From the NCBI GenBank assembly GCA_028693235.1, contig JAQUVW010000001.1:532616-596615 (forward strand): 64,000 nt of DNA. Direction: 5' to 3'. Source of the DNA: Candidatus Gastranaerophilales bacterium (GTDB lineage Bacteria; Cyanobacteriota; Vampirovibrionia; Gastranaerophilales; Gastranaerophilaceae). The notes under the pieces are model-generated. The model was not told the origin of the DNA. It did no database searches and worked only from the letters and a program-made list of their open reading frames with translations. The translations under genes and the position numbers were made by a program. The stretch's first letter is position 1. Each line of letters opens with the position of its first letter. Shown here piece by piece: positions 1-64,000 of the stretch.

Positions 1-470
1 AGCAAGAGCTTCTTAAACTTATTGATACAATGGAGTTTCAAGATGGTTTTGTCGAAACTTTAAATTTGTGCTCAAAAAAGCAAATGGGTTTTCATATAGT
101 GAGTGCTGGTGCCGATTATTACATAAATAGGGTTTTATCGCGACTAGATAAGCAGTTTGATATTCCTTTGTTAGCGAATAATTCTTCTTATTCTATGGAA
201 ACAGGATTGAAACTTTATCCTCCTCAAAAAGATGATTCATATTTTGATTCTGAGGTCGGTGTTTCCAAAGAAAAATATGTTATGCATCTTAAAGAGCAAG
301 GATAAACAATCATCTTTGCGGGTGACGGGCGACCTGATTTTGAGCCTGCAAAGCTTTCTGATGTTGTGTTTGCCAGAGATAATCTAAAGCAGCTCTTAAA
401 AAAAAATAATCTTCCGTATTTGAATTTTAATTCGTATTTTGACATTTATAATTATATTTCAGATTGTTAA
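1..470 (+). pseudogene. HAD-family phosphatase, 5' end outside window, in-frame stop
   Basis: The reading frame is open from the window edge (codons in phase with base 3) to a TAA at 303-305, then continues in the same frame to a TAA at 468-470. The part after the stop reads TIIFAGDGRPDFEPAKL and then SDVVFARDNL, which is the conserved C-terminal GDG-x-x-D motif of MtnX/SerB-like HAD phosphatases; the part before it has the motif II region HIVSAGADYYI. One base (for example AAA to TAA, Lys to stop) would join the two halves. The break removes the metal-binding aspartate, so the product should be inactive unless the stop is read through or is a sequence error. Substrate is unknown; the nucleophile motif DxD lies upstream of the window. 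Confidence 0.72.
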
Positions 471-558
471 ATATTACGTATTATTCTTAAAAAAATATCC
501 AAATTAGATTTTGCTTCGGGTATAATTATTTTATGGGAATGCTATAGATGAGGGTCTG

Positions 559-1404
559 ATGATAAACACAGTTAATTGTGCCGAAGATGAGACGGTATCA
601 CAAAAAAATAAGATTAATATGATTTTTGAAATAGTAGAGGCAGTTAAAAAGCTTATCGCAGAAGATAAGGCTCAGAAACAACCTCTTTTTTTAAATATAA
701 ATGAACAATTTCTACTAAAATTAGTAAAAACTATTGTAAATAAGAAATCCTCAACTTATTTGATTGGCATTACCGGTGAATCTGCCTCAGGTAAAACGAC
801 ACTTGTTAATAATGCGGCAAAAGCTTTTGTTGAACAAAAAGAAGAAGAACTTTTTACAACAGTATGTTGTGACGATTATTATTTTGATACTGCAAAAGAG
901 CTAAGAGAAGCAGGAAGTTATGAAAAACTTTTTGAAAAAGGTTTTAGTCTAGACACTCCGGATGCAATAAATCTTGAATTGATGAAAGCTCATCTTGTTA
1001 GCTTGAAAAATGGTTGCGGTGTAAATGCTCCTGAATATGATTTTGTAACTTGTGAAAGCAGACCAAATTCAATTTATAAAAAACCTGCCCAAATTGTACT
1101 AAATGAAGGGCTTTATGTCTTGGATAAAAGTCTTATAGATGTTCATGATATCAAGGTCTATGTTTTTACGCCATTCGATATGCTAAAGGAACGTTGGTAC
1201 AAAAGAGCTGAAATGCGTGGAAAAGTTGGAAAAGCTGCTGATATGCAGTTTGCTGATGTAAATGCAACGGCTCAAATATATATTAGACCTACAATGCAAA
1301 TCGCAGATGTTGTTGTAAATGGATTAACAACATCAGAATATATTGAAGAAGTTACCTCAAAACTTCTTTCTATTGTAAGAAAAATAGTTCAATCATATAA
1401 ATAA
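559..1404 (+). CDS. Uridine kinase-like P-loop kinase
   Basis: 281 residues. Walker A is GITGESASGKTT near residues 70-82, followed by the family features CCDDYYFD and EYDFVTCESRPN, and a lid region rich in Arg (ERWYKRAEMRGK). This is the uridine kinase/phosphoribulokinase fold, which phosphorylates a nucleoside or sugar hydroxyl with ATP. Compared with a compact bacterial Udk of about 210 residues it carries an extra N-terminal helix-rich segment of about 65 residues, so the substrate may not be uridine. ATG at 559 follows GAGGG by five bases. A TATAAT at 521-526 is a possible -10. It stands alone and ends at a strong hairpin. Confidence 0.8.
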   Translation: MINTVNCAEDETVSQKNKINMIFEIVEAVKKLIAEDKAQKQPLFLNINEQFLLKLVKTIVNKKSSTYLIGITGESASGKTTLVNNAAKAFVEQKEEELFTTVCCDDYYFDTAKELREAGSYEKLFEKGFSLDTPDAINLELMKAHLVSLKNGCGVNAPEYDFVTCESRPNSIYKKPAQIVLNEGLYVLDKSLIDVHDIKVYVFTPFDMLKERWYKRAEMRGKVGKAADMQFADVNATAQIYIRPTMQIADVVVNGLTTSEYIEEVTSKLLSIVRKIVQSYK

Positions 1405-1429
1405 AGAGGTATCAATGATACCTCTTTTT
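1403..1429. terminator. Bidirectional intrinsic terminator
   Basis: Perfect 11-bp stem AAAGAGGTATC (1403-1413) with GATACCTCTTT (1417-1427), loop AAT, followed by T residues; the A-rich left flank gives a T run on the other strand. It separates the convergent kinase gene and the minus-strand gene that ends at 1444. Confidence 0.85.
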
Positions 1430-1443
1430 ATTATGTTGTCGGC

Positions 1444-2217
1444 TTATTTATATTGTCCTGAGTAAATGCCTTCTTGGTCCATAAGTTTTATTGCTAGTTC
1501 ATAGTATTTAGACCAATATTCAGTAGAGCCTTCTTCGTATTTGCTCAATTGAGTTTTGATTTCGCTTGTCATCCATTGAGGCATCGCTTGTTTAATAGTT
1601 TTCAAAGTGTCGTGAGAAAGAATGCTTTCATAGTTGTCAGTGTTTTCAACTTTGCCCCAGTAGCTTGTGTCAACTTCTCTTATTGTATAATTTTGCAAGC
1701 CCCATTTTGCGTTGTCGCATTCAGAAAGATTGAAAGTTGCATCTGTTTGTTTTCCGTCAGATACGCCACCGAAAACGAAATCATAGAAATTAATTTTATT
1801 TTGATTTACTTCAAAAACATCGTAAGGTTTGCCGTTTTCCCAGCTCATGCCTAATTTTTCAGTAAAGCCTTGTTCGTCATAAACTGCATATTGCCCTTTA
1901 GTAAAATCTATGTTTGTGAATAAGCTGTCGTCTTTGTTTTCGAACAAAATATCATTTTTGTTGCTTTCGCTTTGCAGATATTTATCCCAGCTTACAAGAT
2001 TTGCATTATTGCCGTCACCTAGAGTGTCGTCACCTTCGATATGATTTTCAATGCGTTGAAGGACTGAGTTGCCGTCAGTACCTGAGCAGAACAAGCTACT
2101 CTTAAAATCGGTGTAGCCCATTGAACGTGCTCTTTTTTTATAACGATTCCATTGCACATCGTATTCTGTTCCAAGATCACCTGTTTGACCTGATTGAACG
2201 CGATTGATACTTGTCAT
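1444..2217 (-). CDS. Unknown protein with FKSS motif, no signal peptide
   Basis: 257 residues, acidic and rich in Asn, Asp, Tyr and Trp. I do not recognise a family. There is no signal peptide or membrane segment. The N-terminal part has GYTDFKSSLF around residues 34-43, a short motif also seen in the 92-residue protein at 51402-51680. A stretch DDTLGDGNNANLVSWDKYL around residue 63-81 resembles a degenerate EF-hand/dockerin-type calcium loop, but acidic positions are incomplete. ATG at 2217 has a good site AGGAGC. It is probably monocistronic: it ends at the 1403-1429 terminator and the next upstream gene on this strand starts elsewhere. Likely lineage-specific. Confidence 0.7.
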   Translation of the reverse strand: MTSINRVQSGQTGDLGTEYDVQWNRYKKRARSMGYTDFKSSLFCSGTDGNSVLQRIENHIEGDDTLGDGNNANLVSWDKYLQSESNKNDILFENKDDSLFTNIDFTKGQYAVYDEQGFTEKLGMSWENGKPYDVFEVNQNKINFYDFVFGGVSDGKQTDATFNLSECDNAKWGLQNYTIREVDTSYWGKVENTDNYESILSHDTLKTIKQAMPQWMTSEIKTQLSKYEEGSTEYWSKYYELAIKLMDQEGIYSGQYK

Positions 2218-2321
2218 AAATAGCTCCTGTATATAACCTTACAATTATATAAAACCCAAAAATATATCCCTCATGCATAAAAAGTATATATTGTTACAAT
2301 GCTTAACATTAAATAATAGGT

Positions 2322-3179
2322 CTACTTGAGAGGGTATCTCATAACTACATTGCTGCTTTGCTCTGATATATATAAAACGTCGTCTTTGATGTGTAAATAA
2401 TATGGCTTGTAGATTTTTTCCATGAAAATATATACACGCCCGTTGGGAATGACTTTAATTATGTTATTGTTGTTATAGTTCGCAATGTATAAGTTGTCAA
2501 AACGGTCGATAGCCATACCGATGGGACCATTTATTAGTTTGCTTTTAACGAACAGAGATGTTTTTTTAGAGGGCGAGATTTTCATTATTGAACTATCTGC
2601 GAAGCAGGCAACATAAACATTTCCTTTTGAATCGACGGCAATTCCTGTAGGGGAAGCGAATTTGTCTAATACCACTCGCTTGTTTGGATTAGCGACATTC
2701 GATTTCATTCTGGTCATTCGTTCTTTTTGGATTTTTATTGCATAATTACAATCGTTTTTCATTTTTGAAGCTTCTGCTGATTTTTGAGAACTTTGTGGGA
2801 TTAAATTTGCGTATTTTAAAGCTGTTTGGTAATTCCCGCGTTTATAGCATATTTTTGACAACTCAAGTGCCGCATCATAGTCGTATGGGTTTATTTTCAA
2901 TACCGCTGAATATGCTTGAATAGCTTTTTCTGATTGACCAGTTATTTCATAAGTTATCCCTAGATTGTAGTAGGCATCTGTAAAATCAGGTTGAATTTCA
3001 AGAGCTTTTTTATAAGAATAAATAGCACTGTTATAGGATTTTGCTTGATAGTAGTAGAGTCCTTGATTGTATAATTCAATCGCCTTGAATGAATAATCAG
3101 CCGCAAACGCAGTGGTAGCGGTTGCGACTAATAAAACTATTAAAAATAAATTTAAAAATAATTTTTTTGAAATTTTCAT
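2322..3179 (-). CDS. Exported TPR protein with C-terminal NHL-type repeats
   Basis: 285 residues. A signal peptide (MKISKK then a hydrophobic core, cleavage probably after AFA near residue 27) sends it to the periplasm or surface. Residues about 32-140 are three TPR units (for example ALEIQPDFTDAYYNLGITYE), and residues about 165-285 carry NHL/SMP-30-like blades (SPTGIAVDSKGNVYVA, GPIGMAIDRFDNLYIANY). Three blades are too few for a closed six-blade propeller, so it may pair with itself or be truncated. The ATG lies one base after the gatA stop with no clear Shine-Dalgarno site, which points to translational coupling. TPR and NHL parts are both protein-binding; function unknown. Confidence 0.75.
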   Translation of the reverse strand: MKISKKLFLNLFLIVLLVATATTAFAADYSFKAIELYNQGLYYYQAKSYNSAIYSYKKALEIQPDFTDAYYNLGITYEITGQSEKAIQAYSAVLKINPYDYDAALELSKICYKRGNYQTALKYANLIPQSSQKSAEASKMKNDCNYAIKIQKERMTRMKSNVANPNKRVVLDKFASPTGIAVDSKGNVYVACFADSSIMKISPSKKTSLFVKSKLINGPIGMAIDRFDNLYIANYNNNNIIKVIPNGRVYIFMEKIYKPYYLHIKDDVLYISEQSSNVVMRYPLK

Positions 3180-3180
3180 A

Positions 3181-4659
3181 TTAAGCTTTAACTAACTCAG
3201 GTTTATTTTGATTAAAATTAACTGCTTGTTCAAGAGAATAAGCTGTTTGTAACAATTTCGCTTCGTCTAAAGTTTGAGCCAACAATTGAATACCGATTGG
3301 CATATTTGCTTCATCAAGTCCATATGGAACATTCATTGCAGGGATTCCTGCTAGGTTTGCTGTAATAGTCGCAATATCTGTTAAATACATGCTTAAAGGA
3401 TCTGAAACTTTAGAGCCTATTTCAAAAGCTGTATATGGGCAAGTCGGTGAAAGAAGCACATCTGCTTTTTCAAAAGCCTTGTCGAAGTCATTTTTAATCA
3501 AACGACGTAATTGTTGAGCTTTTTTATAGTAAGCGTCGTAATAGCCAGAACTCAACGCATAAGTGCCAAGCATTATTCTTCTTTTTACTTCCGCACCGAA
3601 GCCTTCCGCTCTTGTTTTGTTATACATTTCAATGAGGGTTTCCGGGTTCGCTGTGCGGTGACCGTATTTTACGCCATCAAATCTTGCAAGGTTTGAGCTT
3701 GCTTCAGCTGTTGCGATGATGTAATAGACCCCAATAGAGTGTTTGATTAAAGGAAGTGAAATTTCAACGATTTCAGCACCCATAGATTTATATTTTTCAA
3801 TAGAATCTTGAATCGCTTTTGATACAGAGTCAGAAAGTCCTTCGCTTATCAATTCTTTTATGACTCCTATTTTAAGTCCTTTTATTCCGTTTTTTAATGT
3901 TTTAGTAAAGTCCGGAACTTCAAGATTTAAAGACGTAGAATCTTTTTCATCATAACCTGAAATGGCATTTAAAAGCAAAGCAGCATCTTCTACGCTGTGA
4001 GCGAATGGACCAATTTGGTCTAAAGAAGAAGCAAATGCGATTAAGCCGTATCTTGAAACACGTCCGTATGTGGGTTTTAATCCAACTAAACCGCAAAAAC
4101 TTGCAGGAAGTCTGATACTTCCTCCAGTGTCAGAGCCGAGAGCAAGGGTCGCTTGCCCTGAAGCAACAGCTGCTGCTGAGCCACCAGAGCTTCCGCCGGG
4201 GACTTTGTTTAAGTCCCAAGGGTTGTGAACAAGTTTTGTTGCAGAGTTTTCGTTACTTGAACCCATTGCGAATTCATCGAGATTTGTTTTTCCGATAATC
4301 GGAATTAAATTTTCTTTTAATTTTTTTGTAACAGTTGCATCGTAAGGTGATACAAAGTTTTCTAATATTTTGCTTGAAGCGGTTGTTTTGTAGCCTTTGA
4401 GGTTGATATTATCTTTAAGAGCAAGAGCAATACCTGCAAGAGCTGGAATTTGTTCGTTATTAGCTATTTTTTCATCAACTTTTTTTGCTGTTTCAAGTGC
4501 AAAATCTGTTGTAAGAGAGTTGTATGCACCTATTTTTTCATCGATTGATTGAGCTCTGTCAATCACAGCTTGAGTAAGTTCAGTTGCTGAAACTTCTTTG
4601 TTTAGAAGGGCATTGCGTTGTTCAGTAGCTGTTTTTGTAATTAGTTCTTTGATATCCAA
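3181..4659 (-). CDS. gatA: Asp/Glu-tRNA amidotransferase subunit A
   Basis: 492 residues, full length for GatA. It hydrolyses glutamine and passes ammonia to GatB to convert misacylated Glu-tRNA(Gln) or Asp-tRNA(Asn). The amidase-signature triad is visible: Lys82 in ALKDN, cis-Ser157 in GGSSGGS and nucleophile Ser181 in SDTGGSIR, matching spacing in characterised GatA proteins. The start is TTG at 4659 with AAGGA eight bases upstream; a TGA lies in frame just before it, so no ATG is available. It is followed after one base by a TPR/NHL gene and lies 75 bases after lpdA. gatB and gatC are not in the window. Confidence 0.95.
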   Translation of the reverse strand: MDIKELITKTATEQRNALLNKEVSATELTQAVIDRAQSIDEKIGAYNSLTTDFALETAKKVDEKIANNEQIPALAGIALALKDNINLKGYKTTASSKILENFVSPYDATVTKKLKENLIPIIGKTNLDEFAMGSSNENSATKLVHNPWDLNKVPGGSSGGSAAAVASGQATLALGSDTGGSIRLPASFCGLVGLKPTYGRVSRYGLIAFASSLDQIGPFAHSVEDAALLLNAISGYDEKDSTSLNLEVPDFTKTLKNGIKGLKIGVIKELISEGLSDSVSKAIQDSIEKYKSMGAEIVEISLPLIKHSIGVYYIIATAEASSNLARFDGVKYGHRTANPETLIEMYNKTRAEGFGAEVKRRIMLGTYALSSGYYDAYYKKAQQLRRLIKNDFDKAFEKADVLLSPTCPYTAFEIGSKVSDPLSMYLTDIATITANLAGIPAMNVPYGLDEANMPIGIQLLAQTLDEAKLLQTAYSLEQAVNFNQNKPELVKA

Positions 4660-4734
4660 TTTTTCAATCCTTCATGTCTGTTATTGTCTTTATTATAGTT
4701 TAAAAAAGTAAAAATGTTTAGTATTTTATATAGT

Positions 4735-6072
4735 TTAATTCTTACGGAGGTGAATAGCTTCGCCTGAAAGTGACATTATTGCTTCAAAAATACCTTCTGC
4801 GTAGGTCGGGTGCCCATGTATGGCTTTTGAAATCGCCTTTGGAGGCATATTATTAGCCATTGCAATAGCAAACTCTTGAATCATTGCGGAGGCTTCTTCG
4901 CTAATGATGTGTGCACCTAAGATTTTTTCTTCTGTCGCTAGAATTTTTATAAAACCTTCTGTTTTGCCGTCCGTATTGGCTTTCCCAAGAGCGGCTATAG
5001 GAACTGAAACTTTTTTGTAGGTTCCTTCTTGTAAATCTTGCTCTTTTTCTCCAATCCAAGCAACTTCAGGGTAACCATATATTATTGCGGGTACAAGTTT
5101 TTTGTCGAAAGAATTTTGTTTGTTTTCTGTAATGTAATCAACTAAACAAATAGCCTGATAAATTGCACTGTGGGCTAGCATTGAAAGCCCGTTTATATCG
5201 CCGATTGCATATATGTTTTCGTGGTTGGTTTGGTAATTTCCGTTAATATCGATAAATTTTGAATATTTTATTTCTATATCAGATTGTGGCAAATTAGCTG
5301 ACCTGCCCGTAGCTAAAAGAATTGCGTCAGGGGTATATATTTTATCGTTTGTGAGAGTCACAGTTTTTTCGTCAATATTTTTAATTGAGGTTGATTTACA
5401 ATATTCAATTTTATTTTTTTTGAAAATACGTTCAATTCTGACCGAAACGTCAATATCTGCTTGCGGAATAAGATTTTCGGCAAGTTCGATTAATGTTACT
5501 TTTTTACCGAGTTGTGAAAAAATCCTTGTCCATTCTATGCCGATAGCCCCAGAACCAACAATCATAATGTTATCTGGGTATTTATTCATTTTTAAAATAT
5601 CATCAGAAGTTAAGATGAAGTCTTTTTTATAGGTACCTTCAAATTTAAATATATTAGGCTTAGAGCCTGTTGCGATAATTATATTTTTGCATTCATAAAT
5701 ATTCCCTGCAGCACTAATTTCATTGTTGCTTTTTATGATTGCTTCGCCTTCGACTATTTCAATTCCGTATGAGCTGATAAGTTGAGTTAGAGATTTTCTT
5801 ATCTTTTCGACCAAAATATTTTTTTTGTCATTCATTTTTCCTTCGTCGATATTTTTTATGTCGACTTCAATTCCAAAATTCAATGCGTTGCGTATTTCGG
5901 TTATGGTATCGGCGTTTTTAATCATTGTTTTGGTGGGGATACAGCCTTTGTTTAAACAAGTTCCTCCAACTTTATCTTTTTCGAAAACTACTACTTTCAG
6001 TCCTTTTTGAGCGGCTCTTATTGCAGCAGAATATCCGGCGGGTCCTGAGCCTATAACACCAATATCAAACAT
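4735..6072 (-). CDS. lpdA: Dihydrolipoamide dehydrogenase (E3)
   Basis: 445 residues. A flavoprotein disulfide reductase that reoxidises dihydrolipoamide of 2-oxoacid dehydrogenase or glycine-cleavage complexes with NAD+. FAD motif GSGPAG at residues 8-13, redox pair Cys39/Cys44 in GGTCLNKGCIPTK, a second nucleotide motif IVGSGAIGIEW, the ATGRSAN and AIGDINGL motifs, and the C-terminal HGHPTYAE carrying the catalytic His-Glu pair. ATG at 6072 follows GAGGGA. No E1 or E2 genes are adjacent. At 445 residues it is slightly shorter than typical (about 465), within family range. Confidence 0.93.
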   Translation of the reverse strand: MFDIGVIGSGPAGYSAAIRAAQKGLKVVVFEKDKVGGTCLNKGCIPTKTMIKNADTITEIRNALNFGIEVDIKNIDEGKMNDKKNILVEKIRKSLTQLISSYGIEIVEGEAIIKSNNEISAAGNIYECKNIIIATGSKPNIFKFEGTYKKDFILTSDDILKMNKYPDNIMIVGSGAIGIEWTRIFSQLGKKVTLIELAENLIPQADIDVSVRIERIFKKNKIEYCKSTSIKNIDEKTVTLTNDKIYTPDAILLATGRSANLPQSDIEIKYSKFIDINGNYQTNHENIYAIGDINGLSMLAHSAIYQAICLVDYITENKQNSFDKKLVPAIIYGYPEVAWIGEKEQDLQEGTYKKVSVPIAALGKANTDGKTEGFIKILATEEKILGAHIISEEASAMIQEFAIAMANNMPPKAISKAIHGHPTYAEGIFEAIMSLSGEAIHLRKN

Positions 6073-6143
6073 AAAAAATCCCTCACTTACTAATTAAGGT
6101 TATTATACAATAAGAGAGAGATTTTTGCCTAATATTAAATTTG

Positions 6144-7487
<1,344 letters not shown>

Positions 7488-7509
7488 TTATTAGAAAAGA
7501 CACACGGGG

Positions 7510-7538
7510 ATTATCTCATATTGCGATGGTTTTTTCAA
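7510..7538 (-). promoter_or_regulatory. Promoter for enolase
   Basis: On the minus strand TTGAAA (7538-7533) and GATAAT (7515-7510) are separated by 17 bases; transcription would begin near 7503, giving a leader of about 28 bases with the AAGGAGA ribosome site. Confidence 0.6.
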
Positions 7539-7567
7539 CAAATAATGAGGTTATTTTTTCGGCTATG

Positions 7568-7576
7568 TGTTATAAT
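7568..7576 (+). promoter_or_regulatory. Extended -10 promoter for the BI-1 gene
   Basis: TGTTATAAT is a perfect extended -10 element. The -35 position is poor. Transcription would begin near 7583, 25 bases before AGGAGG. Confidence 0.5.
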
Positions 7577-7621
7577 TCATCATGAAAATTATTTGGTATT
7601 TATCATTAGGAGGAAATAATT

Positions 7622-8359
7622 ATGATGGAAAACAAAAACCCTGTATTTTCGCAAGGTGTTGTCGGTGATGTCCAATCTATAGAAGGAGCACCGATGACTG
7701 TTTCAGGCACAATGAATAAACTTATTTTGTGTATGTTTATTATGATTGCTTCAGGTGCTGCTGTTTGGCAACAATTTACATTAGGATATATGGACAAAGT
7801 CAATATGCTAATGATGGCGGGACTTGTAATTGGGTTGATTTCAGGATTTGCAATTATTTTTAAACGTGATTGGGCTCCTGTTTTAACTCCGGTTTATGCT
7901 TTCGCAGAAGGTGCATTATTGGGTGGTTTGTCGTCAATTCTTGAGGCTCAATTTAAGGGAATTGTCGTGCAGGCAGTTGCTTTGACCTTTATGGCTGTTT
8001 TAGCTATGGCTATTTTGTTTAAGGCTAATATTATAAGAGCTACAGAAAAATTCAGAAGTGCAATTATCACTGCTACCTTTGCAATTGCGATTTTGTATTT
8101 TATAAGCATTATTGCCGGCTTTTTTCATATACAAATCCCTGCTATTTATAGTTCCAGTCCAATCGGGATTGCTTTTAGTGTAATAGTTTGTGCAATAGCT
8201 GCTTTCAATTTGATTTTGGATTTTGACTTTGTAGAGCAAGGTGTTCGCCAAATGTTACCGAAAAATTACGAATGGTATGGTGCTTTCGGTTTGATGGTTA
8301 CCATTGTTTGGTTATATGTCGAGATTTTAAGATTGCTTTCAAAATTAAGAGATAGATAA
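7622..8359 (+). CDS. Bax inhibitor-1/YccA family membrane protein
   Basis: 245 residues with about seven hydrophobic segments after a short N-terminal tail containing MTVSGTMNKL. The FAEGALLGGLSSILEAQF region and the C-terminal RQMLPKNYEWYGAFGLMVTIVWLYVEILRLL match the UPF0005/BI-1 (YccA/YbhL/YetJ) family. Some members act as pH-sensitive calcium leak channels, but the role here cannot be read from sequence. ATG at 7622 is chosen over the next codon, also ATG, because AGGAGGAAA ends five bases before it. Monocistronic, with a promoter at 7568 and a terminator at 8379. Confidence 0.85.
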   Translation: MMENKNPVFSQGVVGDVQSIEGAPMTVSGTMNKLILCMFIMIASGAAVWQQFTLGYMDKVNMLMMAGLVIGLISGFAIIFKRDWAPVLTPVYAFAEGALLGGLSSILEAQFKGIVVQAVALTFMAVLAMAILFKANIIRATEKFRSAIITATFAIAILYFISIIAGFFHIQIPAIYSSSPIGIAFSVIVCAIAAFNLILDFDFVEQGVRQMLPKNYEWYGAFGLMVTIVWLYVEILRLLSKLRDR

Positions 8360-8378
8360 TTTAATCAAAAATTACATC

Positions 8379-8408
8379 AAAGGACACGGCAAACGCTTGT
8401 GTCCTTTT
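8379..8408 (+). terminator. Intrinsic terminator after the BI-1 gene
   Basis: Stem AAAGGACAC (8379-8387) with GTGTCCTTT (8399-8407), loop of eleven bases, then TTTTGTTTTT. Confidence 0.82.
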
Positions 8409-8460
8409 GTTTTTCATAACTATGCAAAGAAAAGTTGGTGACAAAGGAAAAATTATTTGA

Positions 8461-9669
8461 TTAGTTTTTAATTATTGCATTTGCGGCGACAAAAGCAGTT
8501 GACCAGCAACTTTGGAGGTTGAAGCCGCCTGTAAATCCGTCGATATTAACAACTTCACCACAAAAATATAAGTCTTTTATGATTTTTGATTCCATTGTTT
8601 TGCTGTTGATTTCATTAAGTGCGATGCCACCTGCTGTTACGATTTCTTTGCCTTTTGATTTCGAAATTACATTCATTTCAATATTTGAGATATTGTGGGC
8701 AAGTTTGTTTTTTTCTTCTTTTGTAAGGTGCGTAATTCGTTTTTCTTGGTCAATTCCGATTTTGTTTATAATTAAATTTCCCAGTTTGTGGGGTAACAGT
8801 TGCGAAATTGCATTTTTTAAGCTTCGGTTTGGGAATTTTTCTATTAATTCTGTTATATAAATTTTTATTTCTTCTTCTGTTAGTCCTGTAGAATTCAGGT
8901 GCAATTTTAAAGGTTTTTCCTTTGAAAAATTTGTGTAAGCACAAATTGAAGATATTTTAAAAATCGCAGGTCCCGAAATAGAATTGTGGGTAAATAGCAT
9001 GTCATCATATACTTTTGCAATTTTTTTCCCTTCAAATGTCGCATTTAAGGTTATTTTATTTAATGTTAAGCCTGACAGAGAATAAAATTCGTTTTCTGCT
9101 AATTCTAGAGGAGCTAAAGCTGCCTTCGGTTCTATTATTGTATGCCCCATATCTTTTGCTATTTTAAAACCGTTTCCTTTGCCTCCTGTTGCAATGATTG
9201 CAATGTCAGAGTTGTATTTTTTGCTTTCGGTTTCAATTATAAATGTGTTGTCTTGCTTTATAGATGTGACTAGTTCATTTTTGACGTGTATTTCATATTT
9301 GTTTAAAAGATAATTTAATATTTTTGAAACTTCTTTTGAACTTTCGCAGGTCGGGAAAACTCTTGAATCTTCTTGCACAAAGGTGTCAATGCCGATTGAT
9401 TCAAAAAATTCTATTGTGTTCAATGCATTGAATTGAGAAAAAACAGAAAGAAGAAACTTTTCACCTCGAGGATAAAATTTGACTAATTCTCTGTTATCAG
9501 GCTCAAAGTAAGTTAGGTTACACCGTCCACCTCCAGTTGGAAGTAGTGTTGAAAGCGGTTTTTTGACATCAAAAACTGTTATATCAAAAGCTCTAGATTG
9601 TTGAGCTAAAAATATTGCAGCTAGGGCTCCAGCGGGTCCTCCACCAATTATTGCAACTTTTTTATTCAT
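8461..9669 (-). CDS. HI0933/YhiN family FAD-dependent oxidoreductase
   Basis: 402 residues from ATG at 9669. N-terminal dinucleotide motif AIIGGGPAGALAA, then PTGGGRCNLT, FPTCESSKEV, a conserved ATGGKGNGFKIA block, and C-terminal FCGEVVNIDGFTGGFNLQSCWSTA, all diagnostic of the HI0933 flavoprotein family (BaiN-like). The substrate for most members is unknown. A TTG nine bases further upstream would add three residues, but the ATG is preferred: it overlaps the folK stop in the arrangement ATGAATAA, a typical coupled pair. The pairing with folK has no obvious biochemical logic. Confidence 0.88.
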   Translation of the reverse strand: MNKKVAIIGGGPAGALAAIFLAQQSRAFDITVFDVKKPLSTLLPTGGGRCNLTYFEPDNRELVKFYPRGEKFLLSVFSQFNALNTIEFFESIGIDTFVQEDSRVFPTCESSKEVSKILNYLLNKYEIHVKNELVTSIKQDNTFIIETESKKYNSDIAIIATGGKGNGFKIAKDMGHTIIEPKAALAPLELAENEFYSLSGLTLNKITLNATFEGKKIAKVYDDMLFTHNSISGPAIFKISSICAYTNFSKEKPLKLHLNSTGLTEEEIKIYITELIEKFPNRSLKNAISQLLPHKLGNLIINKIGIDQEKRITHLTKEEKNKLAHNISNIEMNVISKSKGKEIVTAGGIALNEINSKTMESKIIKDLYFCGEVVNIDGFTGGFNLQSCWSTAFVAANAIIKN

Positions 9670-10174
9670 TAAATTCAAATCTGGTTCCGTAAAGATAGAT
9701 ATCTTCAGGATATTCTAAAGCCTCATGTAAATCTATCAGTGATTTATGTAATTTAGGGTGTATATAGTCAGGAATAAGCTCAAGCAAAGGCACAAGTGCA
9801 AAAGCTCGCTCATGTAAGTGTTTATGAGGGATTATTAAATCCTGTTCTTCAATAACTTCATTTCCGTATAACAAAATATCAATATCAACAGTTCGAGGGC
9901 ACCATTGGTTATTAGGGTCACGTTTTCGTCCCAGCTTTGCTTCTACGTCAAGACATAATGTTAAAAGCTCTCGTGGCGGAAGTTTCGTTTTGACTTCTAT
10001 AACTGCATTTAAAAACCAATTTTGTTCCTTGTTTCCCCAAGGCTCGGTTTCGTACATTGTAGAGCTACGTATTAAATTCAAGAGTTTTGATTCAATAAGC
10101 AAGCTCGTAGCTTGTTGAATGTATCCGACTCTGTCTTCAATATTTGACCCTAAACATAAATATGCTATTGGCAT
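9662..10174 (-). CDS. folK: HPPK, folate biosynthesis
   Basis: 170 residues, usual length. 2-amino-4-hydroxy-6-hydroxymethyldihydropteridine pyrophosphokinase transfers pyrophosphate from ATP to the pterin in folate synthesis. Motifs: AYLCLGSNIEDR at the N-terminus, YETEPWG, FLNAVIEV, and the substrate/magnesium motif QWCPRTVDIDILLYG followed by LIIPHKHLHERAFALVPL. ATG at 10174 follows AAGGAGC. A minus-strand promoter TTGTAA-N17-TAAAAT can be read in the 74-base gap to the divergent ribE. Folate neighbours (folB, folP) are not present. Confidence 0.94.
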   Translation of the reverse strand: MPIAYLCLGSNIEDRVGYIQQATSLLIESKLLNLIRSSTMYETEPWGNKEQNWFLNAVIEVKTKLPPRELLTLCLDVEAKLGRKRDPNNQWCPRTVDIDILLYGNEVIEEQDLIIPHKHLHERAFALVPLLELIPDYIHPKLHKSLIDLHEALEYPEDIYLYGTRFEFNE

Positions 10175-10248
10175 TTGTGCTCCTTTGTTTCTATTTTATT
10201 ATTTTTTATAAACTTTTACAAGTACATAATTTGTGGTACATTGTTTCT

Positions 10249-10896
10249 ATGTTTACAGGTTTGATAGAAGAAACAGGTTCGTTGAAACAAATCAAAAGTT
10301 CCGCCCAAGGAGCGGAGTTGACGATTTCTGTTTCTTCAAGTTTTCTTGAGGATGTAAAAATTGGCGACAGCATTTCTGTCAATGGGGTTTGTCAAACTGT
10401 TGTTGAATTTGGGCATGACTTTTTTAAGACCGAATTAACAAATGAAACGTTATCAGTTACTGTTTTTTCTGATATTAAAGTTGGCATTTCTTTAAATCTT
10501 GAAAAAGCTCTTTTGCTTACAGAAAGGCTCGGTGGTCATTTTGTTGCAGGACATATTGATTGTAAGGCGAAATTTCTCGGGGCAAAAGTTGATGGATTTT
10601 CTGAAATCTTAACTTTTAATATTGATGAATCTTGCAAAAAATACCTGATTCATAAAGGCAGTATCGCTATAAATGGTGTTAGTCTTACTATATCAGAGGT
10701 TAAAGATTCTGAATTCTCAGTAGCTACAATTCCCTTAACTTTGAAACATACAAATTTGAAAACTCTTTCAAAAGGCGATTACGTCAATATTGAAGTTGAT
10801 ATGCTATCTAAATATGTTGAAAAATTTTTGTTATTGAAGAATAATAGTGCTACAATAATTGATGAAAACTTGTTGAAAGAGAATGGCTTTTTATAA
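10249..10896 (+). CDS. ribE: Riboflavin synthase alpha chain
   Basis: 215 residues. Dismutates two 6,7-dimethyl-8-ribityllumazines to riboflavin. The two tandem lumazine-binding domains are seen as MFTGLIEETG with SVNGVCQTV, and GHFVAGHID with AINGVSLTI. The start is ATG at 10249 (family start MFTGL); the frame is open further upstream but that would add a hydrophobic extension lacking similarity. No Shine-Dalgarno site exists. A -10-like TACATT ends six bases before the ATG, so the mRNA may be leaderless. The stop overlaps the ribBA start as TAATG. Confidence 0.93.
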   Translation: MFTGLIEETGSLKQIKSSAQGAELTISVSSSFLEDVKIGDSISVNGVCQTVVEFGHDFFKTELTNETLSVTVFSDIKVGISLNLEKALLLTERLGGHFVAGHIDCKAKFLGAKVDGFSEILTFNIDESCKKYLIHKGSIAINGVSLTISEVKDSEFSVATIPLTLKHTNLKTLSKGDYVNIEVDMLSKYVEKFLLLKNNSATIIDENLLKENGFL

Positions 10897-12122
10897 TGTC
10901 CGAAAATAAAGATATACTTGAATTTAATACTATAGTTGAAGCTATTGAAGATTTGAAAAACGGCAAAATGATTATTGTTGCTGATGATGAAAATCGTGAA
11001 AATGAAGGTGATATAATAATTGCTGCAGACAAAATTACTCCGGAAGGCATAAACTTTATGGTTTCTAATTGTAGAGGGCTGGTTTGTCTTGCGATGACTC
11101 CTGTAAAAGCTTCTGCTATTGGGCTTTCACCTATGGTACAAAACAATACGGATATTAAAAAAACAGCTTTTACTCAAAGTATTGACGCTGACCAAAAATA
11201 TGGCATAACAACCGGTATATCTGCTTTTGATAGGGCTAAAACCATTGAGGTCGCTATCTCTAATGATACTGTTGCAAAAGATTTGAGAAGACCCGGACAT
11301 GTATTCCCTCTTATAGCTAAAAAAGGTGGCGTTTTGGAGCGTGTAGGTCATACAGAGGCTGCTGTCGATTTAACAAGGCTTGCCGGGCTTACTCCTTCAG
11401 GTGTTATATGCGAAATCATGAACGAAGACGGTTCTATGGCTCGCCGTGACGATTTGTTTGCGTTCGCTAAAAAACATGGCATTAAATTTGTAACCGTTGA
11501 ACAACTCATAAAATATCGTTTGACTAATGAAAAATTCGTTACTCGTGAAGCTGTTGCTAATTTACCAACAGAGTTCGGTGATTTTAAGATTTACGGCTAT
11601 GTCAATAATTTGAACGGAAAAGAACAAGTGGCATTAGTCAAAGATGACGGCTCAGACAAAATTCCATTGGTTAGAGTCCATAGTGAATGTTTAACCGGTG
11701 ACATATTCCACAGCTTGCGTTGTGACTGCCAAAGCCAGTTAGAAGCTGCCCTAAAAGCTGTAGATAAATACGGAAAAGGTGCTGTTGTCTACATGCGTGG
11801 GCATGAGGGTCGAGGAATCGGGCTTGTTAACAAAATTAAAGCTTATAATTTACAAGAAAAAGGGCAAGATACAGTTGAAGCTAATGTTTCTCTTGGCTTT
11901 GAACCTGATTTGAGAAATTATGGCGTTGGGGCTCAAATTTTGATAGATTTGGGTTATACTAAATTTAAGCTTATTACGAATAATCCTAAAAAAATTATCG
12001 GATTAAAAGGTTATGGCTTGGAAGTCGCTGAAAGAGTTGCTTTGACTCCAGAGCTTAATAAATACAATGAAAAATACATAAAAACAAAAGCAACAAAAAT
12101 GCATCATTTGATAAAATTTTAA
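10896..12122 (+). CDS. ribBA: Bifunctional DHBP synthase / GTP cyclohydrolase II
   Basis: 408 residues, usual length. The N-terminal half (to about 205) makes 3,4-dihydroxy-2-butanone 4-phosphate: DDENRENEGD and RPGHVFPL with GGVLERVGHTEAA. The C-terminal half opens GTP for riboflavin: RVHSECLTGD with the zinc cysteines in CLTGDIFHSLRCDC, then MRGHEGRGIGL and the C-terminal NNPKKI. Both catalytic sets look intact. It overlaps ribE by one base and is followed after 14 bases by an acetyltransferase gene. ribD and ribH, needed to complete the pathway, are elsewhere. Confidence 0.96.
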   Translation: MSENKDILEFNTIVEAIEDLKNGKMIIVADDENRENEGDIIIAADKITPEGINFMVSNCRGLVCLAMTPVKASAIGLSPMVQNNTDIKKTAFTQSIDADQKYGITTGISAFDRAKTIEVAISNDTVAKDLRRPGHVFPLIAKKGGVLERVGHTEAAVDLTRLAGLTPSGVICEIMNEDGSMARRDDLFAFAKKHGIKFVTVEQLIKYRLTNEKFVTREAVANLPTEFGDFKIYGYVNNLNGKEQVALVKDDGSDKIPLVRVHSECLTGDIFHSLRCDCQSQLEAALKAVDKYGKGAVVYMRGHEGRGIGLVNKIKAYNLQEKGQDTVEANVSLGFEPDLRNYGVGAQILIDLGYTKFKLITNNPKKIIGLKGYGLEVAERVALTPELNKYNEKYIKTKATKMHHLIKF

Positions 12123-12136
12123 TTACGGAGAAATTT

Positions 12137-13126
12137 ATGGCAAATATCATGATTTATACTGTTGAACCTTATTCTGACAAATTTTACAGAACATTTGCCG
12201 GTGTTTATAATGATTTTAAATCAAAAGCTGTTTCAGAATATTTATTCGAGCTTGAACCTCTTGATTATGATGATTTTGTCAAATATGTGAAAGATGAATT
12301 AATCCAATGTTTGATTTTGTTTGAAGATAATATTCCTACTGCTTTTTTGGCTTATACGACTGTTATTTCTGAATCTGTTGAGCTTAATATTATTCATACT
12401 ATAAATGATGAAAATGCTAATCACAAAAGAAGATTGTTGATTGAAAAGTTCTTGGAAGTGACAAGAGATGTTATTACACAAAAAGTTGTTACATATCCAT
12501 TGCTTGGTAAACAAGCTGATTTTGTAAGAGAAATTACACATTATAATTTCCATTTGGTAGGGCATTCTGTCGTCAGATTTGCCTTAAACAATATTGGTAG
12601 CATAAAAATATTAAAAAATGTCCAACTCCCCACACTGGATAATCAATTGACTATCGCTGATTGGGATTTGAGCTATTTTGACAGAGCTGTTGAAGTCATT
12701 CACAATGCTTTTAAAGACCGTTCTGATGCTCTTTTTGATACCAGATTTAAGTCTATAAGCGGGACTCGTGACATTATTGAAAAAATTACCTCCAGTATTT
12801 ACGGCGAATTCCTTGCAAAAGAAACGAAAGTGTTGCTCTACAAAGATAAACCAGTTGGCTTCTGCTTTGCAAATTTAACAAATGCAAAAATCGGAAATAT
12901 TCCATTAGTTGCTGTTGACAAAAAATTTAGAGGTAGAGGCTACAGTAAAATATTGTTGCACTCTTGTTTAGACAACATTGTTTGCTCTGCAATGAATCAA
13001 GGTCTGCCTCTTGTTGAAGTTAACGCTTCTGTTGACACAGAAAACTACCCTGCTATTAAAATGTATCGGGCAGTCGGCTTCAAGGAAGATTATACTTATC
13101 CTCAAGCCTTTAGACCCGCAGGTTAA
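12137..13126 (+). CDS. Tandem GNAT-like acetyltransferase
   Basis: 329 residues. The C-terminal half holds a clear GNAT acetyl-CoA motif A, PLVAVDKKFRGRGYSKILL, and the motif B end NYPAIKMYRAVGFKE. The N-terminal half (about 1-150) has the outline of a second, degenerate GNAT domain, as in mycothiol-synthase-type double-domain proteins. The acceptor is unknown. ATG at 12137 follows ACGGAG. Being 14 bases behind ribBA suggests cotranscription, but nothing ties the activity to flavins. The last four bases overlap the convergent small gene. Confidence 0.75.
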   Translation: MANIMIYTVEPYSDKFYRTFAGVYNDFKSKAVSEYLFELEPLDYDDFVKYVKDELIQCLILFEDNIPTAFLAYTTVISESVELNIIHTINDENANHKRRLLIEKFLEVTRDVITQKVVTYPLLGKQADFVREITHYNFHLVGHSVVRFALNNIGSIKILKNVQLPTLDNQLTIADWDLSYFDRAVEVIHNAFKDRSDALFDTRFKSISGTRDIIEKITSSIYGEFLAKETKVLLYKDKPVGFCFANLTNAKIGNIPLVAVDKKFRGRGYSKILLHSCLDNIVCSAMNQGLPLVEVNASVDTENYPAIKMYRAVGFKEDYTYPQAFRPAG

Positions 13127-13326
13127 TTGTTGCTCAGCACCAGTCTGAATGTTGCAAGATTCTTTATCGATAGCAATCGATGCTTGATTTCTTGTGACTG
13201 TGTTATGTCAAAAATTCTTATTATTCTTTGAATTTCTTCCCTATTTTTTCTGTCCGACAAATCATAGACGTTCTTCTCCGGATCTGCAATAACCCCCGTC
13301 AATGTGTTTAATTCTCGTTCGTTCAT
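13123..13326 (-). CDS. Small unknown protein, 67 aa
   Basis: 67 residues, charged and helix-rich, no signal peptide or membrane segment (MNERELNTLTGVIADPEKN at the start, ending LATFRLVLSNN). I do not recognise it. The ATG at 13326 is preferred to a GTG nine bases upstream because AGGTGA lies five bases before the ATG. The gap upstream (13327-13565) includes a hairpin ATAGC/GCTAT near 13416-13430. It overlaps the GNAT gene end by four bases. Confidence 0.5.
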   Translation of the reverse strand: MNERELNTLTGVIADPEKNVYDLSDRKNREEIQRIIRIFDITQSQEIKHRLLSIKNLATFRLVLSNN

Positions 13327-13565
13327 TTTCCTCACCTAGATAATTATGTATGTATAACTGAGCCCATTTTGCATTTGCAATGGTGCCCTTTTCTCACTTT
13401 TTGGAAAGAGTTTGTTATAGCTGTTTGCTATCAGTTTCTCTCGAAATCTAAATGTGATATTTTGACCTCGTGTATATATAAAGTATTTTTTATTTCAATA
13501 ATTGCCTTTTTGTAAAATTAATATTAACATTGTCTTTAAAGAACTTTATATTTGGAGGAAACGCT

Positions 13566-14018
13566 ATGATAGTTGATAATATAGAAAATTTTGAAATGTA
13601 TATTTCTTTAAATGATAAATTCGAAACAGTTAAACAATTTATATCCGAGCATGATTTGTCTACTATGGAGCCGAAAAGATATTATATAGATGAAGAGAAT
13701 TTGTATGTGAATATTGAAGAATATGTTACAAAACAAGACTCAAGTTCTAAACCTGAGTCACATAAAAAATATATTGATATCCAGATGGTGATTGAGGGTG
13801 AGGAGCTTATCGGGTATTCTGACGTTAAAAAATGCAGCCAATATACATTTTATGATGATAAAAAAGATATTGAATTTTTAAATGGTGACGTTGATTTTGT
13901 AAAAGCTGATAATACAAACTTTTTTATATTCTTTCCCTCTGACGCTCACAAGCCTTCAATTGCTGTGAACGAGCTAGGCTCAAAAGTCAAAAAAGCAGTT
14001 TTTAAAATAAAAATCTAA
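13566..14018 (+). CDS. YhcH/YjgK/YiaL (DUF386) family protein
   Basis: 150 residues, family length. This cupin-like family includes EbgC and YhcH, linked to handling of sugar anomers such as N-acyl sugars. Diagnostic pieces are [24 protein letters not shown] and the C-terminal [13 protein letters not shown], supplying the conserved metal-site histidines. The ATG at 13566 is chosen because GGAGGAA (13553-13559) lies at ideal distance; a longer TTG start at 13530 has no ribosome site. A promoter TTGCCT (13502-13507), 17 bases, TAACAT (13525-13530) fits. Its last four bases overlap convergent ruvB. Confidence 0.82.
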
Positions 14019-15085
14019 TTTCCTTCTTCAAAAAAAGAATGTTGCAATGAAATGTTTTTGTACCCCAAACATTTACAGGCAAAAGGTGTGATTTTGCGTC
14101 CTCTTGGTGTTCGTTGAATAAAGCCTTCTTGTAAAAGGTATGGTTCATAAACATCTTCAATAGTTTTTGAGTCTTCGCCGAGTGCTGCAGCCAGTGTCTC
14201 TAGCCCTACAGGACCGCCTGCATATTTCTCGACAATCAATGACATTAGGGCTCTATCAGTGTTATCTAGCCCGTATTTATCTATTTTCAAAGTGTCGAGA
14301 GCTTCGTTTGAAATATCCTCTGCGATTATGCCGTCAGCTTTGACAAGTGCAAAGTCGCTAACCCTTTTTACAAGCCTGTTTGCAATACGTGGAGTTCCTC
14401 TTGAGCGTCTAGCGATTGCTGTTGCTCCTGAGTCTGTTATTTCTATATTTAGGATTTTCCCTGTTCTTAAAACTACCTGTTTTAATTCTTCAAGGGTATA
14501 AAATTCGAGCCTGTGTATAATGCCAAATCTGTCCCTTAATGGGCCAGAAAGCGAACCTGCTTTAGTTGTAGCACCGATGAGAGTGAATTTCGGGACAGGA
14601 ACTCTTAATGTTTTTACAGTTTGAGCTTTGCCTGTTGTCATATCAAGGCAAAAATCTTCCATCGCAGAATATAAAATTTCTTCCGCAACTTTATTTAAAC
14701 GATGAATTTCGTCAATAAACAAGACTTCTCCACCTTTTAATGACATCAAGATTCCGATAATATCCCTCGGTCTTTCAAGAGCAGGAGCCGATGTTATTTT
14801 TATTTGTGAGTCCATTTCATTTGCGATAACGCTTGCCAGAGTGGTTTTCCCAAGTCCTGGTGGACCATAAAAAAGTAAATGGTCTAAAGGAAGCTCGCGT
14901 TTTTTAGCAGCCTGAATAGATATTTTTAAAGTGGATTTTAAAGAGCTTTGACCTATATAATCATCGAAAGTTTTTGGACGAATATTATTTTCAAATGACA
15001 TGTCAAAATCAGTTTGTTGAGAAGTTACTTCTTCTCTTGGAACTGATTTTGACTGTTTCTTTTCGTCATCTGAAAATATTGCCAA
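14015..15085 (-). CDS. ruvB: Holliday junction branch-migration ATPase RuvB
   Basis: 356 residues. Hexameric AAA+ motor that drives branch migration with RuvA. Walker [10 protein letters not shown] at about 74-82, Walker [11 protein letters not shown] at 121-130, sensor and arginine-finger region [18 protein letters not shown], and C-terminal winged helix with [16 protein letters not shown] and RTPRGRKIT. The start is TTG at 15085 with AAGGA nine bases before; the next ATG is at residue 29, inside the conserved N-terminal region. It follows an ion-transporter gene by 29 bases. ruvA and ruvC are not in the window. Confidence 0.96.
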
Positions 15086-15114
15086 TGCTAATATCCTTTG
15101 TTTTTCTTAAATTG

Positions 15115-16440
15115 TTAATGAATTAAAAATCTAAAATAAATATAGATTGAGCTTAATACTAAAGACATAAACGTAATAATAACGCCGTATTTTAAAAATC
15201 TCATAAATGAAATCGGGCAATTATGTTTAGCCGCAGTTTCTGAAACAATTACGTTAGCCGCAGCTCCTATAATAGTCATGTTGCCTCCAAGACATGCTCC
15301 GAGTGATAAGCACCACCATAGAGGGTGAGCATAGTGAACTCCTTCTACAAGTTGGATTTGATAAATTAAAGGTGCCATTGTCGCAGTGTAAGGAATATTG
15401 TCAATTATACCTGATAAAATTCCTGATGCCCATAAAATCAACATCGCTGTAGCTGTTTCACTTCCGTGGGTTACATCTAAAACCCATTGAGCAATAAGCT
15501 TTATGCCTCCAGAAGCTTCAAGTCCGCCGATTATTGTGAATAAGCCGATGAAAAAGAAAATAGTATTCCATTCAACGTGCGGCAATATTTCTTCAGGTTT
15601 TTCAAATATGAGTAGCACACTTGCACCAAGCATTGCAATTAAATATGTTTCGATATGGGTAATATCGTGAGTTACAAAGCCCAAGATTACTAAACCCAAA
15701 ACAATCAATGAACGAATCATAAGAGCTTTGTCTGTAATTGTGCATGAATTATCAAGAGTAGCAACTCTTTGCATATTTTCGTGTGCAGTTTTTAGTTGTT
15801 TTCTGAATATAAACGCCATGATTGCTATTGCACAGATAAGTATTACTGACACAATTCCTGTCAATTCATTTAAAAATGTCATAAATGAAAAACCGGCTTT
15901 ACTACCGATAATGATATTCGGAGGGTCACCGATTAATGTAGAAGTGCCTCCTATATTAGATGCCAAAACTTCTGTTATTAAGAACGGAATTGCATCAAGT
16001 TCAAGTTCTTTGGCTATTACAAATGTGACAGGCATAATCAATATAACAGTCGTTACGTTATCCAAAAATGCAGAAGCAACTGCAGTAAATAATGCTAATG
16101 CAATCAAAACCCATATTGGGTAACCTTTTGTCAGCTTTAAAAGCTCTATTGCTATCCAATTAAATACTCCGCTTCTTGCTGAAATATGTACAATAATCAT
16201 CATGCTTATTAGCAAAAATACAACATTGAAGTCGACAAAATTTATAAAATACAATGGGTTTATTCCGTCATGACCTTTGTGTTGAGATACAAGCCCCAAT
16301 AATATAGTGGCACTTGCTCCGAGTAATGCTACTGTAACTTTTGAAATTTTCTCAAGGGCAATAAATATATAGGCTATGATTAATATCAAGCCAGATAGCA
16401 ATATTGCATTCTGAGATACAAATGAGTGTATCGCTTCCAT
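15115..16440 (-). CDS. ArsB/NhaD (SLC13-like) ion transporter
   Basis: 441 residues with about eleven membrane segments. The motifs FLDNVTTVILIMPV and ASNIGGTSTLIGDPPNIIIG, repeated in the second half as IIDNIPYTATMAPLI and GGNMTIIGAAANVIV, are the paired hairpin signatures of the ion-transporter superfamily (ArsB, NhaD, P protein, YbiR). It likely moves an anion or sodium across the inner membrane; the ion cannot be read from sequence. ATG at 16440 follows GAGGAGA. ruvB is 29 bases downstream, probably cotranscribed without functional link. Confidence 0.85.
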   Translation of the reverse strand: MEAIHSFVSQNAILLSGLILIIAYIFIALEKISKVTVALLGASATILLGLVSQHKGHDGINPLYFINFVDFNVVFLLISMMIIVHISARSGVFNWIAIELLKLTKGYPIWVLIALALFTAVASAFLDNVTTVILIMPVTFVIAKELELDAIPFLITEVLASNIGGTSTLIGDPPNIIIGSKAGFSFMTFLNELTGIVSVILICAIAIMAFIFRKQLKTAHENMQRVATLDNSCTITDKALMIRSLIVLGLVILGFVTHDITHIETYLIAMLGASVLLIFEKPEEILPHVEWNTIFFFIGLFTIIGGLEASGGIKLIAQWVLDVTHGSETATAMLILWASGILSGIIDNIPYTATMAPLIYQIQLVEGVHYAHPLWWCLSLGACLGGNMTIIGAAANVIVSETAAKHNCPISFMRFLKYGVIITFMSLVLSSIYIYFRFLIH

Positions 16441-16621
16441 ATTCTCTCCTCTTAAATCTTATTTTTCAATTCTAACCCAGACAAAAACTCAAGTAAAGGT
16501 GTTCTAAATCCATTGTTTTTTTAATAAATTTTTTTGTAGCAAAAATAAATATTTGAAATATAATAACTCTAGAATTAGTAAAAAATGGTAAAATCGTTAC
16601 ATCATATAAAGGAACATTAGT

Positions 16622-18067
16622 ATGTCTAAAATTAAACGTGCAAAAACAAAAATCGTTGCCACATTGGGACCAAGCACCGATGAGGAAGGTATTGTTGAAC
16701 AATTAATTATGGCCGGTGCCACCATGTTCAGAATTAATACTTCTCATCAATCTGCTGAAATCCATGCTAAAAGAATTGCTTCTGTAAGAGAAGCTTCTAA
16801 AAAACTTAAAAATTTTAATCCGGTTTTAGTTGATTTACAAGGACCAAAAATAAGAGTCGGTAATCTTTTGGAACCAGTTTCTTTACAAGAAGGGCAAATT
16901 CTCGTTCTTGAGGCTGCTCTCGACCAAACTGATAAAAGTATTATTCCTGTTGATTACAAAGGAATTGCTAATGATGTCAAATCAGGTGATAAAATACTTT
17001 TAGATGATGGCAAAATTGAACTTGAAGTTATAAAAGTTGAAGGAACAAAAGTTACGGCAAAGGTTGTATATGGTGAGCTTTTGAAATCAAGAAAAGGCTT
17101 AAATCTACCCGGTTCTACAGCAAGCTTGGACGCCGTTACTGAAAGAGATGTAGAGTTTATCAAATTTGCGATTGAGCAAAATGCAGATTATATCGCTTTA
17201 TCTTTTGTGAGAGAAGCGTCTGATATATTACTTGCAAAAAAATATATAAAAGAGTTCGGCGGATTTATTCCTGTTATTGCTAAAATAGAAAAGCCGCAAG
17301 CTGTTGAAAACCTAGACGCAATTATGGATGCTGCTGATGGTATAATGGTTGCTCGTGGCGATTTGGGGATTGAAATGTCGCCTGAAGAAGTTCCGATTGC
17401 TCAAAAAATTATTATCGACAAAGCAATTAGAGCAAGAAAAGTTTGTATTGTTGCAACTCAAATGCTTGAATCAATGATGGAAGAACCCATTCCAACGAGA
17501 GCTGAAGCTAGTGATGTTGCTAATGCTATTTTGGACGGAACTGATGCTGTTATGCTTTCAGGAGAAACTGCTTCCGGTAAACATCCTGTTGAAGCTGTTA
17601 AAATGATGAGAACAATTGCCGACAGAGTCGAAAATTGCGATTTCTGTCTTTCTAATCTTGATTTGGAAATTAATGATAAATATGAAATTTCTCCCCAAGC
17701 AATTGCAAATGCTGCCGTTAAAATGGCTCAAGACTTACATGCGAAAGCCATACTAGCTTTTACACACACCGGATATACTCCTAGGTTGCTTGCCAAACTC
17801 AGACCAAGCGTGCCTTTGATTGCAATTTCTGATTTGGAAACTACTTGTCGCCGTTTGAATTTGTTTTGGGATATATATGCTTTCCAAAAAGATTGGGATA
17901 CTGTTTTGAATGCTGAATTGTTAAACAAAATTGATGAATATATTTATGAAAATACAGAATTCAAAAAAGATGAAAGAATTATTATTGTCGGTTCAATTCC
18001 AAAATTGATTACCGGTAGAACCAATTTTATAAGAGTTCATAGAATCGGTGCTCCAACAGAAAGATAA
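16622..18067 (+). CDS. pyk: Pyruvate kinase
   Basis: 481 residues. Last step of glycolysis, phosphoenolpyruvate plus ADP to pyruvate plus ATP. Motifs: KTKIVATLGPST, NTSHQS (in place of the usual N-x-SHG), VDLQGPKIRVG, IAKIEKPQAVEN with the catalytic Lys, MVARGDLGIE, and MLSGETASGKHPVEAV. The C-terminal allosteric domain is present, but no PEP-utiliser extension domain, as found in some firmicute and cyanobacterial enzymes. ATG at 16622 follows AAGGAA; an extended -10 TGGTAAAAT sits at 16586-16594. Ends at a shared terminator. Confidence 0.96.
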   Translation: MSKIKRAKTKIVATLGPSTDEEGIVEQLIMAGATMFRINTSHQSAEIHAKRIASVREASKKLKNFNPVLVDLQGPKIRVGNLLEPVSLQEGQILVLEAALDQTDKSIIPVDYKGIANDVKSGDKILLDDGKIELEVIKVEGTKVTAKVVYGELLKSRKGLNLPGSTASLDAVTERDVEFIKFAIEQNADYIALSFVREASDILLAKKYIKEFGGFIPVIAKIEKPQAVENLDAIMDAADGIMVARGDLGIEMSPEEVPIAQKIIIDKAIRARKVCIVATQMLESMMEEPIPTRAEASDVANAILDGTDAVMLSGETASGKHPVEAVKMMRTIADRVENCDFCLSNLDLEINDKYEISPQAIANAAVKMAQDLHAKAILAFTHTGYTPRLLAKLRPSVPLIAISDLETTCRRLNLFWDIYAFQKDWDTVLNAELLNKIDEYIYENTEFKKDERIIIVGSIPKLITGRTNFIRVHRIGAPTER

Positions 18068-18094
18068 ATATAAATAATATTCAAAAGTAATATT

Positions 18095-18120
18095 TAAAGC
18101 ACTTCTGATAAGGAGTGCTT
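18095..18120. terminator. Bidirectional terminator after pyk
   Basis: Stem AAAGCACTTC (18095-18104) with GGAGTGCTTT (18111-18120), one G-T pair, loop TGATAA, between the convergent pyk gene and the small exported-protein gene whose stop touches its last base. Confidence 0.75.
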
Positions 18121-18536
18121 TAATTTATTGGTAATTGTAGTTTTGAGTTGGCGTTTTGGTCGATGTAACTGTATATGTTTTCAATTAACTGAGGTTGAAA
18201 ATCATATTCGTTGTCCGTTGGTAAAATTCTTATAAATGTATTTTGATTATCTATTTGCGAAACAATAACTAAAAATTCATCGTCTTCGGCTTTGAATAAA
18301 ATGCTTCCAGCCTTGTATTCTATTTCTTTGACTTCGTATTGATTTTTAGTTAAAGCGGCTAAGGTTATGAAAAATAAGTCCTCTGGTTTGATTTGGTATT
18401 TTTTTATACAGTCAAGGTAGGTCAAAAATGTTTTGTTATATTTTTCAGGTTTTATTTTTTCGGTTTTTGCAGGTGTTATTTGGGCTGTAAAAAATAGGAA
18501 GAATATCAATAAAAATATCTTTAAATTTTTTATCAT
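18120..18536 (-). CDS. Small exported protein of unknown function
   Basis: 138 residues. The N-terminus is a signal peptide (Lys-rich start, then a Phe/Leu core, cleavage near TPA-K at about residue 23). The mature part has alternating helix/strand character with EYKAGSILFKAEDDEFLVIVSQIDN, resembling a small alpha/beta sensor-like domain, but I do not recognise a family. Its ATG overlaps the polA TAA by one base (TAATG on the minus strand), so it is translated in tandem with polA; the association is probably transcriptional rather than functional. Confidence 0.65.
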   Translation of the reverse strand: MIKNLKIFLLIFFLFFTAQITPAKTEKIKPEKYNKTFLTYLDCIKKYQIKPEDLFFITLAALTKNQYEVKEIEYKAGSILFKAEDDEFLVIVSQIDNQNTFIRILPTDNEYDFQPQLIENIYSYIDQNANSKLQLPIN

Positions 18537-21415
18537 TAATTTTCCATCCAGCTTTTACCGACTGCAATATCTACCTTTAAGGGGATTAAAAATGGTTGAC
18601 CGAGCTCCATTGATTTGACAACAAGTTTTTTAACTTCGTCAAGTTCTGTGTTCAATACTTCTAAAACAAGTTCATCGTGTACTTGTAAGATTATTTTTGA
18701 TTTAAGATTATTGTCGAACAGGCTTTTTTGAAGTTTGTTCATTGCTATTTTTACGACATCAGCGGCAGTTCCTTGAATTGGGGCGTTTATAGCGGCTCTT
18801 TGAGCTGCTTCTTGTATTTTGCTTGTTGCACTTGTCAATTCAGCTGCCAAATGGCGTTTTCTTCCGTATATTGTTTCAACATAACCGTGTTCGTATGCGA
18901 ATTTAATTGTGTTTTCCATATATTCTTTAACTTGTGGGTAAGTTGCAAAATATTTGTCGATAAATATTTGAGCCTCGATGGAGCTTATACCAAGGCTTGA
19001 CGCCAATCCATAGCGTGATTGACCGTACACAATTCCAAAGTTTACGGCTTTTGCTTTTCTTCTCATCTCTTTTGTAACGCCTTCTATCGGCACTTCAAAA
19101 ACTTTTGCGGCAGTTATTGTGTGGATATCTTCGTCCTCACAAAAGGCTTCAATTAAATTGTCATCTTTTGCACAGTGAGCCAAAAGACGCAATTCAACTT
19201 GAGAGTAATCGGCAGACAATATCACTGCATTTTCTTTATCTTTTGGGACAAATGCTCCTCTTATTCGGTTCCCGAGAGCTGTTCTAATCGGGATATTTTG
19301 CAAGTTCGGGTTGGAGCTTGAGAGCCGACCCGTTGAGGTTATAGTTTGGTTGAAACTTGTGTGCAATCTCTGGTCAATAGGGCTTATAAGCTGTGGAAGA
19401 GTTTCAATGTATGTGGTTTTTAGCTTGCTTAAATGGCGTTGCTCAAGAATATCCTTTGCAATTTGGTTGTATTCTGCAAGTTCTTCCAAAACCTTGGCAC
19501 TTGTTGAGTAGCCGGTTTTTGTCTTATTTTTACCTTTACCTTTGAGCTTTAATTTTTCAAAAAGAATTTCGCCAACCTGTTTCGGGGAATTTATGTTGAA
19601 TTCTTCTTTTGCTTCTTCATATATTTTTGCCTCGACTTCTTGCAAGCTTTTATTTATTTCAACGTCGAGCTCTTTCAAATAATCTTTGTCAATGCTTACG
19701 CCGTTCCATTCCATTTCGGCGAGGACAAGAGTAAGTGGAACTTCTATATCGTATAAAATATCAAGTTCTTTATCGTCGAGATTTTTTTGCCAAAATCTTG
19801 AAAGTTCAAGAGTTGCAAAAGCGTCGTCACAAGAGTAATTTGCAGCGTCTTCAATTGGAACAGTTTCCATTGTTATAGCATTTTTCCCTTTGCCCGTAAG
19901 TTCCTCGTAGTCAGTCATTATGTAGTCGAGATGTTCGCTTGCTTGGACTTTTAGCCCGTGTTTTCTTGATGAGTCTTTAATGTAGCTTGCGAGCATCGTG
20001 TCTATAATAATGCCGTTTAAATTCATGCCGTTTCTTCTTAAAACATTATAGTCAAACTTAGCGTTTTGAAGAGATTTTGATATTTTTTCGTCGGATAAAA
20101 CCGGCGACAGTTTTTCTTTTACATATTCTAAGTTGAGTTGTTCTCCAACTTGATGGAAAAGCGGTATGTAGTAGCTATAGGTCTTATTTTCATTTGTATC
20201 AATGATTTTAACCCTGTTATTTTTAGCCGTTATTTGTTCGTTGTAGGCGATTGAAATTCCCACCAAATCGCTTTCTAAAGGGTCTAGGGACGTTGTTTCA
20301 GTGTCGATTGAAAACAGTGTTTGAGTATTTAGTTTCTTTATTAAATCATCAAGTTTTCCTTCGGTATCGATGACAATTTTTTCAATTTTGTAATCTTTTT
20401 CAGATATTGTATTTAGTTGAGATACAATTCCCAATCCTAATTGCAATTGACCTTGAGAAGGAACAATTAGGCTTGTTTGAGTTGTTTCTTTTTCTGTATT
20501 CTCTTGCTTGGGGATATCAATTTTGAAAGGTTTCATTATTTCATCGATATTTTTTAAAAAGCTATATAATTGATTTTTTTTGAAAAACTCTATTACTTCT
20601 TCTACATTCGGGTTTTCAAGTTTTGTTGTTTCAAAGTCGAAATCAATATCAATATTTTTTTGAATTGTGGCTAATTCTTTGCTTAGTTTTGCAATATCTT
20701 CATTATCTTTTAGTTTTTGTTTTAGAGCTTTGCCTGAAACATCTTCAATGTGGGCATAAACTTCTTCTAGTTTATCAAATTGACTCAATAATTTTGAAGC
20801 AGTTTTGTCGCCAACTCCTCTAATTCCTGGGATATTGTCAGAGGTATCACCGCTAAGCCCTTTAAAATCAATGATTTGATAGGGGTAAACGCCCATTTTG
20901 TCATGGACTTTGTACCAGTCATACATAACGAGCTCACCTTTTGAGGGCATTAAAACCGAAATAAAACCATCTCTGTCAATCAGTTGAAAGGAATCTTTAT
21001 CGCCTGTCAAAATGATTGATTTGTGTCTTAATTGTTTTGCTTTTGTAACTATGGTGCCGATTACATCGTCCGCCTCATAGCCTTCTTTGGTAAAAATAGG
21101 GATATTGAAGGCTTTTAGCCCCTCAATAATTAAGCCTAGTTGACTATGTAAAGTATCCGGCATTGTTTCCCTGTTTGCTTTGTATTCAGGGTACATTTCG
21201 ACTCTGTAGGTTTGTCTGCCCACATCAAAAGCTACAGCGATAGAATCAGGATGAATATCTTTGTTTTTCAGCATATCAAAAAGTGCTTTAAAAAAGCCGA
21301 AAACAGCCCACGTCGGTTGATTTGATGATGTTTTCATTCCTGTTCGCTCAAGTGCAAAGAAATATCTATATGCAACAGCGTGCCCGTCAATCAGTACTAA
21401 TGTTTTTTCGCCCAT
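18536..21415 (-). CDS. polA: DNA polymerase I
   Basis: 959 residues, three-domain length. The 5' nuclease domain (about 1-300) has LVLIDGHAVAYR, GYEADDVIGT and GDTSDNIPGI. The proofreading 3'-5' domain (about 355-560) keeps FSIDTETTSLDP, NAKFDYNVL and YSCDDAF, so the DEDDy acidic residues and Tyr are all present and proofreading should work. The polymerase domain has the DYSQVELRLLAH motif A, the O-helix RRKAKAVNFGIVYG and LQVHDELVLEV motif C. It fills gaps in repair and removes Okazaki primers. ATG at 21415 follows AGGGGAGAG-like sequence. A TPR gene lies 54 bases upstream on the same strand. Confidence 0.97.
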   Translation of the reverse strand: MGEKTLVLIDGHAVAYRYFFALERTGMKTSSNQPTWAVFGFFKALFDMLKNKDIHPDSIAVAFDVGRQTYRVEMYPEYKANRETMPDTLHSQLGLIIEGLKAFNIPIFTKEGYEADDVIGTIVTKAKQLRHKSIILTGDKDSFQLIDRDGFISVLMPSKGELVMYDWYKVHDKMGVYPYQIIDFKGLSGDTSDNIPGIRGVGDKTASKLLSQFDKLEEVYAHIEDVSGKALKQKLKDNEDIAKLSKELATIQKNIDIDFDFETTKLENPNVEEVIEFFKKNQLYSFLKNIDEIMKPFKIDIPKQENTEKETTQTSLIVPSQGQLQLGLGIVSQLNTISEKDYKIEKIVIDTEGKLDDLIKKLNTQTLFSIDTETTSLDPLESDLVGISIAYNEQITAKNNRVKIIDTNENKTYSYYIPLFHQVGEQLNLEYVKEKLSPVLSDEKISKSLQNAKFDYNVLRRNGMNLNGIIIDTMLASYIKDSSRKHGLKVQASEHLDYIMTDYEELTGKGKNAITMETVPIEDAANYSCDDAFATLELSRFWQKNLDDKELDILYDIEVPLTLVLAEMEWNGVSIDKDYLKELDVEINKSLQEVEAKIYEEAKEEFNINSPKQVGEILFEKLKLKGKGKNKTKTGYSTSAKVLEELAEYNQIAKDILEQRHLSKLKTTYIETLPQLISPIDQRLHTSFNQTITSTGRLSSSNPNLQNIPIRTALGNRIRGAFVPKDKENAVILSADYSQVELRLLAHCAKDDNLIEAFCEDEDIHTITAAKVFEVPIEGVTKEMRRKAKAVNFGIVYGQSRYGLASSLGISSIEAQIFIDKYFATYPQVKEYMENTIKFAYEHGYVETIYGRKRHLAAELTSATSKIQEAAQRAAINAPIQGTAADVVKIAMNKLQKSLFDNNLKSKIILQVHDELVLEVLNTELDEVKKLVVKSMELGQPFLIPLKVDIAVGKSWMEN

Positions 21416-21469
21416 ACTCTCCCCTTTAGCTTTATTTTAAGGGAAAAATCAGATTTGGGCAAGTTAATT

Positions 21470-23248
21470 TCATTTGTTTGCTAATGTATTTAAAAGTTCT
21501 GTAGCTTCTTCTGATTCAGGGATTATTTCAATTATCTTGTTCAGGTATTCAATCGCTTTATCTTTTTGCCCGAGTTCAATCTCGCATTTTGACATATTTA
21601 ACAAATTGGGGGTATTGTCAGGATAGCTTGCGTTTACAAGTTTGAATTGACGAAGAGCTTCATCATATTTTTTTTGTTTCATGAGGCAAATCCCAAGTGA
21701 ATTTGCAACTTCAACGCTTGGTGATATAAAATAAGCATCTTCTAACAATTTTTGAGCGATATCATATTTCTTTTTCATAAAATAAGATTTTGCTAAATTG
21801 TGCATTATGTTTATATCTTGAGGTGCAAGGCTTCTGGCTTTTTGTAATACCTCTATTGAATCTTTGAGTTTGTGCATTGATGCGTAATTTTCACCTATCG
21901 CAACAAGCATAGAGACAGGAAGGTTCTCCATTTTTAAAAGCTTGTTATATATTTTTTGAGCCTCTTTATAATCATTCATAACGTGGTAATAATTTGCATA
22001 TTCGTACAGAATAAATGGGCTGTTTTTATCAAGTTTATATGCTTGTTCAAATTCATCTTTTGCATAATCAAAAAGTCTGTGTGTAAGATAAATTACTGCC
22101 AAATCTTTGTGGGCTATTGCGTTATCAGGCTCAAGTTTCAAAACTTTTTTCAGGATATTTTCAGCCTTATCAAGCTCGTTTGTCTTCGCACAAAGCATTG
22201 CATATTGATAATACATGTTTGCGTGGACTTTTCCCTTGTTGATTAGGTTTGCATAAATGTTTTTTGCAGCCTCAAGATTTCCTGTTTCAATCTGTATTTC
22301 AGCAAGTTTCTCCATAAAAACGGAGGTTTGCGGGTTTACAAGTGCAAGGCTTTCAAGTATGCTACAAGCCTTTTTGTAGTCTTTTATTGCTTGATAAGAA
22401 ACCGCCAAGTTGAATTGATAGTTTTGCTTTTCAGGGTTTGAATATGTCAAAGTGTTGTAATACTTGATTGCGTCTTCCCAATCTTGTGAGTTAAAAGCCG
22501 CAAGTGCTACAGCATTGAGATAAAAAGGATTGGGGTCTTTTTCATAGGCTTCTTTTAAATTCCAATAAGCTTCTCGATGTTGGTGCATAGATTGATATGC
22601 AATACCTATGTTGTAGTAGCCCACTGCGTTTGACGGGTCAAGCTCTATCGCTTTTTTGAAGCATTCTAAAGCTTTTTCGGAATTTTTGAGTGACATATTT
22701 GCTGTGCCGAGATTATTGTATAACATTGAACTTTCAGGATTTAATTCAATCGCTTTTTCTAGTAATTCTGCTCCTGTTTTATTGTTTTTTAGTCCCAAAT
22801 TTACCATTGCTAATATGTAATAAACTTGATAATCTTCAGGTGCTAGTTCTTTTAGTTTTTCTGCAAAATTCAATACTTTATGCGGTTCATTGGTTTTCAT
22901 AAATCCAATTGCAAGATTCTTGTATGCGTCAACATAGTCAGCACGCATTTCTATAACTTTTTTGAAGGCTTCTCTTGCTTTTAAAATGTCTTTTTTAGCG
23001 TCAAAGATTACGCCGATATAATATAATGCCAAGGCGTTTTCTTTATCAATTTCAAGTATTTTAGAAAAATATTTGTAGGCTTCATCATAATTGTTAAGAT
23101 TTACATAGCAAAGACCAATCGATTTTAATACTTCGATGTTAGTCCCATCTTCTTTTAGAAGCTCTTGTAATCCCAATAGTGCACTCTCGAAATTTTTCTC
23201 TGTTATTTGTGCCAGTGCTGTTTCAAGCTTTGTATTGAATTCTGTCAT
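21470..23248 (-). CDS. Cytoplasmic TPR-repeat protein
   Basis: 592 residues made almost entirely of tandem 34-residue TPR units (about sixteen), for example NYDEAYKYFSKILEIDKENALALYYIG and EKALECFKKAIELDPSNAVGYYNIG pieces. No signal peptide, membrane segment or catalytic domain is visible, so it is a scaffold or adaptor superhelix. The partner cannot be inferred. It starts a minus-strand operon with polA. ATG at 23248 follows GAGGAT, and an extended -10 TGATATAAT lies upstream. It is one of three TPR proteins in the window. Confidence 0.85.
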   Translation of the reverse strand: MTEFNTKLETALAQITEKNFESALLGLQELLKEDGTNIEVLKSIGLCYVNLNNYDEAYKYFSKILEIDKENALALYYIGVIFDAKKDILKAREAFKKVIEMRADYVDAYKNLAIGFMKTNEPHKVLNFAEKLKELAPEDYQVYYILAMVNLGLKNNKTGAELLEKAIELNPESSMLYNNLGTANMSLKNSEKALECFKKAIELDPSNAVGYYNIGIAYQSMHQHREAYWNLKEAYEKDPNPFYLNAVALAAFNSQDWEDAIKYYNTLTYSNPEKQNYQFNLAVSYQAIKDYKKACSILESLALVNPQTSVFMEKLAEIQIETGNLEAAKNIYANLINKGKVHANMYYQYAMLCAKTNELDKAENILKKVLKLEPDNAIAHKDLAVIYLTHRLFDYAKDEFEQAYKLDKNSPFILYEYANYYHVMNDYKEAQKIYNKLLKMENLPVSMLVAIGENYASMHKLKDSIEVLQKARSLAPQDINIMHNLAKSYFMKKKYDIAQKLLEDAYFISPSVEVANSLGICLMKQKKYDEALRQFKLVNASYPDNTPNLLNMSKCEIELGQKDKAIEYLNKIIEIIPESEEATELLNTLANK

Positions 23249-23268
23249 GATAATCCTCTTTGTCCCGT

Positions 23269-23277
23269 ATTATATCA
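23269..23277 (-). promoter_or_regulatory. Extended -10 promoter for TPR-polA operon
   Basis: Minus-strand TGATATAAT (23277-23269), 21 bases before the TPR start codon; -35 region weak. Confidence 0.45.
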
Positions 23278-23414
23278 TAAATTATTAAAGCTGAATAATC
23301 ACGCATGCCGTGACGAAAAAATTAACGCTAAATATTTGAAAAAAATATATTTATGTGCTCTAATAAGGTTTGGTGCTTCCTGCTCTGAAGCGTAGGTTAT
23401 ATTGGAGATTTACC

Positions 23415-24975
<1,561 letters not shown>

Positions 24976-25003
24976 AGTTTTTTTATTGTTTTTTAATTAT
25001 AAA

Positions 25004-26281
25004 TTATAATAAAATTCCTGCCATACACGCTGATATGTAAGACGCAAGCGTGCCACCTATCAATGCTTTTATTCCGACTCTGGCTAAGTTCTTTCTTTGG
25101 TTTGGAGCAAGTTCTCCGATACCGGCAATTTGTATTGCGACAGAACTGATATTAGCAAAGCCGCAGAGTGCAAATGTTGCGATAACAAAACTTTTTTCTG
25201 AAATTAAATTCTTTATAGAAACCAAGTCAAAATAAGCTAAAGTTTCATTCAAGACGAATTTGGTACCTAACAAAGAGCCGACTTCGTTTGCCTGATTCAT
25301 TGGTACGCCCATTACGTATGCAAATATTGAGAAAAATTTGCCCAAAATCATTTTTAAAGAAAGATGTTCAAGGTCAATTCCAACCATAGATAAATTCATG
25401 TGTAAATATGTATGCAAGCTCCAGCCGAATTTGCCCAAGAACCAATCAACCATTGCGATTAACGCAACAAGTGCTATAATCATTGCGATAACGTTTATGC
25501 CGACTTTCATACCTTCGCTAGCCCCTTTTGCAATTGCGTCTAGCACATTTACATCAGTTCGGCGTTTTCTTATTTTGAATTCGCTTTTTGTTTGAGGTTC
25601 TCCGGTTTCAGGATAAATAATCTTTGATATAACAAGTGCCCCCGGAGCCGCCATTATACAAGCTGCAAGAAGATATTGAGCAGGAATGCCTATTGCAACA
25701 TAAATTGCCATAACTCCGCCTGAAATACATGCCATACTTCCTGTCATAGAAGCTAAAACTTCTGAACGAGTTAAATTCGGCAAATAAGGTTTAATCATTA
25801 TTTGTGCGACAATTTGTCCTACAAAAGAACTCGCGACATTTGATAAAGCTTCAGCACCACTAACATCCATTAATTTGTTCATTGCTTTGCCTAGAACCGC
25901 TATAACTCTTTGCATTATGCCGTAATAATAAAGTATATTCACCAATATCATCATAAAAATCAATGCAGGGATTAACTGTAGTGCAAAAATGTTGGATTTT
26001 GCTCCGAATAATTCTGCCATCCTTGTAGGATTATTGGTTAATGGTCCAAACACGAAATTTGAGCCTTCTTGGGCAAATTCCAGTATCTTTTGGATAAAAA
26101 ATCCTATGTTTGCAAAAATTGCTTTGCCGATTGGTACTTTTAAAACAAATACCGCAAGTCCGAATTGTAATAATAACCCGACTCCTACGGTTTTGTAGTT
26201 TATACGTTTCTTGTTATTAGACATTAAAAATGCTATGAGTAGCATTACTAAAATACCAATGATGCCAAAAAATCTTTCCAT
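25004..26281 (-). CDS. nupC: Concentrative nucleoside transporter (NupC type)
   Basis: 425 residues with eight to ten hydrophobic segments. The CNT signatures are present: LQLIPALIFMMILVNILYYYG, then SGAEALSNVASSFVGQ, LTRSEVLASMTGSMACISGG, and C-terminal NETLAYFDL and ATFALCGFANISSVAIQIAGI. It couples nucleoside uptake to sodium or protons in the inner membrane. Length is usual (about 400-425). It is alone on the minus strand, convergent to tgt, with no clear terminator between them. Confidence 0.92.
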   Translation of the reverse strand: MERFFGIIGILVMLLIAFLMSNNKKRINYKTVGVGLLLQFGLAVFVLKVPIGKAIFANIGFFIQKILEFAQEGSNFVFGPLTNNPTRMAELFGAKSNIFALQLIPALIFMMILVNILYYYGIMQRVIAVLGKAMNKLMDVSGAEALSNVASSFVGQIVAQIMIKPYLPNLTRSEVLASMTGSMACISGGVMAIYVAIGIPAQYLLAACIMAAPGALVISKIIYPETGEPQTKSEFKIRKRRTDVNVLDAIAKGASEGMKVGINVIAMIIALVALIAMVDWFLGKFGWSLHTYLHMNLSMVGIDLEHLSLKMILGKFFSIFAYVMGVPMNQANEVGSLLGTKFVLNETLAYFDLVSIKNLISEKSFVIATFALCGFANISSVAIQIAGIGELAPNQRKNLARVGIKALIGGTLASYISACMAGILL

Positions 26282-26345
26282 TTTTACCTCTCACACAAAG
26301 TCTTCAAAAATCGATACTCAACTATAGCATAAAATCCCATCATAA

Positions 26346-26381
26346 AAAAACATTTTGCCACTATCGTAACAAAATGTTTTT
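26346..26381 (-). terminator. Terminator after the glycine-zipper protein gene
   Basis: Perfect 12-bp arms AAAAACATTTTG (26346-26357) and CAAAATGTTTTT (26370-26381) with a 12-base loop and T residues on the minus strand. Confidence 0.7.
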
Positions 26382-26408
26382 GAATATTAATAAAAGTATT
26401 TGCAAAAA

Positions 26409-27167
26409 CTAAGGTGTACAACCTGTATTGCAGATTGTTAAATCTTGGACAAGCTGGATATATATAGGTTTACCCTCTTTAGCTGTATATTGTAGCCCAG
26501 GTGTTACAGAGCCGACTATAGCACCAACTCCTGCACCAATTGGCATACCGTATGTTAAACAACCGATACTTGCTTTTCCTGCAGTACCAATTGCAGCACC
26601 TAGACCAGCACCAACGCCAAAACCCGCAACTGTTATTCCTGCTGCTTTGCCGAAAGATTTCCATTTAGATGCTCTTAATGCTTGGTCTTTTGAGTAAACT
26701 TTTGCACACATTGGAATTCTTCCGCAATTAGGAAGGACGATTTCGTCGAAAAGTATATATACTTTTGCACTTCTGTTCCAGCATTTTGGTTTTTGAAGCT
26801 GCTGGATTGTTCCTATTATTTGGGTTCCGCAAGGTAACAAAGTTCTTCCTTCAACAGTTTTTAGTCCGTCATTTAAGACAAAAGATATTTTGTCGCAATC
26901 TTTTGCTGATTTAGAGCTGAAGTTACCGGTGAAAGTTACTTTTAAAACATTGTTTGCTATTACTGTTGCACTATTTGAGGATACTTTTACGATATTGACT
27001 GATGAGCCTTTATAAGTTGGTAAATGTTCAATAATTGAAGGTGTTTCACAAGTTTGTGCTACAGGTTCAATTTTTGTTTCATCAATTGTAGCCGCACTAA
27101 CTATAGGTGCGTTCATTCCTACAAAAGCCAATACTAAAAGCGTGGATACTAACTTCTTTGTATTCAT
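26409..27167 (-). CDS. Exported glycine-zipper protein
   Basis: 252 residues. Signal peptide (MNTKKL then a hydrophobic core, cleavage near VSA-A at about 25). A middle domain of about 30-165 residues is beta-rich with cysteines (CETPSI, CDKISFVLND, LPCGTQIIG). A glycine-zipper membrane-insertion segment follows (VAGFGVGAGLGAAIGTAGKAS and MPIGAGVGAIVGS), then a short tail ending with cysteines CNTGCTP. The layout recalls outer-membrane 17-kDa-like surface antigens, but there is no lipobox, so localisation as a periplasmic or outer-membrane protein is inference. ATG follows AAGGAATGG. Confidence 0.7.
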   Translation of the reverse strand: MNTKKLVSTLLVLAFVGMNAPIVSAATIDETKIEPVAQTCETPSIIEHLPTYKGSSVNIVKVSSNSATVIANNVLKVTFTGNFSSKSAKDCDKISFVLNDGLKTVEGRTLLPCGTQIIGTIQQLQKPKCWNRSAKVYILFDEIVLPNCGRIPMCAKVYSKDQALRASKWKSFGKAAGITVAGFGVGAGLGAAIGTAGKASIGCLTYGMPIGAGVGAIVGSVTPGLQYTAKEGKPIYIQLVQDLTICNTGCTP

Positions 27168-27230
27168 TTTTCCATTCCTTATTTATGTATATTTATAGTC
27201 TATGTTCGCTTAATGTTTTTAACATTTCAG

Positions 27231-27239
27231 ATTATAACA
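27231..27239 (-). promoter_or_regulatory. Extended -10 promoter, minus direction
   Basis: Minus-strand TGTTATAAT (27239-27231), -35 like TTTAAA at 17 bases. Drives the glycine-zipper gene with a leader of about 57 bases. Confidence 0.55.
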
Positions 27240-27270
27240 TATTTTAAAAACTATTTAAAGTGTGTTTTAC

Positions 27271-27299
27271 TTGCCCGCCAATCTTGTGATTGTTATAAT
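27271..27299 (+). promoter_or_regulatory. Consensus-like promoter for exported hydrolase
   Basis: TTGCCC (27271-27276), 17 bases, TATAAT (27294-27299) preceded by TG at 27291-27292. Transcription would begin near 27306, 12 bases before TTAGGAG. Confidence 0.75.
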
Positions 27300-27329
27300 C
27301 TATATATTATATTTTGCTTAGGAGTTTTT

Positions 27330-28460
27330 ATGAAAAAGATTATATTATCATTTGCCGTATTTTTGTTGGGTAATATTGTTTTTGCTCAGGATACAATTTC
27401 TTTTATTTATATTAATGGCTCAAACAACAATGATGTAAAAATGAAAAATTGGTTTTTTAATGGGGTTGATAAGCTACATCCTCAGTTGAAATACCGATTT
27501 GAAAATGATGCCTTGATAAAACAACAATTATTAAATAATGGCAAAATTTCAATTCAAAGTACTGCGGTTCCTTTCTTTTGGGGTGAAGCAAGTTCAAAAG
27601 AAATAAGTGCAGTTGATGCGGGCTTAGATTTTATAAAATTAGCCAGTCCAAAAATCGCTCAAGCCGTTCGTGCTTTTTTTGCCCATTGTATGCACGATGC
27701 AATTTGGGTTCAAAAACCTCATAATATGTCACCAATAGTTGACGAGTTAAATCAAACAGTTCAAGCAGAATATAAAGCTGGTAAAAACGTTGTTTTATTT
27801 GGATATAGTGCCGGTACTTTCATTAATTATGAGTATCTTTTTTCAAAATTAACGTACATTAACTTGTATGATTTTTTCTCTAAAACTCAAATTTCTCAAG
27901 GTGAAAAAATCTATGTTAAACAAAATCCAAAAAGAAATACTTGTATTTCTGCAATTGTTGATTCTAAACTTGCAGTGTTTAGTTCTACGGGACATTTGAT
28001 ACCTAATATTAACTCTGATTTATTCAAAAAAAATTATAACAATATAGATTATTATACAAATACATCTTGTGCTCCTGAGCATGCTGTAAAAGGGATTGTG
28101 AATTTTGCAAGTCCTTTGGTTTTATTCTATTCCGATTTGTCAGACCCTCATTATGAGCTAAGCTATTATAATAAATTGTTATATGAATACCTTATCGAAA
28201 ATAATATGTTTTGGCTTACTGTAAATTATAGCGAAGACCCTCTCGGATTCCCTACCACAAAAAATCTTTCCCCTGCTCAAATCGCTCTTTATACAAATAT
28301 GAACATAGACCCTGTTTCTGGTTTTATATACGATAAATCAGATGTAAAGAGCAGGCATACTTTTATGGGTGCCCATACTTCTTATTGGTCAACGGCTAAA
28401 CATTTTTCTAAAATAGTTGTAGATGCATATAATGAAGGCTATCACTTGTATCACCAATAG
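27330..28460 (+). CDS. Exported alpha/beta-hydrolase-like protein
   Basis: 376 residues from ATG 27330 (TTAGGAG upstream). Signal peptide of 19-20 residues ending VFAQ. Opens with ISFIYINGSNNND, an oxyanion-strand-like segment, and has a nucleophile elbow VVLFGYSAGTF with Ser160. A histidine near the C-terminus in SRHTFMGAHTSYW could complete a triad. I see no closer family. The substrate is unknown; a periplasmic or surface esterase/lipase is the plausible class. A longer in-frame start 117 bases upstream is rejected because it would lie in the promoter. Ends at a strong terminator. Confidence 0.72.
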   Translation: MKKIILSFAVFLLGNIVFAQDTISFIYINGSNNNDVKMKNWFFNGVDKLHPQLKYRFENDALIKQQLLNNGKISIQSTAVPFFWGEASSKEISAVDAGLDFIKLASPKIAQAVRAFFAHCMHDAIWVQKPHNMSPIVDELNQTVQAEYKAGKNVVLFGYSAGTFINYEYLFSKLTYINLYDFFSKTQISQGEKIYVKQNPKRNTCISAIVDSKLAVFSSTGHLIPNINSDLFKKNYNNIDYYTNTSCAPEHAVKGIVNFASPLVLFYSDLSDPHYELSYYNKLLYEYLIENNMFWLTVNYSEDPLGFPTTKNLSPAQIALYTNMNIDPVSGFIYDKSDVKSRHTFMGAHTSYWSTAKHFSKIVVDAYNEGYHLYHQ

Positions 28461-28470
28461 TTTAAAACGT

Positions 28471-28499
28471 AAAAAGCCCCACTTAAGGGGCTTTTTTAA
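28471..28499 (+). terminator. Strong GC-rich intrinsic terminator
   Basis: AAAAAGCCCC (28471-28480) pairs with GGGGCTTTTT (28487-28496), six-base loop, followed by T. The A-rich flank makes it bidirectional between convergent genes. Confidence 0.88.
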
Positions 28500-28517
28500 T
28501 CGTTTATATGGCTTTTT

Positions 28518-28937
28518 TTATATCTTTAAAGCGTCGATTTGTTTATTGTAATTTGATTTAATTGTATTTCTTTTTTGCTCAAGATAGTTAAGTTCTCTTT
28601 GTAAAACATTGAGTTTTGCGGCTTCTTGAGCTTGGCTCAATTTTTGTTTTTTAACAGCTTTAATTGCTTGTTTTTTTGTTGCGATTTTAGAATCAATGGA
28701 TTCAATAGCTGCCTCTCTTTGTGCTTGCAATGCTTTTACTCTGGCTTGTTTATTTGCTTTTGCTTGTTCTGAAGCATTTTTCTTATAATTTTCACCAATA
28801 TTTTTATATTTGGTTTTTGTTTCTTGGTTTGCTTTCTTCAAGTCTTTTTTCATAACATTCCAAGGGTTAGTTGCTGCTGTTGCAATAGAAGCAGTTGTTG
28901 TTGCTAAAACAAGCAATGTAATAAGTGATTTTTTCAT
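28518..28937 (-). CDS. Periplasmic lysine-rich coiled-coil protein
   Basis: 139 residues. Signal peptide ending ATA-A near residue 21, then a nearly all-helical, Lys/Gln/Ala-rich chain with heptads (REAAIESIDSKIATKKQA, LQRELNYLEQKRNTI). Resembles Skp/OmpH-like or small periplasmic coiled-coil proteins in composition, without a diagnostic motif. ATG follows AAGGAGA. It lies 15 bases after the large AsmA-like gene, so the two are probably coexpressed; a role in envelope assembly is inference. Confidence 0.7.
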   Translation of the reverse strand: MKKSLITLLVLATTTASIATAATNPWNVMKKDLKKANQETKTKYKNIGENYKKNASEQAKANKQARVKALQAQREAAIESIDSKIATKKQAIKAVKKQKLSQAQEAAKLNVLQRELNYLEQKRNTIKSNYNKQIDALKI

Positions 28938-28952
28938 AATTGTCTCCTTTGC

Positions 28953-31900
28953 CTAATTGCCTACTGTAGTTTTCTTTTCTTCTGAATAATATTTTAATAA
29001 ATTACCGAATTGTTGTATTTTTTGCACTTTGTCATTTTGTTGAATTTTTTGTAATTGTTCTTGAACTTTTTCGTTTTGTTTAATTTGTTGAATTGCTTCT
29101 TCTTTTGTTTTGGGAATAACAACTTCTGGTGGATTGGGGTTTATATTAGTTTGAATTTTCAATAAATCTTTTAAAGATGTTTGTGTGTTTTGTATTTCAG
29201 CAGGAGTAGTAAGCCATTGGAATGATTTTACGAAAGTTGGTTTTTGTATATCTCCGTTGATTAATACTTTAAATTCTTGTGAATGGGCATCGGTTGTCAA
29301 TGGCGGAATTTGTGATAATTGAGCTTGCGTCGTAGGTGTATTAAAGATTTGCAGAATGCTTACCGCCGCAGGTCCGAATTTTGGAATATTGCTTAATAGT
29401 TTTTCTGGTGAAAATGTTGCAATTGGTCCTAATGCTGCAACCACCTTGTCTGATAGTCTTCCTTTTATAATCAAGTTGGCGTAATTGTTTAAAAGATTAT
29501 AATTTCCGTCGATGTAAAGCGACATATTATCCCCTGACGACTTGATTTCATTTATTATGCAGTAACCGTTTTGCAAGTGCACGGTCCCTTTTAGGTAGTC
29601 AAAATTGCCTGTATTATATGGGGCAATTGTGTTTATTATGCCACCTAAAGATGTACTGATAAAGGTTTGAGAAACCAAATTGTTAGCTTTTAAGAAAGTT
29701 TCAAGTTGTCCCAAGCTCCCCATTTGACCGTTTTCAATATTGAAATCTACATTACCTTTTAACGATTTTATTTGTTCTTGATAAGTTAGTCCTTTTAAAA
29801 CAACATCTGCTTTAAAATTCAATGTTCCGAAAAGTTGATTATTTAAAGCCAAGAAAGCACTTACTGCAGGATTTGCATCAATCCCTTGTGCTTTTATATT
29901 TGTTTTTGTTATAAAGTTTGAAAGATTGTATGTTGCTTTTCCTGATATGTTGCCGTTGTAAGCTTTCGCATTGAGATTATCAAGGTAGACCACATTCTTA
30001 TTTAGACGAAAATCGCTGGAAATATCGTTTAGTATTGCGTTTCCTGATTTTAATCTTGTGATTGTCCCGTAACCGTTAAAAATTTTGACAGGAATATTCA
30101 TTCCTACTTGTTGAGATGATTGTGTGCCAGTTATTTTTGCAAGTTTTTCTGAGGCTTTCATAACATTGTCCAAATCAAAATTTGAAGAAGAAATTGTCAT
30201 TTTGCTGATTGTGAAAACATTTGTGAAATTAAGTTTTGCATTTGCGTCAATATTTAAGTTCGAGCCGTTAATGTCAATATTGTCAATTTTTGCATTTATA
30301 TTAGAGTCATCAAGGTTTAAATCAATATTTTGAATTTTTGTCAAAATATCAGGCAACGTAACAGATGAAATATTTATATTTCCTTTTGCTTTAGGGTTAT
30401 TAATCGGTCCATCAATCGCTAAAGTTCCCTTCAAATTTAATTTTGAATTTTGTATAGCAGGAGTTGAAACAGATAAAGCTGCTGGCAAATGAAGTTTTAT
30501 ATTCTGTATTCTAGGCATTTTTTTGTCAAGATGCGTGATTTTCCCTGTTAATTGTGCGATTTTATAACTGTCGGACAAGTCGTTTTTATTTGATTTTTTT
30601 ACATTTTTAGCGGTTTGTAATTCATAAAGACCAATGTCTTTTATGTTTAATTCGTTTCCGTTAAGTTGAATAAAGGCATTGATTATGCTTGGTTTGCCTA
30701 CCAATTTGTTGACTGTAATAGGTGAAAAATTATTATTAGAGTCAGCGATTAATTGAGCTTTAAAATCAATTTTGTCAGGAGTTCCGTTTACGTTTATTAA
30801 TAAAGGAATAGCACCTTTTTGTAAAACAAATCCTTTTGCTTCTTTTGGTAGCAATTTCCCTAAATCTGTAGCTTTTAGCTTGCCTTTTGCTTCAATCTGA
30901 ATGTCAGGAGTTTTTACATAGTTTTTAATTTTTCCTGAGAGTGAAATCGGTGAAGAATTAAACAAAATTTCTGATGGTGAAATTGTAATGTCTTTAGTGT
31001 CAAAATCAGCTTTTATTTGTGGGTTTTTAATGGTTATGTCGAAATTAGGAATACCAATATAAGTTTTTTGAGAGATTATGTTGCCTTTATAAGCCTCTTT
31101 ATCGGTTCTTATATTCGTTTTTAAAAGTTGATTTGTTAATACAATATTGTTAATTTTGTCTTTTGCACTAAGTCCTGTCAATTCAAGTTGCAATTCGGGT
31201 TTTAAATCATCTAATGCCCCTTTTATGTTGGCTAAAAGTGTTAATGAGCCCTTGTTTATTGCGTAAGCCTTTTTTATATCAAGTGGCGAAAATGCGTTGA
31301 ATAAGCCTGCTATTCCCAACTGATTAGTCGATATTTTGATGTCTGTTGTAGCGTCTGAAAGGATTGTCCCCTCAGCTTTTAGCATTGTACCGTTTATGAG
31401 GGCTTTTGTATCTTTTATTTGAATTTTATTATCTGTAAAATCAATGTTTGACGTTGCATTTGTTATTTTTGCAGAATAATTTTTATGGGAAATTCCACCG
31501 TTTGCTAAAATTAAATTTCCGTTTGATTTTAACTTTTTAAGGTTTGTTTCAAGGTTAAAGTTTGCGATTATATAACCTTGCATATTGATTTCGTTAAGCT
31601 GATTTGGAATAGAAAAGGTGTCCAAAGCCGCTTCAATCAAATCTTTTATGCTATTTAGTTCAATTTTGTCTGTATTAATTATAGCTTCGATTTTTGGGTG
31701 ACTACTTGTGTTTAAGTAAGCATTAAATTTAATTTGTTCTTTTTCATTCGGGTGAAGTAAAGAGTCAATATCTGTTTTGTGCCCTTTGAATTTCATCACG
31801 ATATAGCTTGTTGGAAGCTTTTTGCCCTTAATAGTCAAGGTCATGTTATCTGCTTTGAAAAGACCTTTGAGATGAATTCCATCTTTGTGCTCTCTTACTT

Positions 31901-32666
31901 TTAGGTTGCACAAAATATCAGCAGTAGGTGCAAATTTAATGAAAGAATTTATAGGGTTGATAAATTGAGTGGTTATCTCATTATTAGCTTCTTCTTGTGT
32001 TATCGGTGGTAAAAAAGTATCAAGATTAATATTGTAAGAAATATTTTTGTCTTTGTTTGCGTAAATATTCCCGATTGTTTTAATCCTTACTTTTTTGTTT
32101 AATTCACCTTTATCAATTTGAAGTTTTTTGCATACAATCTTAATAGTGTTTTTGGTATTTGTATCAGAGATGTAAATTTCTGATTGGTCAATTTTTATAA
32201 CCGGAAGTTTGTTTGATATTCTAAAGGGGAGTTCTTGAGGCGGAGTGTTTTCATCTTCTGTTGAAGCAAAAAGCTCTTCAATTTTTAGTTTGTTGTTGTC
32301 AACAACCTCTAATCTCAATTTGGGCGATTGAATATCAATGTTAGAAATCCTTATAGTTTTTGTTATCAAAGGAAGTAAAGAAATTTTAACACTTGCTTTT
32401 TTACCTGTGAATAATTCAGAATTATCCATATAATTTACTTTTAAATTGTCAGCTTTAACTCCAACTTTCAATGTCGGGGTTGTGATTATTTTTGCGTTAG
32501 AAAAATCTATTTTGATATTAGCTGTTTTTTGCACGTTTTGTTGAATGTCACTTTTATATTTATTTATATTTATTACATTCGGTAAAATAAGCAAAAACGC
32601 TATATAAAATGCCGCAAATATAGTAAATGCGACGATGCCCAACTTCTTTAGAATACTAATCTTCAT
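28953..32666 (-). CDS. AsmA-like envelope lipid-transport family protein
   Basis: 1237 residues. One N-terminal membrane anchor (about residues 8-30) is followed by an AsmA domain, with INKYKSDIQQNVQKTANIKI matching the conserved early helix. The body is a long series of beta-strands with repeating N-L-x-I-x-G and K-A-x-G-x-x patterns typical of the repeating beta-groove proteins AsmA, YhdP and TamB. The late part has LKGNVDFNIENGQMGSLG, a motif typical of the AsmA-2 C-terminal region, with a NGYCIINEIKSSGDNMSLYIDG block. Such proteins are proposed to bridge phospholipids from inner to outer membrane. The last 60 residues are Gln/Lys-rich coiled coil. Confidence 0.85.
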   Translation of the reverse strand: MKISILKKLGIVAFTIFAAFYIAFLLILPNVININKYKSDIQQNVQKTANIKIDFSNAKIITTPTLKVGVKADNLKVNYMDNSELFTGKKASVKISLLPLITKTIRISNIDIQSPKLRLEVVDNNKLKIEELFASTEDENTPPQELPFRISNKLPVIKIDQSEIYISDTNTKNTIKIVCKKLQIDKGELNKKVRIKTIGNIYANKDKNISYNINLDTFLPPITQEEANNEITTQFINPINSFIKFAPTADILCNLKVREHKDGIHLKGLFKADNMTLTIKGKKLPTSYIVMKFKGHKTDIDSLLHPNEKEQIKFNAYLNTSSHPKIEAIINTDKIELNSIKDLIEAALDTFSIPNQLNEINMQGYIIANFNLETNLKKLKSNGNLILANGGISHKNYSAKITNATSNIDFTDNKIQIKDTKALINGTMLKAEGTILSDATTDIKISTNQLGIAGLFNAFSPLDIKKAYAINKGSLTLLANIKGALDDLKPELQLELTGLSAKDKINNIVLTNQLLKTNIRTDKEAYKGNIISQKTYIGIPNFDITIKNPQIKADFDTKDITISPSEILFNSSPISLSGKIKNYVKTPDIQIEAKGKLKATDLGKLLPKEAKGFVLQKGAIPLLINVNGTPDKIDFKAQLIADSNNNFSPITVNKLVGKPSIINAFIQLNGNELNIKDIGLYELQTAKNVKKSNKNDLSDSYKIAQLTGKITHLDKKMPRIQNIKLHLPAALSVSTPAIQNSKLNLKGTLAIDGPINNPKAKGNINISSVTLPDILTKIQNIDLNLDDSNINAKIDNIDINGSNLNIDANAKLNFTNVFTISKMTISSSNFDLDNVMKASEKLAKITGTQSSQQVGMNIPVKIFNGYGTITRLKSGNAILNDISSDFRLNKNVVYLDNLNAKAYNGNISGKATYNLSNFITKTNIKAQGIDANPAVSAFLALNNQLFGTLNFKADVVLKGLTYQEQIKSLKGNVDFNIENGQMGSLGQLETFLKANNLVSQTFISTSLGGIINTIAPYNTGNFDYLKGTVHLQNGYCIINEIKSSGDNMSLYIDGNYNLLNNYANLIIKGRLSDKVVAALGPIATFSPEKLLSNIPKFGPAAVSILQIFNTPTTQAQLSQIPPLTTDAHSQEFKVLINGDIQKPTFVKSFQWLTTPAEIQNTQTSLKDLLKIQTNINPNPPEVVIPKTKEEAIQQIKQNEKVQEQLQKIQQNDKVQKIQQFGNLLKYYSEEKKTTVGN

Positions 32667-32773
32667 AATTTCCCCAGTCTATATATTAATAGAGATTTTA
32701 TGTGTTTATTTTATAACAAATAGTGATTTATAACAAGGAAATAAGGTTAAAAATAGTTTATAACACTTAAAAA

Positions 32774-32847
32774 TCGGAATGACAGGATTTGAACCTGCGA
32801 CCCCCGCGTCCCGAACACGGTGCGCTACCAAGCTGCGCTACATTCCG
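32774..32847 (-). tRNA. tRNA-Pro, anticodon CGG
   Basis: Acceptor arms CGGAATG and CATTCCG pair perfectly; D arm GCGC, anticodon arm CCGTG-TTCGGGA-CGCGG giving CGG, T loop TTCAAAT. Discriminator A; the 3' CCA is not encoded. Second of a tandem pair, 25 bases after the first. Confidence 0.93.
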
Positions 32848-32872
32848 ACTTCTATTCTTATTAATAAATTGG

Positions 32873-32946
32873 TCGGAACGACAGGATTTGAACCTGCGAC
32901 CCCTACCACCCCAAGGTAGTACGCTACCAAGCTGCGCTACGTCCCG
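32873..32946 (-). tRNA. tRNA-Pro, anticodon GGG
   Basis: Acceptor arms CGGGACG and CGTTCCG (one G-U pair), anticodon arm CTACC-TTGGGGT-GGTAG giving GGG, D and T arms nearly identical to the neighbouring tRNA-Pro. No encoded CCA. The pair looks like a duplicated proline tRNA with anticodon change. Confidence 0.93.
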
Positions 32947-33049
32947 AGCCGACTTTTATATTTTAATTAAACCACAAAATTTTTTCAATACAAATTTTAT
33001 ACATTTTTTATAGGTTTACTTTTCGAGTTTTAACATTAATAATTGTATT

Positions 33050-33655
33050 ATGAAAAAATTATTAATTGTTATATTTATGCTTGCTTTTGCACTTCCGGCA
33101 TTTTCTGAAGAAGCTTTGGATAAATCTTTTGATGCTTGGGATGCGACAAATACATTTTCAGATCCTTTTAAAGGTCAAAAACAAGTTTCTGATGAGCAGT
33201 TTGACAAAACACTCGAAGCAATTAAAGAAAAAGCTAAAAATAAGAAAAAATGGTTTTGGGAACGAAAAAAGCCCGAAGTAAAGCCTTTATGTCCTGTTCC
33301 TCAAGCTTCACAAGACTCAATTAAAGAATTTTCTGAACTTCAAGCGGTTTTTGATAAAGTTCAACAAACTCCAACTGTTATGATTTCTGCCCCTGTTTAT
33401 GATGACAATGGTGCGATAATTGAACCGGGGTATTATAAACTTTCGAATATAAAAGGTGCTGATGGGAACTATTATTTTGAGCTCTCTCAAGGTAGCACAA
33501 AATTTGCATCAATTTTGGCTCATCATACTGAAGAAGATTTTCATCAAAGAGAAATTAATTTTTCAAGACTTGATGTTATAGAAGACCGCTATATTCGTAT
33601 TATATACGGCAATCTTGACCTTAATCTTGAAGCTTATTTGAAAATTAAATATTAG
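33050..33655 (+). CDS. Exported protein of unknown function
   Basis: 201 residues. Signal peptide ending AFS-E near residue 20. The chain continues with DAWDATNTFSDPF, a basic linker KEKAKNKKKWFWERKK, and a C-terminal alpha/beta part with MISAPVYDDNGAIIEPGYYKLSNI and QREINFSRLDVIEDRYIRI. I do not recognise it. No Shine-Dalgarno site precedes the ATG; a -10-like TAATAAT ends six bases before it, so the mRNA may be leaderless. It overlaps the convergent nifS end by four bases. Confidence 0.7.
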   Translation: MKKLLIVIFMLAFALPAFSEEALDKSFDAWDATNTFSDPFKGQKQVSDEQFDKTLEAIKEKAKNKKKWFWERKKPEVKPLCPVPQASQDSIKEFSELQAVFDKVQQTPTVMISAPVYDDNGAIIEPGYYKLSNIKGADGNYYFELSQGSTKFASILAHHTEEDFHQREINFSRLDVIEDRYIRIIYGNLDLNLEAYLKIKY

Positions 33656-34866
33656 TCATTTCCTGATTTTACATCTTTAAGTTCTTTTAATTCTCTTTGG
33701 AACGGTGAAATTTTGGTTAGTTTTTCGATAATTTCAGGTAGAACCTTGATAGTGTAGTCGATTTCTGCTTCTGTTGTAAATCTGCTTAGGCTAAATCTAA
33801 TGCTTCCATGTAAGGCTGTAAAAGGTACGCCCATTGCCTTTAGGACATGACTGGGGTCTAGACTGCCACTGGTGCAGGCACTTCCGGAGCTTGCACAAAT
33901 ACCTTTGTCGCCCAGATGTAATAGGATAAGCTCGCCTTCTACGTATTCAAAGCCAATATTTGTTGTGTTTGGCACTCTGTTTACTAGTGAAGAATTTAAT
34001 CTGGCGTTAAACACTGTTTTTAATATACTTGTTTCAAGTTTGTTCCTCAAGTCTTTTACTCTGGTAGATTCGTCAGCTAAACCAGCTAAAGCATATTCAG
34101 CTGCTTGTCCAATGCCAACGATACTTGGGACGTTTTCTGTTCCTGCACGTTTCCCGCGTTCTTGGTGACCACCTTCAATTAGTGGTACAAAAAGTGTCCC
34201 GGTTTTGACATAAAGAGCCCCGATTCCTTTTGGGGCATGGAATTTGTGACCGGATACACCAATCATATCGACATTCCATTTTTGAGCGTCTATTGATATC
34301 TTTCCTGCGGCTTGAACTGCGTCAACGTATATTTTTGTTTTTGGGTTCTTACTTTTTACGATTTGAGAAATTTTCTCAATAGGAAATATTATGCCGGTTT
34401 CATTGTTTGCAGCCATTACAGCGACTAATGCGGTATCTTCGTTTACAGCTTCTTCTAGCTCGTTTAAGTCAAGAGCACCTTCAGAGTTAACGTTTAAATA
34501 TGTGACATTATAGCCTTGTTTTTCAAGCTTTTTATATAGGTTTAAAACGCAAGGATGTTCTACTTTTGTTGTTATGATGTGCTTTTTTGTTGTATCCGCT
34601 GCTAAAATGCCTCGAATACCCATATTGGCACTTTCAGAACCTGATGCGGTGAAAAATACTTCCTTGGGGTCGTTTGCATTAAATAGCCCCATCATTTGTT
34701 CTCTTGCTGCTTTAATTGCTTGAGCAGATTTTGCACCCAAATCGTACATACTGGACGCATTTCCATATAATTTACTGAAATATGGAATCATTTTTTCTAA
34801 AACTATTTCATCAACTTTTGTTGTTGCGTTGTTGTCTAGGTATATTAATTTTTTTTCGTCACTCAT
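33652..34866 (-). CDS. nifS: NifS-type cysteine desulfurase
   Basis: 404 residues. PLP enzyme that takes sulfur from cysteine for Fe-S clusters. YLDNNATTKVD at the start, ASGSESANMGI, HPCVLNLY, the PLP lysine in SGHKFHAPKGIG, GGHQERGKRAGTENV, and the sulfur-carrying Cys in GICASSGSACTSG. The sequence around that Cys and the linkage behind nifU, 21 bases upstream, are of the NIF type. No nitrogenase gene is nearby, so the pair probably serves general Fe-S assembly. Confidence 0.94.
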   Translation of the reverse strand: MSDEKKLIYLDNNATTKVDEIVLEKMIPYFSKLYGNASSMYDLGAKSAQAIKAAREQMMGLFNANDPKEVFFTASGSESANMGIRGILAADTTKKHIITTKVEHPCVLNLYKKLEKQGYNVTYLNVNSEGALDLNELEEAVNEDTALVAVMAANNETGIIFPIEKISQIVKSKNPKTKIYVDAVQAAGKISIDAQKWNVDMIGVSGHKFHAPKGIGALYVKTGTLFVPLIEGGHQERGKRAGTENVPSIVGIGQAAEYALAGLADESTRVKDLRNKLETSILKTVFNARLNSSLVNRVPNTTNIGFEYVEGELILLHLGDKGICASSGSACTSGSLDPSHVLKAMGVPFTALHGSIRFSLSRFTTEAEIDYTIKVLPEIIEKLTKISPFQRELKELKDVKSGND

Positions 34867-34887
34867 TTTTGTTTCCTATCGATGAAT

Positions 34888-35694
34888 TTATACTTGGATT
34901 ATCTCAATGTTTGGGCTGATATGTTCTCTCAATGTAGCTTCTACAAAATGTGTCAAAGTTAATTGAGAACGGTTGCAAGATTGGCATTTTCCGCTTAATT
35001 TTACGAAAACTTTATTTTCTTCAACGTCAATCAATTCAATATCTCCGCCGTCTTTTCTTAATTCTGATGATATATATTTATCAATAACATTGTTTATTTT
35101 TAAAATCATTTGCGTTTTTGTAAGTGGTTTTTCAGATTGAATTGTTTCATCAAGAATTCTTTTTATTTCGTTTTGGCACTTACCGCAAGCACCTCCTGCT
35201 TTTGTGTAATTCATGATATCTTCAAGGGTTTTCAAATTGTTTGCTTTTATTTCTGACTCAATCGTTTCTTGTGTTACATTAAAGCATTTACATATAACTT
35301 TTCCTTTTTCAGGGCATTTTACATCTTCGTGATAAAAATTTGCGATTGCAGCTTCAAGTGCCTCATGCCCCATTACAGAGCAGTGCATTTTTTCTGGTGG
35401 CAATCCGCCTAAAGCTTCAGCTATTTCTTGGTTTGTTATTTTTCTAGCATCATCAATGTGTTTGCCTATTACCATTTCTGTCAAAATGCTTGAACTGGCA
35501 ACTGCAGAGCCGCAGCCGAAAGTTTGGAATTTTGCATCTGTAATAATTCCCTTTTCATCAAGTTTTAAATATATTTTCAGCATGTCTCCGCAAGAAAGAG
35601 AGCCGGCTTCTCCGATTGCATCTGCATCTTCAATAGAGCCGACATTCTTCGGATTTCTGTATAATTCCATAACTTTATCTGTATAATCCCACAT
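34888..35694 (-). CDS. nifU: NifU Fe-S scaffold, three-domain
   Basis: 268 residues with the full three-domain order: an IscU-like domain (about 1-125) with Cys35, Cys61 and Cys105; a central [2Fe-2S] domain with Cys135, Cys137, Cys170 and Cys173; and a C-terminal Nfu domain with Cys237 and Cys240 in GKCQSCNRSQ. Positions line up closely with the Cys set known for Azotobacter NifU. It builds and delivers Fe-S clusters using sulfur from the NifS encoded next. ATG at 35694 follows AGGAAACG. Confidence 0.94.
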   Translation of the reverse strand: MWDYTDKVMELYRNPKNVGSIEDADAIGEAGSLSCGDMLKIYLKLDEKGIITDAKFQTFGCGSAVASSSILTEMVIGKHIDDARKITNQEIAEALGGLPPEKMHCSVMGHEALEAAIANFYHEDVKCPEKGKVICKCFNVTQETIESEIKANNLKTLEDIMNYTKAGGACGKCQNEIKRILDETIQSEKPLTKTQMILKINNVIDKYISSELRKDGGDIELIDVEENKVFVKLSGKCQSCNRSQLTLTHFVEATLREHISPNIEIIQV

Positions 35695-35794
35695 AGCCGT
35701 TTCCTATTTATTCTTTTACACATTTATTTTACTCCAAATATGTAGATTCTTACTTAATGTTAATTATTTATTAATTTTATTTTTACGCAAAAGA

Positions 35795-35818
35795 GAAGGA
35801 CCCTTTCGGATCCTTCTT
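35795..35818 (-). terminator. Intrinsic terminator after the coiled-coil protein gene
   Basis: AGAAGGA (35795-35801) with TCCTTCT (35812-35818), two further G-C pairs inside, a TTTC loop, and CTTTT after it on the minus strand. Confidence 0.7.
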
Positions 35819-35846
35819 GATAAATTTGTTGCTATCGAGTTGTTTA

Positions 35847-36326
35847 TTAACCCCCACCGTATTTTGGTGCTGATTTTTCGATTGCTTTTTCTTCTGCTTG
35901 TTCGACTTTTTCCATTTCTGCTGTGGTTGCTTGAATTTGTGTTGTCAATTTCTTTTGTTGTAAGTCTAATTGGTTTTCAACCATTTGAATAGCTTTTAAT
36001 TGTGAAGCGTCGGCTGATGATTGAAGTTGGCTTTGTGCTTGCATTTTATTGATGTAATTTTCTAGTTTTTGTTGAGCTTGATCAACTGCACCTGAATCCA
36101 ATTCACCGCTTTGTGATTTTGTTAAAATGTCATTGTACATTTTTTCTTGTTGATCCGCTAAAAAGATGCTGTTTGTTGATGAATTGAAACTACTCTTCAT
36201 TTGAAGATTTGTTTCTTGTTCTACCATCTGGTTTCTTTGTTCTGAAACGCTCATCAAACGATAGTTGTAATTATTCAACCTTGTTTGGAGCATCAGCTTT
36301 CTTGCTGTAAATAATGCGTAACCCAT
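35847..36326 (-). CDS. Coiled-coil protein, family A of a paralogous pair
   Basis: 159 residues from ATG at 36326, supported by AAGGA and by agreement with the plus-strand paralogue; a longer ATG at 36371 has no ribosome site. The N-terminus MGYALFTARKLMLQTRLN and the C-terminal block LDLQQKKLTTQIQATTAEM both align with the protein at 40332-40733 (LDLQQKKIETQHQAVTAEE). The middle, Gln/Ser/Asn-rich, is more variable. No signal peptide. Long amphipathic helices suggest a filament, scaffold or secreted substrate; function unknown. Ends at a terminator. Confidence 0.7.
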   Translation of the reverse strand: MGYALFTARKLMLQTRLNNYNYRLMSVSEQRNQMVEQETNLQMKSSFNSSTNSIFLADQQEKMYNDILTKSQSGELDSGAVDQAQQKLENYINKMQAQSQLQSSADASQLKAIQMVENQLDLQQKKLTTQIQATTAEMEKVEQAEEKAIEKSAPKYGGG

Positions 36327-36498
36327 TTCTCTAATCCTTGTGTTGTACCTCTCGTACTTTAATAAACACATTTGGGTTTTGAATATTGCCTTTTTATATC
36401 ATATTTGCGTTACAAAACTTAATGCAAATCGTTTTAGAAGCAGTAATAGTAAGGAAAATTAATTTGTATAGATAAGGTATATCATTTGGTATGTCTTA

Positions 36499-37620
36499 TT
36501 AGAATATTGTATATACCTTTTTGTGATATAAAATATATCCCACGGTGCCGAGGATTATATTAGGTGCCCACGTCGCCAAGAATGGAGTAATCATGCCTGC
36601 TTCCCCGAATGAAATTGATAACGCACGTATCAAATAATAAAAGAATATAATTAAAATACTGAATAAAAATCCACGGTTATAACGTACTCTGGGCGGTGTT
36701 ACAGCCAATGGAACTCCAAGTAATACAAGCACTATTGTTGTAACAGGGAGTGCAGTTTTGTCCCAAAACAGTAACATATATTTTTGTTTATCTTTTTGAT
36801 TTGTTGTTTTTAAAGCTGATTTTTGTGCTAATTGCAAAAGATTCAAATCTTTTGCATCATTTGAACGGATTAATTCTTCTTTCATATCTATCCCAAAATC
36901 GACAACTGTTTCACCCATCCAAGATGTGTTTAGTGTTTTACCTGCTTTTGAAATGGTATAAGCAGAGGCATTTTGAAAAACTAAACCATCATCAGAGGTG
37001 TTGCCTGTTTTTGCTTGAAGTATTTGAATTGTTTTTGGGTCTGATAAATCCAATATCGAAACATTAAAAAATTCGTCTTTCCCGCAATTTTCAACGTAGA
37101 AAAGCCTTTTTATTTGGTTTCCGTTGTTTAATTCCTTCAGAGTAAAATTCTTTTTCCCGTGAGGAATATTTCGTTGTCCAAAAGCCCAAAGTGCAAGCGT
37201 TTTTGATTGTGCTGTTGTGACCGGGACTATTGTTTCGTTGATAAAAAATGTTAACAATGCCATCAATGCCGCAAATATAAATATAGGTCTTGTTATCCGC
37301 CCGATGCTGATTCCGCAAGCTCTCATTATTGTGATTTCTGATGCAAGGCACAACCTATTTATAGTCATAACGGTTGCAAACAGTACACTCATCGGGATTG
37401 TCATTACAATTACCGCCGGAAGGTTTAATAAAATTATCATTAAAGCAACATTAAACGGCATTCCATATAAAGAAATTTGTTTGATTAGCGTGATAAATGT
37501 GTCTGAGGCAAATATAATAGAAGTGAAGATTACGACTCCAAATATAAATACTTCAAGAACCTGTTTAATTATATATTTATCTAAAATAGATATTTTTGTT
37601 ACTTTATCTTTTAAATCCAT
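36499..37620 (-). CDS. LptF/LptG-family LPS export permease
   Basis: 373 residues. Six membrane segments split by a periplasmic domain of about 170 residues (KTLALWAFGQRNIPHGKKNF onward), the YjgP/YjgQ architecture. N-terminal ILDKYIIKQVLEVFIFGVV and the TM3/TM4 region LASEITIMRACGISIGRI are typical; the coupling helix with E-x-x-x-x-R-A-x-G binds the LptB ATPase. It extracts lipopolysaccharide from the inner membrane. Only one such gene is present; some diderms use one permease type as a homodimer. Transcribed after the sugar-binding protein gene (37-base gap). Confidence 0.9.
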   Translation of the reverse strand: MDLKDKVTKISILDKYIIKQVLEVFIFGVVIFTSIIFASDTFITLIKQISLYGMPFNVALMIILLNLPAVIVMTIPMSVLFATVMTINRLCLASEITIMRACGISIGRITRPIFIFAALMALLTFFINETIVPVTTAQSKTLALWAFGQRNIPHGKKNFTLKELNNGNQIKRLFYVENCGKDEFFNVSILDLSDPKTIQILQAKTGNTSDDGLVFQNASAYTISKAGKTLNTSWMGETVVDFGIDMKEELIRSNDAKDLNLLQLAQKSALKTTNQKDKQKYMLLFWDKTALPVTTIVLVLLGVPLAVTPPRVRYNRGFLFSILIIFFYYLIRALSISFGEAGMITPFLATWAPNIILGTVGYILYHKKVYTIF

Positions 37621-37657
37621 GTTTCTTATTTTAAATCAAATATTCGGTATTTCAAAA

Positions 37658-38887
37658 TTATAATTTTTGCCATTTTGCTGAAAGTTCATCTAACAAATCT
37701 TGAGTGGGGCGTTTTGCCAGCAAAATTTGTTGAATATAATTGTTAATTAAAGTTAAAAGTTCTTTCTGGTTTTTTGTATGTGGCACGGGTGGCTGTATGT
37801 TGTTTAGTTGATTAGAACTTATGAAACGTGCTTTTGCGAAGATGTCAGACTCGCTGTCTGTTGTAAAGTATTTGTTTTGCAATGTTTTTTTGTTTACAGG
37901 CAAAATAGTTGTCAATTTTGCAAGTTCAAGTTGGTTTTGTTCGTTTGTTAAATATTTTGCAAAATCTATAGCTTCATTCGGATATTTAGCTTTTTGGGGC
38001 ACAATGAAATTCATCAAAGAAAAATCATATTGTCTGCTGTCACCCACTAATTGAGGAGCAACCCTCGTGTTTTCAAATATTTTTGGAGCATTTTCTTTAA
38101 CTATATTTAAAAAATTAGCCCCAGCAGGGAGTATAACAATTTGACCTGCCATATATTTTTCAAGAGCTTCCCTGTGGCTTTGTGTGATTGATTCTTTTGG
38201 GATTAAATTATTTTGATATAAGTTTTTGTAGTCGTTAAATATCATCAAACTTTTTGCTGAATTAACAGAACCGGGTGAGTTTATATTATATTTATTCAAT
38301 ATTTTTAAAAAGGTGTCGTTTTCAGTCAATGCAGGCATTGTTACAAATGCTCCTGTGTTATCTTTAATGATTTGAGCATCTTTATTCATTTCGTCGTAAG
38401 TTGCAGGAACTCTTGTAATTCCTGCTTTATCCAGTAGTTCTTTGTTATAAAAAGTCAATGCTGATGTTGCGTAAAATGGAATGCCGAAATATTCCCCCTC
38501 ATAATTTAATTGTTTTGATATTGTAGGGACATATTCTGACATTACATCTTTAGGAATTTTATATAGTGCATTTTTTTGAGCTAAAAGTATTGAAAATTCA
38601 GGTGTTAAATTTACCAAATCAGGTGGCGTGTTGCTTAACATAGAGGCTAACGTTCTTTTTTCCCCTTCAGAGTATGGAACATCTACCCACGTAATGTGTA
38701 TATCAGGATTTTTTGCTTCATAGTCGGAAATTATTTTATTGATATATTTGTCAAATGTTCCCATTTGTAACGTCCAAAACGTAATGTTTTTCTTAGTTTC
38801 AGCGTGTTGCTTCTTCACAAATATAAAAGAACAAAGTAGTACGATTAAGAATATTATTAATATATATACGAAAAATTTGCGATTCAT
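37658..38887 (-). CDS. ABC sugar transporter substrate-binding protein
   Basis: 409 residues of the family 1 (UgpB/MalE-like) solute-binding fold: NITFWTLQMGTFDKYINKII, DLVNLTPEF, YFGIPFYATSALTFYNKELLDKAG and KYPNEAIDFAKYLTNEQNQLELAK. The N-terminus is a strong hydrophobic segment (7-25) with a Cys at 19 in IVLLCSF; the lipobox is not canonical, so it may be a lipoprotein or membrane-anchored. The substrate is likely an oligosaccharide or glycerol phosphate, inferred from family. No permease is adjacent; one of the same family lies at 50441-51322. Precedes lptF/G. Confidence 0.85.
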   Translation of the reverse strand: MNRKFFVYILIIFLIVLLCSFIFVKKQHAETKKNITFWTLQMGTFDKYINKIISDYEAKNPDIHITWVDVPYSEGEKRTLASMLSNTPPDLVNLTPEFSILLAQKNALYKIPKDVMSEYVPTISKQLNYEGEYFGIPFYATSALTFYNKELLDKAGITRVPATYDEMNKDAQIIKDNTGAFVTMPALTENDTFLKILNKYNINSPGSVNSAKSLMIFNDYKNLYQNNLIPKESITQSHREALEKYMAGQIVILPAGANFLNIVKENAPKIFENTRVAPQLVGDSRQYDFSLMNFIVPQKAKYPNEAIDFAKYLTNEQNQLELAKLTTILPVNKKTLQNKYFTTDSESDIFAKARFISSNQLNNIQPPVPHTKNQKELLTLINNYIQQILLAKRPTQDLLDELSAKWQKL

Positions 38888-38966
38888 GTTTATTCCCCAA
38901 GATTAATGCTAAAATATATTATATATAATTTTTTGAAAAAAAGGTAAAACTTAAAAAACGATTACA

Positions 38967-40196
38967 ATGGACTTATTTGATACATTAAAAGAAAATAATA
39001 AACAAATTCCTATAGCAGAAATTCTTAGGCCCCAAACATTAGAAGAATATTTGGGACAAAAAAATGTTATCTCAAAAAATTCAGCTTTAATTAATTTGTT
39101 GAAATCAAAACGTTTATTTTCGCTTATCCTTTGGGGACCTCCAGGGTGTGGAAAAACGACGTTTGCAAGGCTTATCGCTAAACACACCGATAGCAATTTT
39201 ATAGAGCTTAGTGCCGTTTCCTCTGGAATTAAAGATATTAAAGAAGCCGTTCAAATCGCTAAAGATAAGCTTGTCTACGGGCAAAAAACCATTTTATTTA
39301 TTGATGAAATCCACCGCTATAGCAAGACTCAACAAGATGCCTTATTGCCATATTTAGAAAATGGTACGCTGTTTTTAATCGGTTCAACGACTGAAAATCC
39401 ATCTTTTCAAGTTGTTCCCGCCTTGATTTCAAGAGTCCAAGTCATTCGATTAAATCCTTTAGACGATGATAGTTTGATTACGATTATAAAAAAAGGCTTT
39501 TCGTATTTAGAAGACAAATATACTCCGATAGAAATTGAAGCTAATGTCTATGAGTATATTGTGAATTATGCAAGAGGCGATGCTCGCTCTGCTCTTAATT
39601 TACTGGAAAATGCCTATTTTGCCTCTGATGTAAAGTCAGGTACAAGATTTTTGCGTTTGAAAATATTGGAAGAGTTAGCCCAAACCTCATCAATCCGCTA
39701 TTCTCGTCAAGAGCATTATGATATGGCGTCAGCGTTTCAAAAAAGTTTGCGAGGCTCTGACCCTGATGCCGCTATATATTGGTTAGCTAAAATGATTGTT
39801 TCGGGAGAAGATCCCAGATTTATAGCCAGACGTTTAATCGTTTGTGCGGCAGAAGATATAGGTAATGCCGATTCCAATGCCTTGACTGTTGCCATGAATG
39901 CTCATAAGGCTGCTGAACTTTTAGGCTTGCCTGAAGCTAGAATACCTCTTGCTCAAGCTGTTGAGTACGTGGCAAGAGCTCCAAAATCTAACAAAGCAAT
40001 AGTTGCTATTGATTCAGCTATTTCTGATATAAATTCTGGAAAAAATTTTCCTCCTCCTATGCATTTACGCGATGCACATTACAAAGATGCCTCAAAATAC
40101 GGTTTCGGCAAAGGGTATGTCTATTCCCATGCTAATCCATCATATAAACAACAATTTATGCCCGATGAACTAAAAGACAAAAAGTATTTTATATAA
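38967..40196 (+). CDS. rarA: Replication-associated recombination protein RarA
   Basis: 409 residues. AAA+ ATPase of the RarA/MgsA/WRNIP1 family acting at stalled forks. Family blocks: RPQTLEEYLGQKNVI, Walker A GPPGCGKTTFA at about 57-67, Walker B FIDEIHRYSKTQQDALLP, sensor GSTTENPSF, ALISRVQVIRL, and the C-terminal SDPDAAIYWLAKMIVSGEDPRFIARRL and the PPPMHLRDAHYK block. Length is usual. ATG at 38967 lacks a good Shine-Dalgarno site (AAGGTAAAA about 20 bases away is too far). Divergent from the sugar-binding protein gene. Confidence 0.95.
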   Translation: MDLFDTLKENNKQIPIAEILRPQTLEEYLGQKNVISKNSALINLLKSKRLFSLILWGPPGCGKTTFARLIAKHTDSNFIELSAVSSGIKDIKEAVQIAKDKLVYGQKTILFIDEIHRYSKTQQDALLPYLENGTLFLIGSTTENPSFQVVPALISRVQVIRLNPLDDDSLITIIKKGFSYLEDKYTPIEIEANVYEYIVNYARGDARSALNLLENAYFASDVKSGTRFLRLKILEELAQTSSIRYSRQEHYDMASAFQKSLRGSDPDAAIYWLAKMIVSGEDPRFIARRLIVCAAEDIGNADSNALTVAMNAHKAAELLGLPEARIPLAQAVEYVARAPKSNKAIVAIDSAISDINSGKNFPPPMHLRDAHYKDASKYGFGKGYVYSHANPSYKQQFMPDELKDKKYFI

Positions 40197-40243
40197 ATCA
40201 AGCTAATACGCTATTTAAACCTATATGTTAAGAAATGTAACCT

Positions 40244-40279
40244 AAAGTATATACAAAAAAGGCAATTTGTATATACTTT
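40244..40279. promoter_or_regulatory. Perfect 14-bp inverted repeat upstream of coiled-coil gene
   Basis: AAAGTATATACAAA (40244-40257) and TTTGTATATACTTT (40266-40279), eight-base loop, followed by TTTGTTTTT. It may terminate rarA transcription or be an operator for the gene at 40332; the weak AT stem makes a terminator role less certain. A plausible AT-rich promoter lies between it and 40332. Confidence 0.6.
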
Positions 40280-40331
40280 TTGTTTTTATATAAGAGTAAG
40301 CACTAAGTAAAGTAAAAGTAAGAGGTTCAAA

Positions 40332-40733
40332 ATGGCAGTAGCATCAAATCAAGTTAGATTGTTAACATTAACAGCTAGAAAATCTGATTTAGAATATAGC
40401 TTAACTTCTTTAATGGGCAAACAACAATTACTAGCTACTCAAAACGCAGATGTTTTAGCTCAAAGAACCCAAGTCGTTGAAAGCTTCGTCGCAGCTCAAT
40501 TAAATTCTTCAGACGCTGACCAAGATACAGCTCCGACAATCGCTACTTTCGACTCTACTGTTTTAGCTCAATTCGATTCACAACTTGCTCAATTAGAAGC
40601 AGCTCAAAATAAATTAGACCTTCAACAAAAGAAAATTGAAACTCAACACCAAGCAGTTACCGCAGAAGAAGAAAGCGTACAAAAAGCTGTAGACAATTCA
40701 ATCAAAAACGAATTCAATTATATGGCTGACTAA
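40332..40733 (+). CDS. Coiled-coil protein, family A paralogue
   Basis: 133 residues, Gln/Ala-rich, no signal peptide or membrane segment. N-terminal VRLLTLTARKSDLEYSLTSL and C-terminal LDLQQKKIETQHQAVTAEEE align with the protein at 35847-36326, 4 kb away on the other strand; the Gln-rich C-terminal heptads suggest coiled coil. ATG at 40332 follows AAGAGG. Followed after 53 bases by a 61-residue gene, probably in the same transcript, ended by the terminator at 41008. Function unknown; probably lineage-specific. Confidence 0.75.
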   Translation: MAVASNQVRLLTLTARKSDLEYSLTSLMGKQQLLATQNADVLAQRTQVVESFVAAQLNSSDADQDTAPTIATFDSTVLAQFDSQLAQLEAAQNKLDLQQKKIETQHQAVTAEEESVQKAVDNSIKNEFNYMAD

Positions 40734-40786
40734 TAAAACTAAACCACACGAGAGATTAAAAATTTTAACGAAAGAGAGAAATAAAA

Positions 40787-40972
40787 ATGACAACTGAACA
40801 ATCAATATTTAATAATTCATTATCTGCAATTGATGTATATTCTGAAACAGCAAGAGCTTTAGAAGGTTCTCAAAAAAGACCTTTCCAAAAAGTTTATAAC
40901 AGCTTGAATACTATGCTTGAAGAATGCTATTTCGTAGGAGCAAGCAAATTCGGTCACAACTTCATTGCTTAA
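40787..40972 (+). CDS. 61-residue protein of unknown function
   Basis: MTTEQSIFNNSLSAIDVYSE starts the protein; it is mildly acidic with a C-terminal GASKFGHNFIA. No signal peptide or membrane segment. AGAGAG precedes the ATG. It is supported as a gene by its ribosome site, by its place between the paralogue gene and a strong terminator, and by codon usage like that of its neighbours. I do not recognise a family. Confidence 0.6.
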   Translation: MTTEQSIFNNSLSAIDVYSETARALEGSQKRPFQKVYNSLNTMLEECYFVGASKFGHNFIA

Positions 40973-41007
40973 TTAGATTTTAATTTAAAAATTGTTGTTT
41001 ATAAAAA

Positions 41008-41040
41008 GGACGAGCTCCAAAAGGAGTCGTCCATTTTTTT
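41008..41040 (+). terminator. GC-rich intrinsic terminator
   Basis: GGACGA-G-CTCC (41008-41018) pairs with GGAG-TCGTCC (41023-41032), loop AAAA, one bulged G, then ATTTTTTT. Confidence 0.85.
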
Positions 41041-41057
41041 ATTTGTTTAAGATTTTA

Positions 41058-42650
41058 TTAGTCGCAAAGTTTGATGTATTTTGCATCTTTAATACCATCG
41101 ATTTCTTCAATTTTGTTAAGAGTTGAATCTTCAACAGCACTTTCAGTGTTAATAATCATAATTGAAACATTATCTTCTTTATTTGATTTTTGTGCAACTT
41201 GCATGCGACTGATATTGATGCTTGATTCCCCAATTACAGCGGCTACTTTTGCAATCATAGATGGCTTGTTTTCGTGAGGAATAAACAACATGTGTTCTTC
41301 AACTTCAATACTCATATTGTATTGATTGATTTGAACTATTCTTGGCATGTGTTCTGCTATCATTGCTCCCGTAACGACATTTTCGCCTTTATCAGTTGTG
41401 AGTTTTATTGAAATTGAGCCGATAAAAGTACAATCCTTAGGTGATTTTGTTGTTAAAACATTAATACCACGTTCTTTTGCGATTATTGGTGCATTTACGT
41501 AGTTTACGTTTTCAAGCATTGTTGAGAAAATACCTTTTATAACAGCGATTTCTAAAGGTGAAACATTTAACTCTGCAAGATTTCCTGAAACTGTCATTTG
41601 TATTGATTTTATATTTCCGTTAGCAAGTTGTGCGACAAGTGCACCCAAGTCGCCTGCTATTTTCATGTAATCTTTGACAGGTTCCACAACTGCCGGTTTT
41701 AACGCCGGTATATTTACTGCCGCACGAGCTGAACCGCCTGATAAAACATCTTTGATTTGTTCTGCAACATCAATTGCTACGTTAAATTGAGCCTCTTTTG
41801 TGCTTGCTCCTAAGTGAGGAGTCATCAAAACATTTCCTTCACATTTCAACAGCGGACTTTCTTCAATGTGTGGTTCGTTTTCATATACATCAATAGCAGC
41901 AGCTGCAACTTGACCTGCTTCAATAGCTTCTTTCAATGCATTTTCATCGATAATCCCGCCTCTTGCACAGTTGATTATTCTTACGCCTTTTTTCATTCGG
42001 TTTAGAGTGTTTTTGTTAATTAAATACGCAGTTTCTTTAGTTTTTGGGGTGTGAACTGTGATGTAGTCGCACATTCCCCAGAATTCATCAAGGTTGGAAA
42101 CGTATTGAGCACCTATTTTTTCTACAATTTCTTTTGTAGTATAAGGGTCGCAAACGACGACTTTCATTCCCAATGCAAGCGCTACTTTTGCAACGTGCGA
42201 ACCGATTTTTCCGAGTCCAATAACGCCGAGTGTTTTGCCGAATACTTCGTTACCGGTAAATTTAGAGCGTTCCCACGCACCTTTTTTAGTTGAGGCTGCA
42301 GCGGCCGCAATGTTTCTCGACATTGCAAGCATTAAGGCAACTGTGTGTTCAGCTGCTGCATTTGTATTTCCATCAGGTGAATTTACAACAATGATACCTT
42401 TTTGAGTTGCTGATTCAATATCAATATTGTCTACACCGACACCTGCTCTGCCTATAATTTTTAAATTTTTAGCAGCGTCAATGATTTTTTTTGTAACCTT
42501 AGTTTGGCTTCTAATCATCATTGCGTCGTAATCTTTTATTTTTTCAACGAGTTCATCCTCGCTCATTGTTGGTAGAAAATCTACATCAGCAACGCCGTCA
42601 AGGATTTTTCCTGCAGCTTCATTTATTTTATCTGTAATTAAAACTTTCAT
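41058..42650 (-). CDS. serA: D-3-phosphoglycerate dehydrogenase
   Basis: 530 residues, the long type with an ASB domain and C-terminal ACT domain. Oxidises 3-phosphoglycerate in serine synthesis. Motifs: GRAGVGVDNID, the NAD loop LGVIGLGKIGSHVAKVA, NCARGGIIDE (catalytic Arg), DVYENEPH, TPHLGASTKEA (catalytic His), and the ACT end HENKPSMIAKVAAVIGESSINISRMQV for serine feedback. The ribosome site AGGAGA is fused with the stop codon of the upstream aminotransferase (TAGGAGA). Both enzymes are thus translated together. Confidence 0.96.
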   Translation of the reverse strand: MKVLITDKINEAAGKILDGVADVDFLPTMSEDELVEKIKDYDAMMIRSQTKVTKKIIDAAKNLKIIGRAGVGVDNIDIESATQKGIIVVNSPDGNTNAAAEHTVALMLAMSRNIAAAAASTKKGAWERSKFTGNEVFGKTLGVIGLGKIGSHVAKVALALGMKVVVCDPYTTKEIVEKIGAQYVSNLDEFWGMCDYITVHTPKTKETAYLINKNTLNRMKKGVRIINCARGGIIDENALKEAIEAGQVAAAAIDVYENEPHIEESPLLKCEGNVLMTPHLGASTKEAQFNVAIDVAEQIKDVLSGGSARAAVNIPALKPAVVEPVKDYMKIAGDLGALVAQLANGNIKSIQMTVSGNLAELNVSPLEIAVIKGIFSTMLENVNYVNAPIIAKERGINVLTTKSPKDCTFIGSISIKLTTDKGENVVTGAMIAEHMPRIVQINQYNMSIEVEEHMLFIPHENKPSMIAKVAAVIGESSINISRMQVAQKSNKEDNVSIMIINTESAVEDSTLNKIEEIDGIKDAKYIKLCD

Positions 42651-42658
42651 TATTTCTC

Positions 42659-43810
42659 CTATGAATTCAGTGCTTTAATAAGTGCGGCAACGCCTGTACC
42701 TAATTCGAATTTGTATCCGAGTTTATATAAAGTTGCTTCAAGTGAACCGATTGCAGTTATTGCATCTCTTTCAGAAACAAAACCAAGTGTACCCATTCTG
42801 AATATTTTGTCTTTTAGTTCTTTTTGACCGTTGGCAACAACTATATCGTAATCGTTCTTTAAAATTTTTCTTATATCAGGCACGCTTACACCTTCAGGTG
42901 GAAGAACTGCTGTAATTGAATTGCTGGCGATTTTGTCGTCTTCAACGAACAATTTTAGACCAATTGCTCTAACTGCAGCTCTTAAACCTTTTGCAATTTT
43001 AGCGTGTCGAGCCCAAATATTGTCAATGCCTTCTTCTTTCATCATTGCAATAGCGGATTCTAGAGCTACAAACAAATTGACAGCAGGTGTGAACGCTGTT
43101 GAATTATCAAGCACGGATTTTCTGTTGGTAGTCCAGTTAAAATAGAAGCTGGGGTGTTTGCATTTTTCATGAAGAGCCCAAGCTTTTGGACTTGCAGCCA
43201 AGAAAGATAATCCCGGTGGTATCATAAATCCTTTTTGAGAGCCAGAAACAAGAACGTCAATGCCCCATTCATCCATCTTGCATTCAAGTGCACCAAGGCT
43301 TGTAACACCATCAACAACTGAGACGGCACCGTGTTTGTTGATTAAATCAACCAAGGTTTTTACATCGTTTGTAACGCCTGTTGCTGTTTCATTATGGGTT
43401 AATGTAACAATTTTTATTTCTTTGTTAACGTCAGCGTCTAATTTAGCCTTTAAGTCTTCAGGGTTGATTGCGTTACCTGGTGCAACTTCGATTTTTTCGA
43501 CGACAGCACCCAATGATTTAGCAATGTTAGCCCATCTTGCACCAAAGTTACCGATTACAAGTGAAAGGACCTTATCTCCTTCATTTACCAAATTTGATAA
43601 AGCAGCTTCCATAGCACCTGTTCCGCTTGCTGTGTAAACTAAAACTTCATTTTTCGTATGGAAAATGTCTTTTAAATCAGCATAAACCGACGAAAGAATT
43701 GCCGAAAACTCGCTGCTTCTGTGTCCAATAGGGTGTTTTGCCATGTTGAGCAAGACTCTTTCCGGTACCGGTGTAGGACCGGGGATCATTAAAAATGTTT
43801 TGTCTTTCAT
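42659..43810 (-). CDS. Class V aminotransferase, likely phosphoserine or serine-glyoxylate type
   Basis: 383 residues. A class V PLP enzyme of the alanine-glyoxylate/serine-pyruvate aminotransferase family: MIPGPTPVPERVL start, HRSSEFSAIL, VYTASGTGAMEAALSN, NETATGVTNDV, VDGVTSLGALE, and the PLP lysine in SGSQKGFMIPPGLSF. In several bacteria and archaea such enzymes replace SerC, and its position directly before serA with an overlapping ribosome site supports phosphohydroxypyruvate as substrate; that is inference. ATG at 43810 follows GGAGAAGGAA. Confidence 0.88.
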   Translation of the reverse strand: MKDKTFLMIPGPTPVPERVLLNMAKHPIGHRSSEFSAILSSVYADLKDIFHTKNEVLVYTASGTGAMEAALSNLVNEGDKVLSLVIGNFGARWANIAKSLGAVVEKIEVAPGNAINPEDLKAKLDADVNKEIKIVTLTHNETATGVTNDVKTLVDLINKHGAVSVVDGVTSLGALECKMDEWGIDVLVSGSQKGFMIPPGLSFLAASPKAWALHEKCKHPSFYFNWTTNRKSVLDNSTAFTPAVNLFVALESAIAMMKEEGIDNIWARHAKIAKGLRAAVRAIGLKLFVEDDKIASNSITAVLPPEGVSVPDIRKILKNDYDIVVANGQKELKDKIFRMGTLGFVSERDAITAIGSLEATLYKLGYKFELGTGVAALIKALNS

Positions 43811-43826
43811 AATTCCTTCTCCGTTT

Positions 43827-45464
43827 TTACTGTTTGTACATATTTTGAAGTAGTTCTAAATTGTTCTTTGATTCTGTATGGTAAGGATCAATTTCGAGTA
43901 CTTTTTTGTATTCTGCCATTGCTTTATCTGTGTTCATTGCCAATTCATAGGCAAGTGCAAGATTGTATCTTATATTAACATTTTGTGAATCAATCGATAA
44001 AGCTTTTTTAAATGCGTCAATTGCTGCTGTAGAGTTTTTTTGTTTTGCGAATATTACGCCGAGAGCAGCATGGGCAATTACATTATCCGGTTTTATCAAT
44101 AGAGAATCTTGATAGTATTTTTTTGCTTCTAACAAGTTGTCCATCTCGTAGTAAGTATCAGCGAGTTTGATGTAGGTTTCTGCGTCTTCCGGTGAAACCT
44201 CAAGTGCTGTTTTGTAGTAATTTGTAGCTTCGTTGTAGTTTTTTATCTTTACATTTATATCCCCCAAGCCTTTGTATAAATTTGGGTTTGAAGGATTTTG
44301 TTCTATAGCCTTATTGAGCATGGTAAAAGCTACATCTACGTTATCATTATCAAACAAATATATTCCATAAGCAAAGAAAATATCGCTGAGTTGTGTTTTT
44401 AAATCTTCCATTTCTTGCGTGGCAGCGGTTTCAAGCATATCTTCGTATATGGATATAGCCTCTTCATATTGTTTTAATAGACAGTATGTATTGGCAAGTG
44501 ATATTTTTAAATCATTGTCGTGGTGATATTCTTTTATTGCATCTTGGAGTAGTATTGTTGCTTCATCAATTTGACCTTGTTCTATCTTTATTTTAGCTAT
44601 GTAGTTTAAAATACGTGGTTTGTTTCCGTTTTTTAGCTCCAAACATTTTTCAGCAAATTCTGAGGCTGTTTCATAGTCTTTTAATTTTAAGGACAGAACT
44701 ATAATTTCTTCGTACAAGTTGTTGTTATAGGGCTCAATTTCTATAATTTTTTTGATAGTTTCAATAGCATTTTTATACTCTTCGCAAATCAAATATGCTT
44801 TTTTTAAATAAAGTAAGACTGTTTTATCATTTGGATATGCTTCAATCAATATGTTTGCTTCTTTTTTCAAGTTTGCCCAATCTCTTGTTTCAAAATAGAT
44901 GTTGGCTATTGAAAGTTGAAGGCTTCTTTTCTCTTTTTCATCTTCAGTAAGTGTAATTATTTTTTTGTATAATTGAAGAGCTGCGTGTTTTTCTTTTTTT
45001 TGAGTATAAATATCTGCTAGTTGGTATAGTGCATTGATATTATTTGGATTTTTATCTATAAGTTTTTTATAAACAGTTACTGCCTTATTGAATTGTTTAG
45101 TTTTTACTAAGCAATTTCCAATCAGCAATATTGCATCAATATTGTCAGGATTTCCTCGTACAATCAAGTTTAAATGCCCTATTGCGTCATAATATTTTTC
45201 AGCGTCATATAACAATTTTGCATATATTAATCTTGCTTTTGCATTCTGCGGAGCTTGGGAAAGCAGTTGTTTACCAACATTAAAGGCTTCTTGCCATTGT
45301 CCTGCGTTTCTCAATGCTTCAATCTGCGATTGGACAGACTGATAGTAGCCATCATCGTTATCTTCAGAGTCCAGAGATATGTTTTCGCTCAATGCTCTGA
45401 ATATCTTATATATGATTACTAAAAAAACTATGCATAATAATCCGAATATAATTTGTTTTGTCAT
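43827..45464 (-). CDS. Membrane-anchored TPR protein
   Basis: 545 residues. An N-terminal membrane segment (about 6-24) is followed by tandem TPRs (about twelve), including a strong unit set near the C-terminus (PSNPNLYKGLGDINVKIKNY, PDNVIAHAALGVIFAKQKNS). It resembles LapB/YfgM-like membrane TPR proteins that organise envelope complexes, without rubredoxin-like Cys motif, so not LapB itself. ATG at 45464. The aminotransferase begins 16 bases after its stop, hence cotranscription with serine synthesis, with no known link. Confidence 0.8.
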   Translation of the reverse strand: MTKQIIFGLLCIVFLVIIYKIFRALSENISLDSEDNDDGYYQSVQSQIEALRNAGQWQEAFNVGKQLLSQAPQNAKARLIYAKLLYDAEKYYDAIGHLNLIVRGNPDNIDAILLIGNCLVKTKQFNKAVTVYKKLIDKNPNNINALYQLADIYTQKKEKHAALQLYKKIITLTEDEKEKRSLQLSIANIYFETRDWANLKKEANILIEAYPNDKTVLLYLKKAYLICEEYKNAIETIKKIIEIEPYNNNLYEEIIVLSLKLKDYETASEFAEKCLELKNGNKPRILNYIAKIKIEQGQIDEATILLQDAIKEYHHDNDLKISLANTYCLLKQYEEAISIYEDMLETAATQEMEDLKTQLSDIFFAYGIYLFDNDNVDVAFTMLNKAIEQNPSNPNLYKGLGDINVKIKNYNEATNYYKTALEVSPEDAETYIKLADTYYEMDNLLEAKKYYQDSLLIKPDNVIAHAALGVIFAKQKNSTAAIDAFKKALSIDSQNVNIRYNLALAYELAMNTDKAMAEYKKVLEIDPYHTESKNNLELLQNMYKQ

Positions 45465-45620
45465 ATATCTCTCTTTGCAAAATTATATCAGTTTTTTAAG
45501 CTTTTTCCAACCTTCTTAACAATTGTAAATTGTTTTAATAAAATAAGCAATTTTTGTATCGCAAATGTGTTTATTAACTTGGAAAGTGAAGTTTATATTT
45601 AGGTAAGCAGGTATTGAAAA

Positions 45621-46325
45621 ATGTCTAACGCATTTGCTAGTGCAATTTTTATTGCAAGAAATACTGATAAAGTCAAACATGGCGACATTGGGCGGGCTCC
45701 GGTTATTTTAGCTCAAACAGGGAGTCTGGTTGACAAGGTCTCAAAACTGGATAATTCTGTTGGTAAAACAACGAAAACAGCTTTGGATGCCTTTGAAAAA
45801 TCGACATCGTTTGGCTCAAAAGCACTGAATGTTGCAGGTAAACTGGTTAATCCTTTGTTAATTGGTGCTGCTGGTATTCGGGTAGCTACTTCGGAAAATA
45901 AAGAAGCAACTTTGTATCATGAAGCCGGCGGTATGTCAGCTATGTTTGCCGCTGAAAAGCTCATGAAATCAAAGACTGCAAAAGAAATCGTAAGGCAAAA
46001 AGGTGATAATTTAACTGAGTTTGCTCTTGAAAAACTAGGGAAAAATATTAAAACTATCGGAAACATGTCTGCGAAATCCAAAAATAAAGTAATGATGGCA
46101 ACAGGCTTTATTTTATCAGGTTTGGCTTTTGTCGGGGCTTCTATGCTCGGATATGATTTGGGTTCCAAAGTAGGTGATAGTGCTTATCAGAAGAAGCATA
46201 AAAATACTGAAAATAAGAGCGAAAGCTTAAATACTTCGCAGTCTGCAAATCAAACAGCTGATAAATCTAATTCTGTTAGTACTGACTATTATAATAAACG
46301 TGGTCGATTTACTACAGAATCATAG
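45621..46325 (+). CDS. Unknown two-helix membrane-associated protein
   Basis: 234 residues. A long amphipathic N-terminal part, then two hydrophobic segments: NVAGKLVNPLLIGAAGIRVA around 76-95 and ATGFILSGLAFVGASMLGYDLGS near 156-178. It ends in a Ser/Asn/Lys-rich tail. No signal peptide. I do not recognise a family. The ATG at 45621 has only a weak, distant AGGT. Divergent from the TPR gene, convergent with and overlapping the next gene by 14 bases at the 3' end. Confidence 0.65.
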   Translation: MSNAFASAIFIARNTDKVKHGDIGRAPVILAQTGSLVDKVSKLDNSVGKTTKTALDAFEKSTSFGSKALNVAGKLVNPLLIGAAGIRVATSENKEATLYHEAGGMSAMFAAEKLMKSKTAKEIVRQKGDNLTEFALEKLGKNIKTIGNMSAKSKNKVMMATGFILSGLAFVGASMLGYDLGSKVGDSAYQKKHKNTENKSESLNTSQSANQTADKSNSVSTDYYNKRGRFTTES

Positions 46326-47253
46326 CCAGTATCATCAATAAAATTCCTCCAATTTGAGCTCCCGTTGTTAAATTTCTCATCAATTTATTGTTGTCATATA
46401 ACTGGGAGCTCTTTTTTGCGGTAGATGCTGCCGATATTCTATCTATACGAGTTGTGTTGTCATCGTTAGAAAAACTTCTTTTGAATATTTTATTTTCTAA
46501 TCTGTCTAATCTCGTGTTTTCGTTTTCTCTCGGATAAGATTGTTTGAGCATTAGTTGTTCTAATGCTGTAATTTCTTGTGATTGATAATTGTTTCTCGAT
46601 TTACTCGGAGAAGAATAATTATAGGAATTTGCAGTTCTTGTTGGATAAGATTCGGCGGTGTGGTCGCTTATTATTTCATCATCATCTGAATAAACGGGAT
46701 ATGTGTCTTCATCAAATACATTCGGAGTTGTTTTTATTACCGATAATCTTAATTTATTTACACGGTTGCTTAAATCGTCATTTCCATTTGTTGTTTTATA
46801 TACCTGTTTTTCCAGGCGTTCGACTCTTGCATAAACATTCTCTCCGTTATAATTTCTATTAAAGACAGTTTGTTCAATTTCATCTATAATAGGGTATTCT
46901 ACAGAAGGGTCTTCTTTTGCATATTTTTTTGACATAGGTACATTTGTAGGGGCTGCACCTCCTGTGCTTCCTGCCTCACCGGTAGTCGCCAATTCTGTTG
47001 AATCAATGATGCCTGCGTCAGATGATAGCTTTTTTATTCTGGCTTCATTGCTTCCTGTCTGCACTTTCCCATATAAAAAGTTTTCTAATCTTGTTAGCCT
47101 TGTTCCGTCATTCTCACCTTTGTATTCGTACCCGAAAACTTGGCTTTCTATGTTTGAAAGACTAACTTGCGAGCTGTTTGGAGCCGCGATTGCAAGGTTT
47201 TGTGGCATATTTACACAGCAAAAAATACTAAACAATATGAATAGTTTTTTCAT
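46312..47253 (-). CDS. Exported protein with three RLE-type repeats
   Basis: 313 residues. Signal peptide (cleavage near IAA-A at about 24). Three copies of a roughly 42-residue module at about 35-76, 125-168 and 230-273 share hydrophobic-E at the start, a YxGEN or YPRENE segment, R-L-x-RLE in the middle and a final R-[IV]-x-[KR]-[IL]: IESQVFGYEYKGEND, IEQTVFNRNYNGEN, LEQLMLKQSYPREN. Linkers are Ser/Thr/Asp-rich. A hydrophobic tail (299-313) could anchor it. Repeat function is unknown; a cell-wall or surface-structure role is inference. Confidence 0.75.
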   Translation of the reverse strand: MKKLFILFSIFCCVNMPQNLAIAAPNSSQVSLSNIESQVFGYEYKGENDGTRLTRLENFLYGKVQTGSNEARIKKLSSDAGIIDSTELATTGEAGSTGGAAPTNVPMSKKYAKEDPSVEYPIIDEIEQTVFNRNYNGENVYARVERLEKQVYKTTNGNDDLSNRVNKLRLSVIKTTPNVFDEDTYPVYSDDDEIISDHTAESYPTRTANSYNYSSPSKSRNNYQSQEITALEQLMLKQSYPRENENTRLDRLENKIFKRSFSNDDNTTRIDRISAASTAKKSSQLYDNNKLMRNLTTGAQIGGILLMILAMIL

Positions 47254-47276
47254 ATTAAATATCTCAAATTATATAT

Positions 47277-47849
47277 CTACACAGTAAATATATAACCGAG
47301 TTTAGTGATGAAACCTATTGTCCAAAAAATGCTGTATAACATAACGACGGTGGGTAAAAATATAAGCATAACTGCTCGTGTAAATTTTAAATTATAAGTG
47401 ATTTCAAGCGATTTTGCGTATAGAAACATTGTCCAAAAGTATATTATTAGCTCCAATATCACTCCTAAAAAATAGCCTATGTCTGATGAGCGTTTCAAAA
47501 GTTCCAACGGTGCCAAAAAAATCCATGGTAACACAGCGTAAGAAGAAAGGTATAAAAGCTTTTTTAAATTGCCTGATTTGTCAAATATTTTGGCTATGTA
47601 TTCAAAAAAGACGCCCAACATTAGCCAGCCGATTAAGACGCTTATCAGATAGAAAAATAATGTTACTATATACATAAAAGCAACGAGTATGTGTTGTGAC
47701 CATATATATTTTAATGAATATAGAAATATGTTCACCCAAATAATTGTAAATGCTGCTTGTGACGAACTCATATTTATTTTATTTAGTTCTTCAAAGGCTT
47801 TATTCGGCTCACAAAGCACGCAATATATGTTTTTAAAATATTCTTCCAT
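47277..47849 (-). CDS. Yip1 family membrane protein
   Basis: 190 residues with about five hydrophobic segments after an N-terminal CEPNKAFEEL segment, which is typical of bacterial Yip1-domain proteins (an opening P-x-x-x-F helix followed by a five-TM bundle with conserved LGWLMLGVFFEYIAK-like and SYAVLPWIFLAPLELL blocks). Eukaryotic Yip1 works in vesicle trafficking; the bacterial role is unknown. It begins five bases after sppA's end, so the two are cotranslated. Confidence 0.75.
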   Translation of the reverse strand: MEEYFKNIYCVLCEPNKAFEELNKINMSSSQAAFTIIWVNIFLYSLKYIWSQHILVAFMYIVTLFFYLISVLIGWLMLGVFFEYIAKIFDKSGNLKKLLYLSSYAVLPWIFLAPLELLKRSSDIGYFLGVILELIIYFWTMFLYAKSLEITYNLKFTRAVMLIFLPTVVMLYSIFWTIGFITKLGYIFTV

Positions 47850-47853
47850 TCTC

Positions 47854-48870
47854 TTACTCCCAAAGATAAAGAGGTCTTTTACTTAATTTGATGCTTGTCG
47901 GGATAAATGATTCAATGTAATCTTTAGGGGTAAAGATGCTTTCTGTTGTACCTAAAATTGCTTCGGCAAAAGTTGATGTTTTTGTATAGGGTACTAATAT
48001 AACATCTTTTCCTGTTCCGAATTTTTCAGAAGCCATAGTCCCTATGGCATTTTGTGCGTCTGTTAGGTCACCCAAAGAGTCAATAAATCCCAATTTGTAT
48101 GCTTGTCTGCCTGTAAAAATACGTCCGTCAGCATATTTTCTTAAAGTTTTGTCGGCCAAATTTTGTTTGTGAGCAGTATATTTATCGTTTCTTGTGACTC
48201 TGCCTTTTTCTATAGCTGAAATGAATTGAGAATAAGAATCGTCAACAATTCCTTCCAAAAGTTTTCTATCTTCAGAGGACATTGCTCTATAAGGAGAGCC
48301 TATGTCTTTATATTTTCCGCTTTTTATTACGTTCGGCGTAATTGCAAGTTTTTCGGTCAAGAGTTGGTGGTAATTCATTGTTGAGAATATTACGCCGATA
48401 CTACCTGTTAAAGTCCCGTCCATTGCAAAAATTCTATCGGCAGCACTGGCTATGTAGTATCCTCCGCTTGCCGCAACATCTTCCATCACCACTACAACTG
48501 GTTTTGTTTTTTTAATTCTTAAAACCTCGTTATAAATACATTGAGACATTCCTACAGTGCCCCCAGGTGTATTCATCTTTATTATGATGCCTCTTATTTC
48601 ATTGTCTTTACCTGCCATTTTTAAAGATTTTAATGTAGATTGAGCAGTGAATTCATTGGAAAAAGCATTTGTTTTAGAATTTGAATCAATTACACCGTTG
48701 AGCGAAACCAAAGCGATTTTATTGGTACTTTTTTTGAAGGCGTTGCTCATTTTACCTTTAGGCGAATCATTTGTGTATTTTTCGCCGTTCGTGTTTTTGG
48801 TCACTAGTCCTACAATAAGGCATAATGTGCATAATGAAATTATTATTATAGCAAATACGTTTTTTTTCAT
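47854..48870 (-). CDS. sppA: Signal peptide peptidase SppA, 36-kDa type
   Basis: 338 residues from ATG 48870 (AGGATT six bases upstream); a longer frame start inside the upstream gene is less likely. One N-terminal membrane segment, then the ClpP-like serine protease domain: IRGIIIKMNTPGGTV, the nucleophile Ser135 in DVAASGGYYIASAADRI, GSIGVIF and the general-base lysine region SGKYKDIGSPYR near 184-193. It cuts leftover signal peptides in the membrane. This is the short, single-domain form as in Bacillus and cyanobacteria rather than the double-length E. coli form. Between phosphohexomutase and Yip1 genes. Confidence 0.93.
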   Translation of the reverse strand: MKKNVFAIIIISLCTLCLIVGLVTKNTNGEKYTNDSPKGKMSNAFKKSTNKIALVSLNGVIDSNSKTNAFSNEFTAQSTLKSLKMAGKDNEIRGIIIKMNTPGGTVGMSQCIYNEVLRIKKTKPVVVVMEDVAASGGYYIASAADRIFAMDGTLTGSIGVIFSTMNYHQLLTEKLAITPNVIKSGKYKDIGSPYRAMSSEDRKLLEGIVDDSYSQFISAIEKGRVTRNDKYTAHKQNLADKTLRKYADGRIFTGRQAYKLGFIDSLGDLTDAQNAIGTMASEKFGTGKDVILVPYTKTSTFAEAILGTTESIFTPKDYIESFIPTSIKLSKRPLYLWE

Positions 48871-48878
48871 TTTAAATC

Positions 48879-50354
48879 CTATTGACAATCTTTTATACAT
48901 TTTTCAAGCATTGAAATCATTGCTTTTTTATATTGTTCTGCTTGTTTTTTATTCTTAGCCTCAAATCTTAATGTAAAAACAGGCTCTGTGTTGCTTTGCC
49001 TGATTAGTGCAAAGCCGTCTGCAAAGACTATCCTAAGCCCGTCTAATGTGATTATATCTTTTATAGGAGCACCAAAGACGTCTTTATTGTCTTCGATTTT
49101 TTTTGTCAAAAGTTTCAATACTGTTGCTTTAAGCTCGTTTTGGCATGGGTAACGGACTTCTGTTGATGTAAATACTTTTGTGAAAGGTTCAAGTAAGTCT
49201 TCAAGTTTAAAGTCAGGGTTTTGCATTTTATTTTTTGCAACTATTTCAATTATTCTGGAACCGCCGTAAATAGCATCGTCAAAACCATAATATCTGTCTT
49301 TGAAGAACATGTGTCCGCTCATTTCGCCGGCTAAAATTGCTTTAGTTTCTTTCATTTTGTCTTTGATATATCCGTGTCCGGTCTTGCACATGATTGCATT
49401 TGCACCATTATTGTTAATTGTATCGTATAAGACTTGAGAGCATTTTACCTCCGACACTATGGCAGGTTTTTCGCCACGTTTGACTAAATCCTTAATTACG
49501 TCAAGAGCATAAATCAATAGCAGTTTATCACCTGTAAGATAATTTCCTTTTGAGTCAATAACCCCTACTCTATCTGAATCTCCGTCAAATGCAATGCCTA
49601 AATCAGCATTCGTTTCAACAACTTTTGCTTTTATTGCTTCTAAGGTTTTTTCATCGCTTGGGTTTGGGTGGTGATTTGGAAAATTTCCATCAGGTTCCGA
49701 AAACAGCTCTATAACCTCGCAACCGTATTCATTATATAGTTTAGGAGCAACCAGTCCTCCAGTTGCATTAGCACTGTCTACAACAACTTTTATGCCTTTG
49801 CCTATTTCTGGAAATTGTTTTGTCATAGAGTCAATATATTCAGGGATTATATCGAATTTTCTTGTAAGACCGAACCTCGGAGCCGTTTCATCTGTTGATA
49901 TTTGGTCAATAGTAAGTTCTTTTATTTCTTTTATACCGTTTTCTGTAATTGAAGCCTTGTTGTAAGTCATTTTTAATCCGTTATATTCTTTAGGATTATG
50001 GCTTGCCGTGACAATCAATGACCCCATAATTTTTTGTTTATTGGTAATGGTCGACGGAATGCCTGCAAACTCTGAATAATATCCCATCGGTGTTGGTGCA
50101 AGCCCCATGTCAACTACGTTTGCTCCCATGTGGGTGACACCTTTTATCAATGCTTTGGAGAGTGAAGGTGAGTGCAATCTTGCATCTCTTACAGTTGAAA
50201 CCCATATATCTTTAGCTTTTTGTCCTGATTGTTTTACTAAATATTTAATGTAAGCTTTACCTACATAATAAAAAAGTTCTTCGGTTACGTCTTCTTCGTA
50301 TATGCCTCGAATATCATTTTTGCCGAATGCTGTAAATTTATGAGTGACAGCCAT
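48879..50354 (-). CDS. Phosphoglucomutase/phosphomannomutase
   Basis: 491 residues. Alpha-D-phosphohexomutase: FGKNDIRGIYEEDV start, phosphoserine loop LIVTASHNPKEYNGLKM, magnesium loop LGIAFDGDSDRVGV, sugar loop GEMSGHMFF and phosphate loop RQSNTEPVFTLRFE. It interconverts hexose 1- and 6-phosphates for wall and lipopolysaccharide sugars; preference for glucose or mannose cannot be decided from sequence. ATG at 50354 follows AGGGAGA. First gene of a minus-strand operon with sppA, Yip1 and the repeat protein. Confidence 0.92.
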   Translation of the reverse strand: MAVTHKFTAFGKNDIRGIYEEDVTEELFYYVGKAYIKYLVKQSGQKAKDIWVSTVRDARLHSPSLSKALIKGVTHMGANVVDMGLAPTPMGYYSEFAGIPSTITNKQKIMGSLIVTASHNPKEYNGLKMTYNKASITENGIKEIKELTIDQISTDETAPRFGLTRKFDIIPEYIDSMTKQFPEIGKGIKVVVDSANATGGLVAPKLYNEYGCEVIELFSEPDGNFPNHHPNPSDEKTLEAIKAKVVETNADLGIAFDGDSDRVGVIDSKGNYLTGDKLLLIYALDVIKDLVKRGEKPAIVSEVKCSQVLYDTINNNGANAIMCKTGHGYIKDKMKETKAILAGEMSGHMFFKDRYYGFDDAIYGGSRIIEIVAKNKMQNPDFKLEDLLEPFTKVFTSTEVRYPCQNELKATVLKLLTKKIEDNKDVFGAPIKDIITLDGLRIVFADGFALIRQSNTEPVFTLRFEAKNKKQAEQYKKAMISMLEKCIKDCQ

Positions 50355-50440
50355 TAATTTCTCCCTTTGTAAATCCCTTGTCTTAACGTTTTAATAATAT
50401 TATACTCATTATAAGAAATAAATATAATAAAAGCAAAAAG

Positions 50441-51322
50441 ATGAAGAACAGTAACTTTCAGACAAACAAAAAAGATGATTCTATATTTGCATGTTGTTTT
50501 TTGGCACCATGCATTCTGGGCTCGCTTATTTTTATTATCATTCCTATTTTGGCTTCGTTTTCATTAAGTTTTGCTGATTGGAATCTTTTAGATATGCCAA
50601 AATTTGTCGGTTTCAAAAATTATTTTGAATTGTTCAGCAGTCAAAATTTTTGGCAAGTGTTCAACAATACTGTGATTTTTGCAATTGCTGTGACCATTCT
50701 TGGGACAATCGTTCCTTTGGTTTTAGCTTCTATACTGGCTAATAAAATCAGAGCTTCAGAATTTTTTAAAACAGCATATTTTTTACCATTTATAACCCCA
50801 ATGATAGTTATAGCAATGGTTTGGGAGTGGATATTCGACCCCAATATCGGGCTTTTAAATTTTATATTAAAAACACATATTTCTTGGCTTTATGAACCCG
50901 CTACGGCAATGGTTGCAATTGTTATCGTATCTGTTTGGAAATTGGTCGGCTACAATATGGTGATTTTTTTAGCAGGACTGAGTTCTATAAATAGCAATAT
51001 ATTAGAAGCTGCAAAAATGGATGGCTCTGGGAGTTGTTCCACATTTTTTAGAATAACATTGCCATTATTGAGTCCTACGATATTTTTTGTGCTAATAATC
51101 ACAACAATTTCATCTTTTCAAGTATTTGACTTGATTTATTTAATGACGCAAGGTGGTCCAAATAATGCTACGAATGTTTTGGTATTTTGGTTATATCAAA
51201 ATGCATTTGAATATTTTAATATAGGCAAAGCGTCTGCCATTGCCTATGTTTTGTTTATATTTATTTCTGTACTAACCGTAATTCAGTGGATTATTCGTAA
51301 AAAATGGGTTTATAACGAATAA
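50441..51322 (+). CDS. ABC sugar transporter permease (MalF/UgpA type), orphan
   Basis: 293 residues with six membrane segments and the EAA coupling motif EAAKMDGSGSCSTFFRITLPLLSPTIFF near residues 190-217, the ABC permease signature of carbohydrate (CUT1) importers. N-terminal APCILGSLIFIIIPILASF is also typical. No partner permease (MalG/UgpE type) or ATPase follows; the substrate-binding protein of the same family lies 12 kb away at 37658. ATG at 50441 follows only AAAAAG, so translation initiation is weak. Divergent from the phosphohexomutase gene. Confidence 0.86.
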   Translation: MKNSNFQTNKKDDSIFACCFLAPCILGSLIFIIIPILASFSLSFADWNLLDMPKFVGFKNYFELFSSQNFWQVFNNTVIFAIAVTILGTIVPLVLASILANKIRASEFFKTAYFLPFITPMIVIAMVWEWIFDPNIGLLNFILKTHISWLYEPATAMVAIVIVSVWKLVGYNMVIFLAGLSSINSNILEAAKMDGSGSCSTFFRITLPLLSPTIFFVLIITTISSFQVFDLIYLMTQGGPNNATNVLVFWLYQNAFEYFNIGKASAIAYVLFIFISVLTVIQWIIRKKWVYNE

Positions 51323-51401
51323 GTTAAAAATTAAAATGTTTATAATGTTATTAATGTTTGTAAAAAAAATATGCTGTGTAATGATTGTAGTCTTAAGCTT
51401 A

Positions 51402-51680
51402 TTAAGCTACTTCGTTTAATTTTTGACCGACTTGTTTGTCATCAAAAACGATATCTATGCCTTTTTTGATATTGTTTGCTGAATTTGTTATTTCAGGAGT
51501 AAACAATAATCTGTATGCTTTAGCGAATTTGTTTACTAGAGCTGTAACTGGGTCAGAAGCAAGAGCATCAGTTTTTTGAGCATTTTGTTGAGAAACTGAA
51601 TAGCCTTTTGCATATTCTGGGTATGGCAGTACAGATGACTTAAAAGTTGGTGTATAATTTTTAATAGTGTTTACTTTCAT
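51402..51680 (-). CDS. 92-residue unknown protein with FKSS motif
   Basis: MKVNTIKNYTPTFKSSVLP begins the protein; the rest is helical and Asn/Ala/Lys-rich, ending KQVGQKLNEVA. No signal peptide. The TFKSS segment at 12-16 resembles DFKSS in the protein at 1444-2217. ATG at 51680 has CGAGGAAAAGGA upstream. The 5' side carries two matching palindromes (51711-51733 and 51832-51856). Function unknown. Confidence 0.6.
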   Translation of the reverse strand: MKVNTIKNYTPTFKSSVLPYPEYAKGYSVSQQNAQKTDALASDPVTALVNKFAKAYRLLFTPEITNSANNIKKGIDIVFDDKQVGQKLNEVA

Positions 51681-51710
51681 TTTTCCTTTTCCTCGGAGTC
51701 TTGTTAAATC

Positions 51711-51733
51711 TAAAGTGTTTTAATTACACTTTA
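51711..51733. promoter_or_regulatory. Palindrome, AAGTG-N9-CACTT (copy 1)
   Basis: TAAAGTGT (51711-51718) and ACACTTTA (51726-51733) with a seven-base spacer; the core AAGTG and CACTT are nine bases apart. It sits in the 5' region of the minus-strand 92-residue protein gene and looks like an operator for a dimeric DNA-binding protein or a short RNA hairpin. Confidence 0.45.
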
Positions 51734-51831
51734 TTTATGCTTTTATTATTAATCACAATTAATTATTTGTCAACCCCTATGGGTATAAAAACTTTATAAA
51801 GCTGTAAAGAGTCTTAAACACTGGTTGTAGT

Positions 51832-51856
51832 ATTAAGTGTATTAAAAGCACTTAAT
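51832..51856. promoter_or_regulatory. Palindrome, AAGTG-N9-CACTT (copy 2)
   Basis: ATTAAGTG (51832-51839) and CACTTAAT (51849-51856); core AAGTG and CACTT again nine bases apart, as in copy 1. Confidence 0.45.
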
Positions 51857-51988
51857 GTGCTCCTTCTTATTATCCACATGTATATTTGAAAATATAACTA
51901 GGTGGCTAATTGCGGAAGGACTCAAAAAGTTGTTATATATAATTAAAATCTTTTTCATACTTCCAACTATTCTTAATTCCAGACAGCA

Positions 51989-52014
51989 AGGGCAATATAT
52001 GCCCTCTTTTTTTT
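51989..52014 (+). terminator. Plus-strand intrinsic terminator before pth
   Basis: AGGGCA (51989-51994) with TGCCCT (52000-52005), loop ATATA, then C and eight T residues (52007-52014). On the minus strand the flank is A-rich, so it does not terminate pth. Confidence 0.75.
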
Positions 52015-52023
52015 GTCTTTTTT

Positions 52024-52593
52024 TTAACCTTTACAGTTATATTTGCATTGTGCACTGTTTAAACCGTTTATTAAGTATTCTTCTGTGGCGTCCATAGCAC
52101 TATTTATCGCTTTTGTCAGTGGCTCAATTTGGTCTTTTGTAAATTTCCCCAGTACAAAATTTTCAGAGGGCATTCCTGTAGGTTGGGGGCCAATCCCTAT
52201 TTTTAATCTGTCAAATTTTTGAGTGCCGGTGTTTTGAATAATTGATTTAATCCCGTTATGTCCCCCATCAGAGCCCGTTGCTCTAAATCTCAAAGCCCCC
52301 GCCGGCATTGCAATATCGTCATATACGATAAAAATGTCTTCTGTATCTATTTTATAAAAATTTAATAAAGCTCTAACCGCTTCCCCTGACAAATTCATAT
52401 AAGTTTGCGGTTTAGCGAGCAAAATACTTTCGCCAAACTTTTCTGTCTTTGCGATTTCTGCTTTGAATTTTGATTCAAATTTAAACCCACAGTCCCATTT
52501 GTTGGCTAATTCGTTTATGTATATAAAACCTGTATTATGTCTTGTGTTTGTGTATTTATCCCCCGGATTTCCGAGTCCTACTATTAATTTCAT
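52024..52593 (-). CDS. pth: Peptidyl-tRNA hydrolase
   Basis: 189 residues, family length. Frees tRNA from peptidyl-tRNA that drops off ribosomes. LIVGLGNPGDKYTNTRHNTGF carries the catalytic His (in pieces: GLGNPG, then TRHNTGF), followed by LLAKPQTYMNLSGEAV, VYDDIAMPAGALRFR with the catalytic Asp, and GSDGGHNGIKSI. All active-site residues are present. ATG at 52593 follows AGGGAGTTA. Divergent from the HTH regulator gene. Confidence 0.95.
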   Translation of the reverse strand: MKLIVGLGNPGDKYTNTRHNTGFIYINELANKWDCGFKFESKFKAEIAKTEKFGESILLAKPQTYMNLSGEAVRALLNFYKIDTEDIFIVYDDIAMPAGALRFRATGSDGGHNGIKSIIQNTGTQKFDRLKIGIGPQPTGMPSENFVLGKFTKDQIEPLTKAINSAMDATEEYLINGLNSAQCKYNCKG

Positions 52594-52710
52594 ATTAACT
52601 CCCTAGTTTATGTGGCAAATAAACAATTAGTCTATCAAGACGACCTGTTTACCATTAACAAAATTTAAAAATAAAGTAATCATATAAATATTATTAGAGG
52701 GAGGAAACTT

Positions 52711-53295
52711 ATGTCAACCAAAAGTAAATCAATTGTAGAATTAAAAAGTAGCCAAAAGCTTTTTGATTTCTTGAAATCAACCCATCTTCACAAAAAAGAT
52801 TTTGCTCAAATGATAGGCGTAACTTTATCATATGTTTACAATCTTATTGATAATGCCATTCCGTTTTCAACAAGAAGTACAACGCTTGAGCGAATTTCAG
52901 TTGTTATGGACGTTGCACCGGAAGATTTTGTCGAATACAAAATTCCGCAAGAACCTATTGTTATTGATGATGCCGTTGAATTTTTAAGAGAAAAACAATC
53001 TGAACAAAAATTATCAACAGTACAATTTCTAAAGGCATTTCCCAGAAAAAAACGTGTTGAAATCGTTGATATTTTAAGAGGTGCAAGACCAATACCACTT
53101 GATTGGAAAGAACTTATGTTAATAGCTCAGGTTCTCGATATTTCAAAAGAGGAAATCTATCCATATTGGGAAACTCGTTTGAAGCAACTATTGCAGAATT
53201 CGGGGATAAATCTTACAGCCAATGTGGGGCTCGTGAACTCAATGTTTGATTGTGCTCGAGAATATGTTCATTCAAATAAAAGAAAAGCCCTTTAA
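52711..53295 (+). CDS. XRE-type helix-turn-helix protein
   Basis: 194 residues. Residues about 12-70 form an XRE helix-turn-helix, with FAQMIGVTLSYVYNLI as recognition segments. A second, weaker HTH-like segment lies at about 110-155 (KELMLIAQVLDISKEEIYPYW). It should bind DNA as a regulator; targets cannot be read. ATG at 52711 follows AGGGAGGAAA. It is possibly autoregulated; the gap upstream has a weak inverted repeat GTTTAT/ATAAAC (52606-52624) but not the AAGTG palindrome. Its 3' end overlaps a hairpin terminator. Confidence 0.75.
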   Translation: MSTKSKSIVELKSSQKLFDFLKSTHLHKKDFAQMIGVTLSYVYNLIDNAIPFSTRSTTLERISVVMDVAPEDFVEYKIPQEPIVIDDAVEFLREKQSEQKLSTVQFLKAFPRKKRVEIVDILRGARPIPLDWKELMLIAQVLDISKEEIYPYWETRLKQLLQNSGINLTANVGLVNSMFDCAREYVHSNKRKAL

Positions 53296-53310
53296 CGGGC
53301 TTCTCTTTTG
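53282..53310 (+). terminator. Terminator overlapping the regulator's stop codon
   Basis: AAGCCC (53285-53290) with GGGCTT (53297-53302), extended by two further pairs past a mismatch, loop TTTAAC containing the stop TAA, then TCTTTTG. Confidence 0.65.
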
Positions 53311-53324
53311 CTTAAAATCAATCT

Positions 53325-54185
53325 TTATATCCTTATCTTCTTTATCTCAACTTTTACCTCAGTCGGAGTTTTGAATATTTTTTTTTCGTATGTTACTTTT
53401 ACTATTTCGTAAATGTTAGGTTCACTTAATAATGATGGGACTGAAATGTGATAAATACCATTTTTGTCAATTGTGACTTTTTCATCGTGGTAATGCCCTG
53501 ATGAAATTAGTGCTATATTTTTGTGTTTAATCAGCAAATCAAAATATGGGTCAGCTTCTAATGTTCTGTGTGAAAAATTTTCATAAGGCGGAATTAGAGG
53601 AAAATGTTGGAATATGAGTGCAACTTTATCTTGATTTTCAGTCAATACATTGTCGAGCCATTTTATTGTTTCTTCGGTATAAGTGCCATGTGCACTTGGG
53701 GCAAACTGCATAGCCCCGTCAACAACTATAGCTATAGTGTTTTTGTCAGGGTAAAAATAATAACTCGGTTTATCGCTTTTTTGATACGGATTGTATAGCT
53801 GAACAGCTTTAATATATTGTTCTTTAGGGATTCCTGAAAGCTTGTAGGCATCGTGGTTCCCGAGTACAAAATAATGTGGTTTTTCAACATTTTGGGTTTC
53901 TTTCAAAAACCCCATCATGCTGTCGGTTCTTGATTTATCAATGTTGTCCCCTAAGAACATAACAAAGTCAATGTCTTTAGAATGTTTATTCAGTGAAGTT
54001 ATTGCAAATCCTAAATTCGCTTTACTTTTGCTCAAATCTCTTGAACTTGAAGTGATTCCGTCGGGCGAATAGTGGATATCAGTTAATTGAGCGAATGAAA
54101 CAGTATGCGATTTTGCTAAAGCAAGATTGCTAAGCATAAACATTATTAAACAAAATTGAGTAAACTTTTTTATAAATTTAAACAT
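53325..54185 (-). CDS. Exported calcineurin-like phosphoesterase
   Basis: 286 residues. Signal peptide ending ALA-K near residue 24. All five metallophosphoesterase motifs are visible: Asp36 and His38 in LTDIHYSPDG, FLGDNIDKS (Asp80), VLGNHDAYK (Asn110, His111), FQHFPLIPP, and SSGHYHDEKV. It is a periplasmic phosphatase or phosphodiesterase; the substrate is unknown (icc-type cAMP, polar head groups or nucleotide diphosphates are typical). Its ATG overlaps the upstream 80-residue gene by eight bases, implying coupled expression. Convergent with the HTH regulator. Confidence 0.88.
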   Translation of the reverse strand: MFKFIKKFTQFCLIMFMLSNLALAKSHTVSFAQLTDIHYSPDGITSSSRDLSKSKANLGFAITSLNKHSKDIDFVMFLGDNIDKSRTDSMMGFLKETQNVEKPHYFVLGNHDAYKLSGIPKEQYIKAVQLYNPYQKSDKPSYYFYPDKNTIAIVVDGAMQFAPSAHGTYTEETIKWLDNVLTENQDKVALIFQHFPLIPPYENFSHRTLEADPYFDLLIKHKNIALISSGHYHDEKVTIDKNGIYHISVPSLLSEPNIYEIVKVTYEKKIFKTPTEVKVEIKKIRI

Positions 54186-54420
54186 TTTCTAATCTTTTCC
54201 TTATATGAGCTTGAACTAATAAGGATTGTTCCAAGTCTTCTCTTGTGATGGTTTTCATTAAAATAAAAATTTCGCCGAGAGGCATTTTTTGAAATTTTTG
54301 TGCATCTAAAGCCATTGAAAGATTTTTTAGGTTAATCTTTCCTGCCTCAATTAAAATTTCACCTATCATTTGTTGTTCGGGAACATCGTCCCACTCGTAT
54401 AATCTGAATAAATTTTTCAT
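54178..54420 (-). CDS. Standalone MshEN-like (GspE N-terminal) mini-protein
   Basis: 80 residues. Two consecutive copies of the MshEN pattern are visible: IGEILIEAGKINLKNLSMALDAQ pieces (IGEILIEAG, then LSMALDAQ) and LGEIFILMKTITREDLEQSLLVQ (LGEIF, then LEQSLLVQ). MshEN repeats of type II secretion ATPases bind cyclic di-GMP; here the repeats are short and the spacing between them only six residues, so cyclic di-GMP binding is inference. It overlaps the phosphoesterase gene by eight bases. No ATPase domain follows. Confidence 0.7.
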   Translation of the reverse strand: MKNLFRLYEWDDVPEQQMIGEILIEAGKINLKNLSMALDAQKFQKMPLGEIFILMKTITREDLEQSLLVQAHIRKRLENV

Positions 54421-54433
54421 AAGAAAATTATAA

Positions 54434-54461
54434 CAAAAAATCAGTGCGTTGGCACTGATTT
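54434..54461 (-). terminator. Intrinsic terminator after the 95-residue gene
   Basis: AAATCAGTGC (54438-54447) with GCACTGATTT (54452-54461), loop GTTG, followed on the minus strand by TTTTG. Confidence 0.82.
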
Positions 54462-54483
54462 CTTATTTGCTATTAAATTAATT

Positions 54484-54771
54484 TTAACCAATCAAGTAAA
54501 GTTTGCTACCGGCAACTCCGTCTTTTCCATTGTGTGAGACAGCCATTCCTGCTTGGTCACCTGCTGCTAAACCGTTTTCGAAATTAGCTCTTGCATTAGC
54601 AGGGGCAACTGCATCAACAGGTTGCTTTGATGTTAATCCACCAAAGTTAATAGGTTGAGCCGCACCTTGTGTCTCATTTACTTTTGGTTGTTGATTGTTA
54701 TTGCCAAACCCTTGTACTGCATTTATTTTCTTCATAAAAGGGTTGTAGGCTTGAATTGCATCAATACCCAT
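54484..54771 (-). CDS. 95-residue unknown protein with INFGG motif
   Basis: Low-complexity, Asn/Gly/Ala-rich; MGIDAIQAYNPFMKKI begins it and a segment PINFGGLTSKQP sits near residue 40. No signal peptide; ends GSKLYLIG. No family recognised. No ribosome site of note (GGAAAAAAC upstream). Its terminator at 54434 separates it from the MshEN gene. Similar short N-terminal hydrophobic-F-G/S motifs are in the proteins at 51402 and 56223. Confidence 0.55.
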   Translation of the reverse strand: MGIDAIQAYNPFMKKINAVQGFGNNNQQPKVNETQGAAQPINFGGLTSKQPVDAVAPANARANFENGLAAGDQAGMAVSHNGKDGVAGSKLYLIG

Positions 54772-54876
54772 AGTTTTTTCCTTTGCTTATATATATAAAA
54801 ACAAATATAACAATTTTTTTGCATGTTTTTCATTTATTTTTACAATGTTAACATTTGACGTGTTAAAATATTAATT

Positions 54877-56028
54877 ATGTTAGAAAAATATTTATCAGAA
54901 ATTAATAAACTTAAGGATATTTCTTGTAATCGTTTGGTTGCTGATATTGAGAAGGTCGGGAAGTATGTTTTATCTAATGAGCGAAAATTGCTTAATTTAT
55001 CTTCAAATGACTACCTTGGGTTAGCGGAAAATAAAGAGATATTGTCTGATTTCTATTCTCGTTTTCAACTTCCGATGGGCTCTGCTTCTGCCAGACTACT
55101 AACAGGGACTACTTCTTCTTATAAAAAATTAGAGAGTTATTTAGCAAATGCTTTTCAAAAAGAAGGGGCATTGCTTTTTAATAGTGGCTATCACGCCAAT
55201 GTAGGGCTTATTTCTTCTCTTTTGGACAGTAAAGATGTTTTGTTTATGGATAAGTTAAATCATGCCAGCATGGTCGATGGTTTAAAGCTAAGCGGAACAA
55301 ACTTTTATCGGTATAAGCATCTTGACTATGAACATTTGGAAAACTTATTGGAAAAGCATCGCAATGACTATGAAACTGCGATAATAGCTTCAGAGTCCGT
55401 GTTTAGCATGGATGGAGATATCGCAGACTTGGAAAAGCTTGTTGAACTAAAAAATAAATATAATGCTATTTTATTATTAGATGAAGCTCATGCTTTCGGT
55501 GTCTTTGGCGAAAACGGATTAGGTTTAGCGGAAGTTCAAAATTTGCTAAATGAGGTAGATATTATAGTCGCTACTTTTGGAAAATCTATTGGTTCAGTGG
55601 GTGCTTTTGTAGTTGGAAAGAGCGTTTTAATCGATTATTTGACTAATAAAGCGAGAAGTTTTATTTTTTCAACTGCACTTCCCGAAGCTAATATCGTCTT
55701 TTCAAAATTTGTGTTGGAAAATATTTTGCCTCATACATTAGATTTAAGAAAAAATCTCTTGAAAACAGCTTCAATTTTTAGAAATTTAATTCAGCAAAGG
55801 GGTTTGAATACCTTAGGAGCGTCACAAATTGTACCTGTTATACTTGGCGAAAATGAAATTGCGGTCAAAGTATCTTCAGAACTTCAAAATTCAGGTTATT
55901 ATGTTTTGCCAATCAGGCATCCTACCGTCCCAGTCAATACAGCTCGCCTTAGATTGTCTTTGCGGGCAGATATTTCTTTGGATGAAATTCGAAATATTCC
56001 TGAAATTATATCTGGCATACTCAACTAA
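54877..56028 (+). CDS. bioF: 8-amino-7-oxononanoate synthase
   Basis: 383 residues. PLP alpha-oxoamine synthase that joins pimeloyl-ACP/CoA and alanine in biotin synthesis. NLSSNDYLGLA, MGSASARLLTG, NSGYHANVG (His106), DEAHAFGVFG (Asp202, His205), and the PLP lysine at about 236 in FGKSIGSVGAF. The C-terminal IRHPTVPVNTARLRLSL is the BioF version of the motif, which favours BioF over glycine C-acetyltransferase. No ribosome site precedes the ATG; a -10-like TAAAAT with TG ends seven bases before it, so the mRNA may be leaderless. No other bio genes nearby. Confidence 0.85.
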   Translation: MLEKYLSEINKLKDISCNRLVADIEKVGKYVLSNERKLLNLSSNDYLGLAENKEILSDFYSRFQLPMGSASARLLTGTTSSYKKLESYLANAFQKEGALLFNSGYHANVGLISSLLDSKDVLFMDKLNHASMVDGLKLSGTNFYRYKHLDYEHLENLLEKHRNDYETAIIASESVFSMDGDIADLEKLVELKNKYNAILLLDEAHAFGVFGENGLGLAEVQNLLNEVDIIVATFGKSIGSVGAFVVGKSVLIDYLTNKARSFIFSTALPEANIVFSKFVLENILPHTLDLRKNLLKTASIFRNLIQQRGLNTLGASQIVPVILGENEIAVKVSSELQNSGYYVLPIRHPTVPVNTARLRLSLRADISLDEIRNIPEIISGILN

Positions 56029-56041
56029 TCATAAAAAATAT

Positions 56042-56069
56042 TTGCATGAAAAATTTTATGTGTTAAGAT
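56042..56069 (+). promoter_or_regulatory. Promoter for tRNA-Arg
   Basis: TTGCAT (56042-56047), 16 bases, TAAGAT (56064-56069) with TG at 56061-56062; initiation near 56076, about 22 bases before the tRNA. Confidence 0.5.
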
Positions 56070-56097
56070 AATTTCATAGGAATGAAAAAGATTAAAT

Positions 56098-56171
<74 letters not shown>

Positions 56172-56222
56172 TTTTTTTTATGCTGATTTAGCAATTTTTA
56201 TTTTCATAACCTTTGTATAAAT

Positions 56223-56834
56223 ATGGCAATAAATCAATTTTCTGCATATAAAAATTCTTTATGTAATTTTTCAAAGGTGGCTTTAAGGGGAAAATCGCAA
56301 GTCGCTTTTTCTGCTTGTTCTACTGATGTATTTGTATCCTCAAAGAAAATTAATGGCAATTCTCCAGCTCTAAAAACATTTGTTGCAGGTACAAAAGACA
56401 TGGGCGAGTTTGTTCAGCATCTTTTGCAATGGGATAAATCTAAAGAACCTTATAATGCGAAAAAGTGGGAGTTTCAGCTAATTAATTCAATAGATAGTGG
56501 CAGGATTGTTCCTTTTATTGTCAGGGATAATTCTGAAAAAGGAAAAATTATCGCAACTTCACAAATTGAATTTTTAAATCAGGATGATGCATTTGCTGCA
56601 AATTTATACGTAAATAATGATTTCCAAAACAAAGGAATTGGCAAAATTCTTATGAATAAAATGCTTGATAAAGCTCAAGAAAAGCACATCAAACGAGTGT
56701 TTCTACAAGCTGAAAATCCAATTGCTATAGATATGTATAAACAATTTGGATTTAAACCGGTTGATAAACGACTTGTACCTTTGTTGTATCGAAATGATGA
56801 TTCATCTGTTGTTCACATGCTACTTGAATTTTGA
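56223..56834 (+). CDS. GNAT acetyltransferase with unusual N-terminal extension
   Basis: 203 residues. The C-terminal 130 residues are a GNAT domain: acetyl-CoA motif LYVNNDFQNKGIGKILMNKML, and ENPIAIDMYKQFGFK at the end. The first 60 residues (SQVAFSACSTDVFVSSKKI region) are not part of the fold and recall short N-terminal extensions in lineage-specific proteins of this window. The substrate is unknown. No Shine-Dalgarno site precedes the ATG; TATAAA lies only one base away, so the transcript must begin upstream (possibly from the tRNA promoter). Confidence 0.72.
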   Translation: MAINQFSAYKNSLCNFSKVALRGKSQVAFSACSTDVFVSSKKINGNSPALKTFVAGTKDMGEFVQHLLQWDKSKEPYNAKKWEFQLINSIDSGRIVPFIVRDNSEKGKIIATSQIEFLNQDDAFAANLYVNNDFQNKGIGKILMNKMLDKAQEKHIKRVFLQAENPIAIDMYKQFGFKPVDKRLVPLLYRNDDSSVVHMLLEF

Positions 56835-56847
56835 TTATAAATTTGTT

Positions 56848-57648
56848 TTACTTTGCATTTATAATTTTTTCTATGATTTTGTTCATTTCGTTTGCAGTTT
56901 GAGTTTTTGAGTATTTTTCTAAGAATGGCTCACCGTTGTCATCGGCTTCAACTATATCAGCTTCTAATGGTATTTTACCTAGGAAGTTTATATCCATTTC
57001 TTGTGCCATTTTTTCTCCGCCGCCTGATTTGAAAATTTCAACTTTTTCACCGCAGTGAGTGCAAACAAATCCGCTCATATTTTCAATGACGCCTAAAATA
57101 GGTGTGTTAAGTTTTTTGCAGAAATTAACTGATTTTTTAACATCAACAATTGCAAGCTTTTGAGGAGTGGTAACAATTAGGGCACCTGTTAAGTTTTTAA
57201 GGGTTTGGATAACTGATAGAGGCTCATCTCCAGTGCCAGGAGGACAATCTACGATTAAATAATCAATTTCACCCCATTCAACTTCGCTCATCATTTCTTT
57301 TATAAATCCCATTTTTGCAGGTCCACGCCAAATAATAGGTGCTGTGTTATCTTCTATCATGAACCCAACTGATATAATTTTAAGATTTTTATTGTATTCA
57401 ATAGGCATTATTGATACTCCGTCAGACATTGGAGCGGCACCTTCTAAACCAAATAAAGTAGGGATACTCGGTCCATGAACATCAACATCAAGTAAGCCTG
57501 TTTTAAAGCCTTTTAAAGATAAACTTACTGCTAAATTCGCAGCTATTGTACTTTTACCTACGCCACCTTTGCCAGATAGTACAACAATTGTGTTCTTTAT
57601 TTTTGTTAATCTCTCATTGATTTTTTCATCTTGATTTTGAATGTCCAT
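56848..57648 (-). CDS. mrp: Mrp/NBP35 family Fe-S carrier ATPase
   Basis: 266 residues. Deviant Walker A VLSGKGGVGKSTIAANLA at about 26-40, DVDVHGPSIPTLFG, DYLIVDCPPGTGDEP and the Fe-S binding pair FVCTHCGE. It delivers Fe-S clusters to apoproteins. It lacks the N-terminal DUF59 domain found in many Mrp proteins, as in compact NBP35-like members. It fits with NifU/NifS elsewhere in the window. ATG at 57648 follows AGGAGATAA. Divergent from the cysteine-rich C_GCAxxG protein gene. Confidence 0.93.
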   Translation of the reverse strand: MDIQNQDEKINERLTKIKNTIVVLSGKGGVGKSTIAANLAVSLSLKGFKTGLLDVDVHGPSIPTLFGLEGAAPMSDGVSIMPIEYNKNLKIISVGFMIEDNTAPIIWRGPAKMGFIKEMMSEVEWGEIDYLIVDCPPGTGDEPLSVIQTLKNLTGALIVTTPQKLAIVDVKKSVNFCKKLNTPILGVIENMSGFVCTHCGEKVEIFKSGGGEKMAQEMDINFLGKIPLEADIVEADDNGEPFLEKYSKTQTANEMNKIIEKIINAK

Positions 57649-57755
57649 AATTTATCTCCTTTCTTTCATTGTACTCTAAAAAAGTGATGCAGAATTGAAA
57701 TTATACATTTTTTATTATAACGTCTGTGGTATTCTGTTTGCGAGAGGTGTTTTTA

Positions 57756-58208
57756 ATGGTAAAAAAATCAGAATTGGCAAAATTATATTTTAATCAAGGG
57801 TATAACTGTGCACAGTCAGTTCTTTTGCCGTTTGCAGAAGAAATCGGGCTAACAAAAGACGAGGCTCTTAAATTAGCATCATCATTTGGAGGCGGAATGG
57901 GAAAATTACGTGAAGTTTGTGGTGCCGTAAGCTCTTTGTTTATGATTGCTGGGCTGAAAAAAGGTTATACTTCTCCAGCTGATGACGAGGTCAAGACACA
58001 ACATTATAAGTTGATTCAAGATTTAGCAAATCAGTTTAAGGCAAATCATAATACAATAATATGCCGAGAACTTTTAAATAAAGGGTCTGACGGTTTTATA
58101 CCGTCTGTCAGAAACGCAGAGTATTACAAAACCAGACCTTGTGAAAGATTTGTTGAAACAGCTGCTGAACTTGCTGATGAGCTGTTAAACGAAGAAAGAG
58201 CCCTATAA
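57756..58208 (+). CDS. C_GCAxxG_C_C family protein
   Basis: 150 residues. YNCAQSVLLPF, then SSFGGGMGKLREVCGAVSS, IICRELL and RPCERFVETAAEL place it in the C_GCAxxG_C_C family (redox-active or metal-binding proteins with four conserved Cys). The exact role is unknown. ATG at 57756 is chosen over an upstream in-frame codon because GAGAGG (57742-57747) lies at good distance. Divergent from mrp. The stop sits in the loop of a hairpin. Confidence 0.85.
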   Translation: MVKKSELAKLYFNQGYNCAQSVLLPFAEEIGLTKDEALKLASSFGGGMGKLREVCGAVSSLFMIAGLKKGYTSPADDEVKTQHYKLIQDLANQFKANHNTIICRELLNKGSDGFIPSVRNAEYYKTRPCERFVETAAELADELLNEERAL

Positions 58209-58220
58209 GAGCTCTTTCTT
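58192..58220. terminator. Hairpin between convergent genes
   Basis: AAGAAAGAGC (58192-58201) and GCTCTTTCTT (58211-58220) with a nine-base loop that holds the stop codon. No T run follows on either side, so terminator activity is uncertain. Confidence 0.5.
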
Positions 58221-58238
58221 GATATTCGTGTTATCTGT

Positions 58239-59960
58239 TTATGTCTGTTCTGTTTTCTTTTTCTCTTCTTGTTTTTTCAATGCAATTTCCTTGAAATTTG
58301 ATTCGATATCTTTTGCTTTATCCTTGCCTTCATACTTGCCGATTGTTTGAATAGCATTTTTTACATCGCTTCGGGTTATTCCCAAATTGCTCCAAGCTGT
58401 TTCTAATTTCTTTTCAAGGTTTGTATAATTATTTTCAAATTCACTGTATACTTTACTGAAATCAGTTGCTTTAGCAGCAGTATTTTTGTCTTTTGCGAAA
58501 TCATTTATACCATTGTCCCTGTCAGAGAAATTGTAGTTATTTCTTAGCCAATCGACGTTATCCAAGGTGTTATATCCATTGTCTACATTATCACCGTTGA
58601 ATGTTAATGAGTATGTTCCAAGAAGTGTGTTTCCGTTAGACATATCCTTGTTTACCGCATCATAACTGTTTAGGTTGATTGAGTCACCGTCTTTGAATAC
58701 ATCGGCTGCATTTTTGACTGTTTGTTTACCTGATGAATCTGTTACAACCATTTTTAAATCACTTGCCGCAAGTTCATCTTTAGATACTTTACCGTCGCTA
58801 TTTGCGTCTAATGCTGCCATTTCATTCCAGCCGTTTTTTGCACCTAAAAATTCATTTTCATTACTCAAATCACCGTTTTTATCCTTGTCAACGAAGAAGT
58901 CATAGCGATTGCCACCTTGCGAGAAACCAATCGGGTCGCATCGTTTGCAATTTTCATCATCTTTTGCTGCAGATTCTTTTTCTTTTTCTACCAAATCATT
59001 TACTTGGTCAGATAGTTTGCTGGCATTGCTTGCAAGATTTGTATTAGCTTTTATAAGCGTGCCCATTTTGTCTAGGTAGCCTTTTAGTGTTCCCATTTTA
59101 TTTTCGGCATCGACCATTTTGTTGATTACTTGCGAAAGCTTCGTATCACCGCTTGCAGACAATGAGTTTAGACGGTTTGATAAATGCCCTTTAAAATCAT
59201 CATAGGTCATAGAGCCTTCGGCACGGGTATATCTGTCGAGTTCTTCGCTTACAATTTTTGAAGCATCTTTCTTTTGCTCATCAGCGATTTCTTCACTTTG
59301 TTCAATCGCAGCGTCAATTTGTTTTTCTATTTCTTTTTGAAGCTGTTCAACAGTGCCTTTTAAGGCTTCAATTTGGTTATTATTTGATATTATTTGTGAA
59401 TTTAATGAGCTTAATTGTGTTTGTAAAGCTTGGATTTGCTCAGTATATCCTGAGGCAGATTTCAAATCTTTAACAAACTGGTTGTAAACTTCTTTAGCTG
59501 TAGCGTCGTGACCAATCGGGCAGTTATAACTGCCGTCGTCATTGAGAGAGATACCTACGCTTGGAAATACTTGGTTTATTATGTTTACAATTTCATTTTT
59601 AGAATATGTTTTGCCTAAATCGGCAATTACTCCATCTTTTAATGCCTTTTGAAACGCAATTAATTGTGGATTGTTTGAGGTGTATGGGTCGCTACCGCCG
59701 GCAGTTGCTGCGTATTTTGTTTGCAATTCTTTAACTATTGCAGAAATATCTTTCGTTTCTTTAGTAGTGCTTTCTTGAAAATTTGCCAGTAAAGGAGCTG
59801 TATCTATTCCCATAGTTGTAATTTGAGCCAGTTCATCTTTTGTAAAACCACCTTCAGCAAGTTCCTTAACTTCTTTAATTTGAGCTTCTGTAAGAGTCTT
59901 TCCGTACAAAGAGTCAACGCTTACAGTCGTTTTTAAATAATTTACCTCATTTAAACCCAT
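58239..59960 (-). CDS. EF-hand coiled-coil protein of unknown function
   Basis: 573 residues from ATG 59960 (AAGGTG six bases upstream); GTG nine bases earlier is possible. No signal peptide. Residues about 165-245 form a long coiled coil. A region at 338-397 has CKRCDPIG, then two EF-hand loops: DKDKNGDLSNEN (358-369) and the canonical DANSDGKVSKDE (385-396), which supply six to seven acidic/Asn ligands each. The block around it (NRYDFFVDKDKNGD ... GWNEMAALDANSDGK) resembles calcium-binding domains of type I-secreted proteins. Cellular location and role unknown. Confidence 0.75.
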   Translation of the reverse strand: MGLNEVNYLKTTVSVDSLYGKTLTEAQIKEVKELAEGGFTKDELAQITTMGIDTAPLLANFQESTTKETKDISAIVKELQTKYAATAGGSDPYTSNNPQLIAFQKALKDGVIADLGKTYSKNEIVNIINQVFPSVGISLNDDGSYNCPIGHDATAKEVYNQFVKDLKSASGYTEQIQALQTQLSSLNSQIISNNNQIEALKGTVEQLQKEIEKQIDAAIEQSEEIADEQKKDASKIVSEELDRYTRAEGSMTYDDFKGHLSNRLNSLSASGDTKLSQVINKMVDAENKMGTLKGYLDKMGTLIKANTNLASNASKLSDQVNDLVEKEKESAAKDDENCKRCDPIGFSQGGNRYDFFVDKDKNGDLSNENEFLGAKNGWNEMAALDANSDGKVSKDELAASDLKMVVTDSSGKQTVKNAADVFKDGDSINLNSYDAVNKDMSNGNTLLGTYSLTFNGDNVDNGYNTLDNVDWLRNNYNFSDRDNGINDFAKDKNTAAKATDFSKVYSEFENNYTNLEKKLETAWSNLGITRSDVKNAIQTIGKYEGKDKAKDIESNFKEIALKKQEEKKKTEQT

Positions 59961-60064
59961 GACATTCACCTTACATTAATTCACGATACTTTTAATATAT
60001 CGGTCATATATTCATTGGCTTTAGGGTTTAAGCACATATTTGTTAAAGTTGTTACAATTTGTAA

Positions 60065-60340
60065 TTATTTGTTAGTAACTTTTTGTGGTTCTTTTTGTTT
60101 TGCGTATTCCATCAGGCAAATTGCAAGTTGTGCCGGGCAACTTGTTTCTTTTGTTCCACATTTTATATTTTCAAGCTTATTTATAACATCATTTACGTGC
60201 ATTCCTTTTACAAGTTGTGAGATTGCAGATAGGTTTCCACTACAACCACCTGAAAAATCTGTTGAATTTATGATGTTATTTTCAATTTCAATCTTTATTT
60301 TTTTACAGCAAACACCTTTGGGAGTGTATTCTATTTTCAT
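60065..60340 (-). CDS. TSCPD-domain protein (TIGR03905 type)
   Basis: 91 residues. Cys pattern GVCCKKIKI, SGGCSGNL, IKCGTKETSCPAQLA is the TSCPD signature found at the C-terminus of some ribonucleotide reductases and as short standalone proteins. It likely binds a metal or DNA/RNA-linked partner; role unknown. It begins 11 bases after the MlaA-hydrolase fusion ends, so they are cotranscribed. No ribosome site obvious except GGAAAATA. Confidence 0.82.
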   Translation of the reverse strand: MKIEYTPKGVCCKKIKIEIENNIINSTDFSGGCSGNLSAISQLVKGMHVNDVINKLENIKCGTKETSCPAQLAICLMEYAKQKEPQKVTNK

Positions 60341-60351
60341 AATTATTTTCC

Positions 60352-62394
60352 TTATTTTACAGTTTCCAGTTTGCTATCTTCTTCGTTCATAGCTTGTTTT
60401 GATTCAGCTTTTACAAGCTCCGGCGTATTGTGAAGATTTTCAATTGCTATTGTGTCTTTCAATGACGATTGAAATTCATTTCGATATAAGTATCCAAGAT
60501 GCGAGCCGTTTTCTAAAATCACCGTTTTTTCACCTGTAATATCTTTTAACCACGAAATTTGGTCGACACTTGTGAAATAATCATTTTTTGCCTCATAAAT
60601 TTTATAATTGTTGCTTTTTGTTAAAAAATCGGAAATAGAGGACATATGCAACTGCTTTTCAAGAGGTGTGTTTTTATCTTCAAGCGAAGAAACTAGATAA
60701 TTTTGCAAATAGTCGTTGAAGTTCATGTCATTAATTTTGTTGTAAATTGCAGTTTTTTTGCTTCTATTTTCGTTTTCTATTGTGTAAATTACGTCAGAAA
60801 GTTTTTGTTTCATAATAAAATCTATAGTAAATTTTCCTTCTTCAGTTGTAAAAGGCAATTCTTTAGGGTCATTGTTCGGGTCATTATCAGTCATAGCTTT
60901 TGTTACTTGCATAATTTTGCTTGCAACAATTGCGGCTCTTTCTTTTACATTTTCGTCATTTATATTCCATTCTGCTGCATTTTTATCAAGTTCTTTCATC
61001 GCAAACAGTAAATCAATTGGCGGACTAATAGCGATATATTTCGTTACACCAAGGGTGTCTTTTTCGTGTTCTTGAGCACCCACGAAAAGTGTAGTCATTG
61101 CACCAAAAGATGTACCTACAATAATCTTATCTTTCGGTGTAATATTGTTTTCTTTTGTTAGTTTATTGAAAATTTCATTTGTAACAAGTCTAACGAGTTG
61201 AGCATCTTTGTACGGATTTCCGGGGCGATAATCTGTAGGTGAGCTTTTTACAAATTCCCACTGAAAAGCACTTCCTTGAATTACAACCGAATATCCCAAA
61301 TCGTAAAACATTTTCGCAAATACTACTGAATGGTGTGAAGATGCCCCTTCTCCGATTGATGGATAAAATACCGCAATTGGTGCCGATTTGTCTTTTTGTA
61401 GAATATATCTGAATTTGTATGGCGTTTTCCCTTCATACAATTTTACTGAATCGTATTTGACTTTTTTGTTAAATGATTGATTCCAAACCGACATATCAGA
61501 CCACATTGATTTTTTCACGTCTGATTCAAAAAAGGAGGTTCTTAATGAGTCAACTATAGGATTTTGCGGTGCATAGTCAGCAAGTTTCATATCAGGTTCT
61601 ATTAGTTCATTCTCAAATGGCTCACTTTTTGGTATCGATTGTCCCTCAACGATTTGTCCTATAACTTCTTTTTTATCAAGATTCTCATTTTTTATATAAT
61701 TGTCGATGCCTGATAATTTTTTTGCGATATCATAAGGGTCAGCAAAATTCCCCTCTAAGCCCGACAACAAACTTTGAGCACAGGTGGTTCTGTTTGCCAT
61801 AAAACCTGCTTTCACAATCATTGGTACCAATCCAAAAGTATAAGTGCTCGGAGTTAAAGCATAGTCAAGAACTTTCCCGACATAACCTCTTACATTGCTT
61901 GGCGGTACACAAGGAAGTACGATATAAGGTCCTTGCGGGATTTTGCATTTTGACAGAACTTGTTCCATGCTGTCTTGCTGCGGCTCAATTTTAAATTTGC
62001 TTTTTGCGGGGTCATAGAGCCCTCCGAGTCCGATGGTTGAATTTAACAAAAATCTATATGTTTCATCTTTTACACCTGAAAAATCCTTTTGTAATAGGCA
62101 ACTTACAGCTCTTTTGGGGTATTCTATATTCGTATAAACGTTTTTTATTCGTTCAATTCCATATTTTGGCATTATAGATGCCCAGACAATGTTGATGGGC
62201 TTAAGTATAAATTTATTTATATTAGTGTTAAATTGATACATTTTTCTGTTGTAGTTTTCAAACTTGTCTTCTCCGGAAAAAGCTTTTGCGTAATCAGGAT
62301 ATTTTGTAGTGCTTTCTGCGGCCATGGCAAGGTCTAAACAGCCACTCATCAAGTATGTCAGCATTAAGACTAATGCAATTTTCTTTTTAAACAT
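60352..62394 (-). CDS. MlaA-type lipoprotein fused to alpha/beta hydrolase
   Basis: 680 residues. Signal peptide with Cys19 in YLMSGC suggests a lipoprotein. Residues about 35-235 match MlaA/VacJ: FENYNRKMYQFNTNINKFILKP (in pieces ENYNRKMYQFN), PKRAVSCLLQKDFSG, RFLLNSTIGLGGLYDPA, SMEQVLSKCKIPQGPYIVLPCVPPSN and VLDYALTP. MlaA sits in the outer membrane and returns phospholipids. Residues about 320-660 form an alpha/beta hydrolase: IAVFYPSIGEG, nucleophile elbow IIVGTSFGAMTT with Ser429, and NGSHLGYLYR carrying the probable catalytic His. I know no common protein with this fusion. Mla partners are absent locally. Confidence 0.85.
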   Translation of the reverse strand: MFKKKIALVLMLTYLMSGCLDLAMAAESTTKYPDYAKAFSGEDKFENYNRKMYQFNTNINKFILKPINIVWASIMPKYGIERIKNVYTNIEYPKRAVSCLLQKDFSGVKDETYRFLLNSTIGLGGLYDPAKSKFKIEPQQDSMEQVLSKCKIPQGPYIVLPCVPPSNVRGYVGKVLDYALTPSTYTFGLVPMIVKAGFMANRTTCAQSLLSGLEGNFADPYDIAKKLSGIDNYIKNENLDKKEVIGQIVEGQSIPKSEPFENELIEPDMKLADYAPQNPIVDSLRTSFFESDVKKSMWSDMSVWNQSFNKKVKYDSVKLYEGKTPYKFRYILQKDKSAPIAVFYPSIGEGASSHHSVVFAKMFYDLGYSVVIQGSAFQWEFVKSSPTDYRPGNPYKDAQLVRLVTNEIFNKLTKENNITPKDKIIVGTSFGAMTTLFVGAQEHEKDTLGVTKYIAISPPIDLLFAMKELDKNAAEWNINDENVKERAAIVASKIMQVTKAMTDNDPNNDPKELPFTTEEGKFTIDFIMKQKLSDVIYTIENENRSKKTAIYNKINDMNFNDYLQNYLVSSLEDKNTPLEKQLHMSSISDFLTKSNNYKIYEAKNDYFTSVDQISWLKDITGEKTVILENGSHLGYLYRNEFQSSLKDTIAIENLHNTPELVKAESKQAMNEEDSKLETVK

Positions 62395-62560
62395 GTCCCC
62401 TCTAATCTGTTATTACTGTTTTGAAACAGTGTAGGAAATATTATGATATTTTCCATTCTACGTAGAGGGATAATGGCATTTAGTAATTAACTTTAGTCTT
62501 TCGGGTATTGTTAAAAAGTTTGTTGTTTTTTATTTAATACATTTGTTGTAAAATCTAAAT

Positions 62561-63460
62561 ATGTTTACAGAGTTTGTAAAATTAGCAACATATATACCCG
62601 ATTACGCACTTGATGCAATCAATGACAGTTTTTCAATTTTGCCCTCATTGTTCATCATTTTTGTGATAATCGAGTTATCTGAAAATTATTTTTGCAAAAA
62701 ACTTACTAAATTGCCAAAGTATTCAACTGCCTTGGGACCTTTAATCGGTGGTTGTTTGGCGATGGTTCCCCAATGCGGTTTTTCAGTAATTGCAAGTAGT
62801 CTATATATTGGACGATTAATTTCTAAAGGTACATTGTTGGCTGTTTATTTATCTACCTCAGATGAGGCATTACCTACTCTTTTGGCTTGCCCAAACAGTT
62901 ATAAGGTTGTAGCTCCATTGCTTGCAATAAAAGTTGTGATTGGAGTTGCTGCAGGTTATTTAATTGATATAATTTGGAAACCTAAAAATATAAATTGCGA
63001 AAATGATGCAGAAGAAATTGAAGAACAAGACGGATGTTGTTCTTCTAAAGTTTTCACGAAAAAAAATATATTTATTCATCCGTTAAAACATACATTTCAT
63101 ATTTTTGTTTTCATATTGCTCACTTTGCTTGTTTTGAATTTTGCAATTTTTAAATACGGCTCACATTTGAATGATTTGTTGTTGAATAACTCATTGTGGC
63201 AACCTGTAATTGCATCAATAATCGGCTTAATTCCGAGTTGTGCAATATCTGTTTTGATTACAATGTTGTATATCAAGGGTGCAATAAGCTTTGGGGCTAC
63301 AATTGCAGGATTGGCTTCGGGAGCAGGTTTAGGACTATTGGTTTTAATTAGAAAAAATGATAAATTGTCTGATACTTTATTTATAATTACATTATTATTT
63401 GCAATTAGTGCAATAGCAGGTGTTTTAATCCAGCTATTGAACATTTCAATAGTTATATAG
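62561..63460 (+). CDS. ArsP_2-like 10TM membrane protein
   Basis: 299 residues with about ten hydrophobic segments in two internally repeated halves: GGCLAMVPQCGFSVIASSLYIGRLISKGT and GLIPSCAISVLITMLYIKGAISFG. This is the putative heavy-metal exporter (ArsP_2/DUF2899) layout, with a Pro-x-Cys in each half as possible metal ligand, and a cytoplasmic loop rich in acidic residues and a CC pair (EEQDGCCSSKV). Substrate unknown. A -10-like TAAAAT ends six bases before the ATG and no Shine-Dalgarno site is present, so it may be leaderless. Confidence 0.8.
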   Translation: MFTEFVKLATYIPDYALDAINDSFSILPSLFIIFVIIELSENYFCKKLTKLPKYSTALGPLIGGCLAMVPQCGFSVIASSLYIGRLISKGTLLAVYLSTSDEALPTLLACPNSYKVVAPLLAIKVVIGVAAGYLIDIIWKPKNINCENDAEEIEEQDGCCSSKVFTKKNIFIHPLKHTFHIFVFILLTLLVLNFAIFKYGSHLNDLLLNNSLWQPVIASIIGLIPSCAISVLITMLYIKGAISFGATIAGLASGAGLGLLVLIRKNDKLSDTLFIITLLFAISAIAGVLIQLLNISIVI

Positions 63461-63574
63461 TTTTATTTTGTAGCTCTTATTATATGGCTTATTTTGCTTA
63501 CATCATAAATATAATTAATCGTATTTAAATTATATTCTTTAGAATAATTTGTTTATTATTAATAAATATAAACT

Positions 63575-64000
63575 TTAGGCTTCTTGTATATGCTTAAGTA
63601 CAAGTTGATAAGTGCTCGGGAACAGTTTTTTCATAGCAGCTTGTTTCCCGTTGCTATCATTCAAAATATAGCTGCCTATTACGGCGAAACTTTCTGTTGA
63701 TGTTCTTCTGCACATTTCGTTTTTATTTTCAGATGAATAATTGGCTAAATTAGGTTCTATATAATTGATGTCAGATGCGAGCAGTTGGTAATCTTTGTCA
63801 TTTCCATCCAGATTTTTTATGTTGTTTAAATCGGAATATAAGGCTGATTTATATTCTTCACTTGTGCTATATGAGCCCCATTGTCCACGTTTCATGTCGC
63901 CACCAGTGTAATTTATTCCTGATTGCATATCTGTGTCTACATAATCAATAGCGTGTGTGAGTTCATGAGCCAATTCTACATATTCTTGGTCATTGATTGA
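63575..64000 (-). CDS. Zincin metalloprotease-like protein, N-terminus outside window
   Basis: 142 codons visible; the frame runs past the window edge. EYVELAHELTHAIDYVDTD gives an HExxH zinc helix, and CRRTSTESFAVIGSYIL downstream gives a candidate third ligand Glu in the gluzincin ESFA pattern (as in anthrax lethal factor-like and M34-type proteases). A complete active site is likely. Between them are Asn/Asp-rich, low-complexity parts. Start and signal peptide lie outside. Substrate unknown. Confidence 0.68.
   Translation of the reverse strand, partial: SINDQEYVELAHELTHAIDYVDTDMQSGINYTGGDMKRGQWGSYSTSEEYKSALYSDLNNIKNLDGNDKDYQLLASDINYIEPNLANYSSENKNEMCRRTSTESFAVIGSYILNDSNGKQAAMKKLFPSTYQLVLKHIQEA

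Follow-up and report, generated by a model that had tools for sequence, protein, structure and literature searches.

Introduction

The closest known system to the locus described here is MlaYZ of Pseudomonas aeruginosa. The lipase MlaY (PA3238) and the MlaA-family protein MlaZ (PA3239) are proposed to extract and degrade misplaced phospholipids (PMC11131202, PMC12569750). The pairing of a channel with a lipase activity is thus already known, in the form of two separate proteins. The system is credited to Guest et al. (2023) in PMC11131202, PMC11977310, PMC12569750 and PMC10925693. The catalytic triad of MlaY is given in PMC11977310 as Ser187, Asp388 and His415.

Canonical MlaA (VacJ) is a component of the MlaABCDEF system of E. 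coli (PDB 5nuo, 8i8r), where its C-terminal tail brings MlaC to the exit of the pore (PMC10245069, PMC10719372). Lipidation of MlaA is common but not universal, and homologues cleaved by signal peptidase I exist (PMC11131202). In a survey of 1,083 genomes, MlaABC were totally absent from diderm Terrabacteria and the presence of MlaA was linked to the Lol system (PMC10665443). Veillonella, a diderm Terrabacterium without MlaC, has an MlaEFD-only system with a long MlaD (PMC10665443).

Architecture of the fusion gene

The window, a stretch of 64,000 nucleotides from a Candidatus Gastranaerophilales bacterium, carries on its minus strand (62394–60352) a single ATG-to-stop frame of 680 amino acids, an mlaZ-mlaY-like fusion gene. 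A Shine-Dalgarno-like GAGGGG (62397–62402, minus strand, as are all features of the gene) lies 2 nt 5′ of the ATG. The product begins with an N-terminal signal peptide (residues 1–25, 62320–62394) ending at an AMA/A site; the signal peptide overlaps an unconserved lipobox-like LMSGC motif. The MlaA domain (PF04333, residues 42–226, 61717–62271) is followed by a variable linker (residues 242–268, 61591–61671) and by an MlaY-like α/β-hydrolase domain (residues 269–650, 60445–61590), in which a helical cap or insertion between core strands occupies residues 462–593 (60616–61011). Alignment with MlaY designates Ser429 (61108–61110), in a GTSFG motif, as the nucleophile, Asp605 (60580–60582) as the acid and His632 (60499–60501) as the histidine of the triad. 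Third-position G+C is alike in the two halves (0.33 and 0.27).

Single-sequence structure prediction of the protein gave a pLDDT of 32 and was discarded in favour of an alignment-based AlphaFold model built with 24 homologues (pLDDT 83.2, pTM 0.82). This model contains both an MlaA fold and an α/β-hydrolase fold, the check by structure prediction that had been suggested when the locus was first read. The Pfam match of the N-terminal half, the model and the presence of the same frame in related genomes together confirm that the MlaA-hydrolase fusion is real, as a single 680-residue chain.

The MlaA domain and its leader

The MlaA domain matches its Pfam profile with an E-value of 2.6e-41 (141.9 bits against a cut-off of 25) over profile positions 2–186 of 195. 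Its closest solved relatives in a sequence search against the PDB are enterobacterial MlaA structures (5nuq, E 1e-14; 5nuo; 8i8r). Foldseek superimposes the modelled domain on 5nuo_B, 5nuo_F and 8i8r_D with TM-scores by target of about 0.77 (0.77 for 5nuo_B). The N-terminal half shares fold and core motifs with canonical MlaA, and identity to the top-ranked structure is 28%. However, the fusion differs from canonical MlaA in that it resides in a genome without MlaC, is usually unlipidated, carries a hydrolase and lacks the MlaC-recruiting C-terminal tail, the place of which is taken by the linker, 27–95 amino acids long and variable across homologues, and the hydrolase.

The original prediction called the N-terminal half a lipoprotein. 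The window protein itself has a lipobox-like sequence (YLMSGC, with LMSGC at Cys19), but it is one of only two carriers of the pattern among 97 homologues. No Cys is found within the first 35 residues of 33 of these 97 proteins, and the leaders of all but the two lipobox carriers resemble ordinary signal-peptidase-I type leaders. A search of the relatives for LolA yielded only one weak match, with an internal stop. Since the lipobox is restricted to 2/97 proteins and LolA is essentially absent, the leaders of the fusion family are read as signal-peptidase-I type, and the term lipoprotein is unsupported for the family.

The hydrolase domain and its catalytic site

The C-terminal half is hardly visible to family searches. 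No match above cut-off was obtained with Pfam, NCBIfam or PDB sequence searches, and Pfam applied to this half alone gave only sub-threshold hits (Abhydrolase_3, E 0.01, and weak Abhydrolase and Esterase matches). PF02253, the PldA family, was not matched by the fusion protein in the Pfam search. In the AlphaFold model, by contrast with these sub-threshold matches, the C-terminal strands and helices follow the α/β-hydrolase order, with the helical cap at 462–593, and Foldseek retrieves esterases and thioesterases such as 3qit, 5g59 and 7qjm.

The intact Ser elbow and His noted in the first reading of the sequence hold across the family: Ser429 and His632 are invariant in 97/97 distinct homologues, as is Asp605, now identified as the acid. 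Pro345, Gly348, Gly427 and Gly630 are likewise invariant. This pattern bears on the idea that the hydrolase fold is non-catalytic and serves as a covalently attached lipid-binding chaperone in place of MlaC. The position of the domain, where the MlaC-recruiting tail would be, suits such a role; however, all 97 distinct proteins keep Ser, Asp and His as well as the glycines of the elbow and of the oxyanion side, which makes it very improbable.

Relation to MlaYZ of P. aeruginosa

A tblastn search of plasmid sequences with the whole protein led to two-gene relatives. In P. aeruginosa records, an α/β-hydrolase gene lies 3 bp 5′ of a VacJ/MlaA gene, and the same hydrolase-MlaA pair is found in Fusobacterium vincentii and in Skermanella. 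In all three the two genes are adjacent, in an order opposite to that of the fusion. A search with the hydrolase half alone gave six matches in 72,556 plasmid records, from the same records as these pairs, and 6/6 of the matching genes directly precede an MlaA-family gene. The mlaY-like and mlaZ-like genes of F. vincentii (L169:5791-7831) overlap, in a stretch that is unannotated in the collection. On the Skermanella plasmids (L171:4740-11017 and L183:2902-7266), an RND efflux operon is followed by the MlaY-like and MlaZ-like genes and then by a gene with a TamB domain; TamB is a phospholipid-transport protein.

The triad of the P. aeruginosa enzyme falls at Ser187, Asp388 and His415. Because this numbering equals that of the published MlaY triad, the P. 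aeruginosa pair is identified as MlaY/MlaZ (PA3238/PA3239). PA2800, considered for the MlaA-type gene, was rejected on the same numbering. Arc3, an antagonism defence of P. aeruginosa whose description mentions vacJ, is encoded by PA5114-13 and is unrelated.

The three MlaY residues align with Ser429, Asp605 and His632 of the fusion, respectively. Profile comparison with hhalign aligned the fusion hydrolase with P. aeruginosa MlaY end to end over 305 columns (E 1.1e-21), although identity is only about 20%. The fusion hydrolase profile also matched the Fusobacterium enzyme (E 1.4e-20) and the Skermanella enzyme (E 4.3e-17), whereas two unrelated α/β-hydrolases used as controls gave local matches only (E 0.08 and 0.12). 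The MlaA halves of the fusion family and MlaZ match each other as well (E 2.2e-20). In a phylogenetic tree, built without an MlaA match read in the wrong frame of L184, a record bearing the label Pseudomonas phage, the fusion MlaA halves and the MlaZ sequences each form a supported group, and their union is weakly supported (45/26). In view of this weak support, a single origin for the fusion and the MlaYZ pair is no more than a possibility.

Both systems combine an MlaA-family channel domain with a homologous α/β-hydrolase bearing the same Ser-Asp-His triad, and by analogy both would clear misplaced phospholipids by extraction and degradation. They differ in that the fusion is one polypeptide, with the MlaA half first, whereas MlaYZ is encoded by two genes, with the MlaA-type gene second. 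Moreover, the fusion usually has no lipobox, is accompanied by no MlaC, PldA or separate MlaA, and belongs to a gut bacterium of the cyanobacterial phylum. Fused versions of MlaZ and MlaY were not found in the literature searched, a search to which the original MlaYZ paper did not belong.

The hydrolase could instead be an active esterase or thioesterase on some other envelope or environmental substrate, such as acylated glycans, host lipids or bile esters, the MlaA domain acting mainly as an outer-membrane anchor. The Pfam matches are generic, the best Foldseek enzymes are thioesterases and carboxylesterases with varied substrates, an anchoring domain would be useful to a protein without a lipobox, and animal guts are the main habitat of the hosts. 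We nevertheless consider this reading unlikely: the MlaA core is conserved to the same degree as the hydrolase core (mean column identity 0.68 for each), beyond what an anchor would need, and the nearest relatives of the hydrolase are MlaY-type genes adjoining MlaA-type genes.

Distribution in Cyanobacteriota

A search for the same fusion, proposed with the original prediction, found it in one frame in 24/59 related genomes. When 386 evenly sampled Cyanobacteriota genomes were searched, the profiles of MlaA and of the hydrolase matched an identical set of 92. Fusion frames in these genomes measure 650–827 amino acids, the exception being one genome (G290) in which contig ends truncate the gene. 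Neither a stand-alone MlaA nor a stand-alone hydrolase was found among the 386 genomes, and extending the profile with the Pseudomonas, Fusobacterium and Skermanella enzymes added only one borderline partial match (E 9.6e-4). Within this sample, MlaA occurs solely as the fusion. The group that hosts it is the Gastranaerophilales, and its hosts are mostly inhabitants of animal guts.

The joining of two genes by an assembly error can practically be dismissed as the origin of the fusion: the same single frame recurs in the related genomes above and in dozens of independent assemblies, which refute it.

The search for fusions outside Cyanobacteriota covered collections of plasmids and phages, together with a single pattern scan of contigs from GTDB genomes. 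The scan gave 174 coding stretches, 80 of which were kept. Most of these are titled Candidatus Gastranaerophilales, Melainabacteria or Cyanobacteria, or bear no taxon; the few with other names are taken to be mislabelled bins.

The distribution is patchy, and about 60% of the close relatives (for example G002, G003 and G005) are without the fusion, yet have LpxC and MlaDE. The fusion is therefore not essential to the outer membrane of this lineage.

Genomic context

LpxC, MlaD and MlaE are each present in 59/59 relatives. MlaC was detected in 0/59, with positive E. coli and Caulobacter controls, and PldA (PF02253) was also detected in 0/59. In this genome the mlaE-mlaD pair (G000:C1:54127-55886) lies about 480 kb from the fusion, in agreement with the earlier remark that Mla partners are not adjacent.

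The MlaA domain might alternatively pass lipids to a trans-envelope MlaD bridge, in true retrograde transport, with the hydrolase only trimming lysolipids or acting as a regulator. MlaD and MlaE are indeed ubiquitous among the relatives, where many MlaD frames reach about 450 amino acids, and it has been suggested that a long MlaD spans the envelope in bacteria lacking MlaA and MlaC (PMC10665443). However, MlaD and MlaE are equally present in the 35 relatives that lack the fusion and thus do not track it, mlaD and mlaE are unlinked to the fusion gene, and the hydrolase triad is invariant. We regard this reading as quite improbable.

No conserved gene neighbours of the fusion were found; the best family occurs at 17/81 loci, and its position is not fixed. 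A TIGR03905 TSCPD-domain gene (60065–60340, minus strand) starts about 11 bp past the fusion stop codon and is possibly co-transcribed with it; this gene is not among the recurrent neighbours of the fusion in relatives. Elsewhere in the window, the minus strand encodes a 576-residue coiled-coil protein (58239–59969), which has a single EF-hand-like stretch and matches no family above cut-off, and a HELTH metallopeptidase-like fragment that runs off the window (63575–64000), with a weak match to the effector family Peptidase_M91 (E 0.005). A 1,237-residue AsmA/DUF748-like protein (Pfam AsmA, E 5.8e-14) is encoded at 28953–32666, also on the minus strand; proteins of this family have been connected with the delivery of phospholipids to the outer membrane.

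Discussion

Homology to the published two-protein MlaYZ system, beyond the mere names of the domains, makes the coupling of phospholipid removal to hydrolysis the best-supported function of the fusion. We propose, with a probability of roughly 0.7, that it is a one-chain counterpart of MlaZ and MlaY which, without a chaperone, extracts phospholipids mislocalised in the outer membrane and hydrolyses them. An outer-leaflet phospholipid would enter the MlaA pore and, on emerging at the periplasmic side, would meet the tethered α/β-hydrolase rather than the chaperone MlaC. The Ser429-Asp605-His632 triad, by homology to MlaY, would then deacylate it, and the fatty acids and lysolipids would depart without a lipid chaperone. 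Such a device may keep the outer membrane asymmetric in LPS-making bacteria that have neither MlaC nor PldA. The long and variable linker counts against this scheme, insofar as the hand-over would call for a fixed geometry.

The original prediction, which coupled phospholipid retrieval to lipid hydrolysis, is thus supported for the coupling of removal to hydrolysis, through MlaYZ, but not for retrieval of the Mla type, which depends on MlaC. Since MlaC is found in none of the relatives and the MlaC-recruiting tail is replaced by linker and hydrolase, retrieval is less likely than breakdown of the lipids on the spot. In this role the fusion would resemble PldA (OMPLA), which degrades phospholipids arriving in the outer leaflet; PldA, however, is a β-barrel of another family. 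As a further and tentative step, to which we give somewhat less than even odds, the fusion may be a self-contained channel-lipase, in which phospholipids from the MlaA pore are cut by an enzyme of the same chain, taking over at once from the MlaC shuttle, from PldA and from anchoring as a lipoprotein, as the sole form of MlaA in the cyanobacterial phylum.

With its one-chain MlaA, the fusion family departs from the reported absence of MlaA from diderm Terrabacteria; Veillonella, with which its hosts share the absence of MlaC, is without any MlaA (PMC10665443). The family thereby corrects the published account, in which these bacteria lack MlaA altogether and MlaA goes together with the Lol lipoprotein system. 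So far P. aeruginosa is the one species from which a direct passing of lipids from MlaZ to MlaY has been proposed. A natural fusion present in dozens of genera, with both halves strongly constrained, provides independent evidence for a channel-lipase unit and offers a single protein in which lipid hand-over can be tested. Finally, it suggests a route by which a gut lineage that has neither MlaC nor PldA may maintain the asymmetry of its outer membrane.
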